NCBI GenBank assembly: GCA_902623995.1 | Contig: CACNWE010000002.1 | Coordinates: 124,001-188,000, forward strand | Source: an uncultured SAR116 cluster alpha proteobacterium | Lineage (GTDB): Bacteria; Pseudomonadota; Alphaproteobacteria; Puniceispirillales; Marisalimonadaceae | Length of the DNA stretch: 64,000 nucleotides | Reading direction: 5' to 3' | Shown here: positions 1 through 64,000 of the stretch, piece after piece | How positions within the stretch are numbered: position 1 is the stretch's first letter | How the letters are laid out: each line of letters starts with the position of its first letter | Notes under the pieces: model-generated | Seen by the model: the letters and a program-made list of their open reading frames with translations, nothing else | The model's database searches: none | Told to the model about the DNA's origin: nothing | Program-made: the position numbers and the translations under genes

Positions 1-176
1 AGGAGGTGGCTGGTGAAGACGATGTTTACATTAGCAGAATCAGAAAAGATCCTTCAGTAAAAAATGGTATTGTTTTTTGGTGTGTTGGAGATAATTTAAG
101 AAAAGGTGCGGCATTAAATACTGTTCAGATAGCCGAATTGCTGGTAAGCAAAAAAATTAAAGGAGTTCCACTTTAA
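1..176 (+). CDS. asd: Aspartate-semialdehyde dehydrogenase, C-terminal end (partial)
   Basis: Only the last 57 codons are inside the window; the reading frame is open from base 3 and stops with TAA at 174-176. The visible tail contains the stretch [19 protein letters not shown], which is the conserved C-terminal segment of aspartate-semialdehyde dehydrogenase, the NADPH enzyme that makes aspartate semialdehyde for lysine, threonine and methionine synthesis. The catalytic Cys and NADP-binding parts lie upstream of the window. In many alphaproteobacteria asd sits just before sdhCDAB, as here. The call rests on one short but very characteristic motif. Confidence 0.88.
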
Positions 177-210
177 TGTTTAAAATTAATATAATTTCAA
201 AATAATTATT

Positions 211-1140
211 ATGGAATTTATCTGGATTTTTGCCGCAATTTTTGCTGCCGCCTGCCAAACTGCCCGTTCTGCATTTCAAAAAAATATGATCTCCAAATTA
301 GGAGAATATGGAGCCGCCTATATTAGATTTTGTTATGCTTTACCTTTTACCTCACTTATTTGGCTAATTTGGATAAGCATTCCAGGAAATAATATTCCTG
401 ACCTTTCTTTATATTCGCTATTTTTATGTTTATTGGGATCAATTTTTCAAGTTTTATTTACTTACGTTCTTATGAAAGTTTTTGCACATAAAAACTTTGC
501 CACGGGAATTGCATTTTCTAAAACAGAAGTAATTCTTATTGCTTTTTTGGAGATCATAATTCTAAGTGTTACTTTCTCTACATCTATAATGTTAGGTATA
601 ATACTAGGTGTTATATCTGTATTATTATTATCTTATGCCAAAAAAGCAGACAGTATTTTAAAAACCTTTAAACTTCTAATTAATTCAATTTTATCTGTAG
701 GTACTCTTGTAGGTCTTTTATCCGGATTACTTTTAGCTGCCTCTGTAGTTACATTTAGAATGTCGATTATATCACTAGAGGCCCCTCTTTTAGATAAATC
801 ACTTTTTATTTCGTTTATAGCGATTGTTTTTCAAACTATATTGGTAGGTTTGTATCTCGTAATTAATAAAAGAGACCAATTTTTAGCTGTTATTAAATAT
901 TGGAAACCTAGTCTGCCAGCTGGCTTATCTGGGACAGGAGCAACATTTGGATGGTTTGTAGCATTTGGACTAACAACAGCGGCTGAAGTAAGGGCAGTTG
1001 GGCAAATAGAATTAATTTTTTCAATTTTAATTTCAGTCATTTTTTTCAAGGAAAAGATTAAAATTACTGAACTTACAGGTATTATTTTACTTGGTTTATC
1101 AATTTTAATTATTATTTTTGAAGAAAATTTAAAATTTTAA
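211..1140 (+). CDS. DMT-superfamily (EamA) inner-membrane permease
   Basis: A 309-residue, very hydrophobic protein with about ten membrane segments arranged as two five-helix halves, the architecture of EamA-type drug/metabolite transporters. The second half carries the usual small-residue-rich stretch GLSGTGATFGWFVAFGL followed by AAEVRAVGQIELIFSILIS, typical of EamA repeat ends. The substrate cannot be read from sequence; family members export amino acids or metabolites or import nucleotide sugars and similar compounds. It lies 34 bases after asd on the same strand and could be co-transcribed with it, but it is not part of the conserved asd-sdh order, so it is probably an insertion. Confidence 0.85.
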   Translation: MEFIWIFAAIFAAACQTARSAFQKNMISKLGEYGAAYIRFCYALPFTSLIWLIWISIPGNNIPDLSLYSLFLCLLGSIFQVLFTYVLMKVFAHKNFATGIAFSKTEVILIAFLEIIILSVTFSTSIMLGIILGVISVLLLSYAKKADSILKTFKLLINSILSVGTLVGLLSGLLLAASVVTFRMSIISLEAPLLDKSLFISFIAIVFQTILVGLYLVINKRDQFLAVIKYWKPSLPAGLSGTGATFGWFVAFGLTTAAEVRAVGQIELIFSILISVIFFKEKIKITELTGIILLGLSILIIIFEENLKF

Positions 1141-1205
1141 ATTTTAGATTTGAATTTTTTATTTATTTAGTTCATTTATTTAAATAACCTAATGACGAGA
1201 TTAAT

Positions 1206-1592
1206 ATGAGTAGACAAAGACCACTTTCACCACATCTTCAAATATACAAACCACAAATAACTTCTATGTTGTCAATTCTTCATAGAGCAACGGGTATAGC
1301 ATTATCAATAGGAAGTGTAATTTTAGTGCTATGGATTGTAGCGCTTACTTTAGGTGAAAACACTTATTTAATATATTCAAATCTAATTAATAATTGGTTT
1401 GGCAAATTGATAATTTTTGGTTTCACTTTTGCTTTGTTTTATCATCTTAGTAATGGTATTCGGCATCTTTTTTGGGATGCTGGATATGGATATGATTTAA
1501 AACATGCCTATATTTCAGGCTTGGCTGTAATAATTTCTTCGTTGTTATTGACTTCTATGACATGGTTAATAGTCTATTTGAGAATTGTTTAA
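1206..1592 (+). CDS. sdhC: Succinate dehydrogenase cytochrome b556 subunit
   Basis: A 128-residue membrane anchor of complex II. The N-terminus has the family pattern RPLSPHLQIYKPQITSMLSI followed by LHRATG at 25-30, the segment that helps form the ubiquinone site. The heme b ligand is most likely His80 in the HLSNGIRHLFWD motif. Three membrane helices are visible at about 31-50, 66-88 and 104-126. It is the first gene of sdhCDAB and the 65-base gap before it is the likely promoter region. With SdhD it anchors SdhAB to the cytoplasmic membrane and passes electrons to quinone. Confidence 0.95.
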   Translation: MSRQRPLSPHLQIYKPQITSMLSILHRATGIALSIGSVILVLWIVALTLGENTYLIYSNLINNWFGKLIIFGFTFALFYHLSNGIRHLFWDAGYGYDLKHAYISGLAVIISSLLLTSMTWLIVYLRIV

Positions 1593-1627
1593 AGTATTGT
1601 CGATAATTTAATTTTTTAAAGAAAGTA

Positions 1628-1972
1628 ATGAAAATGCAATCTAAATCTCACGGTGTTGTACACTGGAAATTACAAAGAATTTCAGCAATTGCAATGATAC
1701 CTCTCGTTATTTGGTTTATTTCTTCTCTTACATTTAGCTTAATCAATAGCTATGAACAATCTGTTGCTTGGTTGCAGAATCCATTAAACGCAACCGGATT
1801 GGTTCTTTTATTTGGGACTTTATACTTTCATGCTGCATCAGGATTACAAGTTGTTATTGAAGATTATGTACATAATGAGGGGTTGAAAATTATGTCCATA
1901 ATACTTATAAAATTATTATCTATTCTTTTGGGTGTTTTATCAATTCTTTGTGTTTTGAAAATTTATTTATAA
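1628..1972 (+). CDS. sdhD: Succinate dehydrogenase hydrophobic membrane anchor subunit
   Basis: A 114-residue protein with three membrane helices. The N-terminal SKSHGVVHWKLQRISAIAM and the FHAASGLQVVIEDYVHNE motif are diagnostic of SdhD. His68 is the expected second heme ligand position, and Asp79-Tyr80 match the Asp-Tyr pair that lines the quinone pocket in E. coli SdhD. It follows sdhC after 35 bases and precedes sdhA by 15 bases. An ATG-AAA-ATG double start is present; the first ATG (1628) is used here, the second would shorten the protein by two residues. Confidence 0.94.
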   Translation: MKMQSKSHGVVHWKLQRISAIAMIPLVIWFISSLTFSLINSYEQSVAWLQNPLNATGLVLLFGTLYFHAASGLQVVIEDYVHNEGLKIMSIILIKLLSILLGVLSILCVLKIYL

Positions 1973-1987
1973 TTAGAAAGTTATTTT

Positions 1988-3778
1988 ATGTCTGAATATG
2001 AAATTGTAGACCATGAACATGATGTTGTAGTTGTTGGTGCTGGAGGTGCTGGTTTAAGAGCAACTTTGGGCATGGTATCTGGTGGTTTAAAAACGGCATG
2101 CATTACAAAAGTTTTTCCAACAAGAAGTCACACTGTTGCAGCTCAAGGTGGTATTGGAGCAGCGCTTAATAATATGGGTGAAAATGATAGCTGGCAGTTT
2201 CATATGTATGATACAGTTAAGGGATCTGATTGGCTTGGTGATCAAGATGCTATTGAGTATATGTGTAAAGAAGCTATTCCATCTGTTACTGAGTTAGAAA
2301 ATTTTGGCGTTCCTTTTTCGAGAACAGAAGATGGAGAAGTTTATCAACGACCATTTGGTGGCCACACATTGGATTATGGAAAGAAAATGGCACGTAGAGC
2401 TTGCGCGGCTGCAGACAGAACTGGGCATGCAATTCTTCATACTCTCTACCAACAATGTCTAAAATATCAAGCTGAATTCTTTGTAGAGTATATAGCGCTT
2501 GATCTTCTTATGGATGATAATGGCAAGTGTGTTGGTGTGCTAGCTTTATGCATGGATGATGGTAAGATTCACAGATTTAGAGGACATCAAACAGTTCTCG
2601 CTACTGGTGGTTATGGTAGAGTATATTTTTCTTGTACTTCTGCACATACTTGTACAGGTGATGGAAATGCAATGGTTTTGCGTGCAGGCCTGCCTCTTCA
2701 AGATATGGAGTTTGTTCAGTTTCACCCAACAGGTGTTTATGGTGCTGGTGTTCTTATAACTGAAGGATCGAGAGGTGAAGGTGGATATCTTACAAATTCT
2801 GAGGGTGAGAGATTTATGGAAAGATATGCCCCTACTGCTAAAGACCTTGCTAGTAGAGACGTAGTATCAAGATCCATGACAATTGAGATTAATGAAGGTA
2901 GAGGGGTTGGCCCAAATAAAGACCATATTTTTATGCATTTAGAGCATATTGATCCGGCAACTTTACAAATGAGATTACCAGGTATAAGTGAAACTGCCAA
3001 AATTTTCTGTGGTGTTGATGTTACCAAGGAACCAATTCCAGTTTTACCTACAGTTCATTACAATATGGGAGGAATCCCAACTAATTATCATGGCGAAGTA
3101 GTAACAAGAAAAGGTGATGACCAAGCCGCAGTTGTTTCAGGGCTAATGGCTATTGGAGAAGCAGCATGTGTATCTGTACATGGAGCTAATAGATTAGGAA
3201 CCAACTCATTATTAGATATTGTGGTTTTTGGTCGTGCTGCGGCACAAAGAGCTCTAAAAACAGTTGAAAAAGGAAGTGCTCATGTGCCCTTACCTAAAAG
3301 AGTAACAGATAAAATTTTAGCGAGACTTGATAAAGTAAGATATTCAAATGGAGACGTTTCTGTAGGTGAAGTTAGAAACTCAATGCAAAATGCGATGCAA
3401 AAACATGCAGCAGTTTTCAGATCAAATACTTCAATGAATGAAGGCGTTAAAAAAGTTGATACCATCTCAAAAGGTATGGATAATATTGGCATAAAAGATA
3501 GATCAATGATTTTTAATACGGACTTAGTTGAAGCTCTTGAGTTAGAAAACTTAATGCAACAAGCAATTGTTACTATGAAGTCAGCTGACCAAAGAAAAGA
3601 ATCGCGTGGTGCACATTCTCACGAAGACTATCCTGAAAGAGATGATAAGAATTGGATGAAACATACAATTATGTGGCTTAATGATAAAAACAAAACTAAG
3701 TTAGACTATAGAGATGTCCACCTAAACACATTAACAAACGAAGTGGCATCAATACCCCCAGCCGCAAGAGTTTACTAA
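1988..3778 (+). CDS. sdhA: Succinate dehydrogenase flavoprotein subunit
   Basis: A full-length 596-residue complex II flavoprotein that oxidises succinate to fumarate. The FAD dinucleotide-binding motif [13 protein letters not shown] is at about 13-25, and the covalently flavinylated histidine is His48 in [13 protein letters not shown]. The substrate region [21 protein letters not shown] and the C-terminal [16 protein letters not shown] are conserved, including the active-site arginine. Length and motif order are those of the alphaproteobacterial/mitochondrial type. It sits between sdhD and sdhB with 15- and 16-base gaps, so one operon is expected. Confidence 0.97.
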
Positions 3779-3794
3779 TTAAAAGGAGAATTTT

Positions 3795-4574
3795 GTGGCT
3801 GAATTTGCCCTACCGAAGCATTCCAAAATTGTTAAAGGTATTGACTACCCACTAAAGGGTGACTCTCAAAATACAAAAAAAATTAATGTATATAGATGGT
3901 CACCAGATGATGATGAAAACCCAAGAATAGACAGCTATACTATTGATTTAGATCAATGTGGTCCAATGGTTTTAGATGCCTTAATAAAAATCAAACAGGA
4001 AATAGACTCAAGTTTAACTTTTAGAAGGTCTTGTAGGGAAGGAATTTGTGGTTCTTGTTCTATGAATATAGATGGCACAAACACACTTGCATGTTTAAAG
4101 TCAATTGACGATGTTAAAGGAGACATAAATATATATCCTTTACCACATATGGAAGTTATTAAGGATTTAGTGCCCGACTTATCTAAAGCTTATGAACAAT
4201 TAACATCAGTAAAACCATGGTTGCAAAGTAAATCTGACCCGGAAAAGGGGAAATCTAGAAAACAATCACCAAAAGAACGTGAAAAAATTGATGGATTGTG
4301 GGAATGTGTTCTATGTTTTTCATGTTCAACTTCTTGCCCTTCTTATTGGTGGAATGGGGACAAATATTTAGGCCCCGCTGTTTTATTGCAGGCATATAGA
4401 TGGATAGCTGATAGTAGAGATGAAAACACTGAACAAAGACTTGAAGAGCTCGAAGATTCTTTTAAGCTTTATCGTTGTCATACTATTATGAATTGTACTA
4501 AAACTTGTCCTAAGGGTTTGAATCCAGCTAAAGCGATAGGCGAAATTAAGAAACTTCAACTTGAAAGAAAGTAA
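3795..4574 (+). CDS. sdhB: Succinate dehydrogenase iron-sulfur subunit
   Basis: A 259-residue iron-sulfur protein carrying electrons from SdhA to the membrane quinone. The N-terminal ferredoxin-like part has the [2Fe-2S] cysteines in [13 protein letters not shown] followed by a Cys in NTLACL. The C-terminal part has [16 protein letters not shown] and [17 protein letters not shown], the ligands of the [4Fe-4S] and [3Fe-4S] clusters. The start is GTG at 3795, supported by a near-perfect ribosome site AAAGGAG six bases upstream. This is the last subunit of sdhCDAB. Confidence 0.97.
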
Positions 4575-4603
4575 GTTTTAAGGCTTTTTGTACGGCTAAT
4601 ATT

Positions 4604-5674
4604 TTGAAAATAAATGAAGAAAAGTCACTATGTCTAATTGCTTCAAACAAATCAATAATATTTGATGCTGGTCAGGCATTTGTAGCGCAATTTTTTGATA
4701 ATTTACTAATTAAATTTGGTAAGTTTCAAACTGAAAATTTTATTTCTAAAATTTTTATAAAAAATAATACCAAAAAGATTAAAGGTCTCTATCTTTATGG
4801 TGGTGTTGGTAGAGGTAAATCAATGATGATGGATTTATTTTTTCACCAAGTTCAAATAAAAGAAAAAAGACGCTTACACTTTCATGATTTTATGAAAGAA
4901 GTTCATCAAAGGATTCTTGTAAAAAGAAAAATTGAAAAAAATAAAGACACAGTTCTATTAGTAGGTCAAGATTTGGCCAAGAAGGCAAAATTACTTTGTT
5001 TTGATGAAATGGAGGTAAAAGATATTGCAGATGCGATGATTTTGTCACGTTTATTTGAAGTCATGTTTGCACAGGGTACGATATTAGTTACGACATCAAA
5101 CCAATCACCGGATGGTCTATACAAAGACGGATTGCATAGAGATAGAATTTTACCATTTATAGAAAATTTAAAACTAAAAACAGACGTTGTTGAAATTCCA
5201 GAGGGTGAAGATTGGAGAAAAAGATCTCTTAGTGGGCAAAAGTATTGGTTAAATCCAGTTAATAAAAAAAATAGAGAAAAAATTAACGAGATATTTAAAA
5301 CCTTATCTAGAGGTTTTGAGATAATATCTGAGAATGTTGAGGTGTCTGGAAGAAAAATAAATATTCCAGAAGTTGCTGCGGGTGTTGCGAGGATTAGTTT
5401 TGATGATTTATGTAATAAACCGTTAGCTGCTACCGATTATATTGAAATAGCGATAAGATATAAAGGTATTATTATAGATGACATTCCAAACTTGAATGAT
5501 AACCTTCGAAATGAAACTAGAAGATTTATATGGCTGGTTGATGCTCTTTATGATAAAAATTGTTTTCTTATTGCTAACGCAAACGCTGATTTTTCTGATA
5601 TATATACGGGTGAACATTGGAAGTTTGAATTTCAAAGAACGATTTCAAGAATAACAGAAATGTCACAGCTTTAA
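4604..5674 (+). CDS. zapE: Cell division protein ZapE / AFG1-like P-loop ATPase
   Basis: A 356-residue AAA-type ATPase of the AFG1/ZapE family. Walker A is GGVGRGKSMMMD (about residues 66-77) and Walker B is LLCFDEMEV; the FHDFMKEVH segment after Walker A and the late LVDALYDKN stretch are family hallmarks. E. coli ZapE acts on FtsZ; mitochondrial AFG1/LACE1 handles respiratory-complex subunits. Placement between sdhB and mdh is a recurrent alphaproteobacterial arrangement. The start taken is TTG at 4604; no ATG or GTG in frame lies nearby upstream. Confidence 0.92.
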   Translation: MKINEEKSLCLIASNKSIIFDAGQAFVAQFFDNLLIKFGKFQTENFISKIFIKNNTKKIKGLYLYGGVGRGKSMMMDLFFHQVQIKEKRRLHFHDFMKEVHQRILVKRKIEKNKDTVLLVGQDLAKKAKLLCFDEMEVKDIADAMILSRLFEVMFAQGTILVTTSNQSPDGLYKDGLHRDRILPFIENLKLKTDVVEIPEGEDWRKRSLSGQKYWLNPVNKKNREKINEIFKTLSRGFEIISENVEVSGRKINIPEVAAGVARISFDDLCNKPLAATDYIEIAIRYKGIIIDDIPNLNDNLRNETRRFIWLVDALYDKNCFLIANANADFSDIYTGEHWKFEFQRTISRITEMSQL

Positions 5675-5787
5675 CACTTAATGACTTGGATTCTGACCTT
5701 GATGCACTTTAAAAAAAAGTTTAAAAGATTAGACATAAATAACAATTTAAATTTAAATTAATAAATTAACTCAATGAAAAACATTAA

Positions 5788-6753
<966 letters not shown>

Positions 6754-6777
6754 TCTCAGAATAGAAAGGTTAAAGTA

Positions 6778-7944
6778 TTGAATATTCATGAACACCAGGC
6801 TAAAGAGTTATTAAGACAATATAATATACCTACGCCCTCTGGATACGTTGCATTCACAACTGAAGAAGCCATAAAAGTATCAAAAAAATTGCCAGGGCCA
6901 ATTTTTGTTGTCAAAGCTCAAATTCATGCAGGCGGAAGAGGTAAAGCTGGTGGAGTAAAAGTTGTAAAAAATGTAGATGAAGTAAAAAATTCAGCTGAGA
7001 CAATATTAGGTAAAAACTTAATTACCCATCAAACAGGTCCTGAAGGAAAATTAGTACAAAGACTCTACATTGAGGATGGGTGTGATATAAGTGCTGAATA
7101 TTACTTTTCTATGGTTGTAGACCGAGTTACTAGTAGAGTTTCAGTAATAGCATCTACTGAAGGAGGTATGGACATTGAACAAGTAGCAAAAGAAACTCCT
7201 GAAAAAATTTTATCTTTCAATATAGATCCAACAATTGGCTTTCAACCTTTTCATTCAAGATTAATAGCAAATGAACTTAAATTAGAAGGTTCTAGTTTTA
7301 AGCAAGCAGGTAAATTTTTTAACCAATTATATAAACTCTTTACTGAAAAAGATGCGAGTTTGTTAGAAATTAACCCACTTGTATTAACTTCTGAAAACAA
7401 TCTAATTGCTTTAGATGCAAAGATGTCTTTTGACAATAATGCCTTATTCAAACACCCTGATATAATGTCATTAAGAGACGAAACTGAAGAAGATCCTGCT
7501 GAAATATTAGCAAGCAAATTTGATTTAGCCTATATAAAACTTGATGGAACAATAGGTTGTTTAGTGAATGGTGCAGGTCTTGCCATGGCTACAATGGATA
7601 TCATTAAACTAAAAGGAGCGTCTCCCGCAAACTTTTTAGACGTTGGAGGTAGTGCTACTAAGGAAAAAGTCACGGAAGCTTTTAAAATTATTTTATCTGA
7701 TCCAGCTGTAGAAGGTATTTTGGTAAATATTTTTGGAGGTATAATGCGTTGTGACATTATTGCTAGTGGAGTGGTTGCTGCTGCTAAAACACTCTCATTA
7801 TCTAAACCTTTGGTTGTAAGATTGGCTGGCACAAATGTAGAAGAAGGTAAACAGATTCTTAGAGATTCTGGATTGCAAATTATACCTGCGGATGACTTAG
7901 ATGAAGCGGCAATAAAAATTGTCAGTGCTGTTAATGGAGATTAG
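6778..7944 (+). CDS. sucC: Succinyl-CoA synthetase (ADP-forming) beta subunit
   Basis: A 388-residue ATP-grasp protein that with SucD interconverts succinyl-CoA and succinate with ATP formation. The canonical N-terminus [12 protein letters not shown] begins at a TTG codon (6778), preceded by AAGG; the start is certain because this sequence is the family's fixed first residues. The ATP-grasp segments include [12 protein letters not shown], and the C-terminal ligase domain has [10 protein letters not shown]. It is four bases upstream of sucD, so translational coupling is likely. Confidence 0.97.
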
Positions 7945-7948
7945 CTAA

Positions 7949-8830
7949 ATGTCTGTATTGATAAACAAAGATACAAAAGTTATTTGCCAGGGGTTTACTG
8001 GAGGTCAAGGAACTTTTCATTCAGAACAAGCGATTGCATACGGTACTAAAATGGTTGGAGGGGTTACGCCAGGTAAGGGTGGTACTAAACATTTAAATCT
8101 TCCTGTTTTTAATACTGTCCAAGAGTGTGTTGACGAAGTAAATCCTGATGCAACGGTTATATATGTCCCTCCCCCTTTTGCGGCTGATTCAATATTAGAG
8201 GCGATAGCATCTAAGGTACCTCTAATAATCTGTATCACAGAAGGTATACCAGTCCAAGATATGATCAAAGTTAAACAGTTTTTAAAACAGTCAAACTCCA
8301 GACTTATAGGTCCTAACTGTCCAGGTGTAATCACCCCTGATCAATGTAAAATTGGAATTATGCCAGGCCATATTCATGCTCCCGGTAAAATAGGAATTGT
8401 TTCTAGGTCTGGTACATTAACTTACGAAGCTGTTGCACAAACCACAGCTGCTGGTTTAGGTCAATCAACGTGTATTGGCATTGGTGGTGATCCAATTAAT
8501 GGAACAAATTTTATAGATTGCTTGGATATGTTTCTAAATGACGAACAGACAGAAGCAATATTAATGATTGGTGAAATTGGTGGAAATGCAGAAGAAGAAG
8601 CAGCAAATTTTTATAAAAATCATAAAATTAAAAAACCAATTGCTGGTTTTATTGCTGGAAAAACTGCTCCCCCAGGAAGAACGATGGGCCATGCCGGTGC
8701 AATAGTTAGCGGTGGAAGTGGAGGTGCAGATGCAAAAGTTAAAGTCATGAGTGAGTGTGGTTTTATAATGTCAGAATCTCCATCAGGTTTGGGAGAAGCT
8801 GTTGTAAAAGCTATAGAAGAATGGAAATAA
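7949..8830 (+). CDS. sucD: Succinyl-CoA synthetase alpha subunit
   Basis: A 293-residue CoA-binding and phosphohistidine subunit. The N-terminal Rossmann part has [19 protein letters not shown], and the phosphorylated histidine is His248 in [18 protein letters not shown]. Length and all motifs are normal. It is translated right after sucC. The 68 bases that follow before sucA are AT-rich and contain no convincing terminator, so the suc genes probably form one transcript. Confidence 0.97.
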
Positions 8831-8898
8831 CTTGATTTAATTGTTAAGTTTTTGTTTATTGTATTTTAGGCATATTACACTTTAAAAGGATTACAACC

Positions 8899-11793
8899 AT
8901 GAATGACCAAAGCTCTGACCAAAGCTTTCTTTCTGGTGCCAATGCTACCTTCATAAATGATTTGTATAAAGAATGGAAAGAAAACTCAAATTCAGTTCCA
9001 AAGGAATGGGACTTATGGTTTAAAACAAACGCAGACGACAAATTATTAGATGAAGGACCTAGTTGGTCAAAAAAAAATAGTAAGGTCATTGGAGCTGTTG
9101 ATACTGTTGAGAGTGTAAAAGCAGTTGCTCGAGGAATAGCGGGAAAAGGCAATTTATCTGCTACAGATTTGAGAGCGGCAACAACTGACTCTATAAGAGC
9201 TATTATGCTTATTAGAGCATATAGGATAAATGGACATCTTTTAGCTAAATTAGATCCCCTCAATTTACAAGAACAGGACATTCATCCAGAACTAGACCCA
9301 AAGACTTATGGATTTACTGATGATGACTGGGATAGACCTATATTTATAGACTACGTCCTAGGTATGGAGTCAGCCACGCTCAGACAAATTATGGAAATAG
9401 TCAAAGAAACTTATTGTGGTTCCATAGGAATTGAATTTATGCATGTTCAAGATCCAGCTCAGAAGGGATGGATACAAGAAAGAATTGAGTCTATTCGTAA
9501 TGCTACAGAATTCACTAAAAGAGGTAAAAAGGCTATATACGAACGTTTAGTTGGAGCAGAAACATTCGAACAATTTCTTCATAAAAAATATGCTGGGACT
9601 AAAAGATTTGGACTAGATGGGTCGGAATCAGTGGTGCCAGCAATAGAGCAAATATTGAAACGCGGTAGCCAGTTAGGAATGAAAGAAGTTGTCATAGCGA
9701 TGGCTCACAGAGGAAGGCTCAACCTATTATACAATATTTTAAACAAACCTTTTCGAGCAATTATTTCTGAATTTTTAGGTAACCAAGCAAATCCAGAAGA
9801 TGCTGGAGGTTCTGGAGACGTTAAGTACCACATGGGAGCTTCAGCTGACAGAGAGTTTGATGGAAAGACAGTTCACTTATCTTTGCAAGCTAATCCTTCA
9901 CATTTAGAGGTTGTTGCACCAGTTGTAATAGGTAGAGTTAGAGCTAAACAAAACCAACATAATGATACGAATGATAGATTGTCTGTATTAGGAATTGTTC
10001 TACACGGTGATGCTGCTTTTGCAGGTCAGGGTATAGTCGCTGAAACTTTTGATTTCTCAGGTCTTAGAGGTTACAGGACTGGCGGAACAATACATATAGT
10101 GGTCAATAATCAAATTGGTTTCACTACCAGCCCAAATTACTCTCGCTCTAGTCCTTATTGTACTGACGTCGCTAAAATGGTAATGGCCCCTATAATTCAT
10201 ATCAACGGAGACGACCCAGAGGCTGTGGTTCATGCCTCCAGAATTGCAACTGAATTCAGGCAAAAATTTGCATGTGACGTAGTGCTAGATATTATAAGTT
10301 ATCGACGTTATGGTCACAATGAAGGTGATGAGCCGGCATTTACTCAACCAGTAATGTATAAAACAATAGGTTCTCATGATAGCATTAGTAAAATTTATGC
10401 TCAAAACCTAATTAATCAGGGAATAATAACTCAAAAGGAAGCTAAGGACGAAGTTGATAACCACAATAAGTTTTTAGAAAAAGAATTTATAGCTGGCTCA
10501 AGTTACAAACCAAATAAAGCTGACTGGTTAGAAGGACAATGGTCCAATCTAAGGTCTGCGCATGGTGACGCAAGAAGAGGTGAAACTTCTGTTTCAACAA
10601 AAATGCTAAAAGAAGTTGGTAAGGCAATTACCACCGTTCCTGAAGGTTTTCAAATCAATAAAAAATTATCAAGAGTTGTTGATGCTCGAAAAAAAGCCAT
10701 CGAAAGTGGAGAAGGAATTGACTGGTCTACTGCAGAGCACCTTGCGTTTGGCTCGTTGCTTTTAGAGGGTCATCCAGTAAGATTGTCTGGTCAGGACAGT
10801 GGTAGAGGAACTTTTTCTCAAAGACATTCTGTTTTCATAGACCAAATTTCTGAAAATAGATACATTCCCTTAAATAATATAAAAGATAAACAAGAAACAT
10901 TTGAAGTAATTGATTCACCATTATCAGAAGCTTCTGTACTTGGGTTTGAATATGGTTATTCTTTGACTGAACCGACAGCTTTAGTCATGTGGGAGGCACA
11001 ATTTGGAGACTTTGCCAACGGTGCTCAAGTCATAGTCGACCAATTTATTTCAAGCGGTGAGGCAAAATGGTTAAGAATGTCAGGCTTGGTTATGCTCTTG
11101 CCGCATGGTTACGAAGGTCAAGGACCAGAGCATTCATCAGCCAGATTAGAAAGATATTTACAGCTATGTGGTGAAGATAATATGCAGGTGTTGAATTGCA
11201 GCACACCTGCAAACTATTTTCATGCGTTGCGAAGGCAACTTAAACGAGATTTTCGAAAACCTCTGATAATTATGACACCTAAGAGTTTACTTAGACATAA
11301 AATGTGCGTATCTAGTCTGTCAGATATGGCAGAACAAACTGCTTTTAGAAGAGTCATTAGAGATCCAAATGTAAATCTTAAGGATAGTGAAATAAAAAGA
11401 GTGGTAATTTGTTCAGGTAAAGTATTTTATAATTTGTTAGAAGAAAGAGAAAAAAGAAAAATTAATAATATTAGAATACTTAGACTAGAACAAATTTATC
11501 CTTTTCCTTCGAAAACATTAAAAAAAATGTTATCAAAAACCCCAAATGCTGAAATCGTTTGGTGTCAGGAAGAGCCAAAGAACATGGGTGCATGGTTTTT
11601 TGTTGATAGAAGAATAGAGCAAGTGTTAGTTGATATTAAAGCGAAGTTAACAAGACCAACTTACGCAGGTAGATTAGAAGCCGCTTCTCCAGCAACGGGT
11701 TCTTTTTCTAGACACAACAAAGAGCAAAATGATTTAGTAAATGATGCTCTAGAATTGACCACAAAGAAAGCTAGCAGACATGCAGCAGAGTAG
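8899..11793 (+). CDS. sucA: 2-oxoglutarate dehydrogenase E1 component
   Basis: A 964-residue thiamine-diphosphate decarboxylase, the first enzyme of the 2-oxoglutarate dehydrogenase complex. The N-terminal segment [18 protein letters not shown] is the extension that contacts E2 in this family. Core motifs include [33 protein letters not shown] and [12 protein letters not shown]; the C-terminal half has [14 protein letters not shown] and the [20 protein letters not shown] stretch. It lies just upstream of sucB with an 8-base gap. Slightly longer than the E. coli enzyme but otherwise ordinary. Confidence 0.97.
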
Positions 11794-11801
11794 ATGATTT
11801 A

Positions 11802-13091
11802 ATGAATAATAAAAATAAAATTATTCAAAAGCTTGCAATGCCATCTGCCGCAAAGCTTATAGAAGAAAAAAAAATAGATATAAATACTGTGGTTGGTACG
11901 GGTGTTGATGGAAGAGTAACAAAAGGGGATGTTCTTCTTCACTTAAACTTAATTAAAAATAATAAAATAGAAGAAGAAACTTCTAAGTCCCAGAAAAATA
12001 TTCTTAAAGGAAAGGAAAATGGTATGGATGTTATAGTACCAGTGTTAGGAGAATCTGTTGTAGAGGCAACTGTTTCCAAATGGATAAAGAAAAAAGGCGA
12101 CTATGTTGAAGTTGACGATCCAATTGTAGAATTAGAAACAGATAAGGTTACCTTAGAAGTTCCTGCTTCTATCACAGGGATATTAGAAAATACTGTTGTT
12201 TCTGAGGGAGACACAGTTGAAGTTGGAGCTTTATTAGGGACAATAATTGCTGGAGAAAAACAAGACAAAAAGGAAGAAGTTTCTGAAGAAGTAGAAGTTA
12301 AAGATGTAGAAAAAGAAAAACCAATTTCAAATAAACTTGAAGTTAAATCTAATAATCAAGTAACAGAAAACATTCGAAATGAAGATAATGTTAATCTTGA
12401 AGAGAGAATTCCGATGTCTCGTCTTCGTCAAGCTATAGCAAGGAGATTAAAAGAAGCTCAGAATAATGCAGCAATGTTAACAACGTACAATGAAGTTGAC
12501 ATGTCAGCACTAATGGAGATGCGTAAAAATTACCAAGAAAGTTTTGAAAAGAAGAATGGTGTAAGACTTGGTTATATGAGCTTTTTTGTTAAAGCATCGA
12601 TAGACGCTTTGAGTGAATTTCCGGCTGTGAATGCAGAAATAGACGGCAATGATATTATTTATAAGAATTATTATAATATAGGTGTAGCTGTTGGAACATC
12701 CCAGGGTTTAGTTGTTCCTGTTCTAAAAAATGCAGATAAAATGTCTTTTGGTGAAACTGAAGCAACAATTGCTGAATTTGGTAAAAGAGCAAAAGAAGGT
12801 AATTTAGCAATGTCTGACATGGCAGGTGGAACTTTTACTATCTCAAATGGGGGTGTTTATGGATCATTGATGTCTTCACCAATTTTAAACCCACCTCAAT
12901 CCGGTATTTTAGGGATGCACAAAATTCAAAAAAGACCAGTTGCAATAGGTGATAATATTGAGATTAGACCAATGATGTATCTTGCGCTTTCATATGATCA
13001 TAGAATAATTGATGGCCGTGAGGCAGTCTCTTTTTTAGTTAGGATCAAAGAAATAATAGAAGATCCTAGTCGTCTTGTAGTAGGTGCATAG
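11802..13091 (+). CDS. sucB: 2-oxoglutarate dehydrogenase E2 (dihydrolipoamide succinyltransferase) with N-terminal E3-binding domain
   Basis: A 429-residue E2 subunit with an unusual domain order. Residues about 11-48 form a peripheral subunit-binding domain ([14 protein letters not shown], then [15 protein letters not shown]), which normally lies between the lipoyl and catalytic domains. The lipoyl domain follows at about 75-147, with the lipoyl lysine at Lys115 in [13 protein letters not shown]. The linker at about 150-202 is charged and low-complexity and shows no second binding domain. The catalytic domain begins near [14 protein letters not shown] and ends with the active-site histidine and aspartate in [11 protein letters not shown]. 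Met75 (base 12024) coincides with the usual start of SucB proteins and has an AAGGAAAGG sequence before it, so a short form is conceivable. The frame is intact throughout. Confidence 0.95.
12006..12026 (+). promoter_or_regulatory. Possible internal ribosome site and start inside sucB
   Basis: Inside sucB the purine run AAAGGAAAGG (12007-12016) stands eight bases, counted from its last AGG, before the in-frame ATG at 12024. Translation from here would give a 355-residue protein starting [11 protein letters not shown], which is where ordinary SucB proteins begin, and lacking the N-terminal E3-binding domain. The match is good, but purine-rich runs are common in this AT-rich coding sequence, so this is only suggestive. 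Confidence 0.35.
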
Positions 13092-13113
13092 TTTTTTAAG
13101 TTGAAGGTGTTTA

Positions 13114-14526
13114 ATGTCTGATAAAAAATTTGATCTTGTTGTTATTGGCGCAGGCCCTGGAGGTTATGTTGCTGCTATTGTCGCTGCTCAAAAAGGTATG
13201 AGAGTTGCCTGTGTTGAAAAACGAAAAACTCTAGGTGGAACATGTTTGAATGTTGGATGTATTCCATCTAAAGCATTATTACATGCTTCAGAACAATATG
13301 AAAATTCCATCAAATCTAATGGTAATGAAGAATGGGGTATTAGATACAAGGAAGTAAGCCTTGACTTACCAAAATTACTTAAAAAGAAATTGGGTATTGT
13401 AGATGAGCTAACAAAAGGAATAGATTTCCTGTTTAAAAAAAACAAAGTTACTAAATATATTGGTGCTGCAAAAATTTTATCTTCCAATGAAATTGAAATT
13501 ATGAATAATGAAAAAGCTGAAATAATTAATGCAGATAAAATTATTATTGCCACAGGATCTGAATCTACAAATCTCCCAAATATAAATGTAGATGAGAAAA
13601 AAATTGTAACATCAACTGGCGCTTTAGAATTGGATAAGGTTCCGGAGAAGATGATAGTCATTGGTGCTGGAATAATTGGACTTGAAATGGGTACTGTCTG
13701 GAGAAGACTAGGTGCGGAAGTCGAGGTGGTAGAATATCTTCCTAGAATTTTACCAGGTATAGATGATGAAATAGCCAACAATTTTATGAAAATACTTCAA
13801 AAACAAGGTGTGAAATTTAAATTAGCTCATTCGGTTGAAAAAGCACAAATCATTAATGACAAAGTATTGCTCTCCGTTAAAGATATTAATAATAACGCCT
13901 ATGATGAATTAGAAGCAGACGTTGCGTTGGTATCTGTTGGAAGAAAACCAAATACTAATGGATTGGGTTTAGAAAAATTAAGTTTGAAAATAGACAAGCA
14001 TGGTTTCATAGAAACAAATGAAAATTTTCAAACTTCAATATCAAATATTTATGCAATTGGTGATGTGATTAAGGGACCAATGTTAGCTCATAAAGCTGAA
14101 GAAGATGGTGTGGCAGCTGTAGAGATAATAAATGGGGAAGCAGGTCACGTTGATTACAATCTTGTACCAGGTATCATTTATACTTCACCTGAAGTGGCTG
14201 TTATTGGCAAAACAGAAGAAGAATTGAAAGCAGAAGGCATTGCTTACAACAAAGGAACATTTCCTCTAATGGCTAATAGTAGGGCTAAGGCTATTAGCCA
14301 TACGGATGGTATGGTAAAGATCCTATCAGATAAATCTACGGATAAGATACTAGGGGCTCACATGATTGGTCACGAGGCAGGAACTGTAATACACGAGTTA
14401 TCTATTGCAATGGGATTTGGTGCTTCATCTGAGGATGTGGCTAGAATTTGTCATGGTCATCCTACGGTAAATGAGGCAATCAAAGAAGCGGCTTTAGCAA
14501 CCTACTCAAAAGCAATACATTTTTAA
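13114..14526 (+). CDS. lpdA: Dihydrolipoamide dehydrogenase (E3)
   Basis: A 470-residue flavin disulfide reductase that reoxidises the lipoyl groups of E2 with NAD. FAD motif VVIGAGPGGYVAAI is at the N-terminus, the redox-active disulfide is in GGTCLNVGCIPSKALL, the NAD motif is IVIGAGIIGLEMG, and the catalytic His-Glu pair is in HGHPTVNEAIKEAAL. It is 22 bases after sucB and closes the TCA block. It may also serve pyruvate dehydrogenase or the glycine cleavage system, which are not in this window. Its stop overlaps by four bases with the stop of the opposite-strand SMR gene. Confidence 0.97.
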   Translation: MSDKKFDLVVIGAGPGGYVAAIVAAQKGMRVACVEKRKTLGGTCLNVGCIPSKALLHASEQYENSIKSNGNEEWGIRYKEVSLDLPKLLKKKLGIVDELTKGIDFLFKKNKVTKYIGAAKILSSNEIEIMNNEKAEIINADKIIIATGSESTNLPNINVDEKKIVTSTGALELDKVPEKMIVIGAGIIGLEMGTVWRRLGAEVEVVEYLPRILPGIDDEIANNFMKILQKQGVKFKLAHSVEKAQIINDKVLLSVKDINNNAYDELEADVALVSVGRKPNTNGLGLEKLSLKIDKHGFIETNENFQTSISNIYAIGDVIKGPMLAHKAEEDGVAAVEIINGEAGHVDYNLVPGIIYTSPEVAVIGKTEEELKAEGIAYNKGTFPLMANSRAKAISHTDGMVKILSDKSTDKILGAHMIGHEAGTVIHELSIAMGFGASSEDVARICHGHPTVNEAIKEAALATYSKAIHF

Positions 14527-14852
14527 TTTGCGCCCATTTTACTGTAAAAAACCAATAATATTACCCCAAGGATAATAAGTCCTAGACCTAAAATAGCTAA
14601 TAAATCAGGTATTTCTTTATATTTCAATGCGCCTAAAATTGTTATTGCAGAAATTCCAATAGCTGCCCAAATTGAATATGCTATAGCAATAGGAATGGTT
14701 TTCATAGCAAGCATCATAAAATAAAAAGCCGTTGCAAAACCTAATACAACATAGGTGGTAGGTAATAACTCTGTGAAATTATTGGTACTCTTAAGATGAG
14801 TGGTGCCAATTACTTCGCCAATAATTGCAATTAAAAGATAAAAATATCCCAT
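14523..14852 (-). CDS. Small multidrug resistance (SMR/EmrE-type) efflux protein
   Basis: A 109-residue protein with four membrane helices, the normal size of SMR transporters, which work as antiparallel dimers exchanging protons for quaternary cations or guanidinium. The essential membrane glutamate is Glu13 in LIAIIGEVIGT, and the loop-3 signature AYSIWAAIGISAITILG is present, including the conserved Trp. The sequence around Glu13 resembles EmrE-type pumps more than Gdx guanidinium exporters, but the substrate is not certain. Convergent to lpdA; reads alone on its strand. Confidence 0.9.
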   Translation of the reverse strand: MGYFYLLIAIIGEVIGTTHLKSTNNFTELLPTTYVVLGFATAFYFMMLAMKTIPIAIAYSIWAAIGISAITILGALKYKEIPDLLAILGLGLIILGVILLVFYSKMGAN

Positions 14853-14937
14853 ATATATTCCTTCATTTAGTTTTGTTTATACTATTTGACTTTTTCAAAT
14901 ACAATATGAGAGAATTAAAATTTTACGGTGTTATATA

Positions 14938-15714
14938 ATGGACGAAATAAAACTAACAGAAAATCATTTATCGAATGATAATTATCTTGAAGAACGAAAA
15001 GACTTGGCCGCTGCATTTAGATGGGCAGAAAGAAATAATTTGCATGAAGCAGTAGCTAATCATTTCAGTCTTGCAGTAAATCCAGAAGGCACTCAATTTT
15101 TAATGAATCCAAATATGTGGCATTTTTCAAGGATAAAGGCTTCTGATTTACTTTTACTAAATGTTGATGATAAGTCAGTTCTTTCAGGAGATAATCCACC
15201 AGATGCAACAGCATGGGGATTACATGGAGCTATTCATAAATTATGTCCACACGCAAAATGCATAATGCATGTTCACTCTGTTTATGCAACGACTTTAGCT
15301 TCTATTGATGAATGTATTTTACCTCCAATTAATCAAGTTGCATCTATGTTTTTCAACAGACAAGTAGTGGACAAAAACTATGGAGGATTGGCTTTTGAAG
15401 AGGAGGGTAAAAGATGCGCAGATTTACTTTCCAACCCAAAAAAACATACCTTTATAATGGGAAATCATGGAATATTAATGTTTGGGCAAAATGTTGCTGA
15501 AACTTTCAATAGACTATTTTATTTTGAAAGAGCAGCTAAAATATATGTACAAGCTCTTCAAACTGGAAAAACACTAAGCATATTAGATGACGATATTGCT
15601 GAGAAAACTGCTCAGGAATTAGAAAATGAAGAGTTTCCCAACTCTGCGGGAACTGCTTTTTTAAGAGAGATAAAACTTATTCTTGATCAAGAAAAGTCTG
15701 ATTATTCTCAATAA
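14938..15714 (+). CDS. Class II aldolase/adducin-family protein
   Basis: A 258-residue class II aldolase/adducin domain protein. The metal-binding histidines are visible in CIMHVHSVYATTLA, and a third in MGNHGILMFG; the substrate-binding part WGLHGAIHKLCPHAKC precedes them. The family includes fuculose- and ribulose-phosphate aldolases or epimerases and also many enzymes of unknown substrate. This one has the Trp/His-rich N-terminal pattern (FRWAERNNLHEAVANHFSL) of the alphaproteobacterial 'class II aldolase and adducin N-terminal domain' group, whose reactions are mostly undefined. No sugar-kinase partner is nearby. Confidence 0.85.
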   Translation: MDEIKLTENHLSNDNYLEERKDLAAAFRWAERNNLHEAVANHFSLAVNPEGTQFLMNPNMWHFSRIKASDLLLLNVDDKSVLSGDNPPDATAWGLHGAIHKLCPHAKCIMHVHSVYATTLASIDECILPPINQVASMFFNRQVVDKNYGGLAFEEEGKRCADLLSNPKKHTFIMGNHGILMFGQNVAETFNRLFYFERAAKIYVQALQTGKTLSILDDDIAEKTAQELENEEFPNSAGTAFLREIKLILDQEKSDYSQ

Positions 15715-15811
15715 CAATCCAAATTCAGAATAGTACTTTTAAACTTATTTACGATTATTTAAATAAGTAAATTCAAAGACTTTTAATAAAGTTAAAAATA
15801 TAATTTTTACT

Positions 15812-15840
15812 CTTGAAAAACTAGTTTTAATTACCAATTT
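15812..15840 (+). promoter_or_regulatory. Putative RpoH (sigma-32) promoter of htpG
   Basis: CTTGAAA at 15812-15818 and CCAATTT at 15834-15840 are separated by 15 bases. Compared with the E. coli sigma-32 consensus CTTGAAA-N11-16-CCCATNT, the -35 box matches fully and the -10 box at all but one informative base. Position is right: about 35 bases before the htpG start, ahead of a heat-shock gene. The alphaproteobacterial RpoH consensus (CTTG, then CYTATNT) also fits the -35 part. Confidence 0.6.
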
Positions 15841-15874
15841 ACAATATAAATCAACAAAAATTAAGGTAATTTCT

Positions 15875-17773
15875 ATGACTAATATGAACAACAAATTTGA
15901 AGCTGATACTGGGAAAATTTTAGATATAGTCATCAATTCATTGTACTCAGAAAGAGAAATATTTTTGCGTGAATTAATTTCAAACGCTTCAGATGCTCTA
16001 GATAAAAGAAAATATCTTGGTTTAACAGATAAAAAAATTGCTAATTCATCAGAAACCCCAGAAGTAATAATTGAAGTGGATAATAAAGAAAAAACTCTAA
16101 CTATTTCTGATAATGGTATAGGTATGAATGAGGAAGATCTTAAGTCATCATTAGGAACAATAGCAAGGTCAGGAACAAAAGCTTTTTTAGAACAAATTTC
16201 AAAAAGTAATAAAGATAAAAAAACTGATATGTCAATGATTGGTCAATTTGGTGTAGGTTTTTATGCTTCATTTATGGTAGCTGACGACGTAGAAGTAATA
16301 TCTAAGAAAGCAGGTGACAGCCAAGCGTGGAAGTGGTCTTCAGATGGTAAAACTGGTTTTAATTTAGTTAAAGCTGACAAAGATAATTTTGGAACATCTA
16401 TTTTATTAAAACTTAAAAAAGATGCAAAAGAGTTTTTGGAAGAAACTAGACTTCAATTTATTGTAAGGAAGTATTCGGATCATATTTCTTATCCTGTAAA
16501 ATTAAGCCAAAAAGATAAAAAAGACTCTGAAATTAAAACATTAAATGAAGCATCTGCCCTTTGGACTCGTCCTGCTAAAGAAATTAAAGATGAACAATAT
16601 CAAGAATTTTTCTCTCATATAGGTGCGGGATTTGGAAAGCCACTCTTAACAATGCATAATAATACAGAAGGAACAATTAGTTATACTAATCTTATTTGTA
16701 TACCATCTACTAGACCTTTTGATTTATTTAATCCTGATAGAAAATCATCTTTAAAATTATATATTAACAGAGTTTTCATAACTGATAAATGCGATGCATT
16801 GATACCTAGTTATCTAAGATTTATAAAAGGTCTTGTTGATACACAAGACATAGATTTGAATGTTAGTAGAGAAATGCTTCAAAATAATCCTGCTGTTGCA
16901 AAAATTAGCAAATCTTTAGTTGGTAAAATTTTAAGAGAGCTTAAAAAAGTTAGTGAAAAAGATACGGATGGTTATAAGAACTTCTGGAAAGAATATGGAG
17001 CCGTTCTTAAAGAAGGTTTATATGAGGATGCAGAAAGAAAAGAAATATTGTTAGATTTATGTAGGTTTTCGACTAATGAAAGTGAAGATCCAATATCTCT
17101 ATCACAATATTTAGAAAAAATGCCTGATACACAAAAAGAAATTTATTACATTTCAGCTGAAACAAGCGCTCAAGCCTTAGCTAGTCCACATTTAGAAGGT
17201 TTTAAATCAAAAAACATACCAGTGCTAATAATGACAGATGCAATAGATCAATTTTGGTTACCAATGGTTGGATCTTTTAAAGAAAAGAAATTTACATCAA
17301 TAACTCAAGGTAAAATAAATTTAGATGAATTAGACTCAAAAAATAAAGATAAAAAAAATAAGTCTAATAATGATAAAGATAAACAAGACAAAGAGTATGT
17401 AGATTTAATTGCTCAACTAAAAGTTGTTTTGGGAGATCAAATCAAAGACATAAGGTTATCCTCTAAATTGACAGATAGTCCGGTATGTCTAGTAGCAGAC
17501 GAGGGTGATATGGATATAGCCATGGAACAATTAATGGCTCAAAGAGACTCTAACTATAAAGGAGCCCCGAGAATATTAGAAATTAATGGAGATCATTCTT
17601 TAATCAAAAATATGAAATCACTTCTAAGTAAAAAAGAAAGTAATGATTTAGTAAGTGATGCTGGAACGCTTTTATTTGAACAAGCAAGGCTAATGGAAGG
17701 CAAGATGCCAGCTGACCCTGCACAATTTAGTAAGATAATGAACCAATTTTTATTAAAGGCCATACCTAACTAA
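15875..17773 (+). CDS. htpG: Molecular chaperone HtpG (Hsp90)
   Basis: A full-length 632-residue bacterial Hsp90. The N-terminal ATPase domain shows NKFEADTGKILDIVINSLY, IFLRELISNASDALDK, ISDNGIGMNEEDL and the lid stretch GQFGVGFYASFMVAD. The middle domain has the catalytic-arginine region with LYINRVFITD and IDLNVSREMLQ. A lysine/aspartate-rich linker lies near residues 488-506, before the C-terminal dimerisation domain. AAGG eight bases before the ATG supports the start, and an RpoH-type promoter lies just upstream. It aids folding of client proteins in the cytosol under heat or oxidative stress. Confidence 0.97.
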   Translation: MTNMNNKFEADTGKILDIVINSLYSEREIFLRELISNASDALDKRKYLGLTDKKIANSSETPEVIIEVDNKEKTLTISDNGIGMNEEDLKSSLGTIARSGTKAFLEQISKSNKDKKTDMSMIGQFGVGFYASFMVADDVEVISKKAGDSQAWKWSSDGKTGFNLVKADKDNFGTSILLKLKKDAKEFLEETRLQFIVRKYSDHISYPVKLSQKDKKDSEIKTLNEASALWTRPAKEIKDEQYQEFFSHIGAGFGKPLLTMHNNTEGTISYTNLICIPSTRPFDLFNPDRKSSLKLYINRVFITDKCDALIPSYLRFIKGLVDTQDIDLNVSREMLQNNPAVAKISKSLVGKILRELKKVSEKDTDGYKNFWKEYGAVLKEGLYEDAERKEILLDLCRFSTNESEDPISLSQYLEKMPDTQKEIYYISAETSAQALASPHLEGFKSKNIPVLIMTDAIDQFWLPMVGSFKEKKFTSITQGKINLDELDSKNKDKKNKSNNDKDKQDKEYVDLIAQLKVVLGDQIKDIRLSSKLTDSPVCLVADEGDMDIAMEQLMAQRDSNYKGAPRILEINGDHSLIKNMKSLLSKKESNDLVSDAGTLLFEQARLMEGKMPADPAQFSKIMNQFLLKAIPN

Positions 17774-17782
17774 TTGAATAAT

Positions 17783-19015
17783 TTAGCTTTTCCTTATTAA
17801 AAAATAAAAGCCAGTTGCAATAAGACTTATTAAACCAAGATATACGTTTATTCGAAGCGTTTGGTCAACTGGGATTAGTGTTATTATCCATGACAAGTTA
17901 ATCAATCCTAGTGGGGCTGTTCCAATACAAGTTACTAGTATACCAAAGTTATTACCCCTAGAAGTTGTTGAGGCCTGGTATACTAAAGCTCCTTGCATTG
18001 TACTGAACCCTGAAAGAAAGATCCCTCCACAAGTTAAACTTATAAAAGCTATTAATAAGTTAGGTGAATAAGAAAACAAATACATACCAAAAAAGAAACC
18101 TCCCACACCAGTAATAAAAATTAAAGAAAGATATTTTTGAGGTGAAATATTTCCAATGAGTAAGGCACCTATAAGCGCTCCTAAACCTTCTGAAGATGCC
18201 AGAATACCAATATTAAATTCAGATAACATTAGCTTTTCTCTACCTAATACAGGTATTAATGAAACTAATGGAAACCCAAAAACATTAAAAATTAGGGTGG
18301 TTATTAATACGAACCTTAAACTAATTAAATTATAAGCATTTTTACTAGTTTTTAAGATTTCACCTAAAAGTCCATGTGCCCAATGCTCTTTGATGTTTGA
18401 AACTATTTTGTTTGAAGAGTTTAAAAAATTTTTATTATTTGTATTATCTTTAAATCTAAATATTAATCCGAGCGCAAAAATATACATCAATAATTGAAGA
18501 CAAAAAATACCTGATAAACCCACAAAAGCATATAAAGATCCAGCACAAAGAGGTCCAATTAACCGTGTTGCGTTGTTAGAAAGGGTTTCCATTGCTAGAG
18601 AAGAACTTAAAAGATTTTTTTTAATATTCTCTGCTAATACACGTCTTCTAACAGCAAGATCTACAACCCAAGTAATTCCATTTATAAATGCAAGAGTAAA
18701 TGCAAAATAAACATTAAAATTATTTGTAATGACTAATATTACGCTTGTTGCAGTGAAAATATTAGATAAAGCATAAATAATTTTAATTAATAATAATGGT
18801 GATATTCTTTCTGAGATAGTACCTATTATTATTCCTAAGAGGCTCATAGGTAACATTCTTGCTGCAAAAATTATCGTAACTAAATATGGAAGTCCGAGCT
18901 CTTGCAGTGCGTATAAACTTAGTGCTAAAAACTCCATTGCTCTAGCAATGCCAGTCATTCCACCGGCACCCCAAAGAACTCTAAAGTCTTGATTTTTAAA
19001 ACATTCTTTAATCAT
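17783..19015 (-). CDS. Major facilitator superfamily permease
   Basis: A 410-residue protein with about twelve hydrophobic helices, the MFS layout. The loop after the first two helices carries LLGIIIGTISERISPLLLIK, a degenerate form of the MFS motif A, and AVRRRVLAENIKKN follows helix four as in the DHA3-like (MefA/enterobactin exporter-like) group. A gene on the same strand (VOC protein) ends nine bases upstream, so the two may be co-transcribed. The substrate is unknown; export of a small compound is a reasonable guess from the subgroup. Confidence 0.85.
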   Translation of the reverse strand: MIKECFKNQDFRVLWGAGGMTGIARAMEFLALSLYALQELGLPYLVTIIFAARMLPMSLLGIIIGTISERISPLLLIKIIYALSNIFTATSVILVITNNFNVYFAFTLAFINGITWVVDLAVRRRVLAENIKKNLLSSSLAMETLSNNATRLIGPLCAGSLYAFVGLSGIFCLQLLMYIFALGLIFRFKDNTNNKNFLNSSNKIVSNIKEHWAHGLLGEILKTSKNAYNLISLRFVLITTLIFNVFGFPLVSLIPVLGREKLMLSEFNIGILASSEGLGALIGALLIGNISPQKYLSLIFITGVGGFFFGMYLFSYSPNLLIAFISLTCGGIFLSGFSTMQGALVYQASTTSRGNNFGILVTCIGTAPLGLINLSWIITLIPVDQTLRINVYLGLISLIATGFYFLIRKS

Positions 19016-19023
19016 TTAAGTTG

Positions 19024-19440
19024 TTAGGAAATTTTTTGATGGACTTCAATTACATTACCCTCTGGATCTTGAAAGAAAACTTGGTGCCATTCTCTAGCGA
19101 AAGTAGTTCCGTAGTCTGAAAATGGTATATTATTATCCCTTAATTTTTTTAGAAATGACTTAATATCATTAGTTCTAAATGCTATATGTCCTTGATCAAC
19201 AGGATTAATTGTTTGATTATTTTTAAAAGCAACATTTAAGTCTCTTTCAGCTAAATGCATCTCTATTTTACCTTCAGTAACAAAATTTATTTTTCCACTA
19301 TATCCACTATCAGCTGTTTCTTCTGTTCTAGGAAAGTTTTCAATAGGAATGCTATCCATATATAAAATGTTTTTATAAAAATCATTCATTTTGTCTACAT
19401 CTTTAGATACAAAGTTAATGTGGTGGAATTCTAACTTCAT
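19024..19440 (-). CDS. VOC/glyoxalase-fold metalloprotein
   Basis: A 138-residue vicinal-oxygen-chelate protein: begins MKLEFHHINFVSKDVDKMNDF and ends DPEGNVIEVHQK, with paired beta-alpha-beta-beta-beta modules. Candidate metal ligands are the His in FHHINF, a His in GHIAFRT, and the Glu in NVIEVHQ. A longer frame opens at a TTG at 19452, but ATG at 19440 has GGAGA six bases upstream and is the better start. Related proteins are glyoxalases, dioxygenases or fosfomycin-type resistance enzymes; the actual reaction cannot be said. It precedes the MFS permease. Confidence 0.8.
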   Translation of the reverse strand: MKLEFHHINFVSKDVDKMNDFYKNILYMDSIPIENFPRTEETADSGYSGKINFVTEGKIEMHLAERDLNVAFKNNQTINPVDQGHIAFRTNDIKSFLKKLRDNNIPFSDYGTTFAREWHQVFFQDPEGNVIEVHQKIS

Positions 19441-19574
19441 TTTAATCTCCAAAGTATTTATTGATTATCATTTTTTTGTTATTTAAATTAATATTAATAA
19501 CTAGAAATAAGCTAGTAATATATAAATAAATTTATATATATATAATTCAAATCTATTTGCTTATGAGGACTAAT

Positions 19575-20765
19575 ATGCCAGACAGCACCATTCAAGTAGA
19601 AAATTCTGTTTCTAATGATGAAATGATAACAGAGGTTAGAGACTCTGTAGCTAAACTATGTGGAGATTTTCAAGGAGAATATTGGCGAAAACTCGATAGA
19701 GAACAAGCTTATCCAACAGAATTTGTCAAAGCACTAACTGATGCTGGTTTTTTAGGAGCCCTGATACCAGAAGAATATGGAGGTGTTGGTTTAGGAATGG
19801 TAGCTGCTTCGGTTATTTTAGAAGAAATTCATCATCAAGGATGCAATGCCGCAGCATGTCATGCGCAAATGTATACTATGGGAACCGTCCTTAGACATGG
19901 TTCTCCTGAACAAAAACAAGAATATTTACCAAAAATAGCTGATGGATCTCTAAGATTACAAGCGTTTGGTGTAACAGAACCAACAAGTGGCACAGATACA
20001 ACGAGTTTGCGTACAGTAGCAGTTCGTGATGGTGATGACTATGTAATTAACGGTCAAAAAATTTGGACAAGCAGAGCAGAACACTCAGATTTAATGTTAC
20101 TCTTAGCAAGGACAACACCTTTAAATGAAGTTAAAAAGAAAACGGAAGGTCTTTCTGTTTTTCTCTTAGATATGAGAAAAGCAAAAGGTAATGGCCTTAC
20201 AATTAGACCAATACGAACAATGATGAACCATTCTACAACTGAAGTTTTTTTTGATAATTTAAGAATACCAGCCACGAGTCTTGTTGGCGAAGAAAATAAA
20301 GGTTTTAGATATATTTTATCTGGTATGAATGCAGAGAGAATCCTCATAGCTGCAGAGTGTATTGGGGATGCTAAATGGTTTACTAAAAAATCCACAAATT
20401 ATGCTAATGACAGAAATATTTTCGGAAGAGCAATTGGTCAAAATCAAGGTATTCAATTCCCAATAGCAAGGGCATATGCGCAAATGAAAGCAGCTGAATT
20501 AATGGTATACCACGCAGCAAGGCTTTATGAAGCCGGAAAGCCTATAGGAGAAGAGGCTAATACAGCTAAATTGCTTGCAGCGGATGCGTCATGGGCAGCA
20601 GCAGAAGCATGTGTGCAAACTCATGGGGGATTTGGTTTTGCAGAGGAATATGACGTAGAGAGAAAGTTTAGAGAAGCCAGGTTGTATCAGGTGGCTCCAA
20701 TATCAACCAATTTAATTTTATCTTACTTAGCTGAGCATGTTTTAGGAATGCCGAGATCTTATTAA
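19575..20765 (+). CDS. Acyl-CoA dehydrogenase
   Basis: A FAD-dependent acyl-CoA dehydrogenase of 396 residues from the chosen ATG, which has GAGGA five bases upstream; a TTG at 19557 and an ATG at 19563 would add a few residues. Motifs: AFGVTEPTSGTDTTSLRT (FAD contact), GQKIWTSRAEHSD, FRYILSGMNAERILIAAECIG and THGGFGFAEEYDVERKFREARL. The Glu in MNAERI sits where isovaleryl-CoA-type members carry their catalytic base, while the MCAD-type YEGT glutamate position reads YQVA; this favours a short or branched acyl-CoA substrate, by analogy only. Its stop overlaps the stop of the opposite DUF4340 gene by four bases. Confidence 0.9.
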   Translation: MPDSTIQVENSVSNDEMITEVRDSVAKLCGDFQGEYWRKLDREQAYPTEFVKALTDAGFLGALIPEEYGGVGLGMVAASVILEEIHHQGCNAAACHAQMYTMGTVLRHGSPEQKQEYLPKIADGSLRLQAFGVTEPTSGTDTTSLRTVAVRDGDDYVINGQKIWTSRAEHSDLMLLLARTTPLNEVKKKTEGLSVFLLDMRKAKGNGLTIRPIRTMMNHSTTEVFFDNLRIPATSLVGEENKGFRYILSGMNAERILIAAECIGDAKWFTKKSTNYANDRNIFGRAIGQNQGIQFPIARAYAQMKAAELMVYHAARLYEAGKPIGEEANTAKLLAADASWAAAEACVQTHGGFGFAEEYDVERKFREARLYQVAPISTNLILSYLAEHVLGMPRSY

Positions 20766-21793
20766 GATTTTTTATCTTTTGCTGCAAGATCTTTAAGTTT
20801 CCATCTTAAAATATCGCTAGTAATTATGTTGGCTAAAAACTCATAGCCTTTAGTTTTTTTAGTAATTTCTTGAGCTATCTTTTCTGATTTCTTGTCATTA
20901 GACTTTGCGTTAATAACTACCCAACTTTCTCCTTCATCGTCAGGGTTAATAGAGGATATTGTTAAGATTAATCCGTTTTTAACTTCATACGACAACGTAG
21001 GCAAATTTTTTGAATAATTTTGTGTGGATTTTTTAACATCATAAAAATAAAAGCTATTAATTACGTCTCTCGCATCACTTAGTTGTGTATCGTCAATTTT
21101 AAATTTTACAGATTTTGGCATCGTCACACTCAATTTGTCGTCTTTGGATTGAATTTCAATTATTCCATTTTTATTACTTAATTTAATCTTCTGAACATCA
21201 TCCTTTTTAATAGATAAAAGTAAACTTTCAAACCAATCAGATTTTGTTGTAGGCATCCTAATTGCACCTTTAAGAAGGTATGTTTGATCTTCATTTGGGA
21301 ATCTGGCAAACTGACCCCCACTTATTCCACCAACACTTCTATCTACCATCCCAAAAAGTATTGAAGAATAAATAGTTCCGTCTTCTTTCTTTAATGTGAT
21401 TTTTGTTCCATAACCTTCGTCCTCATCTTTACTTTTATTTTGTTCAGGAAGAAGTAGATTTAGTTGTGAATGCCTAGATGGGTCACTCGTTTTCAACTCT
21501 TCAATTCTTAACAAAGATAAACTTGTAATCAAATTTTCCCACAATCCTTTTTTAAGTGGGTAGCTTGATTCAGATATATAACTATTATTTTGTTTAACTA
21601 AGTTAATATTATTTTCAAAAGACCTAATTGATATAGTTGTAATTTCATTAACGTTTTTGGTGAAGTTATCTAAAAATAACTTACCTCTATTTTCAAAACC
21701 ATAATTATTTACATTAAGGTTTATTGAAATAATTGCTAGAACAACGAGTGCTGCAGTTATTATAGATATTTTTAAAAAATTTTTTTTAGTCAT
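20762..21793 (-). CDS. DUF4340 periplasm-facing protein of a Gld-like ABC system
   Basis: A 343-residue protein with one N-terminal membrane helix (about 7-25) and a large beta-rich soluble part, the layout of DUF4340 proteins. The family typically follows GldG/ABC_transp_aux genes, as here: it starts 17 bases after the GldG-like gene ends and is the last of four co-oriented genes. The interior shows VDRSVGGISGGQFARF and repeats of short beta strands, with a lysine-rich C-terminus. Its role is unknown; it is presumed to be an extracytoplasmic accessory to the transporter. Confidence 0.75.
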   Translation of the reverse strand: MTKKNFLKISIITAALVVLAIISINLNVNNYGFENRGKLFLDNFTKNVNEITTISIRSFENNINLVKQNNSYISESSYPLKKGLWENLITSLSLLRIEELKTSDPSRHSQLNLLLPEQNKSKDEDEGYGTKITLKKEDGTIYSSILFGMVDRSVGGISGGQFARFPNEDQTYLLKGAIRMPTTKSDWFESLLLSIKKDDVQKIKLSNKNGIIEIQSKDDKLSVTMPKSVKFKIDDTQLSDARDVINSFYFYDVKKSTQNYSKNLPTLSYEVKNGLILTISSINPDDEGESWVVINAKSNDKKSEKIAQEITKKTKGYEFLANIITSDILRWKLKDLAAKDKKS

Positions 21794-21810
21794 TTTTTAT
21801 CCAAAATTTA

Positions 21811-23619
21811 TTAGTAGAATAATTTTTTTCTTCTTAAAGATATAATTAATGCCAGGCCTGCAAAAATTATGGGAATTATTGCTACGTTTAAAGCTATAAC
21901 CCATCGTTTTAAACTTTCAACATCTCTTCTAAGATCAAATTTAACACTCCTTAACTGTGATCTTGTTGACATCATTTCTGCTTTAAAACCGTCAATCGCA
22001 TCAATAGTCTCAGGAGATAAGACATCTGAGTTGTTGTCATTATTTTGCGTTAAATCTCTAATTTTATTTTCCATTTCTTTTAATTGTTTTGCTAGTCTTT
22101 GTTCTTCTAAAAGAAATTTTTCCTCAGCAATTTTTTCTAATTCAATGATTTTATCAAATGGACGCCATGATGTACTCTTACCTCTAAGATCGGATAAGGC
22201 ATTACCACCAACCATTTGTTCAACTACATTAAGAACAAAGTCGCCATTGTTAGCAAAAGCGCCTCGTTGCGTTAACCAATTTCGATCCATCAACATATCA
22301 GCGTCAGATACTAAAAGAATGTTTGATTTATTTTGGGATTTTAAAAGTTGTCCATCTTTTTTACTAAATGATGAGTTGAGATTTGTTTTTATCCATCCTG
22401 CTAAAATTAAATTATCGTTATCAGATTTTATGCTTGATAAAAAATCTCTTGGGTCATTTTTAGGATCTCCTGCTTTTTGTGCATCACCTAAACCAGATTT
22501 TCTGCTAGTGGTAATAATTGGTTCTAAAACTGTGTCTTTGTTGGCTTTTTCTAATGAGCCAGCGGTAGTCATCACAATTGTGCTTAAATTTGACAATGAA
22601 CTTTCGTTTTTATTCAAGCCATCTCCCCTAATATTTAGCCAAGGGTAGTTGGTAACTTGTATATCACGACCATCAATGTTCCTGGTGATCCTGAAACCAA
22701 ATTCTGAGTCTAATACAGTCTTTTTATTATCGAATTTTATTCCCCATGTATCTAATAATTTTTTTAGATTTGATCTTGGGTTCATTGGAGGCATGCCTGG
22801 TTGTCTACTAATCTCTGTTTCAGCATAAGGATCTAAAAATATTAGAGTAGATCCTCCCTTAAGAACCCACTGATCTATCATATATAAAGTCTCATCCGAT
22901 AAAAATTTTGGGTGAATAATCATAAGAACTTTAGTGTTTTCATTAAGCTTATTATCGCTTTCACTAACCATTTCAACTTTAAACATTTCATTCATTTGTT
23001 TTAAAATTTGTTGTTCTGGTTTTCCTATTCTACTGTCTGCCATTAGTCCAAGGTTATCAAGAATACTTATGACTGGTTTTTGAATCTGACTTAATTCTGA
23101 GATTAAACTTGAAAGATCATATTCAAGGAAAGTTTCTCTTTCTGGAGAAAAAATAGGAATATTTTTTTGACCTGTAGTCGAATTTGTAGCCGCTAGTCCA
23201 AAATATAATGCATCTGACATTTCTGTTGCAGAAAATGAGTTTATACCCATCCCAACAGCTCTATCTTCTTCATCTGAAAAGGGTTTTGGATCAATCACCT
23301 CTAATGTTATTTTTCCATTAGAAATGTCGCTATAAGCTTTCAGTATAGTCTCAACTCTATTTGCATATGTGGAAAGCTGAGGTACTTCTTTAACCAAATT
23401 CCCTGATACAAAAAGCCTTACATGTATTGGCTCATTCAAATTCTCAAGAAGATTAGTTGTGCTATTAGATAAGGAGTAAAGTTTTTTTTCTGTGAAGTCT
23501 ATCCTTGATGAATTAAATACATTGTTCGTAATTATGTTTACACAAAGAAAAATAATAACAGAAAATAATATTGATAATTTAACAAGATTTTTAGGTCTTA
23601 TCTTATTTAAAAAGTTCAT
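21811..23619 (-). CDS. GldG-like auxiliary component of an ABC export system
   Basis: A 602-residue protein with a membrane helix near the N-terminus (about 13-32) and another near the C-terminus (about 574-592), with a long extracytoplasmic part between. This is the ABC_transp_aux/GldG arrangement: an N-terminal DUF-like region with DFTEKKLYSLSNSTTNLLENL, then a ThuA-like central domain with IDQWVLKGGSTLIFLDPYAE. A coiled-coil is predicted around 493-570 (rich in E/K/L, with LAKQLKEMENKIRDL). It sits between the permease and DUF4340 genes. In Bacteroidetes GldG is needed for gliding and secretion; here the cargo is unknown. Confidence 0.8.
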   Translation of the reverse strand: MNFLNKIRPKNLVKLSILFSVIIFLCVNIITNNVFNSSRIDFTEKKLYSLSNSTTNLLENLNEPIHVRLFVSGNLVKEVPQLSTYANRVETILKAYSDISNGKITLEVIDPKPFSDEEDRAVGMGINSFSATEMSDALYFGLAATNSTTGQKNIPIFSPERETFLEYDLSSLISELSQIQKPVISILDNLGLMADSRIGKPEQQILKQMNEMFKVEMVSESDNKLNENTKVLMIIHPKFLSDETLYMIDQWVLKGGSTLIFLDPYAETEISRQPGMPPMNPRSNLKKLLDTWGIKFDNKKTVLDSEFGFRITRNIDGRDIQVTNYPWLNIRGDGLNKNESSLSNLSTIVMTTAGSLEKANKDTVLEPIITTSRKSGLGDAQKAGDPKNDPRDFLSSIKSDNDNLILAGWIKTNLNSSFSKKDGQLLKSQNKSNILLVSDADMLMDRNWLTQRGAFANNGDFVLNVVEQMVGGNALSDLRGKSTSWRPFDKIIELEKIAEEKFLLEEQRLAKQLKEMENKIRDLTQNNDNNSDVLSPETIDAIDGFKAEMMSTRSQLRSVKFDLRRDVESLKRWVIALNVAIIPIIFAGLALIISLRRKKLFY

Positions 23620-23626
23620 TTTAACC

Positions 23627-24373
23627 TCAATCTGCTTTTTTAACTTGGACGAGCTGTACGTTTATCCAAAGACATAATATTATCATTGAAATAAAGAAGA
23701 CTAGAGTACTTAAATCAAAAACACCCATTTGTATCCTACTAAAATGTGATAAAAACGACATTGAGCTAATTGTTTCTGTAATCCAATTTGGTGACCATGA
23801 CCTTACAGCTGATAAAACTAGATTAAAGCCAGCCATTATAAGCACAAAACCACTAATGGATGATATTATAAATGCTATGACTTGGTTTTTGGTTAGTGCC
23901 GACAGGCAAGAAGTAAGAGCTAAAAAAGCTCCTGCCATTAACCAGCTACCTAAGTAGGATATTAAAATAACATGATTATCTGGTTCACCCAAATAATTGA
24001 CTGTTATCCAAATAGGCATTGTTAGAATAAGGGCAATCAGAGTAAAAATCCAGCTTGCTAAAAATTTACCAACGACTAACTGCGTATTAGTAACAGGTAA
24101 AGTTATTAACAACTCAATTGTACCTGACCTTCTTTCTTCAGCCCATAATCTCATACCGATAGCTGGCATCAAAACAAGGAATAGCCAAGGATGCCATGAA
24201 AAAAATGCCGTTAAATCAGCCTGATCTCTTTCAAAAAACCTTCCCAAAAAGAATGTCATACCTGAAGATAAAGCTAAAAAGACAAGCAAAAAAATTGATG
24301 CTAACGGAGTTCTAAAATATCCCTTTAATTCTCTATCTAAGATGATATATATTTTGTTTAAGTAATTATTCAT
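23627..24373 (-). CDS. ABC-2 type permease (GldF-like)
   Basis: A 248-residue integral membrane protein with six helices. The start IYIILDRELKGYFRTPLASIFLLVFLAL and the motif GMRLWAEERRSGTIELLITLPVTNTQLVVGKF are hallmarks of ABC-2/GldF permeases. It follows the ATP-binding gene by 13 bases and precedes the GldG-like gene by seven, so the four genes 20762-25343 form one operon read on the - strand. Confidence 0.88.
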   Translation of the reverse strand: MNNYLNKIYIILDRELKGYFRTPLASIFLLVFLALSSGMTFFLGRFFERDQADLTAFFSWHPWLFLVLMPAIGMRLWAEERRSGTIELLITLPVTNTQLVVGKFLASWIFTLIALILTMPIWITVNYLGEPDNHVILISYLGSWLMAGAFLALTSCLSALTKNQVIAFIISSISGFVLIMAGFNLVLSAVRSWSPNWITETISSMSFLSHFSRIQMGVFDLSTLVFFISMIILCLWINVQLVQVKKAD

Positions 24374-24386
24374 GGGTTTTTACCAA

Positions 24387-25343
24387 TTATTTTGAATTAT
24401 TGTCTGAGGTTATTGTTCTGAAGATTTCTTCAAGACTTACCTTTTGAAAATTTGCCTCAATCACATCAAGCTTGAGTTTATTTATTTGTTTTAAAACAGT
24501 ATTAAGATTTGGAACTTTCTTGTTGTCACTGATTAAAATTGTATGTGTTGAAATGTCTGTTTTTTGAATTTTGACGTCATCATATTTTATTAGTGATTTT
24601 ATATCTTTAGAGATAACATTATTAATTTTATTGGATACTTTAATAGATAAAGTGTTTTTATTTAAAAATTTATTTTCTAAATTTTTAGGAGTATCATTTG
24701 CAAGCAACTTTCCATTTGCAATAATAACAGCACGTGAACATACTGCCTCAACCTCTTCTAAAATATGTGTTGAAATAACAATAGCTTTATTAGTAGATAT
24801 TCTTTTTATAAGGTTTCTCATCTCGTGTTTTTGATTAGGATCTAAACCATCAGTTGGTTCATCCAATATCAATATATCTGGGTCATGTATTAATGCTTGA
24901 GCAATACCAACCCTTCTTTTAAAACCCTTTGAAAGTGTTTCTATAGGTCTGTTCCACATTTCTTTTAAGTTAATTTGATTAGCCATTTCCTCTAAGCGTT
25001 TGCTTAGTGAATTATGATTTAATCCTCTCATTTTTCCAATAAATGACAAAAAGTCTGCAACTATCATATCAGAATATGATGGCGCACCTTCTGGTAAGTA
25101 CCCTATGAATTCTTTTGCTTTTAATGGATCAGATTTAAGATTAATATTGTTAACAAAAATCTGGCCATTGTCTGGTTCTAAAAAACCAGTTAGCATTTTC
25201 ATTGTGGTAGACTTTCCTGCACCATTTGGACCAAGAAAGCCAACCACCTCACCCCTTGACACTGACAAATCAATATTATCTACCGCAATAAATTGATCAA
25301 AAGATTTCTTTAGATTAGTTGCGTTTATAAGTTTACCAGACAA
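24387..25343 (-). CDS. ABC transporter ATP-binding protein (GldA-like)
   Basis: A 318-residue ABC ATPase of the ABC-2 export class. Walker A is GPNGAGKSTTMKML (about 39-52), the signature is LSKGFKRRVGIAQAL, Walker B is ILILDEPTDGLDP and the switch His is in ISTHILEEVEAV. Residues beyond about 230 form the C-terminal extension typical of GldA/CcmA-like ATPases. First gene of the operon; the 125-base AT-rich gap before it, shared with the end of the amidase gene, probably holds the promoter. Confidence 0.93.
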   Translation of the reverse strand: MSGKLINATNLKKSFDQFIAVDNIDLSVSRGEVVGFLGPNGAGKSTTMKMLTGFLEPDNGQIFVNNINLKSDPLKAKEFIGYLPEGAPSYSDMIVADFLSFIGKMRGLNHNSLSKRLEEMANQINLKEMWNRPIETLSKGFKRRVGIAQALIHDPDILILDEPTDGLDPNQKHEMRNLIKRISTNKAIVISTHILEEVEAVCSRAVIIANGKLLANDTPKNLENKFLNKNTLSIKVSNKINNVISKDIKSLIKYDDVKIQKTDISTHTILISDNKKVPNLNTVLKQINKLKLDVIEANFQKVSLEEIFRTITSDNNSK

Positions 25344-25467
25344 AATATTTACCTTTTAAAGAACGATTCCTTTTTAATAGTTGTGTCTTAATTAATTTTT
25401 TAAATGATAAATTTCAAGATAAAAAAGTTATTTTTTTATATTTGAATTTGTCTTTATAAATCTAAAA

Positions 25468-26895
25468 TTATAAAAACTTGCTAACGTCAGGAAGTTGAGG
25501 CTCTCCCAAGTAATTTTCTAAAGCTAGAGCAATTTCAACCGCTTTCTCATCTTCGTTTTTACCACATATGATTTGTAAACCAATTGGTAATGTTTTGTTA
25601 TCTTTATTATTCAATAAATTATGAATGGGAAAAGAAATTCCACATAATCCAAAAATATTTACAGGTTGTGTGTTCGCCGATGCAAGAAGGCTTCTTTCGT
25701 GAAGTTCTCCACCTATTGTTGATTTATCAACTTCAAGGGCCTGCATTACAGTTGTAGGTGAGATAAGAGCATCATATTTTGAAAAATATTTACTAGCTAT
25801 ATCTTCTAACTCTAAATGTCTTTTTTTAGCTTCAATATATTCAAATGAGGATACATTTAGACCCAACTTAGCTCTGTTTCCAGTAACAGGGTCCATTTTT
25901 TCAACGTTCTTGATAAATCTATCTTTACCAAATGCGCTTACAATTTCTGAACCAACAATTGCAGGAAACAAAGTTGCCTTTTCGTTAGCTTCATGAATTA
26001 CTAATTCTTCTATTTTTGCTCCTAATTTTATAAGTTTACTACAAACAATCTCATAAGCCTCTTCAACTTCTGGATCTAAATTTGATGTAAAGGGTTCTTT
26101 AAGTTTTGCTAACGTCATACCATTAAGCTTTATAGGTTTTTGATCTATAGTTTTACCATTATATGTATTAAATATTAATTTTGTATCTTTAACATTTCTT
26201 GCTATGGGTCCAGGTGTGTCTAAAGTAGGAGATAATGGAAAAATACCATTGGTTGGCCACCTATTTTTTGTTGTCTTTAATCCAACTATACCATTAAGTG
26301 AAGCAGGAATTCTAACTGAACCCCCAGTGTCTGTGCCAATGGCGAAAGCAGCAAGACCAGAAGCAACAGCTACAGCAGAGCCACTACTTGATCCTCCTGG
26401 CATCCTATGTATTATATTATCCCATGGATTTTTAGGGGTGCCTCTATATTTATTTAGCCCAGTCGCGCCTAAGGCAAACTCAACAGTATGTGTTTTACCT
26501 AAAATCACACAACCAAGAGATTTTAATCTTTTAACTAAATTTCCTTCTGGCCCTGTTATATCTTCACTTTCTATCTGAGAACCATTAGTTGTAGGCATTT
26601 TATTAACAGAACAAATATCTTTTATCGCAACTGGTATCCCCATTAAAGGCCCTAAATCAACTCCACAAGAAAATAGTCTGTCTATTCCATCTGCCCAAGT
26701 AAGTCCTTGATTTTCGTCAGTATATATATAAGCGTGAAGATGTGGATTTAAAATTTTTATTCTTTCATAGTATATTGATGTAATTTCTTTACAGCTAACC
26801 AAACCATCTCTAAACTTCTTCCCTAATTCATTTATTGATATGCCAGTGAGAGGGTCACTTGGTAAATTTTTGTTTGAACTTTTCATTAAAACCAC
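25468..26895 (-). CDS. Amidase-signature family hydrolase
   Basis: A 475-residue amidase-signature enzyme with the Ser-cisSer-Lys triad: the lysine in GIPVAIKDICSV and the serine-rich segment MPGGSSSGSAVAVASGLAAF followed by GTDTGGSVRIPASLNGIVG. It resembles GatA and broad aliphatic or aryl amidases. GatB and GatC partners are absent here and the sequence lacks clear GatA-only features, so a stand-alone amidase acting on some amide in the cytosol is more likely. It is two bases after the small membrane-anchored gene on the same strand. Confidence 0.88.
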   Translation of the reverse strand: MVLMKSSNKNLPSDPLTGISINELGKKFRDGLVSCKEITSIYYERIKILNPHLHAYIYTDENQGLTWADGIDRLFSCGVDLGPLMGIPVAIKDICSVNKMPTTNGSQIESEDITGPEGNLVKRLKSLGCVILGKTHTVEFALGATGLNKYRGTPKNPWDNIIHRMPGGSSSGSAVAVASGLAAFAIGTDTGGSVRIPASLNGIVGLKTTKNRWPTNGIFPLSPTLDTPGPIARNVKDTKLIFNTYNGKTIDQKPIKLNGMTLAKLKEPFTSNLDPEVEEAYEIVCSKLIKLGAKIEELVIHEANEKATLFPAIVGSEIVSAFGKDRFIKNVEKMDPVTGNRAKLGLNVSSFEYIEAKKRHLELEDIASKYFSKYDALISPTTVMQALEVDKSTIGGELHERSLLASANTQPVNIFGLCGISFPIHNLLNNKDNKTLPIGLQIICGKNEDEKAVEIALALENYLGEPQLPDVSKFL

Positions 26896-26897
26896 CC

Positions 26898-27296
26898 TTA
26901 ATTCTTAAATTGATTTTTCATAGAGCCAAAAATTCCTTTTAATCTTGGTGAGGTTGAACAATCAGCTTCTAAAATCATTTTTTTTTCTACAGGAACGTGA
27001 ATGCCAACATAGCGCACAGATTTATATTTTGGGTTAGATATGAGTTGTACTTTTCTATCTGATTTTAATCTATACCTTGCTACCCCTTTTTCAAATGGGA
27101 AAATTATGTCTGTACCTGGAACTGCAACTACAAAACTATCATCATCAACAGAGCATTTATTATTTAAAGTAATTGTAACAGAAATCACTTCCACAGGTTT
27201 AAAAGCTTGTTGAATATTAGGCATACCAAACCATAGCATTAGCCCAATAACACTTATCCCTGACAGAAAAAAAATAATTTTAGTTAAAAAACGCAT
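26898..27296 (-). CDS. Small membrane-anchored protein of unknown function
   Basis: A 132-residue protein I do not recognise. Residues about 6-25 are a hydrophobic helix with a short positive N-terminus (MRFLTKII), consistent with a signal anchor. The rest is beta-rich with two cysteines, in NNKCSVDD and EADCSTSP, that could form a disulfide outside the membrane. The C-terminus is basic. It is the first gene of a likely two-gene unit with the amidase, from which it is separated by two bases; no functional link can be inferred beyond that. Confidence 0.65.
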   Translation of the reverse strand: MRFLTKIIFFLSGISVIGLMLWFGMPNIQQAFKPVEVISVTITLNNKCSVDDDSFVVAVPGTDIIFPFEKGVARYRLKSDRKVQLISNPKYKSVRYVGIHVPVEKKMILEADCSTSPRLKGIFGSMKNQFKN

Positions 27297-27406
27297 TGAT
27301 ACCTTAAAATAAACATATTACACCTTATCATGTAATTAATTATAACAAATTTATAGGCGAAGTAATTAATTTTTAGATAATATTTTGAGGATTTATTGAA
27401 AAATTT

Positions 27407-28594
27407 ATGCGAAACGAATTTGATAGAATTAAAAGATTACCACCATACGTTTTTGCTGAAGTAAACAATCTTAAAGCTAAACTAAGATCAAAAGGTAAAG
27501 ATATAATTGATTTTGGAATGGGAAATCCAGATATGCCAACCCCAAAGCATATCAGGCAAAAATTAAAAGAAACTGTAGAAAAACCTGGCACAGGAAGATA
27601 TTCTACGAGTAAGGGTATCAATGGGCTTAGAAAAGCCCAAGCTGCTTACTATAAAAGACGATTTGACGTTAATTTAGATCCTGAAAATGAAGTAATAGTT
27701 ACTTTGGGTTCAAAAGAGGGCCTTGCTAATTTAGCCCAAGCAATAACTTCACCTGGAGATATAATACTATCTCCGAACCCTTCATATCCAATTCATCCTT
27801 ATGGGTTTATAATTGCAGGTGCTTCGTTGCGTCATTTACCAGCTATGGATGATGGAATTTTTAACGCTGATTTATATTTAGAAAGATTAGAAAGATCTAT
27901 TATTGAGAGTGTGCCTGCCCCCTTAGCTGTTATTGTATCTTTTCCTTCCAATCCAACCGCGCAAGTTGTATCTTTGGAATTTTATAAAGAAGTTGTAAAA
28001 ATTGCTCTCAAATATAACGTATATATATTATCTGATTTGGCGTATGCAGAAATATACTATGATAATTCTCCGCCTCCTTCAATTCTTCAAATTCCAAGAG
28101 CAAAAGAAGTGGCAGTAGAATTTACTTCAATGTCAAAAACTTATGCTATGGCAGGATGGAGAATTGGTTTTGCTGTTGGCAATATAAGACTAATAAACGC
28201 ACTTACTAGAATTAAGTCTTATTTAGATTATGGAGCATTTACTCCAGTTCAAGTTGCGGCAGCAACTGCATTAAATGGTCCTCAAGATTGTGTCCAAGAG
28301 ATAAGAAATACTTATCAAAAAAGAAGAGACTTTCTTATAAAATCTATGGAAAGGGCTGGCTGGAGTATTCCAAGTCCAAAAGCAAGTATGTTTGCTTGGG
28401 CTCCAATACCTCCTAAATATAAAGAGAAGGGATCATTAGAGTTTGCAAAAGAATTAATGCTCAAAGCGGATGTTGCAGTCTCTCCAGGTGTGGCTTTTGG
28501 TGAATTTGGAGAGGGCTTTGTAAGAGTTGGCTTAGTCGAAAATGAACAAAGGATTAGACAAGCAGCAAAAAACATAAAAAAATTATTATCCTAA
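27407..28594 (+). CDS. AlaC/DapL-like class I aminotransferase
   Basis: A 395-residue fold-type I PLP aminotransferase. The N-terminus FDRIKRLPPYVFAEVNNLK and IIDFGMGNPDMPTP are characteristic of the AlaC (glutamate-pyruvate aminotransferase) and LL-diaminopimelate aminotransferase-like group of proteobacteria. The PLP lysine is Lys244 in SMSKTYAMAGWRIGF, and the PLP-ring Asp is in YILSDLAYAEIYYD. Alanine synthesis is the likeliest role by similarity. It is convergent with the broken wzz gene, three bases away. Confidence 0.87.
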   Translation: MRNEFDRIKRLPPYVFAEVNNLKAKLRSKGKDIIDFGMGNPDMPTPKHIRQKLKETVEKPGTGRYSTSKGINGLRKAQAAYYKRRFDVNLDPENEVIVTLGSKEGLANLAQAITSPGDIILSPNPSYPIHPYGFIIAGASLRHLPAMDDGIFNADLYLERLERSIIESVPAPLAVIVSFPSNPTAQVVSLEFYKEVVKIALKYNVYILSDLAYAEIYYDNSPPPSILQIPRAKEVAVEFTSMSKTYAMAGWRIGFAVGNIRLINALTRIKSYLDYGAFTPVQVAAATALNGPQDCVQEIRNTYQKRRDFLIKSMERAGWSIPSPKASMFAWAPIPPKYKEKGSLEFAKELMLKADVAVSPGVAFGEFGEGFVRVGLVENEQRIRQAAKNIKKLLS

Positions 28595-28597
28595 TTT

Positions 28598-29808
28598 TTA
28601 TATTTCGTTACTTACAATAAAGGATTCTCTTAAGATTACATAAAATATACCTACTAATGTCCCAATAAAAAAATGATAGAATTAAATGTAATTTTCTTTT
28701 GCTATGAAAAATAAACTCTGTAGCAGGTATTTTAACTATTACAGATTTGAAATCATTACTTAGAACCGGAGTTGTTTCAAATGATCTTTTGTATGTATCC
28801 AATTTCTTATCAAGTTTAATAGATCTTATTTTGTTTTTTAACATAATAATACTAGGGATAAATAACCTTTTATCTTCACGTTTTTTTATTAAATTTTTTC
28901 CTCTTCTAGAGCTTGATAACCACGCGTGTATAAGTATTCATTTCCACCAGTGTAAAAGTAAGAGTCTGAATCTTTATCAAATAATTTCAAACTCTGATCC
29001 TTATCAATGAAAACAATTTTACTGTCAATATTACTTTTGGTACCTTTTTTTATGTCTAACTTTCTTGCAATTTTAGCTTGTTCACTTAAAAAAGCTATTT
29101 TATTTTTAATTTTATTATCATAAGTTATTAATTCATTAGCAACTTTATTATTATACTCTTCAATTTTTTGAATCTTAAATTCTTCAGCAGCAGTTAGCTC
29201 ACTTTGAAAACGATTAAATAAATAATTTTTTACTGATTTATTACTTTCATTAACTATGTAATAAAGTGATTTTTTCCACTTCTCAACATCATTAAAACGA
29301 ATTTTTAAAGAGAAAGTTTTCGAACTTTCATCGTTTAGTAAAATTTTCAATTCTGAAACTAATTTTATCACAGCTTCATTATATTCTTCTTCATTATCAA
29401 ATTTTTCCTTATCAATTAATTCAAACTTATTGATTGCTCTTTGAAACGACACTCCTTCATCTATTCGTTCTACAAACAAATCCATAAGTATTTTTGGAGT
29501 AACTCTTAGATCTGCTTTTCTAGTTGGCGTCCTAAAAATAGTATCAACATCTGAATATTTATTAAAAAATTTTTGAATATTCTCAATATTTGAATTAAAC
29601 GATTTGTATTTTATCATTTCAGCAGTTGTTACTGGTTTGATATTTGTAATTGCAGTAAATGAATTATTAGGAAAAATTGTATGATATCCAAAAGTTATTG
29701 CGAAGAATATTATTGCAATTGATAGAATTATTAATTTATTGTTCCAAATGATTTTATGATATTAATAATATCTATTTCATCATTATTATTTATTTTAACT
29801 TTTGTCAT
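28598..29808 (-). pseudogene. wzz: Wzz/FepE-like polysaccharide chain-length regulator, broken by three frameshifts
   Basis: Pieces of one Wzz-family protein lie in three frames over about 403 codons. The start (ATG at 29808) reads MTKVKINNNDEIDIINIIK, then shifts at a four-base A/T run (29752-29755); one added base restores IIWNNKLIILSIAIIFF, the first membrane helix. The middle, 28889-29617 in open frame, has the coiled-coil region and IAFLSEQAKIARKL. A second shift at the six-base run 28894-28899 ends the frame after YQALEEEKI; one added base gives NLIKKREDKRLFIPSII. The tail has TPVLSNDFKSV, then a third shift at the seven-base run 28667-28673; removing one base restores IGTLVGIFYVILRESF, the second helix. 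All three are single-base indels in homopolymers, so decay or sequencing error are both possible. Wzz proteins set the modal length of O-antigen or capsule. Confidence 0.8.
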
Positions 29809-30006
29809 TACATATTTCCTAATTATTAATGGATTATTTATTAATATAGTAGTTAAGTTAAGTAAATAATTTAAATTTTATTAATATCACAAAATATGAA
29901 AATTACATTGTAAATTTAATTAATGGATTTAGGAATAAACGTAAGTTTTATAGTTTGTGATAGATTATTAAGGTTTTATTAATTAAGTATTATAGAAAAA
30001 AAAAGT

Positions 30007-31614
30007 ATGACAAATATTTTCAATAATTTTGAATCTAGAAATTTTTCGAAATTAGGCAAATCAAACGTTATTGGTTCAAACGCAATGGTTGTTTCCTCTC
30101 ATCCTATTGCTTCAATGATTGGCATAGAAATTTTAAAAAATGGTGGAAATGCAGTTGATGCTGCAATAGCTATGAATGCTGTTCTTTGTATTGCCGAACC
30201 ACACATGACAGGAGTTGGTGGTGACTGTTTTGTGATGCTATCTATTGATGGCAAAACAAATATCAAAGCTCTTAATGGATCAGGTAAATCTTCTTCAAAT
30301 GCTAAAGCTGAAAACCTTCGTAAAAAAAATATATCAGTTATTACTCCCGAAATACCAGATGCTATTACAATACCAGGAGCCGTTGCTGCATGGAGTATAC
30401 TTCATAATGAGCATGGTTATATGCCATGGAAAGAACTTTTTAGTCCAGCCATTAACTTTGCAACCCAAGGCATTAAAGTTCATGAGAGAGTAGCGCTTGA
30501 TTGGTCAAAAAACATACAAAAATTATCTTTAGATTCTGATACATCCAAGCTTTTTCTTAAAAATGGACAATCATTTAAGTTCATGGAGAATTTTAAAAAT
30601 GAAAACTTATCTGAAACTTTTCGAACAATTGCTCATGAGGGTAGAAATGGTTTTTATCATGGCTGGGTTGCTAATGACATGCTTAAAAAGCTAGAAACAA
30701 TTGGAGGAAATCATACCCTAAACGATTTTGGAAACACGACCGCAGAGTGGGTAAAGCCAATTTATTCCGATTACAGAGGGTTTCGTATCTATGAATGTCC
30801 TCCAAATGGGCAGGGTTTGGTTGCCTTAATTATTTTATCAATTCTTGAGAAGTTTGATTTAAAAAATATGTCTAAAACTGACTACACACATGTATTTTGT
30901 GAGGCAACAAAAATAGGATATTTTCTAAGAGATGAGTATCTAGCAGATCCAGAGCTAAACAAACTATCTGTTGATTATTTTCTTAAATCAAATTTGCTGG
31001 ATCAATATGCGTCCACCATTGATATAAATAAGGCAAAATTTTATAGTTTAAGTGATTTCCCAGATCATCCTGATACAATTTATCTTTCTGTAAGAGATAA
31101 AAATGGCATGACAATCTCATTTATCAACTCTCTCTTTGACGCCTTTGGTAGCGGTATTACAGCCCCTAAAAGTGGGGTTCTTTTTCATTGTAGAGGAAGA
31201 GCCTTTAATACTATTGAGGGACATCCGAATGAGTTAAATCCAAATAAAAGGCCAGTACATACTATAATTCCTGCTATGATTTCCAAAAATAATAAATTAA
31301 TAGGTTCATTTGGTATCATGGGAGGTCAATATCAAGCTGCTGGTCACGCTTATGTTTTATCTCAAATGATTGATTTTGGATTAAACCCACAACTTGCCCT
31401 AAATTATCCCCGGATTTTCCCTAATAATAATGTGTTAGATATTGAAGATGATTTTGACTTGAACTTAATAACTGAATTAAAATTAAAAGGGCACAAAATT
31501 AACTATTCAGTACCTCCTATAGGTGGTGGTCAAATAATTTTAATAGATGAAGAAAAGGACGTGTTAATTGGTGCAAGTGATTGGCGTAAGGATGGTGTTG
31601 CAATAGGATATTGA
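30007..31614 (+). CDS. ggt: Gamma-glutamyltransferase (no signal peptide)
   Basis: A 535-residue Ntn-hydrolase of the gamma-glutamyltransferase family, which transfers or hydrolyses the gamma-glutamyl group of glutathione and similar compounds after self-cleavage. The expected new N-terminal nucleophile is Thr357 in HPDTIYLSVRD, followed by the small subunit with SFINSLFDAFGSGITAP and GIMGGQYQAAGH. The large subunit has NAVDAAIAMNAVL and GVGGDCFVM. The N-terminus MTNIFNNFESRNFSKL is polar with no Sec or Tat signal, so the enzyme is probably cytosolic, unlike E. coli GGT. The 198 bases before it (from 29809) are AT-rich and hold nothing else recognisable. Confidence 0.9.
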   Translation: MTNIFNNFESRNFSKLGKSNVIGSNAMVVSSHPIASMIGIEILKNGGNAVDAAIAMNAVLCIAEPHMTGVGGDCFVMLSIDGKTNIKALNGSGKSSSNAKAENLRKKNISVITPEIPDAITIPGAVAAWSILHNEHGYMPWKELFSPAINFATQGIKVHERVALDWSKNIQKLSLDSDTSKLFLKNGQSFKFMENFKNENLSETFRTIAHEGRNGFYHGWVANDMLKKLETIGGNHTLNDFGNTTAEWVKPIYSDYRGFRIYECPPNGQGLVALIILSILEKFDLKNMSKTDYTHVFCEATKIGYFLRDEYLADPELNKLSVDYFLKSNLLDQYASTIDINKAKFYSLSDFPDHPDTIYLSVRDKNGMTISFINSLFDAFGSGITAPKSGVLFHCRGRAFNTIEGHPNELNPNKRPVHTIIPAMISKNNKLIGSFGIMGGQYQAAGHAYVLSQMIDFGLNPQLALNYPRIFPNNNVLDIEDDFDLNLITELKLKGHKINYSVPPIGGGQIILIDEEKDVLIGASDWRKDGVAIGY

Positions 31615-31615
31615 T

Positions 31616-32530
31616 TTATTTTTTCTTAATTTCTCGGTATGTTATTAAAAGACAAGAGCCAATAACGACCAAGCCACCGATAACTTGATTGTATGTTGGA
31701 ATTTCATTCCAAATAATGAAACCAAAAAGAGTTGCTAATGGAATTGCTAAATATCTTAGTGTTACTAAAATTGTGGCCTCTGCATATTTGTAACTCTGGG
31801 CCATAAGATACTGAACAAATGACCCTATCATTCCAAGTGCAATTAAAGTATATAGCGTGTTATTAGGTGTTATGAAAATTTCAATTCCATAATCCCCAGT
31901 TTTTCCATAAAACTTAGTTCCAAAAAAAATAATAGTACATGCGATAATTAGGGAAGTTAATAGATTATGAATTAAAGCTGTAGTGGCTGGATGTTCTGTT
32001 TTCCCAATTCTTCTTAATATAAGAGCAAGTGCTGCGTGTGTTAATGCGCTTCCGAATGCAAGGTAAACACCTAATGCTGACAACTCTGATTTCTCATTAA
32101 TAATACTGACAGGATTTATCATTAAAAAAACACCAATTAATCCAAATATAACTGCTGACCATCTAACCAGACCAATTTTTTCTCCTAGGACAAGTGGAGA
32201 TAAGAGAGTGACATAAATGGCTGAACTTTGCGCAAGAGCAGTAGTCAGCCCAATAGGAATTAGTTGTAGAGAGGAAAAAACCATTATCATTGTGATGAAA
32301 CCAAAAAAAGACCGTAAAGCAATATTTTTCCAATTATTCACTTGAAATAGAAACGACTTTCTAGCTACGTAAGCTAAAATAAATAAAATTGGTAACGAAT
32401 ATACAAACCTAGAAAATAAAGTTATAACAAAATCCACTTCACCGGATAAAGACTTGATTATCATGTGAGTAAATAGTGATAGAAATATAAATATGATCCA
32501 AATGAGAGAACCGATTATATTTGAAGACAT
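31616..32530 (-). CDS. DMT-superfamily (EamA) permease
   Basis: About ten membrane helices in two EamA repeats, roughly 304 residues from ATG 32530. Repeat ends show the typical stretches GLTTALAQSSAIYVTLLSPLVLG and YLMAQSYKYAEATILVTLRYL, characteristic of RhaT/EamA-like exporters. A longer frame opens at TTG 32614, but the extra 28 residues are unlike the family and the start at 32530 gives the normal length. An apparent 23-codon upstream frame with a strong ribosome site stops one base before this ATG. Convergent with ggt, one base apart. Substrate unknown. Confidence 0.82.
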   Translation of the reverse strand: MSSNIIGSLIWIIFIFLSLFTHMIIKSLSGEVDFVITLFSRFVYSLPILFILAYVARKSFLFQVNNWKNIALRSFFGFITMIMVFSSLQLIPIGLTTALAQSSAIYVTLLSPLVLGEKIGLVRWSAVIFGLIGVFLMINPVSIINEKSELSALGVYLAFGSALTHAALALILRRIGKTEHPATTALIHNLLTSLIIACTIIFFGTKFYGKTGDYGIEIFITPNNTLYTLIALGMIGSFVQYLMAQSYKYAEATILVTLRYLAIPLATLFGFIIWNEIPTYNQVIGGLVVIGSCLLITYREIKKK

Positions 32531-32531
32531 A

Positions 32532-32603
32532 TTAGACCAAATAAAATGAACTTGAAAAATATATATTAAAGAATAACAATAAACACAACAATCTAATAGA
32601 CAT
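32532..32603 (-). CDS. Possible 23-residue leader peptide upstream of the DMT permease
   Basis: ATG at 32603 is preceded by GAGGAG with a three-base spacer and reads a very hydrophobic 23-residue peptide beginning MSIRLLCLLLFFNIY and stopping with TAA at 32534-32532. The next base begins the sequence TATG, so the stop is one base from the permease ATG at 32530. That geometry permits translational coupling. It could also be chance: the ribosome site lies in a region shared with the divergent gene at 32627. No conservation data are available. Confidence 0.3.
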   Translation of the reverse strand: MSIRLLCLLLFFNIYFSSSFYLV

Positions 32604-32626
32604 AATCTCCTCAAGGGTAAAATTAA

Positions 32627-34099
32627 ATGACAAAAACAGTAATAATTGTTGGTTCTGGTAACGCTGCTTTATCTGCGGGTATAGCCGCTTTAGAAAAGGG
32701 TGCATATGTAACTATTTATGAAAAAGCAGATAAAAAAATGGCTGGCGGAAACACTAAGTATACAGCTGGTGCAATGCGATTTGCCTATGATAATAGTAAT
32801 CAGTTAATGGATCTTTTAAAAAACCCAAATGATGAAAGGCTTCTTCATACAGATTTTGGTTCTTACACCCAAGAAAAATTTGAAAAAGATTTATTAAACT
32901 TTAATGATGGTAGACCACTAAGCCATGAGCAGAAAATTTTGGTTTCTAAATCTTTAGAGACAATAAAGTGGCTTTCTTTGCACAATGTTAAGTTTGAGCC
33001 TATTTATTCTAGGCAAAGCTTTTTGAAAAATGGTAAGCATATTTTTTGGGGAGGCCTAACACTTGCATCACAAAACGAAGGTGTTGGTTTATTTGAGCAA
33101 GAATTAGCAGCATTTTTATTATTAGGTGGAAAAATTTTTTATCAAAGTCCTGTTACAAATCTTTGTTATGAAGCTGGAGAAGTGAAAGGCGTTTATGTAA
33201 ATGGGAAAAAAGTAATTGCTGACGCAGTTATTTTAGCATCAGGTGGGTTCGAGGCTAATGATGAACTTCGAAAATCCTATATTGGTAACAACTGGCTAAA
33301 GGCGAAAGTTAGAGGAACTCCTCATAATACAGGAGATGGTCTGAAGATGGCCTTAGAAATTGGTGCTGCTAAACATGGTTTATATGATGGTTGTCATGCC
33401 ACTCCAATGGATTTACATATGAAAAATTATGGTGGTTTAGATTTAGAACCAACTGAGAGAAAAAATTATAGAAAGATATGCTATTTTTTAGGAATCATGA
33501 TTAATGCAAATGGTAAAAGATTTTTAGATGAGGGCAAAAATTTTCGAAATTATACTTATGCTCAATACGGAAAAAGAGTTTTAGATCAACCAGGACATTT
33601 TGCTTGGCAGATTTTTGATAGTAAGGTTTTTGATTTACTTTATGAAGAATATACATTCCATGACGCGCACTTTGTTGAAGCTGATACTATTGATGAGTTA
33701 ATAAAAAAAATGGATGGTGTTGATAAAAATGAAACTAAGAAAACAATTGAAGAATTTAATAATTCAGTAGATCTTAATACCACTTTTGATCCAACTATTC
33801 TTGATAGAAAATCAACCAAGGGTCTTGAGATTGAAAAATCTAATTGGGCACAAAAAATAGATAGAGGTCCCTTTAGAGCTTTCCCTGTTACTGGTGGTAT
33901 TACTTTTACATATGGTGGATTAAAAGTAGATAAAAATGGATCAGTACAAGATGTAAAAAATAATCCAATAAAAGGACTATTTGCTTGTGGCGAATTAGTA
34001 GGAGGTGTTTTTTTTAATGGATATCCTGGCGGTTCAGGCTTAACCTCTGGTGCAGTATTTGGAAGAATGGCAGGTTATGGTTCAGTACAAGAAGGATAG
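32627..34099 (+). CDS. TcuA-like FAD-dependent dehydrogenase (fumarate reductase/SdhA fold)
   Basis: A 490-residue flavoprotein with the fumarate-reductase fold. The FAD motif is IIVGSGNAALSAGIAA, and the segment GGNTKYTAGAMRFAYD closely resembles TcuA, the tricarballylate dehydrogenase of Salmonella. Late motifs are GPFRAFPVTGGITFTYGGL and FACGELVGGVFFNGYPGGSG, the latter contacting FAD. TcuA needs TcuB to recycle its flavin; no tcuB or tcuC is in the window. It is followed after three bases by a D-2-hydroxyacid dehydrogenase, suggesting joint use on an organic acid. The substrate is therefore uncertain; tricarballylate is only one option. Confidence 0.83.
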   Translation: MTKTVIIVGSGNAALSAGIAALEKGAYVTIYEKADKKMAGGNTKYTAGAMRFAYDNSNQLMDLLKNPNDERLLHTDFGSYTQEKFEKDLLNFNDGRPLSHEQKILVSKSLETIKWLSLHNVKFEPIYSRQSFLKNGKHIFWGGLTLASQNEGVGLFEQELAAFLLLGGKIFYQSPVTNLCYEAGEVKGVYVNGKKVIADAVILASGGFEANDELRKSYIGNNWLKAKVRGTPHNTGDGLKMALEIGAAKHGLYDGCHATPMDLHMKNYGGLDLEPTERKNYRKICYFLGIMINANGKRFLDEGKNFRNYTYAQYGKRVLDQPGHFAWQIFDSKVFDLLYEEYTFHDAHFVEADTIDELIKKMDGVDKNETKKTIEEFNNSVDLNTTFDPTILDRKSTKGLEIEKSNWAQKIDRGPFRAFPVTGGITFTYGGLKVDKNGSVQDVKNNPIKGLFACGELVGGVFFNGYPGGSGLTSGAVFGRMAGYGSVQEG

Positions 34100-34102
34100 A
34101 GT

Positions 34103-35059
34103 ATGAAAAAAATTAAGGTGGCAATTCTAGATGATTACCAAAATGTAACTCATCGTTTTGCTAATTGGGAAAAACTTTGTGAAAAAATAGAACTTAAAAT
34201 ATTTAATGAATATATTGGAAGTGATCCTAATTTATCAAAAAAAATATCTGATTATGATGTTTTGTGTTTGATGCGAGAGAGAACACCACTTCCCAGAAAC
34301 ATAATAAATAAACTCCCTAATCTTAAATTAGTCATTACAAGTGGGATGTGGAATGCTTCTGTTGATGCAGCAACCTTAAAAGAAAAAAATATAATTTATT
34401 GCGGTACTGAAACTAAAATTCATTCTACGGCAGAATTAACATGGGCTCTAATTATGAATGCATGGAGAGGGTTGCAGACTGAAATTCAAAACATGAAAGA
34501 TGGTAATTGGCAAACTACTATTGGAAGAGGGCTGAAAGGAAACACACTAGGCATTTTTGGCCTTGGTAAACAAGGATTGCAAGTAGCTAATTATGCTAAA
34601 GCTTTTGGAATGAGGGTGATAGCTTGGAGCCATAATTTAAAGCAAGAAGATTGTGATAAAGTTGGCGTTGAATACGTAAATAGTAATGACTTATTTAAAA
34701 TTTCAGATATTTTAACTATTCATACAAGATTATCAGATAGAACAAGAAATTATATTAATAAAAATAACCTTAAGTTAATGAAAAAAAACTCTGTTATTGT
34801 AAATACTAGTAGAGGACCAATTATCAAGGAAAAAGATCTAATTGATGCACTTAATAATAATGTTATTTCATGTGCAGCTTTAGATGTTTATGACCAAGAA
34901 CCTCTTCCTAGTGTTCATATTTTAAGAAAGACAAAAAACTTAATTCTTACGCCACATATTGGTTACGTTTCAGAAGAAGCGTATCAGAAGTTCTTTAATG
35001 GTTACTTAAAAGCAATAGAAGCATTTATAAATAAAAGTCCAATTAATCAAATTTCTTAA
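34103..35059 (+). CDS. D-isomer-specific 2-hydroxyacid dehydrogenase
   Basis: A 318-residue NAD(P)-dependent enzyme interconverting a 2-oxoacid and a D-2-hydroxyacid. The nucleotide motif is IFGLGKQGLQVA (about 151-162); the catalytic residues are Arg237 in NTSRGPII, Glu266 in DVYDQEPLP and His285 in TPHIGYVS. The opening IKVAILDDYQNVTHRFANW is typical of a group found beside TcuA-like or aldolase genes in marine bacteria, with unknown substrate. Downstream of the flavoprotein by three bases, so co-expressed. Complete and ordinary. Confidence 0.88.
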   Translation: MKKIKVAILDDYQNVTHRFANWEKLCEKIELKIFNEYIGSDPNLSKKISDYDVLCLMRERTPLPRNIINKLPNLKLVITSGMWNASVDAATLKEKNIIYCGTETKIHSTAELTWALIMNAWRGLQTEIQNMKDGNWQTTIGRGLKGNTLGIFGLGKQGLQVANYAKAFGMRVIAWSHNLKQEDCDKVGVEYVNSNDLFKISDILTIHTRLSDRTRNYINKNNLKLMKKNSVIVNTSRGPIIKEKDLIDALNNNVISCAALDVYDQEPLPSVHILRKTKNLILTPHIGYVSEEAYQKFFNGYLKAIEAFINKSPINQIS

Positions 35060-35061
35060 AA

Positions 35062-35799
35062 TCATAACCAATTATCTGAAACCCAATGAGGGGTTTTTAA
35101 TTGTTTATAAAGTTTTTTATAAATTTGTGATTTTTTTACTGGCCAATTACCTTTTATAACATCATCCGGATCAGGTTTGCCCGTAAAAGCGACAATAGAA
35201 GTGTTTTTAGGAAGTTGCGCTGGTCGCCAAATCCTAAATGGCCAGTAGGGAAGAAGATTATGTTTAAAACTTTGGCACCACTCGGTTGGCCAAAAAACTT
35301 GATCTTTAATTTGATCACTTAAATAAATTTGTTCTATATGGTATTTTTTCCAATATTTTTGTGGATTTTTTTGAAATTTTTCAAAAATAGATTTATACTT
35401 TTCAACTGGAAATCGAAAACAACTTGTATTTCCTATATTTTGACCTAATTGAGTCCAATTTTCAATTACGCAATAACATCCAGGTTTATAGTCAAAAAAA
35501 CGATCTAAATTACCAGTTATTACTAAATCTAAATCTAGAAACAATACATCTCCTTTTAAGTCATAAAGAGGGTATTGCCATACACTTATCTTTCTCCAAG
35601 GCGATGAAGATATATCATTTGGCAATTTCAATTTTGGTAATGGTTTACATATTACTTCTTTGTTAATATCTTCCTTATTATCAGTGAAACAGTAAAGTTT
35701 AGTTTTTCTAATAGTATGTCTTTTTATTGATGAATATAACCTATTAACAAACTCTGGTCCGTACCTTGATCCCCATTTCATGCAGATAATTTGTTGCAA
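35062..35799 (-). CDS. Putative glycosyltransferase with DxD motif (GT-A type)
   Basis: A 245-residue protein that looks like a small GT-A glycosyltransferase. The start IICMKWGSRYGPEFVNRLYSS is the 'capsular polysaccharide/GT8-like' opening, and GDVLFLDLDLVITGNLDRFF contains the DxD-type metal motif (LDLDL) preceded by hydrophobic residues. The C-terminal segment is basic and aromatic. No signal peptide. The donor and acceptor are not readable. It lies near a GT9 gene and an O-antigen-ligase-like gene, so a role in LPS or surface glycan assembly fits. No close family name is certain. Confidence 0.62.
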   Translation of the reverse strand: MQQIICMKWGSRYGPEFVNRLYSSIKRHTIRKTKLYCFTDNKEDINKEVICKPLPKLKLPNDISSSPWRKISVWQYPLYDLKGDVLFLDLDLVITGNLDRFFDYKPGCYCVIENWTQLGQNIGNTSCFRFPVEKYKSIFEKFQKNPQKYWKKYHIEQIYLSDQIKDQVFWPTEWCQSFKHNLLPYWPFRIWRPAQLPKNTSIVAFTGKPDPDDVIKGNWPVKKSQIYKKLYKQLKTPHWVSDNWL

Positions 35800-35876
35800 C
35801 TGAAGCTTCCTCTTCTAAATTAATTTATGATAAAATTATATATTATTGTTAAGGATATTATATTAAAACTATCAAC

Positions 35877-36929
35877 ATGAACAATCTAAAAAAAATCAAT
35901 ATTTGCATAATTAGAAATGATAGGATGGGTGATATGATTTTAACTTTGCCGATCATAAAAGCTATCAAAACAAGCTATCCTAATTCAAATATTTGTGTTG
36001 TTTGTTCTAACTCAAATTCTTTTCTATGTGAAGAGGTCGAGTTTTTAGATGAATTTTTTATATTTGACAAAAATGACAGACTTACATCTAAGATATCTTT
36101 TTTAACGAATTTCAGGAAAGTTTCCTATGATTTAGTTTTTAACTTTAGTCAGAACATTGAAACTTTTTTATTACTCCTAATTGGAAATTCAGTTAACAAA
36201 TTGTCACTAATTTATTTATCAAGATATAGTAATTCCAAATTTTCAAAAATATTTCAGAGGACAGCTTCGAAATTATTTTGCATTGATAATCTAATAGTAG
36301 ATAGAAATCAATTTATTAAAAATAAATTAAATATTCATCAAACTGAAATGATATATCAGTTAGTAAAGAAAAAGCTTTTTATAAAAAAACCAAAATTATT
36401 TCATTTAATTCCCAATAATAATGATCTTATAAATGTTTTTGAGAAAAGAATATTAATACATTTATCAGCTCGATGGATAGATGATAAATATAGTGAAAAT
36501 AATATGCTCGAATTAATAAATAAAATTAGAGATAAATACAGTAAAATTTATATTACAACTGACAACACAAGCAAAAAAAAATTTAGAAAAATTTATCAAC
36601 TTTACGAAAATTATAATAATGAAAATATACATGAGCTTATTAAGAGTAAACAAAATATAATTATTTTGGATAAACTTAATTTTAAAAATTGGAGAGAAGC
36701 CATTTTAAACTCAAAACTTGTAATTACTTATGAGTGTGGTTGCGTTCACGTGGCTTCAATGTCCAATGTACCCGTATTAGTTGTTTATAATTATAATAAC
36801 AGACCTTACATGATAAATAAGGAATATGCTCCATATACTAAAAAATACCAAAAAGTTATCGTAAATCAGGAGAAGATTAATCAAAAAATTATGTCAAAAT
36901 TACATAAAATGCTAACTAATAAAAATTAA
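35877..36929 (+). CDS. Glycosyltransferase family 9 (heptosyltransferase-like)
   Basis: A 350-residue GT9 protein. The N-terminal ICIIRNDRMGDMILTLPIIKAI is the GT9 start, with the R-x-D-R-x-GD pattern of ADP-heptose:LPS heptosyltransferases. The second domain carries ITYECGCVHVASMSNVPVLVVY, the family's acceptor/donor-site signature (usually DTGPMHLAAALGVPVVALF), here diverged to ECGCVH. It should add heptose or another sugar to the LPS core on the cytoplasmic face. Divergent from the putative GT upstream, convergent with the ligase gene. The lysine/asparagine-rich composition reflects strong AT bias. Confidence 0.8.
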   Translation: MNNLKKINICIIRNDRMGDMILTLPIIKAIKTSYPNSNICVVCSNSNSFLCEEVEFLDEFFIFDKNDRLTSKISFLTNFRKVSYDLVFNFSQNIETFLLLLIGNSVNKLSLIYLSRYSNSKFSKIFQRTASKLFCIDNLIVDRNQFIKNKLNIHQTEMIYQLVKKKLFIKKPKLFHLIPNNNDLINVFEKRILIHLSARWIDDKYSENNMLELINKIRDKYSKIYITTDNTSKKKFRKIYQLYENYNNENIHELIKSKQNIIILDKLNFKNWREAILNSKLVITYECGCVHVASMSNVPVLVVYNYNNRPYMINKEYAPYTKKYQKVIVNQEKINQKIMSKLHKMLTNKN

Positions 36930-36935
36930 ATTTCT

Positions 36936-38216
36936 TTAAAGATTTTCTCTTCGCCATCCTTGATATTGTGAGACTGCAAAAGCGATAGCAAACCATGTAA
37001 AAAGATTACCCCATTGTGCATAGAAACTCCCAAACTGTTGAATAGGAAAAAATAATCCAACAGGCACGACGAAGGCCGTGGCAGCCATTGGGCATTCAAA
37101 ATTATTTAATCTAGCTTTGAAGCAAGTGATGATTATAGAGCAAAACATAATACATCCAATGAATAAACCAATGATGCCTGTTTCAGAAAATAGTTGAATA
37201 TAGAAGTTGTGTGGATGATTTCCACAATAATTTTTTCCTGGCAACCATGATGGAAGGTTGCTATTTAAGTTTTTACAAGTGTTTCTTGTGCCAGATGGTC
37301 CTATTCCTTTGATTGGTGTAAGTAGGCCCTGTTGTATTCCTCCTCTCCATGCTCCCCAATGTTGATTAGTATTGTCAGTGTTTAGAATTGGTATATGATT
37401 TATAAATTCTTTCATGAAACGTTCGTTCAAGTCTGGGCGACTAAAAAAAACTACTGTCACTGCAAAAACTTCAACGATTACAAGCGTTGAAAATAAAATA
37501 AATTTTGGTTTCCATAAAATACTAGCTAGCATGCCACCACAAGCTCTTATAAGAAAATTTGTTCTCTCTCCTGTCAAAACAGACACACTAATTGAAAAAA
37601 ATCCAATTAACCCAGACACTATACCAGCTCTATTTTTGTTGCTAACTGCCAATGCCATTAGGACACAAAATAAAGGTAATGATACCTTTGCAATATAACT
37701 ACCAGGTACTTTGTCGCCATATGGCCATGTTAATCTCATTTTTGGCTCAATAATTGTTTCTGCAATTAAAATGAAACACATTATTAACATTCCGATTAAC
37801 ATAGATAATAACATTACAATTCTGATATCTCTATCCCTTGCAAGCCAAACTTGTGCAGCCGCTACGTAGAGAGGAAATCTGAACCAAACAAAGCCTTGTT
37901 GAAATGAAAATAGCGGATCAGGTCCTGTAATGGCTGAAAACAAACCAAATACCCATAAAGCAAAAGCGCTTTTAAACCATATTTGGGAAGTCCATTTCCA
38001 GTCTTTTAGTTTTATGCATCTAACTAAAAAAATGATACTTATTGAAGTAAGCCATATATCTGCTGGGTCTCTCTCAATTAAATAAATAAATGGTCCTAGA
38101 AACCAAAATATAGTCATATATTTATCAAAACTATTAAGGCTTTTTATTTTATCCCAGCCAAGTGCCCAACTTGTACAAAAATTGAGTTCAACTGTAGAAA
38201 TATATTTGAGTATCAT
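36936..38216 (-). CDS. O-antigen ligase/polymerase-like membrane protein
   Basis: About twelve hydrophobic helices and a large periplasmic loop with GGIQQGLLTPIKGIGPSGTRN and NYCGNHPHNFYIQLFSETGIIGLF, the HPHNFYLQ-type motif of the WaaL/Wzy ligase superfamily. The conserved His is in GNHPHNF. Taken from ATG 38216 it has 426 residues; a TTG at 38225 would add three. In this family, WaaL joins O-antigen to lipid A core. Together with the GT9 and DxD glycosyltransferase genes it makes a small LPS set apart from the main cluster. Confidence 0.8.
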   Translation of the reverse strand: MILKYISTVELNFCTSWALGWDKIKSLNSFDKYMTIFWFLGPFIYLIERDPADIWLTSISIIFLVRCIKLKDWKWTSQIWFKSAFALWVFGLFSAITGPDPLFSFQQGFVWFRFPLYVAAAQVWLARDRDIRIVMLLSMLIGMLIMCFILIAETIIEPKMRLTWPYGDKVPGSYIAKVSLPLFCVLMALAVSNKNRAGIVSGLIGFFSISVSVLTGERTNFLIRACGGMLASILWKPKFILFSTLVIVEVFAVTVVFFSRPDLNERFMKEFINHIPILNTDNTNQHWGAWRGGIQQGLLTPIKGIGPSGTRNTCKNLNSNLPSWLPGKNYCGNHPHNFYIQLFSETGIIGLFIGCIMFCSIIITCFKARLNNFECPMAATAFVVPVGLFFPIQQFGSFYAQWGNLFTWFAIAFAVSQYQGWRRENL

Positions 38217-38310
38217 AATAACCAATTGATAAGATTTGTAATACTATTACTGATAAACAAATTATTATTAAAAACAAGAATTAATATTATGAATAACAAA
38301 AGCAGTTTTA

Positions 38311-38344
38311 TAAAAAAAATAATTTGAAACTTAACTTTCAAATT
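38311..38344 (-). terminator. Rho-independent terminator after the AmpG-like gene
   Basis: A perfect nine-base inverted repeat AATTTGAAA/TTTCAAATT (38321-38344) with a six-base loop is followed, reading the - strand, by a run of T residues (complement of 38312-38319). It lies 41 bases beyond the stop of the - strand permease gene at 38385. The stem is AT-rich, so its stability is modest, but stem, loop and T-tract order are right for an intrinsic terminator. Confidence 0.55.
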
Positions 38345-38384
38345 TTATTTACAAACTGTTTTTTTAATTTGATTTATGAAGTAT

Positions 38385-39758
38385 TTACTTCGAACCAATT
38401 TTAATTTTATTTTTTATGAGCCATAAACATACCAATGAGGGTATTACCATTATTGTGGTTATTAAAAAAAATGTTCCCCAATCACCTTCAAGCCAATCTA
38501 CTAGAGCTCCCGAAGAAGAAGCAACTAATGTTCTGCCAGCAGTACCTAATGAAGCAAGTAGAGCGTATTGTGTGGCTGTGTAAGTCCTATCAACTAATAA
38601 TGAAATAAACGCTACAAAAGCTACTGTTGCAAATGCTGCTGTAATGTCATCTGCAATTACTGCAACAGCAAATAATAATTCAGATTTTCCAGTCCAAGCC
38701 AAAAAAGCAAATAGTAGGTTAGTTAGTGCCATCAAGCCGCCGGCGAAGAACATTGTTTTTATTGTTCCTGTTCTCATTGCCATGACACCACCTAACAATG
38801 TAAAAACAATAGTTGTAATCCACCCAAGCCCTTTGGAATATATCGCAATCTGTCCTTTTGAAAACCCAATTTCTTTATAAAAAACTATAGACATTCTTCC
38901 AAGAAAAGCTTCACCAATCTTGAATAAGAAAATAAAACCTAATATTCCTAAAGCAATTGCAAAACCATTTTTTTTAAAAAAACTTATTATAGGTCCACCT
39001 ATGGTTCCAGTAATATATATAAAAAATTTAGTTATAAAGTTAATAGATCCAAGTCTTTTTTCGATTGCTTTGTCAGTTTCTTTTTGTTTTGCTTCTCTAT
39101 CAGTTTTAACTGGCTCATAAACAAACATTAAACCAATATTCATCAAAATTATTACAACTCCTAAAACTAAGAATGTGGTTTGCCAATAATCAGGAATACC
39201 CATATTCTCAAAAACTTCAGCTGTAAATAAAGCTAATACGCCTCCTAATTTGTATCCTGTCCACCAACCAACTACTGCCATTGCAGCACCGGCGGCCATG
39301 ACTTTCGTTTCTTTTTCATTTATTTGTTCAATTCTTAGAGCATCAACAGTTATATCTTGTGTTGCTGAAGCAACGGCAATAACTAATCCTACTGAAATTA
39401 ATAAAGCTAAGTTTTGAGATGGGTTTATAAAACTCCAAACTATCAAACTTATTAAAATTATGACTTGCATTAAAACTATCCATGCTCGTCTGTGGCCTAG
39501 TTTTTTTGTTATAAGAGGTATTTGAATTCTATCAATTAATGGAGCCCATAAATAATTAAATGCGTAAACACCAAAAATTAAACCTGCCCAACCAATAGTT
39601 GACCTGCTCAATCCTTCCTCTTTTAGCCAAAGGCTTAAACTACTGGCTATTAGTACCCAGGGAAAACCACTAATAGCACCAAGAAGTGAAATTTTTAGCA
39701 TTCTTAAGTCTTTGTAAACTAAAATTGATTGAAGCCAGCTTTGTTTTTGCTCTACCAT
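38385..39758 (-). CDS. AmpG-like MFS permease (muropeptide importer candidate)
   Basis: A 457-residue, twelve-helix MFS protein. The N-terminal LQSILVYKDLRMLKISLLGAISGFPWVLIASSLSLWLKEEG and the motif APLIDRI are typical of AmpG, the inner-membrane permease that imports GlcNAc-anhydroMurNAc peptides; SATQDITVDALRIEQ matches the AmpG helix-four region. The family also includes acetyl-CoA transporters. The neighbouring peptidoglycan genes support AmpG. It is longer than the minimal AmpG fold but within range. A terminator follows. Confidence 0.8.
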   Translation of the reverse strand: MVEQKQSWLQSILVYKDLRMLKISLLGAISGFPWVLIASSLSLWLKEEGLSRSTIGWAGLIFGVYAFNYLWAPLIDRIQIPLITKKLGHRRAWIVLMQVIILISLIVWSFINPSQNLALLISVGLVIAVASATQDITVDALRIEQINEKETKVMAAGAAMAVVGWWTGYKLGGVLALFTAEVFENMGIPDYWQTTFLVLGVVIILMNIGLMFVYEPVKTDREAKQKETDKAIEKRLGSINFITKFFIYITGTIGGPIISFFKKNGFAIALGILGFIFLFKIGEAFLGRMSIVFYKEIGFSKGQIAIYSKGLGWITTIVFTLLGGVMAMRTGTIKTMFFAGGLMALTNLLFAFLAWTGKSELLFAVAVIADDITAAFATVAFVAFISLLVDRTYTATQYALLASLGTAGRTLVASSSGALVDWLEGDWGTFFLITTIMVIPSLVCLWLIKNKIKIGSK

Positions 39759-39849
39759 AATTTAATATCTCTAAATTTTAAAAAATCTTACTATTATTCT
39801 GTATAAAAATATATTTTTTCTTTCATTAAATTATTTATAATTACTTACT

Positions 39850-40389
39850 ATGAAAAATTGGTTAGTAATAAATCTGAATAAGAAATATTTTCTAAAAGTT
39901 GGCAATCAACTGTTCCCATGTCAAATAGGTGAAGGAGGCCTTGAGAAGGCTGTAAAAAAAACTGAGGGTGATAAAACCACACCTATAGGGAATTGGTATT
40001 TTAAAAAAATTTATTACAGATCAGACAAAGTTTTTAAACCAAAATTCAAGAAAAAAAATGTTTTGAAAGTAAATAAAATTACAAAGAATTGTGGATGGTG
40101 TGATGATATTACAAGTGACAAATATAACAAATATATAAAAATTAGCGATTTTCAATCGCTCAATATTAATCACGAAAAATTATGGAGAGAAGATGATGCC
40201 TATGACTTAATAATTGTTACCTCCCACAATGTCGAACCAACAATTAGAAATAAGGGTAGTGCAATTTTTATTCATTGTAGTTTCTCAGATAATAGAAAAA
40301 CTTCAGGTTGTATCGCTTTGAAAAAAAAAGATTTAGTTTTTTTGTTAGGAAATCTAAATCGTAATACATATATAAAAATTCAAAACTAG
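39850..40389 (+). CDS. Leaderless YkuD-domain L,D-transpeptidase-family protein
   Basis: A 179-residue YkuD protein with the active-site residues His142 and Cys154 in IHCSFSDNRKTSGCIAL. The N-terminus MKNWLVINLNKKYFLK has no signal peptide or membrane helix, so it may stay in the cytosol. Conserved landmarks such as NCGWCDDITSD, LWREDDAYDLII and HNVEPTIRNKGSAIFIH are typical of a short alphaproteobacterial group; whether this is the group characterised as making 1,3-crosslinks in Gluconobacter oxydans (LDTGo) I cannot decide. It might cleave or form peptide bonds of muropeptides. Divergent from the AmpG-like gene and upstream of hppA. Confidence 0.8.
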   Translation: MKNWLVINLNKKYFLKVGNQLFPCQIGEGGLEKAVKKTEGDKTTPIGNWYFKKIYYRSDKVFKPKFKKKNVLKVNKITKNCGWCDDITSDKYNKYIKISDFQSLNINHEKLWREDDAYDLIIVTSHNVEPTIRNKGSAIFIHCSFSDNRKTSGCIALKKKDLVFLLGNLNRNTYIKIQN

Positions 40390-40467
40390 TTAAAAAAAAT
40401 ATAAAACTTTACAGATTTAATTAATCGAATTAAAAGTATTTTTTTTAAATAAAATTAGGGTTAGCAA

Positions 40468-42474
40468 ATGCCATATTCATTAATTTCAGTTATTCTTGGT
40501 CTTCTTGGACTACTGTCAGCTTATTTTGTATACTTGAAGGTGAAGTCCTCATCGGAAGGCGAAGGTCGTGTGAAGGAAATTGGAGATGAAATACACCTTG
40601 GTGCAATGGTGTTTATGTCTGCAGAGTATAAGAGATTAGCTATATTTTGTTTAGTATGTATAGTTGCATTATATTTTTCTCTTGGCTGGCAAACTGCTAT
40701 ATCATTTATGCTTGGAGCATTGTGTTCAGGTACTGCAGGTTTTATAGGTATGTATTCAGCAACAAAGGCAAATGTGAGAACTGCAGTTGCTGCTAAAGAA
40801 AAAGGTGCTTCTGAAGCATTAAATATAGCTTTTTTCGGTGGCTCAATCATGGGACTAACAGTAGCTGCAATGGGTTTGTTTGGTGTAGGAATTTTATTTC
40901 ATTATTTTGCAGGTGATATCAAAACAATTCATGCAATTGAAGGTTTTGCAATGGGTGCTTCATCGGTAGCTTTATTTTCAAGAGTAGGTGGTGGTATATT
41001 TACTAAAAGTGCAGATGTTGGTGCTGACCTTGTGGGTAAGGTGGAGGCAGGGATTCCAGAAGATGATCCTAGAAACCCTGGCGTCATTGCGGATAATGTT
41101 GGTGACAATGTTGGAGATGTAGCTGGAATGGGTTCTGATATTTTTGAATCATATTGTGGATCTATGATAGCATGTATAGCCTTGGCTGCTTCAATGACTA
41201 GCGCTACTATCAACTCGTTAGGTGGTAATCAGTACCTTCTTCAATTTATGCCGTTAGCTTTAGCTTCTTTAGGTATCATATGTTCTTTGCTAGGAATATT
41301 AACTGTAAAAGCTTTTTCCTCGAAAAGCGCAGAAACAGCTCTAAGATATGGTACAATAGGATCTGCAGTACTTTTTGTAGTGTTGTCATATTTTTTGGTT
41401 GATTTAATGAATGTTGCTGTTGGTGTTTGGATTGCTGTGCTTGTTGGCTCAGTTGGAGGTATAGTTGTTGGATTAATCACCGAGTATTATACTGGTGGAA
41501 GTCCTGTAGAAAAAATAGCTAAAGATGGAGAAACTGGTTCTGCTACTGTTTTAATATCAGGTTTGGCAACAGGTATGCAATCAGTTGCAATCCCAGTTTT
41601 AACAATTGTATCTATAATTTTTATATCAAATATATATGCAGGTCTGTATGGAGTTGGTATAGCTGCAGTTGGAATGTTAAGTACAGTTGGTATCACTATG
41701 GCAATAGATGCTTACGGTCCAGTTGCTGACAATGCCGGAGGTATTGCTGAAATGTCTGAGATGGGAAAGGAAACTAGAGAAATTACAGACTCACTTGATG
41801 AAGTTGGAAACACTACTGCAGCTATTGGTAAAGGTTTTGCAATAAGCGCTGCGGCTTTAGCTGCATTGGCCCTTATTAGCGCATATATAGAAAAAATATC
41901 AATTTCTGATGAAAGTTTTGTCTTAGCTATTAACGATCCATTAGTTTTGTGTGGTATGTTCTTAGGAGGTATATTCCCATTTTTGGTAAGCTCTATGACA
42001 ATGACTGCAGTTGGTGATGCTGCTTTTGATATGATTAAAGAAATCAGAAGGCAATTTAAAGAAATCCCAGGTTTGTTGGAGGGTAAAGCAAAACCAGATA
42101 CTGCAAGGTGTGTAGATATTGCAACTAGAGCAGCTTTAAGAAAGATGATAGCACCAGGAGCTTTAGCTGTTTTGTCACCAGTAATCATAGGTTTCTTACT
42201 TGGTCCAAAAGCACTTGGGGGAATGTTAGGTGGTGCACTCATATGTTGCGTTATGATGGCCTTGATGATGTCAAATGCTGGTGGTGCTTGGGATAATGCT
42301 AAAAAGTTTGTAGAAAAAGGAAACTTTGGTGGTAAAGGATCAGAAGTTCATAAAGCAGCAGTTGTTGGAGATACAGTTGGTGACCCACTAAAAGATACAT
42401 CAGGACCATCAATGAACATTTTGATTAATGTTATGGCTATAGTTAGTTTAGTTATAGCCCCGCTATTAGTTTAA
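40468..42474 (+). CDS. hppA: Membrane-bound, ion-pumping pyrophosphatase (K+-dependent type signature)
   Basis: A 668-residue polytopic membrane protein that hydrolyses pyrophosphate and pumps H+ or Na+. Acidic pyrophosphate motifs include the segment of 191-212 with ADVGADLVGKVE just before it and DNVGDNVGDVAGMGSDIFESY; late is VVGDTVGDPLKDTSGPSMN. At the position that distinguishes potassium dependence, the motif reads GNTTAAIGKGFA with Ala451 and Gly454. K+-independent enzymes, such as R. rubrum HppA, have Lys and Thr there, so this enzyme is of the K+-dependent type. Which ion it pumps cannot be told. It recovers energy from biosynthetic pyrophosphate. Confidence 0.95.
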   Translation: MPYSLISVILGLLGLLSAYFVYLKVKSSSEGEGRVKEIGDEIHLGAMVFMSAEYKRLAIFCLVCIVALYFSLGWQTAISFMLGALCSGTAGFIGMYSATKANVRTAVAAKEKGASEALNIAFFGGSIMGLTVAAMGLFGVGILFHYFAGDIKTIHAIEGFAMGASSVALFSRVGGGIFTKSADVGADLVGKVEAGIPEDDPRNPGVIADNVGDNVGDVAGMGSDIFESYCGSMIACIALAASMTSATINSLGGNQYLLQFMPLALASLGIICSLLGILTVKAFSSKSAETALRYGTIGSAVLFVVLSYFLVDLMNVAVGVWIAVLVGSVGGIVVGLITEYYTGGSPVEKIAKDGETGSATVLISGLATGMQSVAIPVLTIVSIIFISNIYAGLYGVGIAAVGMLSTVGITMAIDAYGPVADNAGGIAEMSEMGKETREITDSLDEVGNTTAAIGKGFAISAAALAALALISAYIEKISISDESFVLAINDPLVLCGMFLGGIFPFLVSSMTMTAVGDAAFDMIKEIRRQFKEIPGLLEGKAKPDTARCVDIATRAALRKMIAPGALAVLSPVIIGFLLGPKALGGMLGGALICCVMMALMMSNAGGAWDNAKKFVEKGNFGGKGSEVHKAAVVGDTVGDPLKDTSGPSMNILINVMAIVSLVIAPLLV

Positions 42475-42487
42475 CAAATATAATAAT

Positions 42488-42508
42488 AAAGCTATTTAAA
42501 ATAGCTTT
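42488..42508. terminator. Bidirectional terminator-like hairpin between hppA and mmsB
   Basis: A 21-base inverted repeat, AAAGCTATTT-A-AAATAGCTTT, lies 14 bases after the hppA stop. It is flanked by A-rich and T-rich runs on either side, the layout of a terminator able to work on both strands between convergent genes. The last two bases overlap the mmsB stop codon. The stem is short of GC, so efficiency is uncertain. Confidence 0.55.
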
Positions 42509-43379
42509 ATTTATTAAATTTTGTAATAGCTGAAAAGTCTAAGTATCCTTGGTTTTCATTAACCATTCTTTCAAACCTCTCTCTTGAGTTTTTACCAAAT
42601 GGTGCAGAAGTATTCGTACTTTCAATAGCCTTGAGCGCTATAGTAAGATCTTTTAGCATCAGATCTGCTGAGAAACCAGGTCTAAAGTCATTGTCTGCTG
42701 GACTTGTTGGTCCAACACCTTTTATTGGGCAATAGCTATTTATAGCCCAACAGGAACCAGTTGAGGTTGACAATATTTCAAATAATTTTTCTGGATCCAA
42801 ACCTAAATTCTGCCCTAAAGAAAAGGCTTCTCCTACACCAATCATAGTAGTTGCTAACAACATATTATTACATGCTTTTGTTGCTTGTCCTGAACCAGAG
42901 GAACCACACAACAAAGATTTTTTTCCCATTACTTCAAATAGGGGTAACATCATTTTATAAGCTTTTTCCGTCCCTCCTACCATAAATGTTAATGTTGCTT
43001 GTTCTGCTCCACCTACACCACCCGAAACGGGAGCATCAAGAGATAAGATGTTTCTATCTTCACATTTTTTGTGAAGTTGCTTTGCTTTGTTGACTTCAAT
43101 GGTTGAGCAGTCCACAAATAGAGTACCAGGTACGAACTCATCAATTATATTATCATAAACTTCTTCTACAATGTCACCATTAGGTAACATAGTAATTACA
43201 ATATCTGCACCTTTTGCGATCTCAATTAAATTGTTTGCTTGCTTAAGGCCTTTGGGCAATAGATTATTCACAAATTCTTTATTAATATCGTAACCAACAA
43301 CCTCATAATTAGCTTTAAGAAGATTCATTGTCATTTTAGCTCCCATATTACCTAAGCCAATAAAACCAATTTTTGTCAT
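42507..43379 (-). CDS. mmsB: 3-hydroxyisobutyrate dehydrogenase-family protein
   Basis: A 290-residue beta-hydroxyacid dehydrogenase. The N-terminal NAD motif is IGFIGLGNMGAKM; DAPVSGGVGGAEQATLTFMVGG is the substrate loop and Lys168 in GSSGSGQATKACNN is the catalytic lysine. The sequence resembles 3-hydroxyisobutyrate dehydrogenase of valine breakdown, but tartronate semialdehyde reductase and related activities share these features; no valine-catabolism genes are near. Its start overlaps the stop of the GH84 gene by four bases (ATGA), so it is translated downstream of the hexosaminidase. A function on a sugar-derived acid is speculation. Confidence 0.82.
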   Translation of the reverse strand: MTKIGFIGLGNMGAKMTMNLLKANYEVVGYDINKEFVNNLLPKGLKQANNLIEIAKGADIVITMLPNGDIVEEVYDNIIDEFVPGTLFVDCSTIEVNKAKQLHKKCEDRNILSLDAPVSGGVGGAEQATLTFMVGGTEKAYKMMLPLFEVMGKKSLLCGSSGSGQATKACNNMLLATTMIGVGEAFSLGQNLGLDPEKLFEILSTSTGSCWAINSYCPIKGVGPTSPADNDFRPGFSADLMLKDLTIALKAIESTNTSAPFGKNSRERFERMVNENQGYLDFSAITKFNK

Positions 43380-44536
43380 TCTAATTCTCCTTTTAATAAA
43401 AATTCAGATAGAGGTGCAGTTTGAGTTTTAATCTTTCGTTCTGAGGTTAAAAGTTTTTCACTTATTTGTAAATCTTGCTTCAACCCAAAAATGAATGGAT
43501 ACCATTCTCTCGATAAATGCCCTTTCCATTTCCACAAAAGGAAATCTAGTGCTTGAAAATCTTTATCATTAATATTTATTTTTTTTGCTGGAGGATTAGA
43601 ACCAAAATCTGGTTTTAAAAAAAACTTTTTTATTTTACTGAATTGTTTTGGGACACCGTGAATTTCCAACACCTTTGACCATTCTTTAAAATTGTTCTGA
43701 TCTCTAAAATTATTGGCGAAAATATCCAAAATCAGAAGATCCGTTTTTATTAAACCTGTAGGATTAATCATTACATCATTAATATCCTCTCTTCCAAAAT
43801 AAGGTCCTATGAACAAACGTCTAGGACAATAGTCATTTGAATAGTAATTGTCCCAAAAGATTACTCTATTTTGTATTGTTGTTTTAATCAGTTTATAATT
43901 TGATAAATTTTTAGAAACAATATTTTGCCCACAATAGAACATAATTATTTTTGGATCTAATATCTTACTTAAGTCTTTCAAATAAAAAGGTTCATCTTGA
44001 ATTAATTCGTCAGCGTAAATTCTTGGTACAAAGAAGATACTTTGTCCTAATTCTTTTGAAAGCTTATTTGCCAAAATAGCGTGATAAGTTCCTTCGGATA
44101 CATCAACGCCAAATTTATTTTTAAAATCAGGTGGAATATCATCTAACATTAAGGCTATTGATGTTGCGCCATCATTAAGTAATTGTTTTGCTTTACGTAA
44201 AAGAACATCAAAATCTGATTTTTTATTTATCCTCGATTTTTCATTTAGGTGTTTGAAATTAAAGTCTAACCCAGGTGCAAGGCCTGCGATAATGTCAATT
44301 TTATATTTTTTACTTATGTCTGTGAATTTACGAAAATTTAAACGCCAATTTTTGCTATAATTTTTTTTCCAACATAATCTATGATTTATGTCCTCTTTTG
44401 GGGCATAAAAATAAGTGTTCATATTATTTTTGTACAGACATTTAATTATAAGTTCTCTATGTTCCCATGAAAGAAGTCTTCCATAATAACCCTCTATATA
44501 ACCTCTGATAATTTTTTTATCTGTTATTTTTTTCAT
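43376..44536 (-). CDS. GH84-like beta-N-acetylglucosaminidase, leaderless
   Basis: A 386-residue protein with the glycoside hydrolase 84 (O-GlcNAcase/hyaluronidase-like) catalytic domain. IRGYIEGYYGRLLSWEHRE, then NNMNTYFYAPKEDINHR are GH84 signatures, and the catalytic aspartate pair is Asp132-Asp133 in ALMLDDIPPDF. GH84 enzymes remove terminal beta-GlcNAc by substrate-assisted catalysis. There is no signal peptide or membrane helix, so it should act in the cytosol. Neighbours (AmpG-like permease, AnmK, MurQ, amidase) suggest it splits GlcNAc-anhydroMurNAc, the job of NagZ (GH3) in E. coli. That role is inferred, not shown. Confidence 0.85.
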   Translation of the reverse strand: MKKITDKKIIRGYIEGYYGRLLSWEHRELIIKCLYKNNMNTYFYAPKEDINHRLCWKKNYSKNWRLNFRKFTDISKKYKIDIIAGLAPGLDFNFKHLNEKSRINKKSDFDVLLRKAKQLLNDGATSIALMLDDIPPDFKNKFGVDVSEGTYHAILANKLSKELGQSIFFVPRIYADELIQDEPFYLKDLSKILDPKIIMFYCGQNIVSKNLSNYKLIKTTIQNRVIFWDNYYSNDYCPRRLFIGPYFGREDINDVMINPTGLIKTDLLILDIFANNFRDQNNFKEWSKVLEIHGVPKQFSKIKKFFLKPDFGSNPPAKKININDKDFQALDFLLWKWKGHLSREWYPFIFGLKQDLQISEKLLTSERKIKTQTAPLSEFLLKGELE

Positions 44537-44592
44537 TTGATATCTTTATTAATATTGGAATATTATAATATCGAAATTAGGAGAAAAATATA

Positions 44593-45282
44593 ATGAAAAT
44601 TTTAGCTCTTGGTGCTCATCCTGACGATATAGAAATTTTCATGTATGGTTTAGTTTCTACTTATAAAAAAGAAGGTAACCAAGTATTTACTATGATTGCA
44701 ACTGACGGCTCTAAAGGAGGATCGCCAAAAGACGATTTATTGTCAGAAAAGAGAAAAAAAGAAGCTATTGCTGGATTAAAAAAATTATCAAACCCAAAGT
44801 TTTTAAATATACCTGATGGTGAATTAGGTGAAGATCCTGAGCATAAAAAAATAATTAAAGAAAATATTTTAAAAATTATGCCAGACTTAATAATCACTCA
44901 CTCAAAAAAAGATTATCATTCAGATCATAGGTCTTTATCATTTTTAACAAGTAGTGTTGTAAGTCATTACATTCCAATATTATATTGTGATACTTTAATG
45001 GGCATCAATTTTAATCCCAACTATTACATTGATATAACTGAACATTTTATGTTTAAAGAAAAGGCGATCCTCAAACATGAAACGCAAAAACCACAAAGGT
45101 TTGTTGATTTGTCTAGGTTGATGAATAGTTATAGGGCAGCACAGTGCAATGCTCCAAAAGGCAAATATGCTGAAGCATATTTTTTTGAGCCTTCTTTTCC
45201 TTTTTCAGATATAAGAGATATATTACCATCACCTTTGAAACTTAGACCTTTTCATGTAGAAAATCAAAATGGTTTTTTATGA
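44593..45282 (+). CDS. PIG-L/LmbE-family zinc deacetylase
   Basis: A 229-residue deacetylase of the PIG-L family. The zinc motif is HPDD (His9-Asp12) in ALGAHPDDIEI and HxDH (His109-His112) in DYHSDHRSLS. Family members deacetylate GlcNAc-containing compounds, such as GlcNAc-malate in bacillithiol synthesis or GlcNAc-inositol in mycothiol synthesis, or other N-acetylated sugars. Given the neighbours, a substrate derived from GlcNAc or MurNAc is plausible. It is divergent from the GH84 gene with 56 bases between starts and overlaps the anmK stop by six bases. Confidence 0.87.
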   Translation: MKILALGAHPDDIEIFMYGLVSTYKKEGNQVFTMIATDGSKGGSPKDDLLSEKRKKEAIAGLKKLSNPKFLNIPDGELGEDPEHKKIIKENILKIMPDLIITHSKKDYHSDHRSLSFLTSSVVSHYIPILYCDTLMGINFNPNYYIDITEHFMFKEKAILKHETQKPQRFVDLSRLMNSYRAAQCNAPKGKYAEAYFFEPSFPFSDIRDILPSPLKLRPFHVENQNGFL

Positions 45283-46368
45283 AAACTTGTATAATTCACC
45301 ACCTGAAGATGGTTTTGAAACACCAGTTGTTGAAGGGAATGTAAATGGAAGTTTATAAATTGCTCTAGCTGATAAATATGCAATGAGTTCTGCTTCTATG
45401 TAATCAAATTTAATTCCTAATTCTTTTTCATCTAAAAAACTCAATTCTAATCTTTTACTTAATCTATTAATCAAATATGAATTTTTATATCCACCTCCTG
45501 TTACAATTATATTTTTTATTTTTTTTGGCAATGTTTCAAGACTTATGACTATAGATTCTAATGTAAATTCAAGAAAAGTTGCCATAATATCATTAGTTGA
45601 ATAATTTTTTTGGGTAAGATTTTTGTAAGTTGTTTTAAAAGAGTTTCTATCTAAAGATTTAGGAGGTACTTTTTTAAAAAAATCGTCTTGTAAAAACTTT
45701 GTAACCTCTTCTTTGATCGGGGTCCCTTGAGAGGCAAAATAACCGTTGTCATCAAAACTTTTGTTTAATATAATTTTTGAATAATCATCCATTAATGCGT
45801 TGCCTGGTCCTGTGTCAAAGCCAATTAAATTTTGACCATCCCAATAAGTTAAATTTGCAACTCCTCCAATGTTTAAAATACATGATGGTATTCCTAAACC
45901 TAACTTTTCGATAATAAGTTTATGGTAAATGGGTGCTAGCGGTGCTCCTTGACCACCTAATGCAAGATCATTTGATCTAAAATCAAAAACAACATTTTTA
46001 TTTAGTTTTTTTGATAATATTTTTGGATCACCTAGTTGAATAGAAATTTTTTCTTTTGGGTTGTGATATACTGTTTGTCCATGAAAACCAATTAAGTCAC
46101 ATTTATTGATGATATTAAGGTCTTTTAATGCTAGGTAATGCTCTTCTGTAATTAAATCATCTAAGTATTGCTTTTTAGTCAAATTTAAATTTATATCTTT
46201 TAGTGAAATATTCATTAACTTTTTTTTTGTTGTTACACTATACTCATAAAAGTAATTTTTATTTAATCTTTTTAACCCCAATCCATTGGTTTTAACTAAG
46301 CTAATATCTATTCCATCCATACTAGTCCCAGACATCAGTCCGATAATATTTAAGTATTTATATTTCAA
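45277..46368 (-). CDS. anmK: Anhydro-N-acetylmuramic acid kinase
   Basis: AnmK cleaves 1,6-anhydro-MurNAc and phosphorylates it to MurNAc-6-phosphate using ATP. Motifs are GLMSGTSMDGIDIS at the N-terminus, FHGQTVYHNP, LGGQGAPLAPIYH, and FDTGPGNALMDDY. The best start is TTG at 46368, giving 363 residues and a family-like beginning (KYKYLNIIGLMSGTS); the ATG at 46431 would add 21 atypical residues and overlap murQ. The C-terminal segment lists TTGVSKPSSGGELY and ends the domain normally. It is divergent from murQ, which accepts its product. Confidence 0.94.
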   Translation of the reverse strand: MKYKYLNIIGLMSGTSMDGIDISLVKTNGLGLKRLNKNYFYEYSVTTKKKLMNISLKDINLNLTKKQYLDDLITEEHYLALKDLNIINKCDLIGFHGQTVYHNPKEKISIQLGDPKILSKKLNKNVVFDFRSNDLALGGQGAPLAPIYHKLIIEKLGLGIPSCILNIGGVANLTYWDGQNLIGFDTGPGNALMDDYSKIILNKSFDDNGYFASQGTPIKEEVTKFLQDDFFKKVPPKSLDRNSFKTTYKNLTQKNYSTNDIMATFLEFTLESIVISLETLPKKIKNIIVTGGGYKNSYLINRLSKRLELSFLDEKELGIKFDYIEAELIAYLSARAIYKLPFTFPSTTGVSKPSSGGELYKFS

Positions 46369-46415
46369 AATGAAATTAACCTTTTTAAATAATCTTAAAT
46401 TATATATATTTAAGT

Positions 46416-47156
46416 ATGCATCAAAATACACCTAAAACTGAACTTTTGTATCACAAAAGTAAACCAATTGATCATTTAAGTGTTTCTGAAGGTATATCTT
46501 TAATGATTGAAGAGCAAAAGAAAGCGTCTAATGAGGTAAAAAAAGCGGCCATATCGATTGAAAAAGCTATAGAAGAGATATATAAATATTTACTAATTAA
46601 TTCAAAGGGTAGAATTGTTTACACAGGTGCTGGTACTTCAGCAAGAATAGGTGTACAAGATGGTGTAGAACTTTTTCCAACATTTAATTGGCCAATTGAA
46701 CGTTTAGATTTTATAATTGCCGGAGGTTTACCTGCTTTAATAAAGGCAGTCGAAAATGCTGAAGATGATACTAAATTAGCTGAGAGTATTGTATCGGAAA
46801 AATTAATCCGTCAAGAGGATGTGGTTATTGGACTTGCAGCAAGTGGCAATACCCCTTTTACTTGTAAAGTACTAGAAAAAGCAAAAAAAAACAGTGCACT
46901 TACAGTTGCTATAAGTAACAACCCAAAAGGTAAAATTTTAGATCATGCTGATCATAAAATAATACTTGATACTAAAGAAGAAGTTATTGCAGGTTCTACA
47001 AGACTTAAGGCAGGAACTGCTCAAAAGATTTGTCTAAATATTATCTCTTCAATGGTAATGATTAAAATGGGAAGAGTAAAAAATGGTATTATGAATGAGA
47101 TGGTCCCAACCAATAATAAGTTAAGGTTAAGGAAAAAATTTAACATTAATACATAG
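46416..47156 (+). CDS. murQ: N-acetylmuramic acid 6-phosphate etherase (short form)
   Basis: A SIS-fold etherase that splits MurNAc-6-phosphate into GlcNAc-6-phosphate and D-lactate. GAGTSARIGVQDGVELFPTF and GLAASGNTPF are diagnostic, and the expected catalytic glutamates are Glu85 and Glu116, in line with E. coli Glu83 and Glu114. The protein has 246 residues against about 298 in E. coli: it ends at NEMVPTNNKLRLRKK, without the usual C-terminal UBA-like helical domain. There is no room for the missing part before the next gene 24 bases on, and no frameshifted remainder, so the loss looks genuine. It lies divergent to anmK. Confidence 0.9.
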   Translation: MHQNTPKTELLYHKSKPIDHLSVSEGISLMIEEQKKASNEVKKAAISIEKAIEEIYKYLLINSKGRIVYTGAGTSARIGVQDGVELFPTFNWPIERLDFIIAGGLPALIKAVENAEDDTKLAESIVSEKLIRQEDVVIGLAASGNTPFTCKVLEKAKKNSALTVAISNNPKGKILDHADHKIILDTKEEVIAGSTRLKAGTAQKICLNIISSMVMIKMGRVKNGIMNEMVPTNNKLRLRKKFNINT

Positions 47157-47180
47157 AAACTATATTATAATATAAATTCA

Positions 47181-47933
47181 TCAATTAAAATTCATAATTT
47201 TTATAATTGGGTTATTTTTTTCTGTTCTTGAAATAATATCATCTAGTGGCTCTTTGGATACTTCCATGTGAAATGCATTAGCATGAATACAATTTTTATT
47301 ATCTGTCATAATACCAACATGACCTTTCCAAAAAACTACAAAACCACGTTTAAGAAAATTTTTGTCTTTGATTATTTCTTTTTTAAGTAATAACTGATCA
47401 ATAGAATTTCGAGGTATATTTTCTCCATAACATTGATACGATAATTGAAGTAAAGCTGAACAGTCCAAGCCTATTGAATTTCTACCTCCCCAAACGTAAG
47501 GAGTTCCAATCAATTTTTCAGCTATACTTACCCAATCCTTTATTCTTCCACCAATTTTAATTAAATGATTACTAGGAACATAAGCATATTTAACATTATC
47601 TTCATACAAATAGACCTTAGCCCATTTTTTATCAATATCTTTAACACGAACCTGCGCGCCCATTGGCAAATAATTTAAGCAACCTGACTTAACATCGTTA
47701 TTCTTGAATAGAAATGTTCTTTTTGAGAGTATTCTGTGAGAGGAAGGTAACATATTACTTAAATATTTTTCTTCGACCCATCCTATATAATTATCAGTTA
47801 GTAATTGACAATAATACCAATTTGAATGATGATCTAAAATTTTTACAGTTTCTCCAAACAAACATTCTGTTTCTAATCCTGACTTATTACTAGGTTTCGA
47901 TCTCATTGGAACAGATGGTTCAATAACATTCAT
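47181..47933 (-). CDS. NlpC/P60 peptidase with SH3-type domains, leaderless
   Basis: A 250-residue protein: SH3b-like domains in the first half (for example WYYCQLLTDNYIGWVEEKYL), then an NlpC/P60 domain with catalytic Cys158 in SIGLDCSALLQLSYQ and His in KGHVGIMTD. The layout resembles YkfC-type gamma-D-glutamyl-L-diamino-acid endopeptidases that trim recycled peptides. No signal peptide is visible, so it is likely cytosolic. It starts within the last codons of the amidase gene (four-base overlap), so the two are co-translated. Substrate: probably muropeptide stem peptide. Confidence 0.87.
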   Translation of the reverse strand: MNVIEPSVPMRSKPSNKSGLETECLFGETVKILDHHSNWYYCQLLTDNYIGWVEEKYLSNMLPSSHRILSKRTFLFKNNDVKSGCLNYLPMGAQVRVKDIDKKWAKVYLYEDNVKYAYVPSNHLIKIGGRIKDWVSIAEKLIGTPYVWGGRNSIGLDCSALLQLSYQCYGENIPRNSIDQLLLKKEIIKDKNFLKRGFVVFWKGHVGIMTDNKNCIHANAFHMEVSKEPLDDIISRTEKNNPIIKIMNFN

Positions 47934-48334
47934 AAATTTTTGTCTTTACACCAATTTTTAACATCAAAATTTGGACATGTCTTCGATGTATTACCAGTTT
48001 CGCAATGTCCAACGATTTTTGCTTGCGGATGCAAGGCCTTCCAAGATTTTAATACTCTTTCTAAGGAAATAAACTGTTTTTTAGTAAAATTGTCACGACC
48101 AATAAGGCAAACTCCTAAACTAATATGATTTTTACCTTTTACATGTGCACCAATCCAATATTCTGGTCTACCATTTTCAACATTACCAGATCTACAAATT
48201 ATTTTGTGGTAACCTATACCATCCCAACCAAAATTGAGATGCATTTTATGAATATCTAAGGCACGTAAATCTTTACTATTATCAGTATCTGAACAGTGTA
48301 TTACTAAAAACTCTATATTTGAACTTACAAGCAT
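47930..48334 (-). CDS. N-acetylmuramoyl-L-alanine amidase (T7-lysozyme-like, AmpD-family)
   Basis: A 134-residue zinc amidase of the Amidase_2 family, small like T7 lysozyme. The probable zinc ligands are His13 in LVIHCSDTD, His110 in VGHCETGN and Cys120 in SKTCPNFD, with Tyr42 in GIGYHKII and Lys118 as the likely catalytic residues. It cleaves the bond between MurNAc (or anhydro-MurNAc) and L-Ala. There is no signal peptide, so a cytosolic AmpD-like recycling role is consistent. It is upstream of and overlaps the NlpC/P60 gene. Confidence 0.9.
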   Translation of the reverse strand: MLVSSNIEFLVIHCSDTDNSKDLRALDIHKMHLNFGWDGIGYHKIICRSGNVENGRPEYWIGAHVKGKNHISLGVCLIGRDNFTKKQFISLERVLKSWKALHPQAKIVGHCETGNTSKTCPNFDVKNWCKDKNL

Positions 48335-48475
48335 TTATATATCTTTTATTAATTTAAAAAATAGAATATTATCAAAATTATATATTTTAAAGCTTAAAAG
48401 TATTAATATTTTAAATTTTTATCAAAACAGATAAGTCTAGCAATTAACTTATTATTTTAAGAGGAATGTTTTAGA

Positions 48476-49903
48476 TTGGGTATTATTACTCCCATATTGT
48501 TGGCAGGAGGTTCTGGGACACGTCTTTGGCCATCATCACGTAAAACGTATCCTAAACAATTCACAAAATTGATATCGAAAGAAACATTGTTTCAGCAATC
48601 AGCATTGAAATTTGTTAACTCTGAAAAAATTGAATATAACTCAATCATAACTGTAACAAATTCTTTGTTCAGGTTTATTGTAAGAGAGCAATTACAAAAA
48701 ATAGGCGTAGATGCTGGACGAATTTTGATTGAACCTGAAGCAAAAAATACTGCTCCTGCAATTCTTGCGGCAACACTTGTGGCCTCTAAAGACAATCAAG
48801 ATGCAGTTATGATAGCAGTTCCTTCAGATCATATAATCACTGATACTAAATACTTTAATGAAGCAATTAAAGTTGGTCTTAAGGAAGTCACAAATGGGAA
48901 AATTGTAACATTTGGTATCAAACCAACCTATCCAGAAACTGGGTATGGATATTTGCAAGTAAAGCTAGATAACAAATTAGATCCAAAGCAGGTTCTAAGA
49001 TTTATTGAAAAACCAAATATTAAGACTGCATCCAAAATGCTAAATGAAGGAAATTATTTGTGGAATTCTGGAATTTTTATGTTTCGTGCAAAAGATATGA
49101 TTTTAGCATTTGAAAAATATTCTCAAAACATTTTATCAAATGTTAAAAAAGCAGTTGAACTTAGTGTTTTAGACATGGAGTTTATAAATCTTGATCTAAA
49201 ATCATGGAGAAAAATAAATAAAATTAGTATTGATTATGCAATAATGGAAAAAGTTAATAACTTGGTTGCCGTGCCTTATAATTCCATTTGGTCAGATTTA
49301 GGAAATTGGGATTCAGTTTGGAGAGAAACAAAACGTGACAAAGATGGTGTCTCTTTGTCCCAAAATGCACATGCTATAGAATGTGAAAATACTTTACTTA
49401 GATCTGAAAATAAAACTCAGCAAATTGTTGGTTTAGGTTTGCGTGATATTGTGGCAATATCAATGTCTGATGCGGTTTTAGTAGCAAATAAAAATAAAAG
49501 TCAGGATGTAAAAGGTATAGTAGAATATTTAAAAGCAAAAAAAATTGAACAATCAGAATTATTTCCAAAGGATTATCGACCATGGGGGTGGTTTGAAATT
49601 ATCTCGTCAGGAATAGGCTTTAAAGTTAAAAGAATTTGTGTAAATCCAGGAGCAAGTTTAAGCTTGCAAAGTCATAAATTTCGTTCTGAGCACTGGGTTG
49701 TTGTTAAGGGTTCAGCAAAGATTACTATTGACGGCGACATAAAATTTGTTAACGAAGGACAATCAAGTTATGTACCACTAGGTGCAGTGCATCGCCTAGA
49801 GAACCCAGGTAAAGATCCAATGACAATCATTGAAGTTCAAATTGGTACTTATTTTGGGGAAGATGACATCATTAGATATGAAGATTACTACTCACGAAAA
49901 TAA
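48476..49903 (+). CDS. manC: Mannose-1-phosphate guanylyltransferase / mannose-6-phosphate isomerase
   Basis: A 475-residue bifunctional-type enzyme. The N-terminal nucleotidyltransferase domain has LLAGGSGTRLWPSSRKTYPKQF-type signature (first 20 residues of it at about 9-28) and EPEAKNTAPAILAA; the C-terminal cupin domain (RPWGWFEII, then LQSHKFRSEHWVVVKGSAKI) is the isomerase part. It makes GDP-mannose for polysaccharides. The start is TTG at 48476 with GAGGA 10 bases before; no other in-frame start suits, because the ATG at 48466 is followed by a stop. It opens the surface polysaccharide cluster. Confidence 0.93.
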   Translation: MGIITPILLAGGSGTRLWPSSRKTYPKQFTKLISKETLFQQSALKFVNSEKIEYNSIITVTNSLFRFIVREQLQKIGVDAGRILIEPEAKNTAPAILAATLVASKDNQDAVMIAVPSDHIITDTKYFNEAIKVGLKEVTNGKIVTFGIKPTYPETGYGYLQVKLDNKLDPKQVLRFIEKPNIKTASKMLNEGNYLWNSGIFMFRAKDMILAFEKYSQNILSNVKKAVELSVLDMEFINLDLKSWRKINKISIDYAIMEKVNNLVAVPYNSIWSDLGNWDSVWRETKRDKDGVSLSQNAHAIECENTLLRSENKTQQIVGLGLRDIVAISMSDAVLVANKNKSQDVKGIVEYLKAKKIEQSELFPKDYRPWGWFEIISSGIGFKVKRICVNPGASLSLQSHKFRSEHWVVVKGSAKITIDGDIKFVNEGQSSYVPLGAVHRLENPGKDPMTIIEVQIGTYFGEDDIIRYEDYYSRK

Positions 49904-49956
49904 TGGATTGAAAAGGGAATCTTCTTTTAATAAGTTCAGATTTAAAAATTACATCA

Positions 49957-51687
49957 ATGAAAACCTTAAAAAAAATTTTATTTATACTATCTCCTCATGA
50001 ACGCAAACGTGCTTTGTTACTATTATTTATGATCATAGTAATGGCATTACTAGATATGATTGGTGTAGCTTCTATTCTACCTTTCATAGCAGTGCTTTCA
50101 AATCCAACCTTTATTGAAACGAATATTTTTTTAAATAAAATTTTTCATACTTCAATAATGTTTGGAATAGAAACAAAACAACAATTTCTTTTTGCATTAG
50201 GAGTTGTTGTGTTTGTATTGCTAATAATTTCATTAACTTTCAAAGCTCTAACAAGTTACATGCAAATTCGTTTTGTTCAAATGCGTGAATACACTATTGG
50301 CAAACGCTTGGTACAACGATATTTGCATCAACCCTACAGCTGGTTTTTATCTAGGCATAGCGCTGATATAGGAAAAACTATCTTGTCAGAAGTGCAACAA
50401 ATAATTGGGAGAGGAATTAGGCAATTAATTGAACTGGTAGCCAAAAGCTTAGTAACTATTGCATTAATAACTTTATTATTAATAGTTAACCCTAAACTTA
50501 CACTTATTGTTAGTTTTTCACTTGGAAGTGCTTATTTATTAATATTTTACATTGTGCGAAAATACCTAAAGCGAATTGGGGAAGAAAGAGTCATAAATAA
50601 TGAAATTCGTTTTACAAAAGTAAGTGAAGCGTTTGGAGCTGTAAAAGAAATAAAAGTTGGTGGACTAGAAAAAACTTATATAAAAAGTTTTGCAAGTTCT
50701 GCAAAGATATACGCTAATACTCAAGCTTTATCCATTATAATAAGTCAATTACCTCGTTACTTCTTAGAAGCTATTGCTTTTGGTGGAATTTTATTAATTA
50801 TACTTTACATCATGTCTGAAACAGGCAGTTTTAATAATGCTTTGCCAATGGTTAGTTTATATGTCTTTGCTGGATATCGTTTACTTCCAGCGCTTCAGCA
50901 ATTATATGCGTCTTTCACCATTCTTACTTTTGTGGCCCCATCTCTCGATAAATTAATTGATGATTTAAAAAGCCTTAAACCAATAAGTTTAAATCATGAG
51001 CCAGATATTTTATCACTTAAAAAAACAATAAAAATGAAGAATGTTTTTTATAATTATCCAAATTCGTCTAGAAAAATTTTAAAAAATATTAGTTTGACAA
51101 TACCCGCAAAATCCACTGTTGGATTTGAAGGCCCAACTGGTAGTGGTAAAACTACTATAGTTGATATAATTTTAGGTCTTCTAGAACCACAAAAAGGTTT
51201 ATTAGAAATAGACGGTAAAATTCTCACAAAACAAAACTTAAGGTCATGGCAACGTTCTATTGGTTATGTTCCACAACATATTTATTTAATTGATGATACA
51301 ATAGCTGCAAATATAGCATTTGGTGTGCAACCTAAGGATATAAATTATGGCATGATTGAAAAGGCTGCTAAAATCGCAAATTTGCATAATTTTGTAATTG
51401 ATGAATTGCCGAAACAATATCAGACTGTTATTGGTGAACAAGGAGTAAGATTATCAGGTGGGCAAAGACAAAGAATTGGTATTGCAAGAGCCTTATATCA
51501 TAATCCACAGGTTATTATTTTAGATGAAGCGACTAGTGCTTTAGATTATCAAACGGAAAAAGCTGTGATGGATGCAGTAAACAATCTTAGCCAACATATT
51601 ACAATTATCCTAATTGCTCATCGTTTAAATACACTTAAGAATTGTGATATTATTTTTAAGCTTGATAAAGGTCAACTTGTAAGATAA
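49957..51687 (+). CDS. ABC transporter, fused permease-ATPase (MsbA/PglK-like flippase)
   Basis: A 576-residue half-transporter with six membrane helices in the first 330 residues and an ATPase domain at about 360-576. Walker A is GPTGSGKTTIV near residue 392, the signature is LSGGQRQRIGIARAL and Walker B is VIILDEATSALD. The N-terminal helix pattern (RKRALLLLFMIIVMALLDMIGVASILPFIAVL) is typical of PglK-like lipid-linked oligosaccharide flippases and of some polysaccharide exporters. Its position between manC and the Wzy-like gene suggests it flips a glycolipid intermediate. Confidence 0.87.
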   Translation: MKTLKKILFILSPHERKRALLLLFMIIVMALLDMIGVASILPFIAVLSNPTFIETNIFLNKIFHTSIMFGIETKQQFLFALGVVVFVLLIISLTFKALTSYMQIRFVQMREYTIGKRLVQRYLHQPYSWFLSRHSADIGKTILSEVQQIIGRGIRQLIELVAKSLVTIALITLLLIVNPKLTLIVSFSLGSAYLLIFYIVRKYLKRIGEERVINNEIRFTKVSEAFGAVKEIKVGGLEKTYIKSFASSAKIYANTQALSIIISQLPRYFLEAIAFGGILLIILYIMSETGSFNNALPMVSLYVFAGYRLLPALQQLYASFTILTFVAPSLDKLIDDLKSLKPISLNHEPDILSLKKTIKMKNVFYNYPNSSRKILKNISLTIPAKSTVGFEGPTGSGKTTIVDIILGLLEPQKGLLEIDGKILTKQNLRSWQRSIGYVPQHIYLIDDTIAANIAFGVQPKDINYGMIEKAAKIANLHNFVIDELPKQYQTVIGEQGVRLSGGQRQRIGIARALYHNPQVIILDEATSALDYQTEKAVMDAVNNLSQHITIILIAHRLNTLKNCDIIFKLDKGQLVR

Positions 51688-51896
51688 GAAATTTATGTTT
51701 TTATATAATGGTTTAAATTGATTTAGTCATTAATTATTGACTTTATTATAAATATTACAAGTGGATAATTAAATATGTTACGTGAAAATATTGCTACAAT
51801 TGCTAATATTAAATGGAATAAATGATCACACATAACATTCATAATGCATATAACGTTTCCAGACATTTTTAACAAAAAATTTATAGAATTATTGTA

Positions 51897-53078
51897 ATGT
51901 TAAAAAAAATCACTGCCTCATTAAATGCTATTACTTTTGTATTCTTGATCTTAGCTTTTGATCATATTGGACAATATCAATATTTTGGATTTCTTTATTC
52001 ATGGATTGATGTTATTTTAATTTCCTTCACATTATATTTTATAATTTCTATGCCTTATTATTTTCGGAAACCTAGAGGGTTATACGTCCTTTTAGTAGGG
52101 ATTTTTTTTCTTTCTATGCAATTCCTTACTTCAACACCTGAAATGTTTAGAAATAGCGCAATTTTTATTTCATTTATAATTATTATTTCAATTGTTGTTA
52201 AAAATTCTGACCATTTAAAATTAAAGGCTTTTTTAAGAATAATAACATATTGTTGCTTAATTAATTTGATATTTGAAATTTATCACATTGTTGAAATTAC
52301 ACTTGAACAAGGACAATCGCCCTTAGGACGTAAATTTAGAAGTAGGGGATTAGATAAAGCTCCGGTCTTGTTTGGATACAACATGCTGTTAGGATTTTGG
52401 CTTGTACTGATGAACTCCATAATCCAACCTGATGCAAACAAGTCAAGCACAAAGTTAGATAAATATTTTGCGTTTGCTTTTTTTATTGGAATTCTTTTGT
52501 CAAAGAGCACTGGCGCTTTATTAGGACTTGTCATAGGTGGTTTTGCAATGATTTTTTGTGTAAAAAAGATTAATCAAGCATTATTACTTAACTCACTAAT
52601 AATCTTAATATTATTAAGTGTTATGATATTTATAACTTCTATTTACTTTCCTTCATTTTATTGGGATGTACTAGGTTTTAAAAGACTATACGGTAAAATT
52701 GAAGCTGTACAAAACGTAGAAGCTCTTCGATTTGGATTGTGGAACAATATGTTTACAGAATATTTTAAGCAAATGAATGTGTTAAATTTATTTTTTGGTG
52801 GAGGACAAGGGCATGGAAAGACTTTAATTGGACGTGGAGTTCATAGTGATCATCTTAAATTTTTATTTGACCATGGTGTTGTTGGCTTACTTATTTATTA
52901 TTATAAAGTGTTGTCTTGTTTAAGGTTAGTTAAAGAATTCAATATATATTTGGTTGGTTTTATTGTAAGCACTCTTGCATCCGGTTTATTTTATGTTAAT
53001 TTTGGATCAATAACTAACTCTTTTACGTGCATATTAGCATTAATTGTTTTATCTAATTATAATAAATTTAAAACTTAA
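51897..53078 (+). CDS. Polysaccharide polymerase (Wzy)-like membrane protein
   Basis: A 393-residue protein with about ten to eleven hydrophobic helices and a periplasmic loop near FGGGQGHGKTLIGRGVHSDHLKFLFDHGVVGLL. A polar loop followed by a histidine-rich stretch and then a helix is typical of Wzy/O-antigen polymerases; the overall sequence is too diverged to name a subfamily. Conserved charged residues of the family (Arg, His) are in GRGVHSDH. The gap before it (51688-51896) contains no gene I can support. The polymerase would join repeat units outside the membrane. Confidence 0.68.
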   Translation: MLKKITASLNAITFVFLILAFDHIGQYQYFGFLYSWIDVILISFTLYFIISMPYYFRKPRGLYVLLVGIFFLSMQFLTSTPEMFRNSAIFISFIIIISIVVKNSDHLKLKAFLRIITYCCLINLIFEIYHIVEITLEQGQSPLGRKFRSRGLDKAPVLFGYNMLLGFWLVLMNSIIQPDANKSSTKLDKYFAFAFFIGILLSKSTGALLGLVIGGFAMIFCVKKINQALLLNSLIILILLSVMIFITSIYFPSFYWDVLGFKRLYGKIEAVQNVEALRFGLWNNMFTEYFKQMNVLNLFFGGGQGHGKTLIGRGVHSDHLKFLFDHGVVGLLIYYYKVLSCLRLVKEFNIYLVGFIVSTLASGLFYVNFGSITNSFTCILALIVLSNYNKFKT

Positions 53079-53108
53079 ATACGGTTTTAATTATGATGTA
53101 TAAAATAT

Positions 53109-54113
53109 ATGAATAAAGTATTTATCACTGGAACAGCTGGTTTTATTGGATTTCACTTGGCAAAGTTGTTGTTAAATGACGGCTTTAAAGTCCATGGTTA
53201 TGACGGTATAACTAATTATTATGACGTAAATCTAAAACAAAAACGTCATAGTATTTTGTTGCAAAACTCAAATTTTGATGTAACTGAAGATATGCTAGAA
53301 AATTACGAAAATCTTTTTTATGTAGCTAATAAATTTCAACCTGATGTAATTGTTCATCTTGCTGCTCAAGCAGGTGTCCGATATAGTTTAGAAAATCCTC
53401 GTTCTTACATAAATTCGAATATAGTAGGCACCTTTAATATAATGGAAGTTTCTAAAAACCTAAAAATAGATCATCTTTTGATGGCATCAACTTCTTCAGT
53501 ATATGGAGCTAATTCTAAGATGCCCTTTAAAGAAAGTGAAAAAACTGACACTCAGCTTACATTTTATGCTGCTACTAAAAAAGCTAATGAAAGTATGGCG
53601 CATTCCTACTCATATTTATGGAAAATTCCAACTACAATGTTTCGTTTTTTTACAGTTTATGGCCCTTGGGGAAGGCCTGACATGGCCTTATTTAAATTTG
53701 TTTCAGCAATAATTAATGATAAACCGATTGACATTTATAATAATGGTAATATGTACAGAGATTTTACTTATGTTGACGATCTAGTGCATGGTATAAAGCT
53801 GCTTATGAATAAATCACCAAAATTTTTTCACAATGATGTTAAAAAAACTGGAAACTCACCTGTTTCTCCTTACAGGATTGTTAATATTGGCAATTCAAAA
53901 AAAGTAAATTTACTTGACTTCATTGAGGCAATTGAGAGTGTTCTTGGTAAAAAGGCAATTCGAAATTACATGCCTATGCAAATGGGAGACGTACCATCTA
54001 CTTGGGCGGACACATCCCTATTAAAAAAATTAACTGACTATCGTCCCCAGACAAAATTTGAAGACGGTATAAGGCAATTTGTAAATTGGTATAGAGATTA
54101 CTATAATGTCTAA
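53109..54113 (+). CDS. UDP-uronic-acid 4-epimerase (CapI/TviC-like SDR)
   Basis: A 334-residue extended SDR. NAD motif VFITGTAGFIGFHLAKLL is at the N-terminus; NYYDVNLKQKRHSIL matches UDP-glucuronate 4-epimerases of the CapI group, and the catalytic Tyr-Lys pair is in TFYAATKKANE, with serine in STSSVYG. It interconverts the C4 epimers of a UDP-uronic acid or UDP-HexNAcA. Its end overlaps the next gene (TviB-like) by eight bases, so the pair probably makes UDP-GalNAcA or UDP-GalA, like TviB/TviC in the Vi capsule. Confidence 0.87.
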   Translation: MNKVFITGTAGFIGFHLAKLLLNDGFKVHGYDGITNYYDVNLKQKRHSILLQNSNFDVTEDMLENYENLFYVANKFQPDVIVHLAAQAGVRYSLENPRSYINSNIVGTFNIMEVSKNLKIDHLLMASTSSVYGANSKMPFKESEKTDTQLTFYAATKKANESMAHSYSYLWKIPTTMFRFFTVYGPWGRPDMALFKFVSAIINDKPIDIYNNGNMYRDFTYVDDLVHGIKLLMNKSPKFFHNDVKKTGNSPVSPYRIVNIGNSKKVNLLDFIEAIESVLGKKAIRNYMPMQMGDVPSTWADTSLLKKLTDYRPQTKFEDGIRQFVNWYRDYYNV

Positions 54114-55404
54114 CTTAAGAGAATTAATAAAAATTTACAAAAAAAGTAAAATAGCTGTTATAGGACTTGGTTATGTCGGCTTGCCATTAGCTTTAGAATT
54201 TGGAAAAAAAAGAGATGTTATAGGATTTGATATTAATAAAAAAAGAATTGATGAGTTAATTAAAAGGGTGGATTCAAGCCTTGAAACTACCCAAGAAGAA
54301 ATGAAAAATGCAAAATATTTAATTTTTACTAACAATTTAAATGATATTAGTGAGTGTAAGATTTTTATTATTACAGTTCCAACACCAGTTGATCACCTGA
54401 ACAAACCTGATCTGAATTTATTAAAAAAATCTTGCGTTATGGTAGGCTCTCTTCTTAAGCAGGGAGATCTTGTTATTTATGAATCAACCGTATATCCTGG
54501 TGTGACTGAAGAGTTTTGTGTCCCAATCCTCGAAACAACGTCTAATTTAATTTTTAATAAAGACTTTTATTGTGGTTATTCATCCGAACGAATAAATCCT
54601 GGTGACAAAGAACATCGATTAACTATGATAAAAAAAGTTACATCTGGGTCAACCCCTAATATATCTTCTGTTGTTGATAACTTATATCAAGAAATCATTA
54701 CTGCCGGAACACATCAAGCTGAAAGTATAAAAATAGCTGAAGCTGCAAAAGTTATTGAAAATATTCAAAGAGATGTAAATATTGCGCTTATTAATGAATT
54801 TGCAATCATTTTTAATAAATTAGGTATTGATACAAAATCAGTTTTGGATGCAGCTAGAACAAAATGGAATTTTTTACCTTTTAATCCTGGTCTTGTTGGA
54901 GGTCATTGTATTAGTGTAGATCCTTACTATTTGCTACATAAGGCGCTTGAGGAGGGCTATAATCCAGAAATGATTACAGCTGGTCGAAAAATTAATAATA
55001 ATATGGGATCGTACATTGTTAAACAAGTTATAGATTTAATGTCAGATAAATTTATTAAAATCGTGAATTCAAATGTCTTAATAATGGGATTTACATTTAA
55101 AGGTAATTGCCCTGACATAAGGAATACTCAAATAATGAGTTTGATAGAAAATTTTAAAAGAAAAAAAGTAGATATCGATGTATTTGATCCTTATATAAAT
55201 AAGGATGAAGTTTTAAAAGAGTATGGCATTGAAGTTATAGATTATCCAATTCACGGTAAATATGATGCAATAATATTAGCTGTTGAACACGATGAATTTA
55301 GAAAATTATCTTTCAAACAAATAAAAGATTTTGGCAAAGATATTTCAGTCATTTATGATATAAAGTATTTATTAGATAAAAACCAAGTAGATGGTAGAAT
55401 TTAG
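54106..55404 (+). CDS. tviB: UDP-N-acetyl-hexosamine dehydrogenase (TviB/WbpO-like)
   Basis: A 432-residue nucleotide-sugar 6-dehydrogenase. NAD motif is IAVIGLGYVGLPLALEF; the middle part has YESTVYPGVTEEFCVPIL and SSERINPGDKEHRLT; the catalytic cysteine is in LVGGHCISVDPYYLL. Long stretches match TviB of Salmonella Typhi, including ESIKIAEAAKVIENIQRD and NTQI after CPDIR. It oxidises UDP-GlcNAc or UDP-GalNAc to the uronic acid in two NAD-dependent steps. It overlaps the epimerase gene. The product would make the polysaccharide acidic. Confidence 0.9.
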   Translation: MSNLRELIKIYKKSKIAVIGLGYVGLPLALEFGKKRDVIGFDINKKRIDELIKRVDSSLETTQEEMKNAKYLIFTNNLNDISECKIFIITVPTPVDHLNKPDLNLLKKSCVMVGSLLKQGDLVIYESTVYPGVTEEFCVPILETTSNLIFNKDFYCGYSSERINPGDKEHRLTMIKKVTSGSTPNISSVVDNLYQEIITAGTHQAESIKIAEAAKVIENIQRDVNIALINEFAIIFNKLGIDTKSVLDAARTKWNFLPFNPGLVGGHCISVDPYYLLHKALEEGYNPEMITAGRKINNNMGSYIVKQVIDLMSDKFIKIVNSNVLIMGFTFKGNCPDIRNTQIMSLIENFKRKKVDIDVFDPYINKDEVLKEYGIEVIDYPIHGKYDAIILAVEHDEFRKLSFKQIKDFGKDISVIYDIKYLLDKNQVDGRI

Positions 55405-55534
55405 CTTTAGTAAAATTTCAAAATAATTCTATCGCTTATATAAAGAAAAACACCATATTCATATTTCAGATAAATGAATTTGAAATAAAAAAATAAATTT
55501 AGGATTAGATATCATTTACTAAAAAATAATTACA

Positions 55535-56812
55535 ATGTTCGATATATTTTTATTAAATTTACTTAAATTGATGTGCAAACTCAGACCTTCATCTTACTTG
55601 GTTTCGATTATTGATAATTTTTATTTAAATAAAGCTTACAAAACAATACTTAAACTTGAGAAAGCAAAAAAATATAATTATTCAGCAAAAAAAATTAAAA
55701 TCATTCTTTTACTTTCGGGTATAAACTTAAAAATAAAGGACGATAATTTTTATTATAAACTCATTGACGTAATAAATGTACAAGGAAACCTTGACAAAAA
55801 TAGAAGTGTTTTAACGCATCACCTTGAAAATCATAATTTAAACTCAATTGGATTTAGAACTTGGTTAAATTTAAGAGATATATTTTATTTAAAATTTGAG
55901 ATGGTTTTAGGTGGCATATGTAGAACAAATGCTGTTAGGAGTGCTAGTATTAACTCTAGATTTTCTTATAATAAAAAAGACAAGAACAGAGCAAAACTTG
56001 ATTTAATCTTAGATTTAAAAAAAAATAAATGTAGTAAAAATATTATGCACTTTGAAAATATTTTTGATAAGGAACTAATAAATAAATTTTTATTATTAAC
56101 ACATACCGTAAAACCCTTAAAAAAAAATTGTGAAAATCAGAAAGAAGAATTTTTTAAATTCCTTTATAATAAAAATGTTGCCATAGTTGGGCCTGCAGAG
56201 AGTAATAGTAATGACGCAGTTGAAATAGATGCTTTCGATATTGTAGTAAGGTTTAACTACACATTTTCAGGTAAAAATTTGGATCAATTTAAAAAAGGTT
56301 TAAAAACTCATATTAGTTATTTTAATGGAGAACAGTTTAAGTACCTTATAAATAAAATGGAAGGCAAATTACCAAATGATTTAAATGTTGCTTGTATAAA
56401 AGATAATGAATTTAAAAGAAAAGAACAATTAGAAAAAATTAATCCCAATAAAGTAATAAAAAAAATTTCAAACTATAATAGCTTAACTTTTTATTCATCT
56501 TTAAATCTATTACCTATTGCTTTATTGGACATTCTGGAAGCGAATACTAAAAGTATAAAAATTTTTCATTCAGATTTATTTCTCACAACAAATAGAAGTC
56601 CAAATTACTATCCAAGTCAATTCAACAGAGATGGAAACGCAAATATAAAAGTTATGAAGGAAAGTTTTTTAAATCATGATCCATTAATGCACCATAAGTT
56701 TTTAAAAATAATATATAAAAAAAACAAAATTAAAGGTGACAAAAACTTTCAAAAAGTAATGAAAATGGATACTGAAGAATACTTAAAAAATTTAGAGAAA
56801 CTTTATAGATAA
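55535..56812 (+). CDS. GT29-like (sialyltransferase-fold) putative glycosyltransferase
   Basis: A 425-residue soluble protein of uncertain function. Residues 214-242 read VAIVGPAESNSNDAVEID followed by FDIVVRFNY, which matches the L-motif of GT29 sialyltransferases (VVGN-type loop, then E-I-D-x-F-D-x-V-x-R-x-N). The first 200 residues are lysine-rich with no recognisable domain. No signal peptide or membrane helix. GT29 enzymes use CMP-sialic acid or related CMP-sugars; KdsB lies 2 kb downstream, so CMP-Kdo could be the donor. The call depends on one motif. Confidence 0.5.
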   Translation: MFDIFLLNLLKLMCKLRPSSYLVSIIDNFYLNKAYKTILKLEKAKKYNYSAKKIKIILLLSGINLKIKDDNFYYKLIDVINVQGNLDKNRSVLTHHLENHNLNSIGFRTWLNLRDIFYLKFEMVLGGICRTNAVRSASINSRFSYNKKDKNRAKLDLILDLKKNKCSKNIMHFENIFDKELINKFLLLTHTVKPLKKNCENQKEEFFKFLYNKNVAIVGPAESNSNDAVEIDAFDIVVRFNYTFSGKNLDQFKKGLKTHISYFNGEQFKYLINKMEGKLPNDLNVACIKDNEFKRKEQLEKINPNKVIKKISNYNSLTFYSSLNLLPIALLDILEANTKSIKIFHSDLFLTTNRSPNYYPSQFNRDGNANIKVMKESFLNHDPLMHHKFLKIIYKKNKIKGDKNFQKVMKMDTEEYLKNLEKLYR

Positions 56813-56814
56813 AT

Positions 56815-57720
56815 ATGTTTAATTTCTTAAGATATTTTATATATAAAATCATTCCTTCATCGCTATACTATCAAATTGCTACTATAGTTAAAAAGCGACG
56901 ATTAGATAAAATACAAAAATATTTAATTGATCAAATTAGTACTAAACTCATTTTTAATATTTTACAAAAAAGGCAAAAAAGTGAAAAATTATTCATTTTT
57001 GGAAGCGGTTCCTCGATCAATGAATTGAATCACAGTAATTATGAAGAAATTAACAGAAACTGTAGTATTGGAATTAATAAGTGGATTTTTCATGATTTTG
57101 TAACAAATTACTACATGATTGAATTAACTGCGGATGATAACTTAAACCAAAAATTTAAGTTGAAAATTCTTTTTTTGCAAAAAAATAAAATAAAAAATCC
57201 AATTTTTCTTATACATAAAGGAAGAATAAATCCAAAAAAGATTAAAACTTGGATGCAAGGAATGGACCCGAAAAGTGTTTTTTTATATGAATATATAAGG
57301 CCTGATACTTTTAAAAAGAATGTTAAAAGTCAATTTGCTAAAACTTTAGAACTTTTATCAAATATTAATAAAAAATCTAATGTGTTGACATTAGGTGTAG
57401 GTGCAACTTTAGAAAGAGCAATTTCACTTACCCTTTTACTTGGTTATTCAAAAATAATTATTCTTGGAATTGACTTAAAAAACACTAAGGTTTTTTGGAG
57501 TAAGAAAGATAAAAATTTTAAAGATATTGAAAGTGGTCAAAATGTTAGTGGTTATCACTTAACAGCAACCAAATTATTTGGACGTTTCCCACTACAGGAA
57601 TCCGTTGTTATTCTAGATGAATTAGCAAGGGAATATTTTAATTCTAAAATATTAATTTCAACTAAAAATTCTTTATTATCTAACAAACTAGATAAATATA
57701 AATGGAAAAAAAATGATTAG
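56815..57720 (+). CDS. Putative glycosyltransferase, GT42- or DUF115-like
   Basis: A 301-residue protein I cannot name firmly. The segment LFIFGSGSSINELNH (about 59-73) resembles the N-terminal nucleotide-site loop of GT42 and DUF115 (MAF-type) proteins, and GVGATLERAISLTLLLGYSK followed by IIILGIDL (about 197-223) fits the second conserved block. These families transfer sialic-acid-like sugars from CMP donors. N-terminal residues 1-20 are weakly hydrophobic; no clear signal. Starts three bases after the GT29-like gene and its end overlaps the GT-D-like gene by eight bases, so all three are co-expressed. Confidence 0.42.
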   Translation: MFNFLRYFIYKIIPSSLYYQIATIVKKRRLDKIQKYLIDQISTKLIFNILQKRQKSEKLFIFGSGSSINELNHSNYEEINRNCSIGINKWIFHDFVTNYYMIELTADDNLNQKFKLKILFLQKNKIKNPIFLIHKGRINPKKIKTWMQGMDPKSVFLYEYIRPDTFKKNVKSQFAKTLELLSNINKKSNVLTLGVGATLERAISLTLLLGYSKIIILGIDLKNTKVFWSKKDKNFKDIESGQNVSGYHLTATKLFGRFPLQESVVILDELAREYFNSKILISTKNSLLSNKLDKYKWKKND

Positions 57721-58525
57721 GAATATAAATAATTTTTTTAAATATATATATCTACTTTTATATAAAATTTACAATTTATTGATCTTATGGATAAGATCTG
57801 AAAATAAATGGATCGATCCGCATTACTTGATAAGAAATAATCTTCTATCAGACCGAGAAACTTTACTACATCTAAAGGAAAATCCAAATGTTGGCATTAT
57901 AAGAAATGGTAATAGTGAATTGGGCTTAATAATTGGGAATTCCCCTCAGACACAAAAATACAACAAAATTTTAAGAGATAGATTAGTACAAAATTGTCGA
58001 TACTATAACTTTGACACAATGAAAAAATATTTATTGGCACTACCTTTGGAAACCCTAATAGTAGGATATACTAATAGAAACATACCAGATTGGTATCCTG
58101 GAAGAGCATCAAGATGGGCAATGAGATTTTTAGTTAAAAAAAGTCAAGTTTATGCATCACCATTTTGCTTTAGGATCACGGATGTTGAAGATGAAGATAT
58201 GAAAAGTTATTTTGAACTATTAAAAAGCTTATTTGTCGGAAGAAAAATTATTTATGTTGGTCCTAAGAATAATAGAAATAGTGAAATACCAGATTTTATT
58301 TCTCCATGTGAGATCTTAACGATACCAGAAAAAAATGCTTTTGCGAATTTTGAAAAAATCCTCACACAGATTAAAAATCTTTGTAAAAATCATAAAAATC
58401 CACTTGTAGTCATTGTAGGAGGTACAACAGCATCAGCACTCAGTTACTCATTGAATATTTCTAATATAACATGTTATGATTTTGGCCAATTTAATAGGTT
58501 ATATAAAAAATACCTGCAAAAATAA
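57713..58525 (+). CDS. GT-D-fold glycosyltransferase (SP_1767/DUF1792-like) with altered metal motif
   Basis: A 270-residue protein resembling GT-D glycosyltransferases. The block VGIIRNGNSELGLI (about 60-73) is where those enzymes carry R-x-G-D-G-E with the metal-binding DxE; here the pattern is Asn67-Ser68-Glu69, so the Asp is replaced by Asn. Late blocks match well: ILTIPEKNAFANFEKILTQI and VVIVGGTTASALSYSL, then CYDFGQFNRLY. An N-terminal hydrophobic stretch (10-27) might associate it with the membrane. The Asn may weaken metal use; function is otherwise unknown. Confidence 0.58.
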   Translation: MIRNINNFFKYIYLLLYKIYNLLILWIRSENKWIDPHYLIRNNLLSDRETLLHLKENPNVGIIRNGNSELGLIIGNSPQTQKYNKILRDRLVQNCRYYNFDTMKKYLLALPLETLIVGYTNRNIPDWYPGRASRWAMRFLVKKSQVYASPFCFRITDVEDEDMKSYFELLKSLFVGRKIIYVGPKNNRNSEIPDFISPCEILTIPEKNAFANFEKILTQIKNLCKNHKNPLVVIVGGTTASALSYSLNISNITCYDFGQFNRLYKKYLQK

Positions 58526-58766
58526 ATTTAATTTCAAACTCAAAACAGTAAAGTTTTTTTTAATTAAGAGTTTTAATTTACATTTACATAGTAATAAAAA
58601 CAATTGATGTTGTGTTATTTTACAAAATTATTGTTTGAACTATCTTTTCGTTGTGTTAATAATTACAAAAATTGAGTAAATTGTTTTGTTTTAAATTAAA
58701 TTAAAAATAAATTTATTTTGATTTTCCTAATTATAATTTTTTACTATATTTCAAAGAGTTTAGTTA

Positions 58767-59525
58767 ATGAGAAGTGTGATAATCATTCCTGCAAGATATA
58801 AATCTAGCAGATTTCCTGGTAAACCACTTGTACATTTACTTGGTAAACCAATGATTTTGTGGGTTTGTGCACTTAGTGTAGAAGCAGTTGGAATTGATAA
58901 TGTTTATGTAGCCACAGACGATGATCGAATATTCAATTTAGTTTCAGATAAAGGCTACAATGCTATAATGACTAGTGAAAGTTGCCTTACTGGAACAGAC
59001 AGGTTGGCAGAGGCAGTAGATAAAGTAAAAGCAGACATTTACATCAATGTTCAAGGTGATGAACCTTTAGTAAATCCCAAAGATATTATTAATATAATAA
59101 ACTCAAAAAAATTACATTATGAAGAAATTATTAATGGTTATTGCCCTCTTTCTGAAAATGAAGATCCTGATGATGTAAATATTCCTAAAGTAATATTCAA
59201 TGAAAACAATAGTTTGGTGTACATGTCTAGACAAGCTATTCCAGGTTTTAAAAATAAGAATAACGCCCCAACTCAATTTTTTAAACAAGTATGCATTTAT
59301 GCTTTTACAGCCAAAGAACTAAAAGATTATTCAGAATTTGGCAGGAAAAGTACTTTAGAATATTCAGAAGATATTGAAATTATTCGTTTTTTAGAATGGG
59401 GGAAAAAAATAAGAATGGTAGAAACATCCTCAAATCATTTAGGGGTTAACTCACCTGAAGATGTAGAAAAAGTAGAAAAAGAGTTAATGATGATGCGTAA
59501 TCCTCAAAAAACACAAATAGAATAA
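58767..59525 (+). CDS. kdsB: CMP-Kdo synthetase (3-deoxy-manno-octulosonate cytidylyltransferase)
   Basis: A 252-residue cytidylyltransferase that activates Kdo as CMP-Kdo. IIPARYKSSRFPGKPLVHL, ATDDDRI, TGTDRLAEAV and YINVQGDEPLVNP are KdsB hallmarks. It is complete and of normal size. The 241-base gap before it (58526-58766) is very AT-rich; I see no gene there, only likely promoter sequence, and it separates kdsB from the three glycosyltransferase genes. Kdo is required for LPS, but CMP-Kdo can also feed capsules. No kdsA or kdsD is visible here. Confidence 0.92.
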   Translation: MRSVIIIPARYKSSRFPGKPLVHLLGKPMILWVCALSVEAVGIDNVYVATDDDRIFNLVSDKGYNAIMTSESCLTGTDRLAEAVDKVKADIYINVQGDEPLVNPKDIINIINSKKLHYEEIINGYCPLSENEDPDDVNIPKVIFNENNSLVYMSRQAIPGFKNKNNAPTQFFKQVCIYAFTAKELKDYSEFGRKSTLEYSEDIEIIRFLEWGKKIRMVETSSNHLGVNSPEDVEKVEKELMMMRNPQKTQIE

Positions 59526-59657
59526 TAGAAATCTAATTGTAATTTATTTTAGTTTCTAACTTATAACGGGACTTAAGTTCTTGTATTAATATTTTCAACT
59601 TGTTTAAAAATTGATTTAGTTTTATGTAACATTGTAATTGGAAGGTTTACGTGACTG

Positions 59658-60707
59658 ATGGAAAATTTCTATAATTTAAATGCAGTATCAGACATTATAG
59701 GTTCAGATGCGCAAAAATTAGAAGGTAAAACAATTTTATGGACTGGAACTAACGGGTTTTTAGGTCAGTGGGTAATTAGAGTAATTAAATATTTAAATGA
59801 ATTTGTTTTGCGCATGCCATGCAAACTTTTGGCATTTGACATTGATATACCTAGCAAATTAGAATTAAATAAATTTAAAGATTATGGTATTTATTTTCAT
59901 TGCCATGATTTGACAACAAAACTCCCAATTCCAGAAGAATCTATAGATTTCGTAGTACACATGGCTGGTATTGCAAGCCCTACACATTATAAAGTAAAAC
60001 CTCTTGAAACCATTGATGTAGCATTGGAGGGTGTAAGAAGCACTCTTGAAATATCAAAAATTAATAATGCAAAATTTCTATTTACATCATCTTCAGAAGT
60101 ATATCAAACAGCAACAATAATTCCCACACCAGAGACCTATGTTGGCGCAATCGCTTCAAACAACGAGAGATCCTGCTACGATGTATCCAAACTAATGGCA
60201 GAAAATTATGTTTATGTTTATTCAAGAAATTATGGTGTTAATGCATGTAGCGTAAGAATATTTAATAGTTTTGGTCCTGGAATATCTGAACACGATTCAA
60301 GAATCCTTCCAAGAATTGCAAGTGCAGCTAAATCAAAAAAAATATTGAATATATATAAAAGTAAATTTTTACCGAAAAGAACTTACTGTCCAACTGCGAA
60401 TACTATAGGTGGGATTTTCAAAGCATTGCTTAATGGGAAAAAAACAGAAATATATAACATTGGAATGAGCAAACCTGAAGTTAGTGTCAATGAACTAATT
60501 GATATTGTAAATGAGACGGTAAATTTAAATGTAAAATACCAATTTGTTGAACCAAGCTCTGTTTACATTGATGAACCATTAAGAAGATGCCCAGATATAA
60601 CAAAAGCAATTAATGAAATTGGGTATTTTCCTAAGGTAAAACTAGAAAAAGGTATTGAAGATTTTTTTGGATGGACTGAGCAGGCTTATACTGGCATAGA
60701 TCACTAA
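59658..60707 (+). CDS. NAD-dependent epimerase/decarboxylase-like SDR (UXS-type)
   Basis: A 349-residue extended SDR with Rossmann motif TILWTGTNGFLGQWV (about 25-39) and the catalytic Tyr-Lys pair in RSCYDVSKLMAEN. Sequence around SSSEVYQTATIIPTPETYVG and NSFGPGISEHDSRILP is close to UDP-glucuronate decarboxylases (UXS), where the equivalent is SEVYGDP then SCYDEGKR. The UXS reaction would give UDP-xylose, but UDP-4-keto-type dehydratases look similar. The preceding gap (59526-59657) contains no feature I can support. Presumed to make a donor sugar for the cluster. Confidence 0.75.
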   Translation: MENFYNLNAVSDIIGSDAQKLEGKTILWTGTNGFLGQWVIRVIKYLNEFVLRMPCKLLAFDIDIPSKLELNKFKDYGIYFHCHDLTTKLPIPEESIDFVVHMAGIASPTHYKVKPLETIDVALEGVRSTLEISKINNAKFLFTSSSEVYQTATIIPTPETYVGAIASNNERSCYDVSKLMAENYVYVYSRNYGVNACSVRIFNSFGPGISEHDSRILPRIASAAKSKKILNIYKSKFLPKRTYCPTANTIGGIFKALLNGKKTEIYNIGMSKPEVSVNELIDIVNETVNLNVKYQFVEPSSVYIDEPLRRCPDITKAINEIGYFPKVKLEKGIEDFFGWTEQAYTGIDH

Positions 60708-60866
60708 ATTTATATCTAAATTAAATTCATTAAGTATAAAAATATTATGTTGAATATTTAAAACAATGTGTAGTATATGATATGATTACTTAAGTTAAGA
60801 GTAATTTGTTATTTGCAAAAATAAATTTAACAATCGAGTTACTCAAATATCATTAATGAGATCCAA

Positions 60867-62048
60867 ATGTGTAAATGTATTGTTTGTGAAGCCAAAATTG
60901 ATGAAATAAAATCATTAGGTTTACAGCCTTTAGCTAATAAATATCCAAAAGATAAAAATGAGATTCAAAATGAGTTCATTTCATCAATGAGTGTACATTA
61001 TTGTGATAATTGTTTGTACGTAAATCTTCCATGTAATATTAGCCGTGATATCTTCTTTGAAGACTATTATTATTTATCATCAGTAAACCGAGAACTAGTA
61101 GATCATTTTGATTCACTAGCACATGAAATAAATAATTTTGGTTCAAAATTTGTTCTAGATATTGGCTCGAACGATGGTATTTTATTATCCAAATTATTGA
61201 AAAAAAATATAAATTGTCTTGGTATAGATCCATCAGAAAATGTATCACAAATTGCAAATGAACAAGGTTTAAAAACATTAGTCGGGTTTTTTGATAAAGA
61301 TTCAGCAAATTATATAAAAACTAACTTTGGTAGACCTGATTTGATAACAGCCTCAAGTGTATTTACTCATCTTGAAGATCCTAAATCATTTTTTGTAAAC
61401 TGTAAGAACTTGTTGAAAAAAGGTGGTAGGATTTTAATAGAAGTCGAATATCTTGCAGACATAGTTTCTAACTTTGCCTTTGAGAGATTTTACTTTGATA
61501 GACCACATTATTATTCACTTAAGGCTATGATTAAATTAGCAGAAACTTCTGGGTATGTGCTAGAGGATGCTAAATTAATTAATGTACATGGTGGATCAAT
61601 TAGAGCAGTTTTCATTGAAGATAGTAACGTTGAAACTTCTAACAGAGCAAGAGAAATACTAGAAAAAGAAAAATCAGAATTATCAAAAAAACAGTTAATT
61701 TCTAAACTTGACCAATTTTCATCTTCTTGCAAAGTTCTTAAGAAAAAAATTAATAATTTAAAAAATAAAAATATTAAATTTGCAGCTTATGGTTGCCCAG
61801 CAAGATTTTCAACAATTACTAATTTTGCAGAAATTACAAATAATGAGATACCATACGTTATAGATGATAGTCCTTTAAAGCAAAGCAGATTGTCACCTGG
61901 TATGCATATTCCAATCCGTCAATTAAATAAAGAAGACATAGCTGATGTTTACATTGTTTTTGCCTATGAATATATAGAATCAATTAAACAAAAGTTAAAT
62001 AAGCCAACTATTAAATTTTTTAGACCTGTACCTTTTCAAGAAATATGA
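60867..62048 (+). CDS. SAM-dependent C-methyltransferase with N-terminal zinc domain
   Basis: A 393-residue protein organised like sugar C-methyltransferases (TylCIII/NovU-type). The N-terminal cysteines MCKCIVCEAK and YCDNCLYVNL form a probable zinc-binding domain. The SAM motif is VLDIGSNDGILLSKLL (about 99-114) with IGIDPSENV-like residues after it, and the C-terminal Rossmann-like domain has KFAAYGCPARFSTI. It may methylate a deoxysugar of the polysaccharide. The substrate is not evident. Its end overlaps the sulfotransferase gene by four bases. Confidence 0.77.
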   Translation: MCKCIVCEAKIDEIKSLGLQPLANKYPKDKNEIQNEFISSMSVHYCDNCLYVNLPCNISRDIFFEDYYYLSSVNRELVDHFDSLAHEINNFGSKFVLDIGSNDGILLSKLLKKNINCLGIDPSENVSQIANEQGLKTLVGFFDKDSANYIKTNFGRPDLITASSVFTHLEDPKSFFVNCKNLLKKGGRILIEVEYLADIVSNFAFERFYFDRPHYYSLKAMIKLAETSGYVLEDAKLINVHGGSIRAVFIEDSNVETSNRAREILEKEKSELSKKQLISKLDQFSSSCKVLKKKINNLKNKNIKFAAYGCPARFSTITNFAEITNNEIPYVIDDSPLKQSRLSPGMHIPIRQLNKEDIADVYIVFAYEYIESIKQKLNKPTIKFFRPVPFQEI

Positions 62049-62788
62049 TTTTTAAAAATATTATTAAGAAAAGTTTGAACTCAGTAGGGTTATCTATAAG
62101 TCGAGTTAAATCAATTCGACACAAACCTAATGAAATTTTATTTCTTCATATAGGTAAAAATGCAGGTACCCAAGTAATGCATATAGCAACTCAATTAAAA
62201 GATTATGGAATTCAAATTAAAAAATTCAATCACACTGTCAAACTTTCACATCTTCCATTAGGTAGTAAGTATTTTTTTTCTATTAGGAATCCAGCTGATC
62301 GTTTTTTGTCAGGTTTTTATTCAAGAAAAAGAAAAGGACTTCCTAGAATTTATAGTGACTGGAACATGCATGAAAAAATAGCATTTGATAATTTTGAACA
62401 TGGAAATGATCTTGCTGAAAATTTATTTTCTCCAGGTCAAAAAGGAATTTCTGCTCGTCAAGCAATAAAGTCTATATCACATACAGGAATGCAACAAGTT
62501 GACTGGTTTGAATCTGCAGCATTTTTTAAAATACAACCACCCTTAACTATAGTAAGAAGAGAATTTTTTGAAAAAGATATGCAAAAACTTTTAGATATAC
62601 TCAATATTAAAGTACGAATCTCTAGTCTTCTTTCAGAAAATAATTCTGAAGCACACGTAAGTGATTATTATAAAACACCGATGTTGTCTAAGAAAGCATT
62701 AACAAATTTAAAAAAATGGTATATTCAAGATTATATGTTTTATGATTTTTGTGAAGAATGGCTTAAAAAAAATAAACATATCTCATAA
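62045..62788 (+). CDS. Sulfotransferase family protein (PAPS-dependent)
   Basis: A 247-residue protein with sulfotransferase motifs. The PAPS 5'-phosphosulfate loop is LFLHIGKNAGTQVMHI (about 32-47) and the 3'-phosphate motif is FFSIRNPADRFLSGFYSRKRK. It is soluble, with no signal peptide visible, so sulfation would occur in the cytosol on a lipid-linked or nucleotide-bound sugar. The start overlaps the methyltransferase stop (four bases), so co-translation is expected. It implies a sulfated surface glycan. Confidence 0.75.
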   Translation: MIFKNIIKKSLNSVGLSISRVKSIRHKPNEILFLHIGKNAGTQVMHIATQLKDYGIQIKKFNHTVKLSHLPLGSKYFFSIRNPADRFLSGFYSRKRKGLPRIYSDWNMHEKIAFDNFEHGNDLAENLFSPGQKGISARQAIKSISHTGMQQVDWFESAAFFKIQPPLTIVRREFFEKDMQKLLDILNIKVRISSLLSENNSEAHVSDYYKTPMLSKKALTNLKKWYIQDYMFYDFCEEWLKKNKHIS

Positions 62789-62892
62789 ATTTTTTTAAAT
62801 TATTACAATAACAATAACTAAGCTTTTGAATATTGACAAAAAGTAAAAAAAAATGATTGAGTTGATAATTTAATAATACATAAAGGATTAAA

Positions 62893-64000
62893 ATGCGTTT
62901 GCTAAAGTCAAATTATATTTATACATTCATTTGTGTTTTAATAATATCAACTTTTTTTTATTTGGGCTTGGTAGTTGTTGATTTTCTTATTCCAAGAATT
63001 TCAAAAAATAAATCACCTTCAATATCAAATAATGAAAAAGAGTATAAAATAAAATCTGAAAACCAAAAACAACAGTTAACTAGTGCGGGATTTAAGCCAA
63101 ATATTGGTTTAGCAGTTATTGAAAGGCATATTGAATTTCGAGAAGCTATGTTGAATAATTCAATATTAGGTGTTGGGAGTTATCCAAATACAGATACTTT
63201 GTATTGTGATGAAGGGTATGGTTGGCAAACATATAGATCTGATAAATACGGTTTTAGAAATAATAATTCTCAGTATTTAGAAGAAGTAGACGTAGCTATA
63301 TTTGGTGATAGCTATATACAAGGCGGTTGTGTCCCAAATAATTCAACAATCAGTCAAACCATGTCCAGATCTTCTAACACCTTAGGTTTTGGGATTGGTG
63401 GATCTGACCCAATACATTATGCTGCAATGATAAATGTAATGCTACCTAGAGTAAAACCAAAATTTGCTGGAATTGCCTTTTACAATAATGATTTCAACGA
63501 CTCAGATAAATCAAGTGAATTTTATAAGTTTTGGGTTGGTTTGAATAAAAAGACCAATGTATATTTCAATGATGATGGTAATTTGAGTTCATCAGTTACC
63601 AAATATTATGAAGATCTTAGAAAAATACATAATGACTTACTTAAAAGAGATGAAAATATTAAAAATTTAAAACAAAGATGGCCATTATCAACAAGAGATA
63701 AATTTTTTAAAATAAAAAAATATTTACTATTGAATAATATCAGAGCGCTTCTGTTTCAATATTTTCCAAATTTAATTCCACTAGTTGGGATAAGTCCGTC
63801 TTCTAAAGTGGCGTTAGATACTTTGGTTACCAATTGTAGGATTTATGGTTGTATTCCTTTTATAACCTTTTTACCAAATAGTACTTTTTGGAATCCGAAC
63901 TTTAGTGCAAAATATTTTGAGGCACAACTGAAACATTTTTCTATTAAGAACCAAATAAGATTCATAAATCTTAATCAAATTATTGACAGCGATATTTTAG
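62893..64000 (+). CDS. SGNH-like protein, 3' end outside the window (partial)
   Basis: The frame opens with ATG at 62893, 104 bases after the sulfotransferase stop, and is still open at the window end after 369 codons. An N-terminal hydrophobic helix (about 8-32) is followed by a long soluble part. The segment DVAIFGDSYIQGG (about 133-145) carries the GDS motif of SGNH hydrolases and O-acetyltransferase-like proteins, with Ser as the expected nucleophile. It is preceded by RSDKYGFRN, common in this family. It may acetylate or deacetylate the polysaccharide. The rest is not visible, so catalytic His and Asp cannot be checked. Confidence 0.6.
   Translation, partial: MRLLKSNYIYTFICVLIISTFFYLGLVVVDFLIPRISKNKSPSISNNEKEYKIKSENQKQQLTSAGFKPNIGLAVIERHIEFREAMLNNSILGVGSYPNTDTLYCDEGYGWQTYRSDKYGFRNNNSQYLEEVDVAIFGDSYIQGGCVPNNSTISQTMSRSSNTLGFGIGGSDPIHYAAMINVMLPRVKPKFAGIAFYNNDFNDSDKSSEFYKFWVGLNKKTNVYFNDDGNLSSSVTKYYEDLRKIHNDLLKRDENIKNLKQRWPLSTRDKFFKIKKYLLLNNIRALLFQYFPNLIPLVGISPSSKVALDTLVTNCRIYGCIPFITFLPNSTFWNPNFSAKYFEAQLKHFSIKNQIRFINLNQIIDSDIL

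What the first reader, a model, noticed from the sequence alone, without database searches (positions are those of the whole stretch)
38385..48334. Peptidoglycan-recycling neighbourhood using a GH84 enzyme in place of NagZ
Within 10 kb lie an AmpG-like permease, a leaderless GH84 hexosaminidase, a leaderless AmpD-like amidase, a leaderless NlpC/P60 peptidase, AnmK and MurQ: a full cytosolic path from imported anhydro-muropeptide to GlcNAc-6-P, stem peptide and D-lactate. NagZ, normally GH3, is the only missing step in the window. A cytosolic GH84 would be a non-orthologous replacement that I have not seen described. The PIG-L deacetylase and the 3-hydroxyisobutyrate dehydrogenase-like gene (overlapping the GH84 gene) may be extra steps.
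Basis: partly seen in the sequence, partly recalled or inferred. Interest (0 to 1): 0.75.

Follow-up and report, generated by a model that had tools for sequence, protein, structure and literature searches.

The report
GH84 replaces NagZ in wall recycling
A group of marine bacteria (SAR116) seems to recycle its cell wall with an enzyme related to human O-GlcNAcase doing the job that the unrelated enzyme NagZ does in E. coli; the gene pattern is strong, but the enzyme itself has not been tested.

Summary
The window is a SAR116 genome. Its 10-kb cluster encodes AmpG, a leaderless YkuD protein, a GH84 hexosaminidase, a PIG-L deacetylase, AnmK, MurQ, an NlpC/P60 peptidase and a T7-lysozyme-like amidase. 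GH3/NagZ is absent from 61 of 61 order genomes, its own included (23 near-complete), although 320 of 385 class genomes have GH3. GH84 tracks AnmK (both in 41 genomes, one alone in 3, neither in 17) and lies within 3.4 kb of it in 39 of 39 same-contig cases. It has no leader, keeps the catalytic residues of human O-GlcNAcase and folds like it. Two loci from MAGs labelled Granulosicoccaceae (Gammaproteobacteria) show a tight ampD-anmK-GH84 operon. A distant GH84 clade sits with anmK in Novosphingobium and one other alphaproteobacterium, so recruitment probably happened twice. PIG-L may stand in for NagA, which is over cut-off in only 6 of 61 genomes, and YkuD for LdcA. The 3-hydroxyisobutyrate dehydrogenase looks like a mere neighbour. 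Against: 17 class genomes keep AnmK with neither GH3 nor GH84. Activity on GlcNAc-anhydroMurNAc is inferred, not shown. Verdict: a non-orthologous replacement in a known pathway.

The parts
38385..39758 (-). AmpG-family anhydromuropeptide permease
   Evidence: TIGR00901 366.8 bits over cut-off 350; in 39 of 39 full-flank SAR116-like loci
39850..40389 (+). Leaderless YkuD-domain protein, candidate cytosolic L,D-carboxypeptidase (ElsL-like role)
   Evidence: PF03734 5.6e-12; N-terminal hydropathy 0.69, like cytosolic controls; in 37 of 39 full-flank SAR116-like loci; role by analogy with PMC8649774 (passages)
42507..43379 (-). 3-hydroxyisobutyrate dehydrogenase, overlaps GH84 by 4 bases; probably not a pathway step
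   Evidence: TIGR01692 341.3 bits over cut-off 291.6; in 25 of 39 full-flank SAR116-like loci, with an M19 dipeptidase in that place in 8 others
43376..44536 (-). Leaderless GH84 beta-N-acetylglucosaminidase, proposed stand-in for NagZ
   Evidence: PF07555 1.5e-45; model pLDDT 89.3, pTM 0.90, Foldseek best match OgOGA 1.6e-23, then human OGA; catalytic D132/D133 invariant in 53 of 53
44593..45282 (+). PIG-L/LmbE-family deacetylase, possible stand-in for NagA
   Evidence: PF02585 6.1e-24; nearest solved chains LmbE-related 2ixd and diacetylchitobiose deacetylase; beside GH84 in 36 of 41 informative GH84+ genomes, with NagA over cut-off in none of those 36
45277..46431 (-). AnmK, anhydro-N-acetylmuramic acid kinase (true start probably inside this ORF)
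   Evidence: PF03702 1.4e-74; NF007141 361.6 bits over cut-off 352
46416..47156 (+). MurQ, MurNAc-6-P etherase, short form without the C-terminal part of the model
   Evidence: NF003915 274 bits over cut-off 168, model positions 4-242 of 300
47181..47933 (-). Leaderless SH3 + NlpC/P60 peptidase, dipeptidyl-peptidase VI type
   Evidence: PF18348, PF00877; PDB matches 3pvq and 3npf (dipeptidyl-peptidase VI) and 3h41
47930..48334 (-). Leaderless Amidase_2, T7-lysozyme-like, AmpD role
   Evidence: PF01510 6.8e-12; T7 lysozyme 1lba 86 bits; overlaps the NlpC/P60 start by 4 bases

Best explanation
The cluster is a cytosolic peptidoglycan-recycling unit in which a leaderless GH84 enzyme has displaced NagZ. 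AmpG imports GlcNAc-anhydroMurNAc-peptides. The T7-lysozyme-like amidase removes the stem peptide, and the YkuD and NlpC/P60 enzymes trim it. GH84 cleaves the beta-GlcNAc from anhydroMurNAc by substrate-assisted catalysis (D132/D133, equivalent to human OGA D174/D175). AnmK and MurQ turn anhydroMurNAc into GlcNAc-6-P and D-lactate. Shown: gene content, families, absence of GH3 and GH20, linkage, co-loss, lack of leader, conserved active site, fold. Inferred: substrate, order of steps, and that no other enzyme does the step.
For: GH3 0 of 61 order genomes, 0 of 23 near-complete, with the control ringing in E. coli and Caulobacter; GH3 in 320 of 385 class genomes. GH20 0 of 61. GH84 in 43 of 61, 20 of 23 near-complete. 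GH84 and AnmK: both 41, GH84 alone 2, AnmK alone 1, neither 17; near-complete genomes without GH84 (G013, G030, G059) also lack AnmK and an over-cut-off MurQ. GH84-AnmK gap at most 3.4 kb in 39 of 39 same-contig genomes (in the other 2 of 41 the genes are on different contigs). Two loci from Granulosicoccaceae-labelled MAGs have ampD, anmK and GH84 in tandem, touching or overlapping; 9 of 9 such loci have a recycling gene nearby, AnmK in 4. A second, distant GH84 clade lies beside anmK, with murQ, nagK and D-lactate dehydrogenase in L175 and nagA, nagK-like and D-lactate dehydrogenase genes in Novosphingobium. No leader. Active site conserved.
Against: No activity data. 17 other class genomes have AnmK but no GH3 and no GH84, so GH3 loss does not force a GH84. 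G041 has AnmK and MurQ without GH84 or GH3 (86% complete). Four Fibrobacterota members of the clade have no recycling neighbours in the stretch held, and 2 of the 4 genomes keep GH3. Leaderless GH84s in other alphaproteobacteria can lie away from recycling genes (L171-L174, 4 of 5 looked at). No MurQ was found by tblastn in the two Novosphingobium stretches. Two residues lining the OGA pocket are changed, T250 to C and V254 to I. Co-presence counts are not phylogenetically independent, and adjacent genes can vanish together from incomplete assemblies.
Confidence: 0.85

Rival explanations
1. The GH84 is a cytosolic protein O-GlcNAcase, paired with an O-GlcNAc transferase as in Thermobaculum, and lies beside recycling genes without acting in recycling.
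For: Nearest solved relatives by sequence and fold are human OGA and OgOGA; a bacterial OGA/OGT pair is reported for Thermobaculum (PMC4683255, search listing and abstract start only).
Against: Linkage and co-loss with AnmK and MurQ, tandem operons in another class, and absence of the canonical enzyme for the same bond. Presence of an OGT was not tested.
Confidence: 0.05
2. The GH84 serves scavenged sugar: it trims imported chitobiose or other GlcNAc oligosaccharides, with the PIG-L protein as a diacetylchitobiose-type deacetylase.
For: The PIG-L protein matches diacetylchitobiose deacetylase at 1.4e-10; GH84 enzymes release terminal GlcNAc.
Against: The linked importer is AmpG and the linked sugar genes are AnmK and MurQ, specific for anhydroMurNAc and MurNAc-6-P; GH84 catalysis uses the 2-acetamido group (PMC10636738, passages), so a deacetylase acting first would block it.
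Confidence: 0.06
3. The glucosaminidase step is absent or done by an undetected enzyme, and GH84 has an unrelated role.
For: 17 class genomes keep AnmK with neither GH3 nor GH84.
Against: GH84 is the only candidate of the three N-acetylglucosaminidase families searched (GH3, GH20, GH84) and is locked to the cluster.
Confidence: 0.04

Closest known systems
NagZ (GH3 beta-N-acetylglucosaminidase) of E. coli, Caulobacter, Agrobacterium
   Same: Same proposed reaction, cytosolic place and neighbouring pathway enzymes
   Different: Unrelated family: GH84 with substrate-assisted catalysis and a DD pair; no GH3 domain at all
GH84 O-GlcNAcases (human OGA, OgOGA, BtGH84, CpNagJ)
   Same: Same fold and catalytic residues
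   Different: Single 386-residue leaderless protein locked to anhydroMurNAc genes; T250 and V254 equivalents changed; own clade, 100/100 apart from the five other alphaproteobacterial GH84s put in the tree (human and bacterial OGAs of known structure were not in that tree)
ElsL, cytosolic YkuD L,D-carboxypeptidase of Acinetobacter (PMC8649774, passages)
   Same: A leaderless YkuD protein replacing LdcA in recycling; the same kind of displacement
   Different: ElsL is proven; the SAR116 YkuD protein is only inferred and was not compared with ElsL by sequence
YejBEF-YepA replacing AmpG in Agrobacterium (PMC9790009, passages)
   Same: Non-orthologous replacement of one recycling step in Alphaproteobacteria
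   Different: Replaces the importer; NagZ is kept there

Membership tests
GH84 | NAGidase domain PF07555 over the curated cut-off | tested here: met
   156.2 bits, cut-off 25
GH84 | Catalytic Asp pair (human OGA D174/D175; roles from PMC10636738 passages) | tested here: met
   D132/D133 in 53 of 53
GH84 | GlcNAc-binding residues G67, K98, N280, D285, N313 | tested here: met
   All conserved in 53 of 53; T250 is C in 45 of 53 and V254 is I in 42 of 53
GH84 | OGA-like fold | tested here: met
   Foldseek 1.6e-23 to OgOGA, TM 0.74 by query length
NagZ (GH3) | GH3 domain PF00933 | tested here: not met
   The gene matches only PF07555; no GH3 in the genome
NagZ (GH3) | Cytosolic, no leader | tested here: met
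   Only three codons between an in-frame stop and the ATG; no hydrophobic N-terminus
NagZ (GH3) | Cleaves GlcNAc-anhydroMurNAc | not testable with these tools
   Needs purified enzyme
Anhydromuropeptide recycling pathway | AmpG, amidase, AnmK and MurQ present together | tested here: met
Anhydromuropeptide recycling pathway | NagA for GlcNAc-6-P | tested here: not met
   TIGR00221 over cut-off in 6 of 61 genomes, not in the window's own
ElsL-class L,D-carboxypeptidase | Leaderless YkuD protein with cytosolic L,D-carboxypeptidase activity | tested here: inconclusive
   Leaderless YkuD domain shown; activity and orthology to ElsL not tested
O-GlcNAc system | An O-GlcNAc transferase beside the OGA | not tested

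The most novel reading that the evidence does not exclude
SAR116 has rebuilt the peptidoglycan-recycling pathway with several unrelated or distant enzymes at once: GH84 for NagZ, a PIG-L deacetylase for NagA, a cytosolic YkuD protein for LdcA and a T7-lysozyme-like amidase for AmpD. GH84 was recruited into cytosolic recycling at least twice, once in the SAR116/Granulosicoccaceae clade and once in sphingomonad-type clusters, so members of this enzyme family act on cell-wall sugar rather than on protein O-GlcNAc.
Probability: 0.4. Interest if true: 0.75.

Novelty: new variant of a known kind. Interest (0 to 1): 0.64.

Why it matters
A survey that scores peptidoglycan recycling by nagZ would score SAR116, a large group of ocean bacteria (recalled), as unable to do the central step. 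The case gives GH84, known mainly as O-GlcNAcase, a likely ordinary bacterial job, offers a reason why leaderless GH84s occur in bacteria, and allows a clean test with the GH84-selective inhibitor Thiamet-G (selectivity recalled). It adds NagZ to the steps already known to be replaced or bypassed: LdcA (PMC8649774), AmpG (PMC9790009) and MurQ (PMC13046382; passages of each).

Tried and rejected
Considered and rejected: a NagZ hidden elsewhere; GH20 as substitute (0 of 61); an exported GH84; the hydroxyisobutyrate dehydrogenase as a pathway step (over cut-off for HIBADH; only part of the loci have it). The three GH3 genes found in Granulosicoccaceae-labelled genomes looked like counter-examples, but two begin with a lipobox-like leader (hydropathy 2.36 and 2.38) and one has a hydrophobic N-terminal stretch, read by eye, so they look exported rather than cytosolic; their GH3 stretches score 134-156 bits on the NagZ model against a cut-off of 207, though only the domain stretch was scanned. 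The idea that PIG-L replaces NagA was tested and is only moderately supported: NagA over cut-off in 2 of 5 GH84+ genomes without PIG-L beside GH84 and 0 of 36 with it (p 0.012, not phylogenetically corrected), but G037, G043 and G058 have neither, and PIG-L elsewhere in a genome was not searched. The YkuD protein had no PDB match.

Led nowhere: the second structure aligner was not available; the plasmid-collection hit in Aeromonas caviae has no annotation there and no recycling neighbours by tblastn. Whether the Novosphingobium records or G329 also carry a NagZ was not determined; G329 has 5 GH3 matches, of which the three listed ones have open frames of 829-881 aa. One of two structure jobs, one of three fold searches and 4 of 30 annotated-region calls were used.
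Full report
What is there. The window is G000:C2:124001-188000 of a 2.08-Mb, 89%-complete genome. Its closest named relatives are SAR116 cluster genomes (94% identity over GH84 to AG-892-O16), so I place it in SAR116 (order Puniceispirillales, name recalled); one closed relative (G042, 2,753,527 bases) has the size I recall for Candidatus Puniceispirillum marinum IMCC1322. One gene was not listed: a leaderless YkuD-domain protein at 39850-40389.

NagZ is absent. The GH3 model PF00933 finds nothing in the genome and nothing in 61 genomes of the order, its own included, 23 of them at least 90% complete, while the same search rings in E. coli and Caulobacter. Across 385 genomes drawn from the class, 320 have GH3. 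GH20 is absent too (0 of 61). GH84 is found in 43 of the 61, 20 of 23 near-complete, but in only 11 of 385 class genomes: the 5 drawn from this order, which lack GH3, and 6 others, all of which have GH3.

GH84 travels with the anhydroMurNAc genes. In the 61 order genomes GH84 and AnmK are both present in 41, GH84 alone in 2 (G018 and G052, where GH84 lies at a contig end), AnmK alone in 1 (G041) and neither in 17. Among the 23 near-complete genomes the split is 19, 1, 0, 3, and the three without GH84 (G013, G030, G059) also lack an over-cut-off MurQ. The two genes share a contig in 39 of the 41 genomes, always within 3.4 kb and in 38 within 2 kb. A scan of named genomes gave 80 loci, the best 80 of 138; many are the same records as genomes among the 61, so this is not an independent sample. 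I count 67 as SAR116-like (nearly all titled SAR116, Puniceispirillum, Alphaproteobacteria or Proteobacteria). Of these, 39 have more than 9 kb on both sides of GH84; all 39 carry AmpG and AnmK, 37 the YkuD gene, 37 PIG-L, 35 MurQ, 28 NlpC/P60 and 27 the amidase (tblastn with the window proteins). The five loci without AmpG, AmpD, AnmK or MurQ all have less than 1 kb upstream of GH84.

The link holds outside SAR116. Nine loci come from MAGs whose records name Granulosicoccaceae, a gammaproteobacterial family. L081 and L082 have amidase, AnmK and GH84 in one direction, touching or overlapping, and all nine have at least one recycling gene within about 5 kb: the amidase in 8, AmpG in 5, AnmK in 4, MurQ in 3. 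Six of the nine genomes lack GH3; the three GH3 proteins in the others begin with a lipobox-like leader or a hydrophobic stretch and so are probably exported. Four Fibrobacterota members have no recycling neighbours in the stretch held, and 2 of the 4 genomes have GH3. The labels rest on record titles; MAG mis-binning was not excluded. In the tree the Granulosicoccaceae rows do not form one group but lie nearest the window-genus clade with middling support (87/97), which would fit transfer between lineages; many rows differ in letter make-up, and the root is a midpoint.

A second recruitment. I fetched the wider surroundings of the six non-SAR116 alphaproteobacterial GH84s as a control (one, G285, lies on a 3.3-kb contig and gave no wider stretch). 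Four of the other five (L171-L174) have no recycling neighbours by tblastn, but L175 (G329) holds AnmK, AmpG, a GntR regulator and MurQ, divergent from a NagK-like kinase, GH84 and D-lactate dehydrogenase. A plasmid search led to Novosphingobium sp. EMRT-2, annotated as AnmK, a protein-phosphatase-like gene, a SIS protein, NagA, GH84, D-lactate dehydrogenase and a BadF-type ATPase, and tblastn shows AnmK, the SIS protein, NagA, GH84, D-lactate dehydrogenase and the kinase in Novosphingobium sp. RL4 too; no MurQ was found in either Novosphingobium stretch. The L175 GH84 is about 26% identical to the SAR116 enzyme over 241 columns and separated from it with 100/100 support (as L054; the Novosphingobium sequences, about 53% identical to L175's, were not in that tree), so this looks like an independent case. 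An Asticcacaulis plasmid GH84 with a signal-like N-terminus sits beside glycosidases such as GH92 and alpha-L-fucosidase instead.

The enzyme. In the window only three codons separate an in-frame stop from the ATG, and the conserved motif begins at residue 12. In 67 of 79 readable named homologues (one of 80 lacked the motif pattern) the earliest start leaves fewer than 18 residues before the motif; of the other 12, only the Fibrobacterota locus L133 has a hydropathy value above 1 (1.85). Aligned to human OGA (numbering worked out by me from that alignment), the residues equivalent to G67, K98, D174, D175, Y219, W278, N280, D285 and N313 are invariant in 53 of 53 sequences; T250 is C in 45 and V254 is I in 42. 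D174/D175 as the assisting and acid-base residues and G67, K98, N280, D285, N313 among the sugar contacts are from PMC10636738 (passages read). The AlphaFold2 model (pLDDT 89.3, pTM 0.90) matches OgOGA best, then human OGA.

How it most likely works. AmpG imports the anhydro-muropeptide. The amidase, closest to T7 lysozyme among solved structures, removes the peptide. The YkuD protein may trim the terminal D-Ala as the leaderless YkuD enzyme ElsL does in Acinetobacter (PMC8649774, passages). The NlpC/P60 protein, closest to dipeptidyl-peptidase VI and to 3h41 (3h41 recalled as a YkfC), cuts the tripeptide, and in other SAR116 lineages an M19 dipeptidase gene follows GH84. GH84 splits GlcNAc from anhydroMurNAc. 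AnmK and MurQ yield GlcNAc-6-P and D-lactate. In the E. coli pathway AmpD and NagZ can act in either order (legend in PMC9790009, passages), and the same is assumed here.

Downstream of MurQ. NagA is over cut-off in only 6 of 61 genomes, not in the window genome. In the L046, L103, L113, L122 and L123 clusters NagA is present and PIG-L is not. G039 has NagA and no PIG-L next to GH84, while G053 of the same genus has PIG-L and no NagA. PIG-L lies beside GH84 in 36 of 41 informative GH84+ genomes (43 less G018 and G052, cut at the contig end); NagA occurs in 0 of those 36 and in 2 of the other 5 (Fisher p 0.012, without correction for kinship). G037, G043 and G058 have neither. A PIG-L-for-NagA swap is therefore plausible but open.

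Results against. 17 class genomes outside the order keep AnmK without GH3 or GH84, 8 of them at least 90% complete, so AnmK alone does not prove that a glucosaminidase of these families is needed. G041 has AnmK, MurQ and NagA but neither GH84 nor GH3. An OGT was not searched for. Leaderless GH84s away from recycling genes exist (L171-L174).

What is in print. Searches of an open-access library listed no paper on a GH84 enzyme in peptidoglycan recycling, judged from titles and abstract starts of the listed papers only: searches (1 of 1 listed; 0; 25 of 46; 1 of 1; 15 of 42; 1 of 1; 40 of 112) and, for PIG-L with NagA, 68 (2 of 2). Most subscription journals are not held. The Caulobacter study PMC13046382 (passages) describes a NagZ-based pathway with no MurQ, and GH84 does not occur in its text. 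Related replacements are known for LdcA (ElsL) and AmpG (YejBEF-YepA) but, in the passages read, not for NagZ.

Verdict. It is a new variant of a known pathway; biochemical proof is missing.

Noticed in passing
44593-45282; L046, L103, L113, L122, L123: The PIG-L deacetylase gene and NagA exclude each other in the SAR116 clusters seen; most of these genomes lack NagA over cut-off, so PIG-L may do NagA's job. Three genomes have neither.
   Followed up: partly
39850-40389: A leaderless YkuD protein is conserved near AmpG in 37 of 39 full-flank SAR116-like loci; candidate cytosolic L,D-carboxypeptidase like ElsL.
   Followed up: partly
L175 3616-12191; L176 3664-11652; L178: AnmK with MurQ or NagA, a NagK-like gene and D-lactate dehydrogenase around a different GH84 clade, on two Novosphingobium plasmid records and in one unnamed alphaproteobacterium.
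   Followed up: partly
L045 8207-9226, L112 6626-7654 and others: An M19 dipeptidase gene directly follows GH84 in 23 of 67 SAR116-like loci, in the place that HIBADH takes in the window genus; it may cleave L-Ala-D-Glu from the stem peptide.
   Followed up: partly
46416-47156: MurQ is short (246 aa, model positions 4-242 of 300), and 37 of the 42 over-cut-off MurQ matches in the order likewise end at model position 238-253; not a single-genome truncation.
   Followed up: no
class survey: 17 alphaproteobacterial genomes outside the order (8 at least 90% complete) keep AnmK but have neither GH3 nor GH84; another replacement or another use of AnmK may exist.
   Followed up: no
47930-48334: The AmpD-role amidase is closest to T7 lysozyme among solved structures (86 bits); no chain named AmpD was among its matches.
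   Followed up: partly
40468-42474: A membrane pyrophosphatase lies inside the recycling cluster in the window genus; its homologue is 87-100% identical in 28 of 31 named loci that have it and about 45% in three. No link to recycling known.
   Followed up: no
45277-46431 / 46416-47156: The AnmK ORF as called starts with GTG and overlaps the divergent MurQ start by 16 bases; the GLMSGTSMDG stretch well inside it suggests a later true start and a short shared promoter region.
   Followed up: no
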